A stretch of 11,723 nt of DNA, from contig JAJYGO010000470.1 in the NCBI GenBank assembly GCA_021785115.1, positions 1 to 11,723 of the forward strand, written 5' to 3'. This DNA comes from Chloroflexota bacterium. GTDB taxonomy: Bacteria; Chloroflexota; Limnocylindria; Limnocylindrales; CSP1-4. Position 1 is the first letter of the stretch. Each line of letters opens with the position of its first letter. Below the pieces are notes generated by a model. The model had not been told where the DNA came from, did no database searches, and saw nothing but the letters and a program-made list of their open reading frames with translations. Below, piece by piece: positions 1 through 11,723 of the stretch. Both the position numbers and the translations under genes were made by a program.

Positions 1-784
1 TCCACAGCTGGAACGCCGCTGCGCCCTGCTGGAGGAGCATCAGTTCGCCGTTCATGACCCCGGATGCGCCGGCCGCCTTCGCCTCGCGCAGCAGCCGCGT
101 CTCCGGCGGGTTGTAGATCATGTCCATCACGAGCAGGTCGGGCGGAAGCAGCTCGCCTGGGATCGGCGACTCGTCCGAGGCGAGCCCCACCGACGTCGCG
201 TTGACCAGCACCCGGGTCCGCGACAGCTCCGACTCGATCACCGACTCGTGCCACGGCATCGCCCGCAGCTCCATGTGCGCGGCGCTCCGGCCGAAGTGCC
301 TGACCAGCCCCTCGGCGCGGTGCAGGTGGCGGTTGAAGACCACCACGCGCTGGAACCCCATGGTGATCAGCGCATGTACCGCGGCGCGTGCCGCGCCGCC
401 GGCCCCCAGCACCACCGCGTTGCGGGGCATCTTCTGCTTGCCCACCAACGTGTCGAGCGAGATCCGGAAGGCGTCGACGTCGGTGTTGTGCCCCACCAGG
501 CGCCGGCCATCGCGCGTGATGCAGTTCACGGCCCCGGTCGCCGCCGCGTCCTCGCTCTTGCGGTCGACGAAGGTGGCGGCACGCTCCTTGTGCGGGATCG
601 TCACGTTGGCGCCCAGGTACTCCTCGCCCCGCAGCGCCTCGATCGTCTCCTGCAGCGCCGGCGCGGGGGTGTCGAGCAGCTCGTACCGGGCGTCGATGCC
701 GAGGGCATCGAACGCCGCCTGCTGCATCTGCGCGGAGAACGAGTGGGCGACCGGGTGACCGATGAGGACGACTCGCCTGGTCAT
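1..784 (-). CDS. aroE: Shikimate dehydrogenase, 3' end cut by the window edge
   Basis: NADPH-dependent reduction of 3-dehydroshikimate to shikimate, a cytosolic step of aromatic amino acid synthesis. I translated the minus strand by hand from the ATG at 784-782 and found 261 open codons to the window edge. The N-terminal substrate-binding motif is HSFS (residues 14-17), followed by GANVTIPHK (58-66), in which Lys66 is the expected catalytic lysine. Further on come GAVNCI, HNTDVDAF with the conserved Asp, a VLGAGGAARA nucleotide-binding loop, an NR motif in the NADP-phosphate position and NATSVG. All are family hallmarks in the right order. Only the last part of the usual ~270-290-residue protein is missing. 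The start ATG overlaps the aroA stop in an ATGA quartet (784-781), which suggests translational coupling. It is the third gene of the aroF-aroA-aroE operon. Confidence 0.95.
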   Translation of the reverse strand, partial: MTRRVVLIGHPVAHSFSAQMQQAAFDALGIDARYELLDTPAPALQETIEALRGEEYLGANVTIPHKERAATFVDRKSEDAAATGAVNCITRDGRRLVGHNTDVDAFRISLDTLVGKQKMPRNAVVLGAGGAARAAVHALITMGFQRVVVFNRHLHRAEGLVRHFGRSAAHMELRAMPWHESVIESELSRTRVLVNATSVGLASDESPIPGELLPPDLLVMDMIYNPPETRLLREAKAAGASGVMNGELMLLQQGAAAFQLW

Positions 785-2133
785 GCGCGCATCCTTTCGA
801 GGTCGCTGAAGAAGCCTGGGTAGGAGACCGCGGCGGACGCGCCCTCGTCGAGCGACGTCTCGCCCTCGGCCAGGAGTCCGGCGATGGCGAACGTCATGGC
901 CAGTCGGTGATCGTCGTGCGTGCGGACGGGTGCCCCCACGAGGCCGAACGAGCGCCGGCCCGCCGCCCCGGTGATCTCGATGTCGTCGCCATCGGCCGAG
1001 ATGCGGACGCCCAGGGCGGTCAGGCCGTCCACGATCCCCGCGATCCGGTCGCTCTCCTTGCGGCGCAGCTCCCCCGCGCCCCGGATGCGGGTCGTCCCCG
1101 ATGCGCACGCCGCGGCCAGGCAGAGGGCCGGGATCTCGTCGATCGCGCGGGCCACGTCCTCCGCCTCAAGGTCGATCCCGCGCAGGTCGCTGGTCGAGAC
1201 GCTCAGGTTCGCCATCGGTTCGGCTCCGGCGGTCGGGACGGGATCCTCGAGGATGCGCGCCCCCATGCGGCCGAGCAGGTCGATGACCGCGCGACGCGTG
1301 GGGTTCACGCCCACGGACTCCAGGGTGAGCTCCGCGTCCCGGTGCGCCGCGCCCGCGACCAGCCAGAAGGCCGCCGCCGAGACGTCTCCCGGCACCTGCT
1401 CGTCGAGCGCCTGCACCGTGGCTCCACCCTCCATCGTGACCAACCAGGCTCCGTCCGCCGGCACGCCCCGGACGGCCACGCCACGCGCCCGGAGCATGCG
1501 CTCCGTGTGGTCGCGCGTGCTCACCGCCTCGTGCACCTGGATCATCCCCTCCGCCGAGAGCCCCGCGAGCAGGACCGCCGACTTGACCTGCGCGCTGGGA
1601 ACGAGCGAACGGTGGACGATCGCCGCGAGCGACGCGCGCCCAACGATGGTGACGGGTGGAAGTGTGTCTGCGGACCGGGCGTGCAGCGTCGCACCCATGC
1701 GGCGCAGCGGCTCGATGATACGGGCCACCGGACGGCCGCGCAACGAAGCGTCGCCGTCCAGGACGGTGTACATGGGCGTTCCCGCGAGGACTCCCGCCAT
1801 CAGGCGGAGGGTGGTGCCGGAGTTGCCGGCGTCCAGCACGCCGACCGGCTCGTGCCATCCCGACCGGCCCGGCGACCGGACCAGCCGGTCGACACGCCCG
1901 CCCTCCGCGGACCCCAGGCGTTCGACGGTGACGCCCAGTGCCCGGAGCACGCCCGCCGTGCTGTTGCAGTCCAGCCCGTCCGAGCCGCCCATGACGCGGG
2001 ACTCCCCCTCGGCGATCCCGGCCAGGATCAGCGCGCGGTGGGTGATCGACTTGTCGCCGGGGAGGCGCAGGCGCCCGCGCAGCCGTGCGGCCGGACGGAC
2101 GACGACCCCGGCCGGGACGTCGCTGGTCGACAC
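781..2133 (-). CDS. aroA: 3-phosphoshikimate 1-carboxyvinyltransferase (EPSP synthase)
   Basis: Transfers the enolpyruvyl group of PEP to shikimate-3-phosphate, the sixth step of the shikimate pathway, in the cytosol. The protein has 450 residues, a normal length. Visible motifs are PGDKS (25-29), GNSGTTLR (103-110, the PEP-binding loop with Gly at the position equal to E. coli Gly96), SAQVK (180-184), TRDHTE (206-211), NPTR (277-280), DEIP (332-335), RRKESDR (357-363) and DDHR (407-410). GDKS, SAQVK, RDHTE and NPTR together match the published class II (CP4-type) motif set, so it resembles the Bacillus/Agrobacterium type more than the E. coli type. The start is GTG at 2133, with a GGGGA Shine-Dalgarno-like stretch about 10 nt upstream. 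The gene begins 15 nt after the aroF stop and overlaps aroE by 4 nt. Confidence 0.97.
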
Positions 2134-2148
2134 GATCGGCGGTCCCCG

Positions 2149-3225
2149 TCAGTGCCTGCTGGTGCCGCCCACGCCCAGCGCGGCGGTCCCCAGCACGGGA
2201 TCGTGGTGCAGCGCACCGACCTCGCCGTGCACGGCGCGCAGCGCGGGCATGAGCTCGCGGAACTGGTCGATCGTCAGCGACTGCTCGCCGTCAGACAGGG
2301 CGGTCTCCGGGCGCGGGTGCACCTCGACCATGATCCCGTCGGCACCGGCCGCGACCCCCGCCAGCGCCATCGGCTTCACCAGCCAGCGCTTCCCGGTGGC
2401 GTGGGAGGGATCCACGATCACGGGCAGGTGGGTCAGGTGGTGGAGCAGGGGCACGGCGGAGATGTCGAGCGTGTTGCGGGTGTAGGTCTCGAAGGTGCGG
2501 ATCCCGCGCTCGCAGAGGATCACGCTGGGGTTGCCGGCGGACACGATGTACTCCGCGGCCATGAGCCACTCCTCGATGGTCGCGCCGTAGCCCCGCTTCA
2601 GCATCACCGGTCGCTCGATGCGGCCGACCGCCTGGAGCAGCGAGTAGTTCTGCATGTTGCGGGTCCCGATCTGCAGGATGTCCGCGTAGCGGTTGACGAC
2701 GTCGACCTGCCCCGGCTCCATCACCTCGGTGATCACCGGCAGCCCGGTCTCGCGGCCCGCCTCCGCCAGGTACCGGAGCGCCTCCACGCCGAGCCCCTGG
2801 AACGAATAGGGGCTCGTCCGCGGTTTGAAGGCGCCGCCCCGCAGCACGGTCGCGCCCTCTGCCGCCACGGCGAGCGCCGTCTCCATGAGCTGCTCCCGGC
2901 TCTCGATGGAGCACGGCCCCGCCATCACGGTGAGCGACCCGTCGCCGATGACGGCACCGCCGACCCGGATCACCGTGTCGGCCGGGTGGAACTCCCGGCT
3001 GGTGAGCTTGAAGGGCCGCGTGATCGGCGTGACGGACTCCACGCCCGGCAGCGCGGAGAGACGATTCATCAGCGCCTGCTTGCGCGGCCCGACGTCGCCG
3101 ACAACGGCGATCACGACGCGGTCCGTCCCCGGGCTCTCGTGCGGGTGCAGCCCCTCGCCGAGGACCTGCGCCTTGACGGCGTTGATCTCCGCCTCGGTCG
3201 CACCCACCGTCATCACCACGAACAT
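2149..3225 (-). CDS. aroF: 3-deoxy-7-phosphoheptulonate (DAHP) synthase, class I-beta with N-terminal regulatory domain
   Basis: Condenses PEP and erythrose-4-phosphate to DAHP, the entry step of aromatic synthesis. The 358-residue protein aligns by eye along its length with the Thermotoga maritima type. Residues 1-70 form a ferredoxin-like (ACT-type) regulatory domain, then SREFHP (76-81) leads into the barrel. Active-site motifs are AGPCSIE (102-108, metal ligand Cys105), [19 protein letters not shown] (128-146), LKRGYG (209-214), CERGIRTFE (238-246), DPSH (272-275, metal ligand His275), EVHP (301-304) and SDGEQS (311-316). The last ~20 residues are an extension with no motif I recognise. 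The start ATG has a GGAAGGG ribosome-binding site about 8 nt upstream. The gene is first in the operon and lies behind an FFYFY attenuator. In this family the N-terminal domain mediates feedback inhibition by Tyr/Phe, so two levels of control are likely. The symbol aroF is used loosely; class I-beta enzymes are also called aroG or aroA(f). Confidence 0.96.
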
Positions 3226-3325
3226 CTGATCGACCCTTCCTGGGAGCTCCCGTCAGGTCGCCGCTCGTTCCCGCGACGCCCCGGCATCTCCCGCCGACGG
3301 CACCCGCGGCGCCGGCCCGGCGGAT

Positions 3326-3357
3326 AAACAAAAAGGCAGAGGTCCGAGACCTCTGCC
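3326..3357 (-). terminator. Intrinsic terminator of the aro attenuator
   Basis: GGCAGAGGTC (3357-3348), loop TCG, GACCTCTGCC (3344-3335): a perfect 10-bp stem. On the minus strand it is followed directly by TTTTTGTTT (3334-3326). The T-tract is on the minus-strand side only, so it acts on the aro transcript and not on plus-strand transcription. It sits ~100 nt before the aroF start, after the leader peptide. Confidence 0.9.
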
Positions 3358-3439
3358 CACCCGGCACGACCCGGCTCGGGTCTTCAGGACCCCCGAGCGG
3401 TCATGCCGGGTCGCGATAAAAGTAGAAGAACACTCGCAC
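3335..3439 (-). promoter_or_regulatory. Transcription attenuator of the aroF-aroA-aroE operon
   Basis: Reading the minus strand, the leader peptide is followed by an outer stem CGACCCGGC (3413-3405) with GCCGGGTCG (3375-3367). It encloses an inner hairpin CTCGGGGGTC (3397-3388) with GACCCGAG (3382-3375) that has a 2-nt bulge and shares base 3375 with the outer stem. A separate terminator follows. The 5' arm of the outer stem lies in the last leader codons, so a ribosome stalled on FFYFY would block it. A possible antiterminator is CCTGAAGACC (3388-3379) with GGTCTCGG (3351-3344), eight pairs with two bulges. This last pairing is the weakest part of the model. Confidence 0.78.
3401..3439 (-). 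CDS. Aromatic amino acid leader peptide, MRVFFYFYRDPA
   Basis: A 12-codon reading frame upstream of aroF with five consecutive aromatic codons, TTC TTC TAC TTT TAT (3430-3416), ending in TGA at 3403-3401. This is the layout of an attenuator leader peptide: scarce charged tRNA-Phe or tRNA-Tyr would stall the ribosome there. The start is GTG at 3439-3437; a second GTG at 3433-3431 would give MFFYFYRDPA. Neither has a Shine-Dalgarno sequence. A TTGACA (3478-3473) and TACTGT (3454-3449) promoter would start the RNA near 3442, so translation is probably leaderless. The stop and the last codons form the 5' arm of a downstream stem. Codon content, hairpins and terminator are seen directly; regulation by attenuation is inferred from their arrangement. 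Confidence 0.82.
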   Translation of the reverse strand: MRVFFYFYRDPA

Positions 3440-3448
3440 GGTGGCGGA

Positions 3449-3478
3449 ACAGTACGCGACGCAACTGCCGGGTGTCAA
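3449..3478 (-). promoter_or_regulatory. Promoter of the aro leader/operon
   Basis: TTGACA (3478-3473), 18-nt spacer, TACTGT (3454-3449). The expected transcription start is about 3442, within a few bases of the GTG leader start. It lies in the divergent intergenic region shared with the esterase gene. Confidence 0.55.
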
Positions 3479-3570
3479 CGACGCGGCCCTCGCCGGCCAG
3501 GTGGCGTTCCCCCGTGGCCGTCGCCTGCGGCCTCCGCTGTCACGCCCTGGAGCCGCGCGGCCTCCACTGC

Positions 3571-3576
3571 TACGCT
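3571..3576 (+). promoter_or_regulatory. Possible -10 element of the esterase gene
   Basis: TGCTACGCT (3568-3576) resembles an extended -10 (TGn plus TACGCT). It lies between CCAC (3564-3567) and GTGG (3578-3581). It would give a ~30-nt 5' leader with the Shine-Dalgarno GGAGG at 3602-3606. There is no good -35; TGGAGC at 17-nt spacing is poor. Confidence 0.3.
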
Positions 3577-3611
3577 CGTGGGGCCAGCGCCGCCATGGTC
3601 GGGAGGACCGC

Positions 3612-4649
3612 ATGCAACCCTGGGCCCGCCGCTTCGCCGGTCGCCTGGACGAGGCCGTCGTCGAGAGCCGCGTCCTGCGCGGCAACCCGCTCGGCGACCC
3701 CGCCGACCGTCCGGTCTGGGTGTACACCCCGCCCGGCTACGACGGGGCGGGTGCCCGCCGGTACCCGGTCATCTACCTGATCCAGGGGATGACGGGGCAG
3801 CTCGACATGTGGCGCAACCGGCAGGCGTTCCGTCCCACCGTGCCGGAACTGGTCGACCGGCTCTTCGCCGGTGACGGCGGGAGCATCGCTGCTCCGCCGG
3901 CGATCGTCGTCTTCGTCGACTGCTGGACCTCGTACGGTGGCAGCCAGTTCCTCGATTCTCCCGGGACGGGCCGATACCACACGTACCTCTGCGAGGAGGT
4001 GGTCCCCTGGGTGGACGCGCGGTACCGCACGCTGCCGGAGCGGGAGCACCGTGGGATCACCGGCAAGTCGAGCGGCGGCTACGGCGCGATGGTCACGCCG
4101 ATGCTGCGCCCCGACCTCTGGGGCGGCCTGGCCACGCACGCCGGCGACGCGCTGTTCGAGGCCTGCTACCTGCCCGAGTTCCCGCAGGCGGCGCGCGCGC
4201 TGCGCGATCACTACGACGGCTCGTACGAGCGGTTCTGGGCGGACTTCCGGCGCCGGCCGGCCATGAGCCGCCCGAGCGATGGGATCCTGGTCAACGAGTG
4301 GGCCATGGCCGCCTGCTACTCGGCCGACCCGGACGGGACGATCCATCTGCCGTTCGACGTCGCGACCGGGCAGCTGGTGCCGGAGACCTGGGAGAGCTGG
4401 CTCCGCTGGGACCCGGTACGGATGGTGCCGCGCCATGCCGAGGCGGTGCGGTCCCTGCGCGCCATCTACGTGGACGCGGGCACCCGCGACGAGTATTTCC
4501 TGGATCTCGGCGCGGAGGCGTACCGTCGGGCACTCGCCGAGGCCGGCGCGCCGGCCCCGTTCTTCGAGCTGTTCGACGCGGGGCACGGGTCGATCGAGTA
4601 CCGCTACCCCGGCGCGATCCGCTACCTGTCCGAGCGGCTCCAGCCCTGA
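3612..4649 (+). CDS. Alpha/beta-hydrolase-fold esterase (esterase D / enterochelin esterase-like)
   Basis: A 345-residue predicted esterase of the PF00756 type. After WVYTPPGYDG (36-45) comes YPVIYLIQGM (51-60), the first core strand and oxyanion region. The nucleophile elbow is GKSSGG (151-156), with Ser153 in GxSxG. Asp293 in AGTRDEYF and His325 in DAGHGS are good candidates for the rest of the triad. No signal peptide or membrane segment is seen, so it is probably cytosolic. The reading frame is open further upstream to a GTG at 3441, but ATG 3612 has GGGAGGA ending 4-5 nt before it and the family fold begins there. It stands alone, divergent from the aro operon. The substrate cannot be named from sequence: relatives include S-formylglutathione hydrolases, siderophore esterases and acyltransferases. 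Confidence 0.88.
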   Translation: MQPWARRFAGRLDEAVVESRVLRGNPLGDPADRPVWVYTPPGYDGAGARRYPVIYLIQGMTGQLDMWRNRQAFRPTVPELVDRLFAGDGGSIAAPPAIVVFVDCWTSYGGSQFLDSPGTGRYHTYLCEEVVPWVDARYRTLPEREHRGITGKSSGGYGAMVTPMLRPDLWGGLATHAGDALFEACYLPEFPQAARALRDHYDGSYERFWADFRRRPAMSRPSDGILVNEWAMAACYSADPDGTIHLPFDVATGQLVPETWESWLRWDPVRMVPRHAEAVRSLRAIYVDAGTRDEYFLDLGAEAYRRALAEAGAPAPFFELFDAGHGSIEYRYPGAIRYLSERLQP

Positions 4650-4712
4650 GCACCTGCAGCCCCGGGCGCACGGAGCACTCGGGGGGTGAGGTGCCAGCCG
4701 CCCGACCCTGCC

Positions 4713-4770
4713 GGCACGCGCGTGTCCAGCCCGCGCGTGGCAGGCACGCGCCTGTCCAGCCCGTGCCTGG
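4713..4770. repeat. Two tandem 28-nt repeats, each able to form a hairpin
   Basis: Copies at 4713-4740 and 4743-4770 differ at three bases and have a 30-nt period. Copy 1 contains CACGCGCG/CGCGCGTG with a 9-nt loop. Across copy 2, CAGGCACG (4741-4748) pairs with CGTGCCTG (4762-4769). The differences keep 8-bp pairing possible in both, though with shifted arms. They may serve as back-to-back 3'-end stems for the convergent transcripts. Confidence 0.6.
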
Positions 4771-4776
4771 TACCGG

Positions 4777-4844
4777 CACGCGCGAACGCGCCCATGCACG
4801 CGCTCATACCCGCGCGCGCCCGCGGGACACACGCGCGAACGCGC
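4777..4844. repeat. 15-nt direct repeat CACGCGCGAACGCGC, two copies
   Basis: Exact copies at 4777-4791 and 4830-4844, 53 nt apart. Each is itself nearly self-complementary (GCGCG/CGCGC around AA). No mobile element or gene is linked to it. Confidence 0.6.
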
Positions 4845-4859
4845 TGGATCGGACGGGGT

Positions 4860-4935
4860 TGGCGCGCCCGGCGAGACTCGAACTCACGGCCTTCAGGTCC
4901 GCAACCTGACGCTCTATCCACTGAGCTACGGGCGC
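4860..4935 (-). tRNA. tRNA-Arg, anticodon GCG, CCA encoded
   Basis: The minus strand folds as acceptor GCGCCCG/CGGGCGC (7 bp), D stem GCTC/GAGC, anticodon stem TCAGG/CCTGA with loop TTGCGGA, T stem GTGAG/CTCGC (one G-T pair) with loop TTCGAGT, discriminator G (4863) and CCA (4862-4860). Bases 34-36 are GCG, reading CGC and by wobble CGT. Most bacteria decode this box with tRNA-Arg(ACG) deaminated to ICG by TadA, so an encoded G34 is noteworthy. It lies 9 nt after tRNA-Ser(GCT) and is probably on the same transcript. Confidence 0.95.
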
Positions 4936-4943
4936 CTGGGGAC

Positions 4944-5013
<70 letters not shown>

Positions 5014-5036
<23 letters not shown>

Positions 5037-5511
5037 GCGCGGTGCCGAATGATAGCACCCGGTCACCGCCGACCGCCCCGACGCCCCGCCGGTCCGGTCC
5101 AGTTGTCCGGCCGGGCTCGTGCAGGAGTTCCACCCGGTCGGCCAGCTCGCCGCGGGCGAACGCCAGGGCGGCGGCATCCACGTCGGCGAGGTCCGTCACC
5201 ACGGGTCGCACGCCCAGGGCAGCGAACCGGTCGTAGGCGCCCTGCCCCATGCCGCCCGCGATCATCGCCGCGCAGTCGGCGACCGCCCCGGCCATCTGGT
5301 CGTGGCGGGCCTGGGAGGCGGGGTCGGTGCCGTGTGGTCCCGACCCGCCGTGCGACTCGGGCTCCCCGCCCGCCATGTGCGGCGAGAACTTCGGCCGCAG
5401 CTCACGGGCAACGACGGCTCCGTCCTCCACCGTGAGCACCGCGTAGTAGGGGGCCCGGCCGAAGTGCCGGCTGACGGTGCGACCGTCCTCGGTCGCGATG
5501 GCGATCTTCAT
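5014..5511 (-). CDS. NifX/NifB-type dinitrogenase iron-molybdenum cofactor domain protein
   Basis: A 165-residue protein with the PF02579 fold. It opens with MKIAIATEDGRTVSRHFGRA (1-20), the usual first strand and loop. A His/Gly-rich insert follows (about 44-70, with HMAGG, SHGGSG, PHG, RHDQ), then GGMGQGAYDRF and GVRPVVTD, typical of the second half. In nitrogen fixers this domain carries FeMo-cofactor precursors; stand-alone copies in non-fixers are mostly uncharacterised and are presumed metal or Fe-S cluster binders. No nif gene is present here. The start ATG follows CGGAG by 8 nt, and the gene lies 25 nt after the phosphofructokinase stop, so the two are likely an operon. Oddly, the domain ends near residue 135 and the frame runs on into tRNA-Ser(GCT), using a TAG inside that gene as stop (5016-5014). 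Confidence 0.82.
5049..5054 (-). promoter_or_regulatory. -10 element for tRNA-Ser(GCT)/tRNA-Arg(GCG)
   Basis: TATCAT on the minus strand (5054-5049), inside the 3' end of the NifX-like gene. The expected start is near 5042, just before the tRNA 5' end at 5036. It is framed by GGTGC (5059-5055) and GCACC (5045-5041). No clear -35 is seen. Confidence 0.5.
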
Positions 5512-5536
5512 CTGTCGACTCCGGTTCCGCCGTCGG

Positions 5537-6712
5537 TCAGTCCGCGGTGACCAGCAGCATCGGCCGCCCCGCCCGTCCGCTGTACTGGGGGCGCAGCCGC
5601 TCAAGGTTGTACATGCTCGCGATGTCGACCCTGCGCGGGCCCAGCTTCGGGTCCGGCAGCGGGCTGTGGGTGAAGGTGCCGTTCAGGATCGCGGTCATGC
5701 GTCCCGTCTGCCCTTCCTCGACGAGGTCCAGCGCGATGTTCGCGAAGGTGATCCCCACGATCGTGTCCACGCCGTCGGGATCGCCGCTCCGCAGGTCGTA
5801 GGTGAGCTCGCTGGCGACCGCTTCCTCGCCGGTCCGCCGCTTGATCTCGTCGGCGAGCGCCTCCGCGACGTTCACCTTGTGGCGGTGACCGAAGCTGTCG
5901 ACCTCGCCGTACTCGGCCAGCGCGCCGCCCTCCCAGATCGCGCCCTCGGCGGTGACCACGATCGCGTAGCGGCTCGGGTTGTTCCGCTTGTCCTCGACGA
6001 GCAGCGAGCAGAGCAGGTCCAGGTCGTAGGAGGCCTCGGGGATCACGCAGCGCGTCGACGTCACGTAGGCGGTCAGCAGCGCGGTGAAGCCGGCATCCCG
6101 GCCGAAGATGCGGAAGACGCCGATCCGCTCGTGGGACCCGAGGGTCGTGCGCTGCCGGTTGATCAGCTCCTTGGCCCGGTTGATCGCGGTGGAGAAGCCG
6201 ATGCAGTACTCGGTCCCCTGGACGTCGTTGTCCATCGTCTTGGGGATGCCGATGAGCGGCACGCCGGCGCCGACCAGCGCGTGGGAGAAGCTCTGCGTGT
6301 CGTCCCCGCCGATCGGGATCAGGTAGTCGAGCCCGAGATGCTGGATGTTGTCGAGCACGAGCGGCGTCAGGTCGTAGAGCCCCTCGGCGATCTGCATCGT
6401 GGCCGCGCGCTCGGGCGCGAGCGTCGCAGGCAGCATGCCCCCGGACATCTTGCGCGGGTTCGTCCTGGACGTGTGCAGCCAGGTCCCGCCGGTGCGATCG
6501 ATGGTCCGCGTGTTCCGGCGGTCCAGCCGCACCACGTACTCGGGATCCAGCTCCGGCCCCGGCTTCATGTGGGTGAGCCCTTGCCAGCCCCGCCGGATGC
6601 CGTACACCTCGTACCCGAGCTCGGTGGCGCGGAAGGTCACGCTCTTGATCACGGAATTGAGACCCGGGACGTCCCCCCCGCCGGTCAGGATCCCGATCCG
6701 GTGCGTTGTCAA
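5537..6712 (-). CDS. pfp: Phosphofructokinase, pyrophosphate-dependent type
   Basis: Phosphorylates fructose-6-phosphate at carbon 1, a cytosolic glycolytic step. Positions are counted from the upstream ATG at 6727; subtract 5 for the TTG start. RIGILTGGGDVPGLN (10-24) is the N-terminal phosphoryl-donor loop. IGGDDTQS (139-146) and PKTMDND (162-168) are the key diagnostics: Asp in GGDD and Lys in PKTxDND are the residues that distinguish PPi-using enzymes from ATP-using ones (GGDGS, PGTIDND). IFGRDAG (207-213) and SELTYDLRSGDPDG (306-319) belong to the sugar-phosphate site. I chose TTG 6712-6710 because AGGAG lies 7 nt upstream and family members begin just before RIGILTGG. The alternative ATG at 6727 adds MRRVE and has a poor ribosome-binding site. 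PPi use is inferred from two residues, not shown. Confidence 0.92.
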   Translation of the reverse strand: MTTHRIGILTGGGDVPGLNSVIKSVTFRATELGYEVYGIRRGWQGLTHMKPGPELDPEYVVRLDRRNTRTIDRTGGTWLHTSRTNPRKMSGGMLPATLAPERAATMQIAEGLYDLTPLVLDNIQHLGLDYLIPIGGDDTQSFSHALVGAGVPLIGIPKTMDNDVQGTEYCIGFSTAINRAKELINRQRTTLGSHERIGVFRIFGRDAGFTALLTAYVTSTRCVIPEASYDLDLLCSLLVEDKRNNPSRYAIVVTAEGAIWEGGALAEYGEVDSFGHRHKVNVAEALADEIKRRTGEEAVASELTYDLRSGDPDGVDTIVGITFANIALDLVEEGQTGRMTAILNGTFTHSPLPDPKLGPRRVDIASMYNLERLRPQYSGRAGRPMLLVTAD

Positions 6713-6816
6713 CTCGACTCTCCTCATCGCGACGCGGCCGTGGCTCCGCCGGGTTCGGGACGGGTCACGCCGGGGCTCCGGGCCGGTCGATCATCGGTAG
6801 CGATTCGTCCGACGGC

Positions 6817-6822
6817 ATGGTA
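6817..6822 (-). promoter_or_regulatory. Possible -10 of the phosphofructokinase operon
   Basis: TACCAT on the minus strand (6822-6817), abutted by CGGC and GCCG (6826-6823 and 6816-6813). A 17-nt spacer leads to GATACA (6845-6840), a weak -35 that overlaps the divergent TadA-like -10. The 5' leader would be about 100 nt. Confidence 0.35.
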
Positions 6823-6841
6823 GCCGCCCGACGGTCGCCTG

Positions 6842-6847
6842 TATCAT
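6842..6847 (+). promoter_or_regulatory. -10 element of the TadA-like gene; leaderless start expected
   Basis: TATCAT at 6842-6847 puts the transcription start at about 6854-6855, which is the GTG start codon itself. No Shine-Dalgarno is present. The element is framed by CGGTCG (6832-6837) and CGACCG (6848-6853). No clear -35 is seen. Confidence 0.55.
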
Positions 6848-6854
6848 CGACCGC

Positions 6855-7358
6855 GTGAACTACGAGCTGTTCATGGGCGAGGCGCTCGCCGAGGCCCAGT
6901 ACGCCCTCGAAGACGGCGAGCCGCCCTGCGCCGCGGTGGCGGTCGTCGACGAGGCGATGGTCGCGCGGGCCCGGGACCGGGTCCGCGAATCCGGGGACCC
7001 CACGGCGCACGCGGTGATCGTGGCGATCCGCGAGGCGGCACGGAGGCTCGGACGGGAGCGGCTCGCGGACGTGACCATCTTCACGACCATCGAGCCCTGC
7101 GCCATGTGCGTCGGCGCCCTGCTGCAGGCCAACGTGGAGACGCTGGTCTTCGCCGCGCCCGACACCGTCGACGGTGCCGCGGGCGGGGCGGTGCAGCTGG
7201 CGCAGAGCCCCGGGCTCCGCCGGCGCCTGCGGGTGGTGTCGGGGATCCGACGGGACGAGGTGGAGGACCTGCGAAGCCGCGCCCTGGCGCGGGCCGGGTC
7301 GCCCCGCGCGGAGACCGGGCGCGCCCCCGACGGGCAGGGGACGGGCCAGCAGGCCTGA
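6855..7358 (+). CDS. TadA-like tRNA adenosine deaminase homologue, catalytic Glu missing
   Basis: 167 residues, matching the TadA family from end to end: FMGEALAEAQYALEDGEPP (6-24), DPTAHAV (48-54), TIEPCAMC (78-85), VFAAPDTVDGAAGG (98-111), SPGLRRRLRVVSGI (118-131). In TadA the zinc site is HAE...PCxxC, with the Glu acting as proton shuttle when A34 of tRNA-Arg(ACG) becomes inosine. Here the ligands His52, Cys82 and Cys85 remain, but the Glu is Val54 (codon GTG). The Asn normally found in the WNRP-like stretch is Asp41, and the C-terminal FFR motif that contacts the anticodon loop is absent. The reading frame is intact, so this is not an obvious pseudogene. It may be a non-catalytic paralogue, a tRNA-binding remnant or an enzyme with altered chemistry. 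GTG start, probably leaderless; divergent from the phosphofructokinase gene. Family assignment is firm, activity is doubtful. Confidence 0.88.
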   Translation: MNYELFMGEALAEAQYALEDGEPPCAAVAVVDEAMVARARDRVRESGDPTAHAVIVAIREAARRLGRERLADVTIFTTIEPCAMCVGALLQANVETLVFAAPDTVDGAAGGAVQLAQSPGLRRRLRVVSGIRRDEVEDLRSRALARAGSPRAETGRAPDGQGTGQQA

Positions 7359-7477
7359 CGGGCGCACCCTCACCGGCGCGTGCGGTCACCTCGCCCGGGC
7401 CCGAAGCCGGGCGTCGGACTCCGGCAGCCGGCGGCGGGCGTACCGAGGCGCCGCGCCTCCGGCCCGCGGCGCTTTGG

Positions 7478-7483
7478 TATCCT
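7478..7483 (+). promoter_or_regulatory. -10 element of tRNA-Ser(CGA)/tRNA-Ser(GGA)
   Basis: TATCCT at 7478-7483, 7 nt before the tRNA 5' end, with GCGC on both sides (7469-7472, 7487-7490). No -35 is evident. Apart from this, the 130 nt between the TadA-like stop and the tRNA show no recognisable signal. Confidence 0.45.
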
Positions 7484-7490
7484 CTGGCGC

Positions 7491-7576
<86 letters not shown>

Positions 7577-7601
7577 CGCATCACCGATCGTCGTCGCCCG
7601 C

Positions 7602-7689
7602 GGAGAGGTCGCCTAGTGGCCTAGGGCGCCGCACTGGAAATGCGGTATGGGGCAACCCATCGCGGGTTCAAATCCCGCCCTCTCCGCCA
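7602..7689 (+). tRNA. tRNA-Ser, anticodon GGA, CCA encoded
   Basis: An 88-nt class II tRNA 25 nt after the previous one. Acceptor GGAGAGG/CCTCTCC, anticodon stem CCGCA/TGCGG with loop CTGGAAA (anticodon GGA, codons TCC/TCT), variable arm with ATGGGGCAACCCAT, T arm GCGGG-TTCAAAT-CCCGC, discriminator G and CCA (7687-7689). Confidence 0.96.
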
Positions 7690-7791
7690 CCTCCCCCATG
7701 AGACGGCCCCGCGCCGGCTCTCCGGTGTCTGCGTGTCGTCGGGATGCTGGCCTGCCTCCCGTACCAGTGCCCGGCCGCCGCGGTGTCGAGG

Positions 7792-7797
7792 TATCAT
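7792..7797 (+). promoter_or_regulatory. -10 element of the SRP RNA gene
   Basis: TATCAT within GTATCATC, placing the start at about 7804, the 5' end of the SRP RNA. CCGCGG occurs on both sides (7778-7783, 7798-7803). No -35 is recognised. Confidence 0.55.
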
Positions 7798-7803
7798 CCG
7801 CGG

Positions 7804-8072
7804 GCCGTGCTAGGTGGGGAGCCAGCGGTGCCCTGTACCTGCAATCCGCTCCAGCAGGGCCGAATTCCCTCCCGAGGTCCGCGTTCTCGAGGGCTCGGGC
7901 GATCGACCGACGTTGAGGATCGGGTCCCGCGCAGCGGCGACGCGTGAACCTCGTCAGGTCCGGAAGGAAGCAGCGATAAACGCTGCTCGCCGGGTGCCGC
8001 GGACAGGCCTGGTCCGAGCCGGTCATCGCCAGGAGCGCGGGGACGTCCCCGATCGACGGAGGGTGCACGGCA
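7804..8072 (+). ncRNA. ffs: Signal recognition particle RNA, large bacterial type
   Basis: RNA of the signal recognition particle, which with Ffh targets nascent membrane and secreted proteins. The conserved domain IV sequence GTCAGGTCCGGAAGGAAGCA (7953-7972) holds the GGAA tetraloop and Ffh-binding region. The 5' part, GTGCTAGGTGGGGAGC then GCGGTGCCCTGTACC and GCAATCCGCT, is the Alu-domain signature of the large Bacillus-like form. The ends pair: GCCGTGC (7804-7810) with GCACGGC (8065-8071). The ~269-nt length fits the large class. The exact ends are inferred from this pairing and the promoter. dnaX follows, as in many Gram-positives. Confidence 0.93.
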
Positions 8073-8144
8073 TATCCAGCACCCCGGGGGACGCCGGCCT
8101 TGCCCGGAGCCCGGCCGACATCCCCCGCGCCCGCGTCCTCCCCG

Positions 8145-8150
8145 TATCAT
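8145..8150 (+). promoter_or_regulatory. -10 element of the dnaX operon
   Basis: TATCAT inside CCCG-TATCAT-CGGG (8141-8154), giving a start near 8157 and a ~78-nt leader before dnaX. Same GTATCATC octamer as for the SRP RNA and TadA-like genes. No -35 is found. Confidence 0.5.
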
Positions 8151-8234
8151 CGGGTGGTACGGGGAGCGGCCCCGGAGGCCGGCGGGGCGTCCGCCCGAGT
8201 GCCGGCCGGACGTCCGCCCCGACTCCAGGAGCCG

Positions 8235-10001
8235 ATGACGCCGACCCCCTCGACCCCGAGCCCCCACAGCGCCGGACCCCACAGCGCCGGACCCCACACC
8301 GCGATCTACCGGCGCTGGCGCGCCCAGACCTTCTCCCAGATCGTCGGCCAGGCGGCCGTGGTGGAGACCCTGCGGAACGCGGTCCGGCTGGGCCGTGTCG
8401 GGCACGCCTACCTCTTCGTCGGACCCCGCGGGACCGGGAAGACGTCGATGGCGCGCATCCTGGCCAAGGCGGTCAACTGCACCGCCCTGGTGGACGGGGA
8501 GCCGTGCGACGCCTGCCCGAGCTGCGTGGCGATCCGCGAGGGGACGGCACTCGACGTGGCGGAGTTCGACGCGGCCTCCAACAACACGGTCAACGACATG
8601 CGCGAGCTGCTGCCGCGCGTGCACACGGCCCCCGCGGACCTGCGGCGCAAGGTCTTCATCGTCGACGAAGTCCAGCGGATCAAGGAGGGCTGGGACGTCC
8701 TCCTCAAGACGCTCGAGGAGCCGCCCCCGCACGTCCTGTTCGTCTTCTGCACCACCGACCCGACCCAGATCCGGCCGGCCGTGCTCTCCCGCGTGCAGCG
8801 CTTCAACTTCCGTCCGCTCACGGTCGACGAGATCGTCGGGAAGCTCGACAGGATCCTGGCCGACGACGGGCGGCGCGCGGATCCCGATGCGGTCCGCCTG
8901 GTGGCGGAGCTCGCGGCCGGCGGCATGCGCGACGCGGAGTCGATGCTCGACCAGCTGCTGAGCACAGCGGCCGAGGTGCTGACCGCCGACGGCGTGCGGG
9001 CCCAGCTCGGGCTGGCGGCCTCGGGGGAGGTGGACGCCCTGGTGACGGCCCTGCTCGAGGGGGACGTCCTTGCCGGGATCCGCGTCCTGGACCGGCTGGA
9101 GGCCGAGGGTCGAGATCTGCGCCTCGCAATCGACCAGGCGATCGATCGCCTCCGGCGGCTCCTGTTCGCCCGGCTCGCATCCGAGCCGGTCCCTTCGCCG
9201 TTCGCCTCGGCACCCCTGGCCGAGCTCGTCGCCGCGGTCCGGGGCCTCGCCTCCCTCGACACGACCCGGGCGGGCGGCGGCCGTCAGCGGGTCCAGCTCG
9301 AGCTGCTGCTCCTCCAGCGCGCCGCGGCGTCGCCCACCGTGCAGCCGAAGCCGCATCCGGCGCCCGCCGTACGACCGCAGGAGCAGGTGCCGGCGCCGCA
9401 CGTGCCCGCACCGACCGCTGCACCGCGCGCGCAGGCCGAGCCGCCTGCCTCACCGGTCCCCGGCCGGGCCTCCGTCGCGTCCCGCCGGGAAGCAGCCGCC
9501 CCGTCGCCGCCGAGTACCGGGGTTGCTGCCCCGCCGGGCAGAGCCGGAGCTGCACCTGCCGGGAGCCGGGCGCCCGCCACGGCTGCGGTGTCCGCGGCCG
9601 ACGCGGCTGGCTCCGTTCCGCAGCCGGCCACGCCCGCCGGGCAGGACGACCTGCTGGACCGCGTCCGGGTCGGCTGGCCTGCGATCGTCGCCGCGCTCTC
9701 GCGCACGCCGCTCGTGAAGCCGCTGGCGGAGGCGTGCCGCCCCGTCCGGCTCGACGGGCACGTGGTCGTGCTCGGGTTCCCCGAGGACAAGGCGTTCATG
9801 CGGGAGAAGGCCGAGCAGCGGCACGTGGCGTTCGAGGACGCCATCGCGGCCGTCGTGGGTACCACCGTCGGCGTCCGCTGCGTGGCCACCAACCTCGAGC
9901 TGCTGCCCCCGCTCCCGCACGAGGCGATCGGCCGCGACAACCTCGACGCGGCGCGCCGCATCTTCGCCGGCGACCTCGCGGACGCGGTGGACGTGGAGTG
10001 A
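8235..10001 (+). CDS. dnaX: DNA polymerase III subunit gamma/tau
   Basis: Clamp-loader ATPase of the replisome, 588 residues. After a low-complexity N-terminus comes IYRRWRAQTFSQIVGQ (24-39), the usual family start. Walker A is GPRGTGKTS (63-71). The zinc module has Cys82, Cys91, Cys94 and Cys97. Walker B is VFIVDE (140-145), continuing DEVQ where DEVH is usual. The SRC motif reads SRV (185-187), keeping the arginine finger. GGMRDAESMLDQ (229-240) is sensor 2. Residues ~365-470 are a Pro/Ala-rich linker, followed by a folded C-terminal domain (471-588) in the tau position. ATG 8235 is preceded by AGGAG, though only 3 nt away. The frame is open further upstream but shows no family similarity there. 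No A-rich slippery sequence for gamma production was seen. First gene of dnaX-ebfC-recR. Confidence 0.95.
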   Translation: MTPTPSTPSPHSAGPHSAGPHTAIYRRWRAQTFSQIVGQAAVVETLRNAVRLGRVGHAYLFVGPRGTGKTSMARILAKAVNCTALVDGEPCDACPSCVAIREGTALDVAEFDAASNNTVNDMRELLPRVHTAPADLRRKVFIVDEVQRIKEGWDVLLKTLEEPPPHVLFVFCTTDPTQIRPAVLSRVQRFNFRPLTVDEIVGKLDRILADDGRRADPDAVRLVAELAAGGMRDAESMLDQLLSTAAEVLTADGVRAQLGLAASGEVDALVTALLEGDVLAGIRVLDRLEAEGRDLRLAIDQAIDRLRRLLFARLASEPVPSPFASAPLAELVAAVRGLASLDTTRAGGGRQRVQLELLLLQRAAASPTVQPKPHPAPAVRPQEQVPAPHVPAPTAAPRAQAEPPASPVPGRASVASRREAAAPSPPSTGVAAPPGRAGAAPAGSRAPATAAVSAADAAGSVPQPATPAGQDDLLDRVRVGWPAIVAALSRTPLVKPLAEACRPVRLDGHVVVLGFPEDKAFMREKAEQRHVAFEDAIAAVVGTTVGVRCVATNLELLPPLPHEAIGRDNLDAARRIFAGDLADAVDVE

Positions 10002-10053
10002 CGCGGCCCGGGCGGGCAGCCCCGGCACGACCGGACCGAGACAGGAGGGATCG

Positions 10054-10359
10054 ATGAGCTTCGGGAACCTGGCGAAGATGGCACAGCAGATGCAGACGCA
10101 GCTGGCCCGCGTGCAGGCCGAGCTGGAGACGCTGCAGCTCGAAGGGACCGCGGGCGGTGGTGCCGTGAAGGCCGTCGTCACGGGCAAGCAGGAGCTGGTC
10201 TCGGTCACCATCGACCCGGGCGTGGTCGATCCTGACGACGTCGAGATGCTGCAGGACCTCGTGGTTGCCGCGGTGAACGAGGCGCTCGGCAGTGCCCGTC
10301 GCACGGCCGAGCAGAAGATGGCCGCGGTGACCGGCGGCATGCGACTGCCCGGGATGTGA
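10054..10359 (+). CDS. ebfC: YbaB/EbfC family nucleoid-associated protein
   Basis: A 101-residue DNA-binding protein of the YbaB/EbfC family, small dimeric proteins linked to nucleoid organisation and often found between dnaX and recR. MSFGNLAKMAQQMQTQLARV (1-20) is the usual amphipathic, coiled-coil-prone start. The central VKAVVTGKQELVSVTIDPGV and the C-terminal LVVAAVNEALGSARRTAEQK are typical. It has a strong AGGAGG ribosome-binding site 5-6 nt before ATG. It lies 52 nt after dnaX and 7 nt before recR, so the three are very likely co-transcribed. It probably works with RecR and DnaX in DNA maintenance, though that role is not well established for the family. Confidence 0.95.
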   Translation: MSFGNLAKMAQQMQTQLARVQAELETLQLEGTAGGGAVKAVVTGKQELVSVTIDPGVVDPDDVEMLQDLVVAAVNEALGSARRTAEQKMAAVTGGMRLPGM

Positions 10360-10366
10360 GGCGGCT

Positions 10367-10999
10367 GTGAGCGTGGTCGTCGAGCCGGTCGCCCGGCTCA
10401 TCGAGGCGTTCGCCCGGCTGCCCGGGATCGGGCCCAAGACGGCGCAGCGGCTGACCTACCACATGCTGCGCAGCCCCGAAGGTGAGGCGCGCGCGCTGGC
10501 GACGGCGCTCATCGCGGTGAAGGAGGACGTGGTGTTCTGCACGTCCTGCTTCAATTTCAGCATCGGGCCCCTCTGTCCCATCTGCCTGGACCCCGGGCGG
10601 GACGACACGCGTCTCTGCGTGGTCGAGGACGCCCTGGACGTGCTGGCGCTGGAGCGGACCAGCGCCTTCCGGGGCCGGTACCACGTGCTGCACGGTGCCA
10701 TCTCCCCCATCGACGGGATCGGTCCGGAGCGGCTCCGCGTGCGCGAGCTGCTCGACCGGGCGCTCGACGCGGAGGCGCGCGGCGAGCCGTTCGCCGAGGT
10801 GATCCTGGCCACCAACCCGACCCTGGAGGGCGAGGCGACGGCGCTGTACCTCGCCGAGCGCCTGGCCGGGCACGTGGGCGCGGTGACCCGGATCGCCCGC
10901 GGGATCCCCGTTGGCGGCGATCTCGAGTACGCGGACGAGGTGACGCTGGTGCGCGCGCTGCAGGGCCGCCGATCGATCGAGGAGGCGTCGGACCGATGA
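10367..10999 (+). CDS. recR: Recombination mediator RecR
   Basis: RecFOR-pathway protein that helps load RecA at gaps, cytosolic, 210 residues (family about 200). The N-terminal helix-hairpin-helix is seen in LPGIGPKTAQRL (18-29). The zinc finger has Cys58, Cys61, Cys70 and Cys73 (CTSC...CPIC). The Toprim domain runs from LCVVED (83-88) through HGAISPIDGIGP (109-120) and ATNPTLEGEATALY (148-161). The C-terminal ARGIPVGGDLEYADEVTLVRALQGRR (177-202) is a strong family signature. The start is GTG at 10367, 7 nt after ebfC, without a strong ribosome-binding site, so it is probably translationally coupled. Its TGA overlaps the next gene's ATG (ATGA, 10996-10999). Confidence 0.97.
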   Translation: MSVVVEPVARLIEAFARLPGIGPKTAQRLTYHMLRSPEGEARALATALIAVKEDVVFCTSCFNFSIGPLCPICLDPGRDDTRLCVVEDALDVLALERTSAFRGRYHVLHGAISPIDGIGPERLRVRELLDRALDAEARGEPFAEVILATNPTLEGEATALYLAERLAGHVGAVTRIARGIPVGGDLEYADEVTLVRALQGRRSIEEASDR

Positions 11000-11181
11000 G
11001 CAACCTGGTGAACGAGTTCCTCCTGCGTCTCGCCAAGGCGGCGGCGGCGCTCGTGCTCGGCCTGCTGCTCGAGTGGGTGCTCGTCTCGTTCGCGGGGGCG
11101 ACCGCGTCGGTCGAACTCGCCCTGCTCTGCTGGCTGAGCGCCGCGGCCTTCGTCCTGCTCATCGAGGAAAGCCCGATCTGA
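10996..11181 (+). CDS. Small hypothetical membrane protein coupled to recR
   Basis: A 61-residue protein of unknown function. Residues ~14-33 and ~38-56 are two hydrophobic stretches separated by GATAS, so it is predicted to be a two-span inner-membrane protein. The N-terminal segment MSNLVNEFLLRLAK is amphipathic with a positive end, and the C-terminus is acidic (EESPI). The start ATG overlaps the recR stop by 4 nt, which supports real translation. In Bacillus subtilis the same position, between recR and an rRNA operon, is filled by yaaL and the membrane protein gene bofA. The resemblance is in position and topology only; I cannot show homology. No catalytic or metal-binding motif is visible. 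Confidence 0.7.
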   Translation: MSNLVNEFLLRLAKAAAALVLGLLLEWVLVSFAGATASVELALLCWLSAAAFVLLIEESPI

Positions 11182-11253
11182 TCCGGCCGGCGTGCTGAGC
11201 CGAGCCCCCCGAAGGCCGCGGACGCGCGGTTCCGTGGCTCGTCCACGCAGCGT

Positions 11254-11282
11254 TTGACAGCCGCCGCGGGACCCGCTAATGT
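11254..11282 (+). promoter_or_regulatory. rRNA operon promoter P1
   Basis: TTGACA (11254-11259), 17-nt spacer, TAATGT (11277-11282). One of the best -35/-10 pairs in the window, as expected for an rRNA operon. GGGAC (11268-11272) and GTCCC (11281-11285) form a short inverted repeat around the -10. Expected start near 11289. Confidence 0.75.
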
Positions 11283-11481
11283 CCCACCTCGCGCCCGCCG
11301 GACGGCGGTTGCGCAGGCCGGCGGCAACGCCGGCGATGGGCAGGCTCGGGGGAACCGGCCGGACTGGCCGGCGTGAGCTCCCAGCCGTGCACCAGGTACC
11401 TCACGAGTGGACGGACCACCACGACGGACGGCGATGCCGTCTCCACCGTGACCGGCCAACCGGTCCCTCGGCGGGCCCCGG

Positions 11482-11510
11482 TTGACACCCGGACCGCGAA
11501 CCCCCAATAT
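11482..11510 (+). promoter_or_regulatory. rRNA operon promoter P2
   Basis: TTGACA (11482-11487), 17-nt spacer, CAATAT (11505-11510). The -10 region lies in a perfect inverted repeat AACCCCC-AATATAA-GGGGGTT (11499-11519). TATAAG (11508-11513) would be an alternative -10 but at a 20-nt spacing. Confidence 0.65.
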
Positions 11511-11549
11511 AAGGGGGTTGCGCCCCGAGGCCTCCGACGGCACGGACGC

Positions 11550-11561
11550 TGCACCTTAACA
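11550..11561 (+). promoter_or_regulatory. boxA antitermination element of the rRNA leader
   Basis: TGCACCTTAACA matches the bacterial boxA TGCTCTTTAACA at 10 of 12 positions. It lies downstream of P2 and ~80 nt before 16S, the expected place for NusB/NusE (S10) loading. Confidence 0.7.
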
Positions 11562-11621
11562 AGTGAAGAGTGGCAGGAAATCCGGTAAGCGTGAGCGGGT
11601 AGACGAACCCCGAGATCCAGG

Positions 11622-11646
11622 CCGACCGCAAGGTCGGTTTCTTTTC
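11622..11646 (+). terminator. Terminator-like hairpin just before 16S rRNA
   Basis: CCGACC (11622-11627), GCAA tetraloop, GGTCGG (11632-11637), then TTTCTTTTC. It has the form of a weak intrinsic terminator but lies inside the rRNA leader after boxA. It is more likely a processing or leader stem that antiterminated polymerase passes. Confidence 0.45.
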
Positions 11647-11723
11647 GGAGAGTTTGATCCTGGCTCAGGATAAACGCTGGCGGCGTGCATGAGACATGTA
11701 AGTCGTACGAGTCTTCGGGCTTG
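11642..11723 (+). rRNA. rrs: 16S ribosomal RNA, first ~82 nt, cut by the window edge
   Basis: AGAGTTTGATCCTGGCTCAG (11649-11668) is the universal bacterial 16S 5' sequence, followed by GATAAACGCTGGCGGCGTGC. By alignment with E. coli position 8, the mature 5' end should be near 11642. The next bases, CATGAGACATGTAAGTCG, have GTAAGTCG where GCAAGTCG is usual. Phylum-level placement from this fragment (Chloroflexota-like) is tentative. Confidence 0.97.

Follow-up and report, generated by a model that had tools for sequence, protein, structure and literature searches.

After the wobble base of its tRNA-Arg changed from A34 to G34, a lineage of Candidatus Limnocylindria has, with good probability, kept its tadA orthologue as a zinc-stabilised, non-catalytic pseudoenzyme. 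The gene studied here lies at positions 6855 to 7358 of the window (the whole stretch of DNA analysed, 11,723 nucleotides), and comparison with relatives identifies it as a vertically inherited tadA orthologue and not a paralogue; the genome belongs to Candidatus Limnocylindria (Chloroflexota), order probably Candidatus Limnocylindrales. A34 is the usual bacterial substrate base of TadA. The tRNA-Arg gene in the same window, which the original prediction had missed, has the anticodon GCG and thus offers no A34 for TadA to edit. Proteins of this clade in all likelihood have no A-to-I activity and very probably retain a non-catalytic function. These findings would connect the loss of activity of a modification enzyme with the disappearance of the base that it modifies, and provide a bacterial parallel to the Glu-to-Val replacement of ADAT3 in which the use of an inactive TadA is testable with a small protein.

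The tadA locus and its product

The features of the window that bear on this reading are as follows.

4860..4935, reverse strand: tRNA-Arg, anticodon GCG (not ACG), with G34 instead of A34/I34, from a tRNA gene call
4945..5036, reverse strand: tRNA-Ser(GCT), which forms a pair with the tRNA-Arg gene; it occurs in 39 of the 41 related loci with a tRNA-Arg(GCG)
6855..7358, forward strand: Glu-less TadA (pseudo-TadA), 167 amino acids, GTG start, recognized as an ORF and from profile and structure matches
6975..6977, forward strand: Asp41 (codon GAC), replacing the base-contacting Asn
7008..7016, forward strand: His52-Ala53-Val54 (HAV), replacing HAE; His52 is 7008-7010 (CAC) and Val54 is 7014-7016 (GTG)
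7098..7109, forward strand: zinc ligands Cys82-x-x-Cys85; Cys82 is 7098-7100 and Cys85 is 7107-7109
7491..7576, forward strand: tRNA-Ser(CGA), downstream of the pseudo-tadA gene and present in 73 of 80 related loci
7602..7689, forward strand: tRNA-Ser(GGA), present in 66 of 80 related loci
7805..8070, forward strand: SRP RNA (scr, large bacterial type; Rfam RF01854, 184.5 bits)
8100..10001, forward strand: dnaX (Pfam DNA_pol3_delta2 and DnaX_C); the listed start is mechanical and the true start may be further in
10054..10359, forward strand: ybaB/yaaK (Pfam YbaB_DNA_bd, 4.3e-33)
10367..10999, forward strand: recR (Pfam Toprim_4, RecR_HhH and RecR_C)

That the gene encodes a TadA homologue, as first predicted, was borne out by profile and structure matches and by its place in the ancestral tadA locus. 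The protein matches Pfam families PF00383 (2e-21) and PF14437 (6.6e-21) and the NCBIfam TadA model (3.6e-31), to which its 108 bits fall below the cut-off of 150. This shortfall was not taken to mean inactivity: L164, a sister-lineage TadA that has HAE, scores 134.6 bits and misses the cut-off as well. An AF2 model based on 72 aligned sequences reached a pLDDT of 92.2 and a pTM of 0.85; the 22 best Foldseek rows were all TadA-type structures, engineered ones among them, and the closest were those of A. aeolicus (1wwr) and S. aureus (2b3j), with TM scores of 0.8-0.9. The gene is followed on its 3' side by tRNA-Ser(CGA), tRNA-Ser(GGA), SRP RNA, dnaX, ybaB and recR, an order that matches the yaaJ-scr-dnaX-yaaK-recR order reported for B. 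subtilis (PMC10454642) with two tRNA-Ser genes in between.

Compared with bacterial TadA (B. subtilis YaaJ, E. coli TadA, 1wwr and 2b3j), the window protein shares the fold (TM 0.8-0.9), the zinc ligands, the DPTAH and EPCxMC motifs and the ancestral gene order. Its clade differs in having Val or Ile for the Glu and mostly Asp for the base-contacting Asn, and in the loss of K/R105, N122 and the C-terminal FF; in addition, an A34 tRNA was not found among the tRNAs read in the window genome. The protein start (M/V)NYEL is common to the window protein and its relatives. The promoter of its own that had been ascribed to the gene was not confirmed, in that no sigma-70 consensus was found within 6700-7700 of the window; since the upstream gene is divergent, a promoter within 6728-6854 is nevertheless implied.

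Elsewhere in the window, a 16S rRNA gene is cut off by the window's end, leaving its 5' part at 11642-11723, and a dinitrogenase FeMo-cofactor-type domain protein (PF02579, 3.3e-14) is encoded on the reverse strand at 5014-5604; the listed frame of the latter overlaps a phosphofructokinase ORF, and the protein probably starts further in than listed.

Fate of the catalytic glutamate and the tRNA contacts

Replacement of the proton-shuttling Glu by Val54 with retention of the zinc ligands His52, Cys82 and Cys85, noted at the outset for a single protein, proved to be general. In a joint alignment, position 54 was Val in 202, Ile in six and Glu in none of 208 Glu-less homologues (the window protein plus sets of 120, 80 and seven proteins, whose organisms partly overlap), and H52, C82 and C85 were each present in 208/208. 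Glu occupied this position in 148/148 Glu-type TadAs, a comparison set that one lineage dominates, 120 of its members being from the sister lineage. Val54 was fixed among relatives apart from a few Ile and one Thr: the best 120 of 3578 database homologues had 118 Val and two Ile; 80 species loci (kept from 220 found) had 71 HAV (one taken from printed context), five HPV and four HAI, with PCxxC in all; HAV was found in 7/7 genomes of a family of the same class as the window genome (f3); and seven further genomes of the window's own family (f1) had six HAV and one HAI. A search of 40 relatives recovered 20 homologues, comprising 18 HAV, one HPV and one HAT (Thr in G017). The titles returned in the 80-locus search were nearly all Chloroflexi or Chloroflexota, with one Thermomicrobiales and one Anaerolinea. 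The 120 proteins were those nearest to the window protein and the 80 loci were found through patterns of the Glu-less alignment, so that both sample TadA unevenly, unlike the phylum-wide TadA-model search described below, which samples it evenly. A sequencing error at the Val54 codon was also considered and was rejected, as the loss of the Glu is fixed across separate assemblies.

A tree was built from 55 selected proteins, rooted at the midpoint and without ADAT3. In it, a single branch (support 100/100, length 1.15) separates all 25 Glu-less rows from the others; among them, the seven f3 rows form a starred group (100/98) and the remaining rows are those of f1. The Glu-less TadAs are thus, on this tree, one clade spanning the two families.

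The frame is intact, as originally described: the ORF is real, and 80/80 species loci are open from the start of the match to the stop, with the match beginning at residue 1 in 79 of them and at residue 35 in one (L264). In L264 and in L050 (G012), the first ~34 residues are unlike the family and the remainder matches, which points to a changed or broken gene start. The ratio dN/dS was 0.053-0.124 over 15 within-genus pairs (Nei-Gojobori, first 140 codons), with dS mostly 0.6-1.2 and hence close to saturation; on these estimates, the clade is under purifying selection. Furthermore, at 24 positions, 54 among them, at least 90% of the clade shares a residue that differs from the Glu-type consensus. 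The most clade-specific of the fixed residues are N2, Y3 (197/197), L5, M35, F76, V86, Q114 and S129, while some others also occur in Glu types (G130 in 64/148, A100 in 30/148). Such newly fixed residues indicate a new constraint rather than decay. A pseudogene was rejected on the grounds of the open frames, the dN/dS of 0.05-0.12 and the newly fixed positions, and the earlier view of a retained but apparently dead TadA is strengthened by this purifying selection together with the absence of the Glu and the invariance of the zinc ligands.

The changes extend to the residues by which TadA recognizes its tRNA. According to PMC8216470, N42 of TadA contacts the base, the 32-38 pair is read by K106 and N123, and binding of the anticodon loop depends on the long C-terminal helix; the window numbering, by alignment, is that of this source minus one. 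At position 41, N in 148/148 Glu-type proteins is replaced by D in 184/208 Glu-less proteins, the other 24 including N (six), E (four), H (four), R (three) and Q (three), so the Asp41 first seen in the window protein is typical of its clade. Position 105 is K or R in 148/148 Glu types and V, E or D in 123/208 Glu-less proteins, with R kept in 18, and position 122 changes from N (147/148) to P, R or G (158/208). Two further positions behave similarly: 143, which is F or Y in 148/148 Glu types and A and others in the Glu-less proteins, and 93, with R in 147/148 and D in 160/208. The absence of a C-terminal FFR motif, also part of the original prediction, recurs in relatives, FF past residue 120 being present in 118/120 sister-lineage TadAs and in 0/120 of the nearest homologues of the window protein. 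Judged by these alignments, contacts to the anticodon loop have been lost in the Glu-less clade, as has the terminal FF of the C-terminal helix. Net charge fails to separate the Glu-less and Glu-type groups (medians of -5 and -3).

Substrate tRNA and TadA type across the Chloroflexota

Thirty-two tRNA matches were found in the window genome (84% complete), and 31 of these were read. The Arg anticodons among them were GCG, CCG, TCG and TCT, and neither ACG nor any other A34 tRNA was found. Of 41 genomes (this one and 40 relatives), 32 yielded tRNA-Arg(GCG), namely 23/25 of f1 and 9/16 of a second family of the same order (f2), and no tRNA-Arg(ACG) was found in the 70 loci read from them (three loci held no tRNA, and weaker BLAST matches were excluded). 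A second anticodon pattern recovered neither GCG nor ACG from the nine remaining genomes. In the 80 species loci, 41/41 tRNA-Arg genes were GCG and none ACG. Arginine codons in eight window genes comprised 120 CGC, 97 CGG, 20 CGU, 12 CGA, seven AGG and two AGA. GCG and UCG tRNA-Arg have been described as enough for the CGN box (PMC3711424); as the window genome also has tRNA-Arg(TCG) and tRNA-Arg(CCG), its CGN codons need no inosine. The absence of the A34 substrate base explains why loss of the supposedly essential TadA activity would be tolerated. In B. subtilis, tadA has been reported to be dispensable in the laboratory (PMC10454642).

We examined the relation between TadA type and anticodon across the phylum: a sample comprising 241 genomes of Chloroflexota was searched with the TadA model, and 22 of them exceed the TadA cut-off. 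Among the best 30 TadA-model loci, 28 were HAE, one was HAV (G080, of f3) and one (G157, 144.8 bits) had a motif unreadable by script and was excluded from both counts. The 28 HAE genomes read had tRNA-Arg(ACG) in 23/23 cases where an ACG or GCG tRNA-Arg was recovered, 18 by a short pattern, four by a second pattern and one (G226) by tRNA call; neither ACG nor GCG was recovered in the other five (G174, G141, G178, G231 and G262). All 21 Glu-less genomes in the sample (14 of f1 and seven of f3) had GCG and no ACG match. The association of HAE with ACG and of the Glu-less state with GCG gave a Fisher p of 5e-13, a value that overstates independence, as the Glu-less state may be one event. The phylum anticodons are pattern matches, confirmed by ARAGORN for part only. 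By hand count, 115 of the 136 genomes listed had GCG and 21 had ACG; eight further matching genomes lie outside this listing, and 97/241 had no match to the anticodon pattern. Leaving aside G226 and the Glu-less genomes, 93 listed genomes have GCG; no TadA-model match above 85 bits was found in them, and by this measure they seem to have lost TadA.

G226, in which GCG accompanies an HAE TadA, is an exception in appearance only, since ACG is also present: tRNA-Arg(ACG) and tRNA-Arg(GCG) stand in tandem at L271:1417-1570, adjoining tRNA-Ser(GCT) and tRNA-Ser(TGA), and this tandem is a plausible intermediate of the A34-to-G34 swap. Two genomes run against the rule, with no TadA-grade match: G206, which has ACG by both patterns, and G161, which has it by the short pattern only and not by the second pattern or a tRNA call. 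These may be incomplete assemblies or cases of unmodified A34 decoding. A PTAHAE DNA pattern run over the 241 genomes was uninformative, with matches in 59 genomes and, for the reversed control, also in many. Its matches in G000 and G006 were not accepted as HAE TadAs, no HxE...PCxxC having been found by motif script in the loci concerned (L189 and L190).

The protein is also not universal among relatives. No TadA-like protein was found in 16/16 genomes of f2, which belong to one genus with small genomes (~1 Mb, 67-92% complete), and the nine in which tRNA-Arg(GCG) was read are among these (G025-G040). Within f1, the Glu-less TadA was absent from 4/25 genomes (54-79% complete) and from the genome G169 (94%). 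The protein is thus dispensable somewhere, and even within the order a new role would not be shared by all members.

A second TadA with HAE was sought in the window genome (84% complete) and none was found, the sole other match being weak, at 23 bits. Beside the Glu-less protein, a second match to the TadA model occurred in 5/14 f1 and 4/7 f3 genomes and was lacking in 9/14 and 3/7, respectively. Additional HAE, HGE or HSE deaminases were seen in L184-L188 (G097, G071, G061, G048 and G245), and the three that were placed in a tree had long branches.

Probable retained function and its alternatives

Our best explanation begins with the observation, by comparison, that most Chloroflexota genomes with a recovered tRNA carry tRNA-Arg(GCG). 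With A34 gone, TadA catalysis would have been free to be lost and most such lineages may have dropped the gene; in the ancestor of the two Candidatus Limnocylindria families, Glu would have given way to Val, with loss of the anticodon-loop contacts and the FF end. Comparison of the present-day sequences shows that the protein has remained under purifying selection, with an invariant zinc site and new residues fixed. The product would be a zinc-stabilised binding protein, with zinc ligands but no proton shuttle and with a remodelled former tRNA face, and its likeliest role would be that of a scaffold or regulatory partner, or of a small-ligand sensor. The new role put forward in the original prediction is supported in that conservation speaks for a retained function, whereas the role itself is something that we infer. 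Scaffolding or ligand binding is moderately favoured over tRNA binding.

The closest known parallel is eukaryotic ADAT3 (Tad3), the inactive partner of ADAT2. ADAT3 has Val in place of the Glu, a shortened C-terminal helix and a capped zinc pocket, and has lost the anticodon pockets (PMC8216470). The clade likewise shows Glu to Val, kept zinc ligands and loss of the C-terminal helix end and anticodon contacts. In contrast to ADAT3, the window protein is without an N-terminal ferredoxin-like domain, a general ADAT2-like active partner was not found in the clade genomes examined, and the clade groups with Chloroflexota TadAs in the tree (with no ADAT3 included). The Glu-less clade is therefore likely, as far as sequence can tell, to have arisen independently of ADAT3. 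The same comparison bears on the idea that the protein is an ADAT3-like non-catalytic subunit paired with another active deaminase of the genome. This idea gains from the same Glu-to-Val change, kept zinc ligands and shortened C-terminal helix of ADAT3 (PMC8216470), from the appearance of mouse ADAT3 among the sequence relatives (7nz7_B, 5.7e-10), from the HAE, HGE or HSE deaminases in the five genomes named above and from the further TadA-model matches in f1 and f3; nevertheless, no A34 tRNA to edit was found in the tRNAs read, the only other match in the window genome is weak and 9/14 f1 and 3/7 f3 genomes are without a second match, so that we regard it as quite improbable, and membership of an ADAT3-like heterodimer appears not to be supported. 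It is also very improbable that the protein is still an enzyme, with another residue such as Asp41 moving protons or with the zinc site performing other chemistry on another substrate. While the zinc ligands are invariant (208/208) and a carboxylate, Asp41, occupies the former base-contacting Asn position in 184/208, a catalytic replacement should be fixed like the zinc ligands, and Asp41 varies within the clade, whereas position 54 is always V or I (208/208).

A non-catalytic tRNA chaperone, binding an anticodon arm (for example that of tRNA-Arg(GCG) or of a tRNA-Ser encoded nearby) but leaving it unmodified, would fit descent from a tRNA-binding enzyme and the presence of tRNA-Ser(CGA) in 73/80 and tRNA-Arg(GCG) in 41/80 loci. 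This neighbourhood is, however, the ancestral tadA locus, so that linkage says little, and the clade has lost the contacts checked at positions 41, 105 and 122 together with the terminal FF of the C-terminal helix; we consider the chaperone unlikely. The absence of the gene from 16/16 f2 genomes, the want of a TadA-grade match in the 93 other listed GCG genomes of the phylum sample and the lack of a known function for the protein could also mean that a dispensable gene is decaying and simply still present. Such a remnant is extremely unlikely given the frames open in 80/80 species loci (with the match from residue 1 in 79), the dN/dS of 0.05-0.12, the invariant zinc ligands and the 24 positions, 54 included, that are at least 90% fixed and differ from the Glu-type consensus.

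Returning to the retained binding protein, we place at slightly better than even the chance that, once A34 had become G34, an ADAT3-type pseudo-deaminase arose independently from TadA in this lineage and was co-opted for a new binding function, conserved and absent from any known TadA-fold protein. Decoding with tRNA-Arg(GCG) in the absence of TadA has been described for some Mollicutes, Thermotogae and Spirochaetes, where the swap from A34 to G34 together with tRNA-Arg(UCG) likewise removes the need for inosine (PMC3711424, PMC8007984). In the Mollicutes, tadA is reported to have mutated and then been lost (PMC3711424), whereas the lineage described here retains the protein in a conserved form that lacks the Glu. 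Among the titles and abstract openings of the literature searched, which covers subscription journals thinly, none named a bacterial TadA that is conserved yet without the Glu. Many proteins of the clade carry the database name 'tRNA(adenine34) deaminase', which for them is probably wrong.
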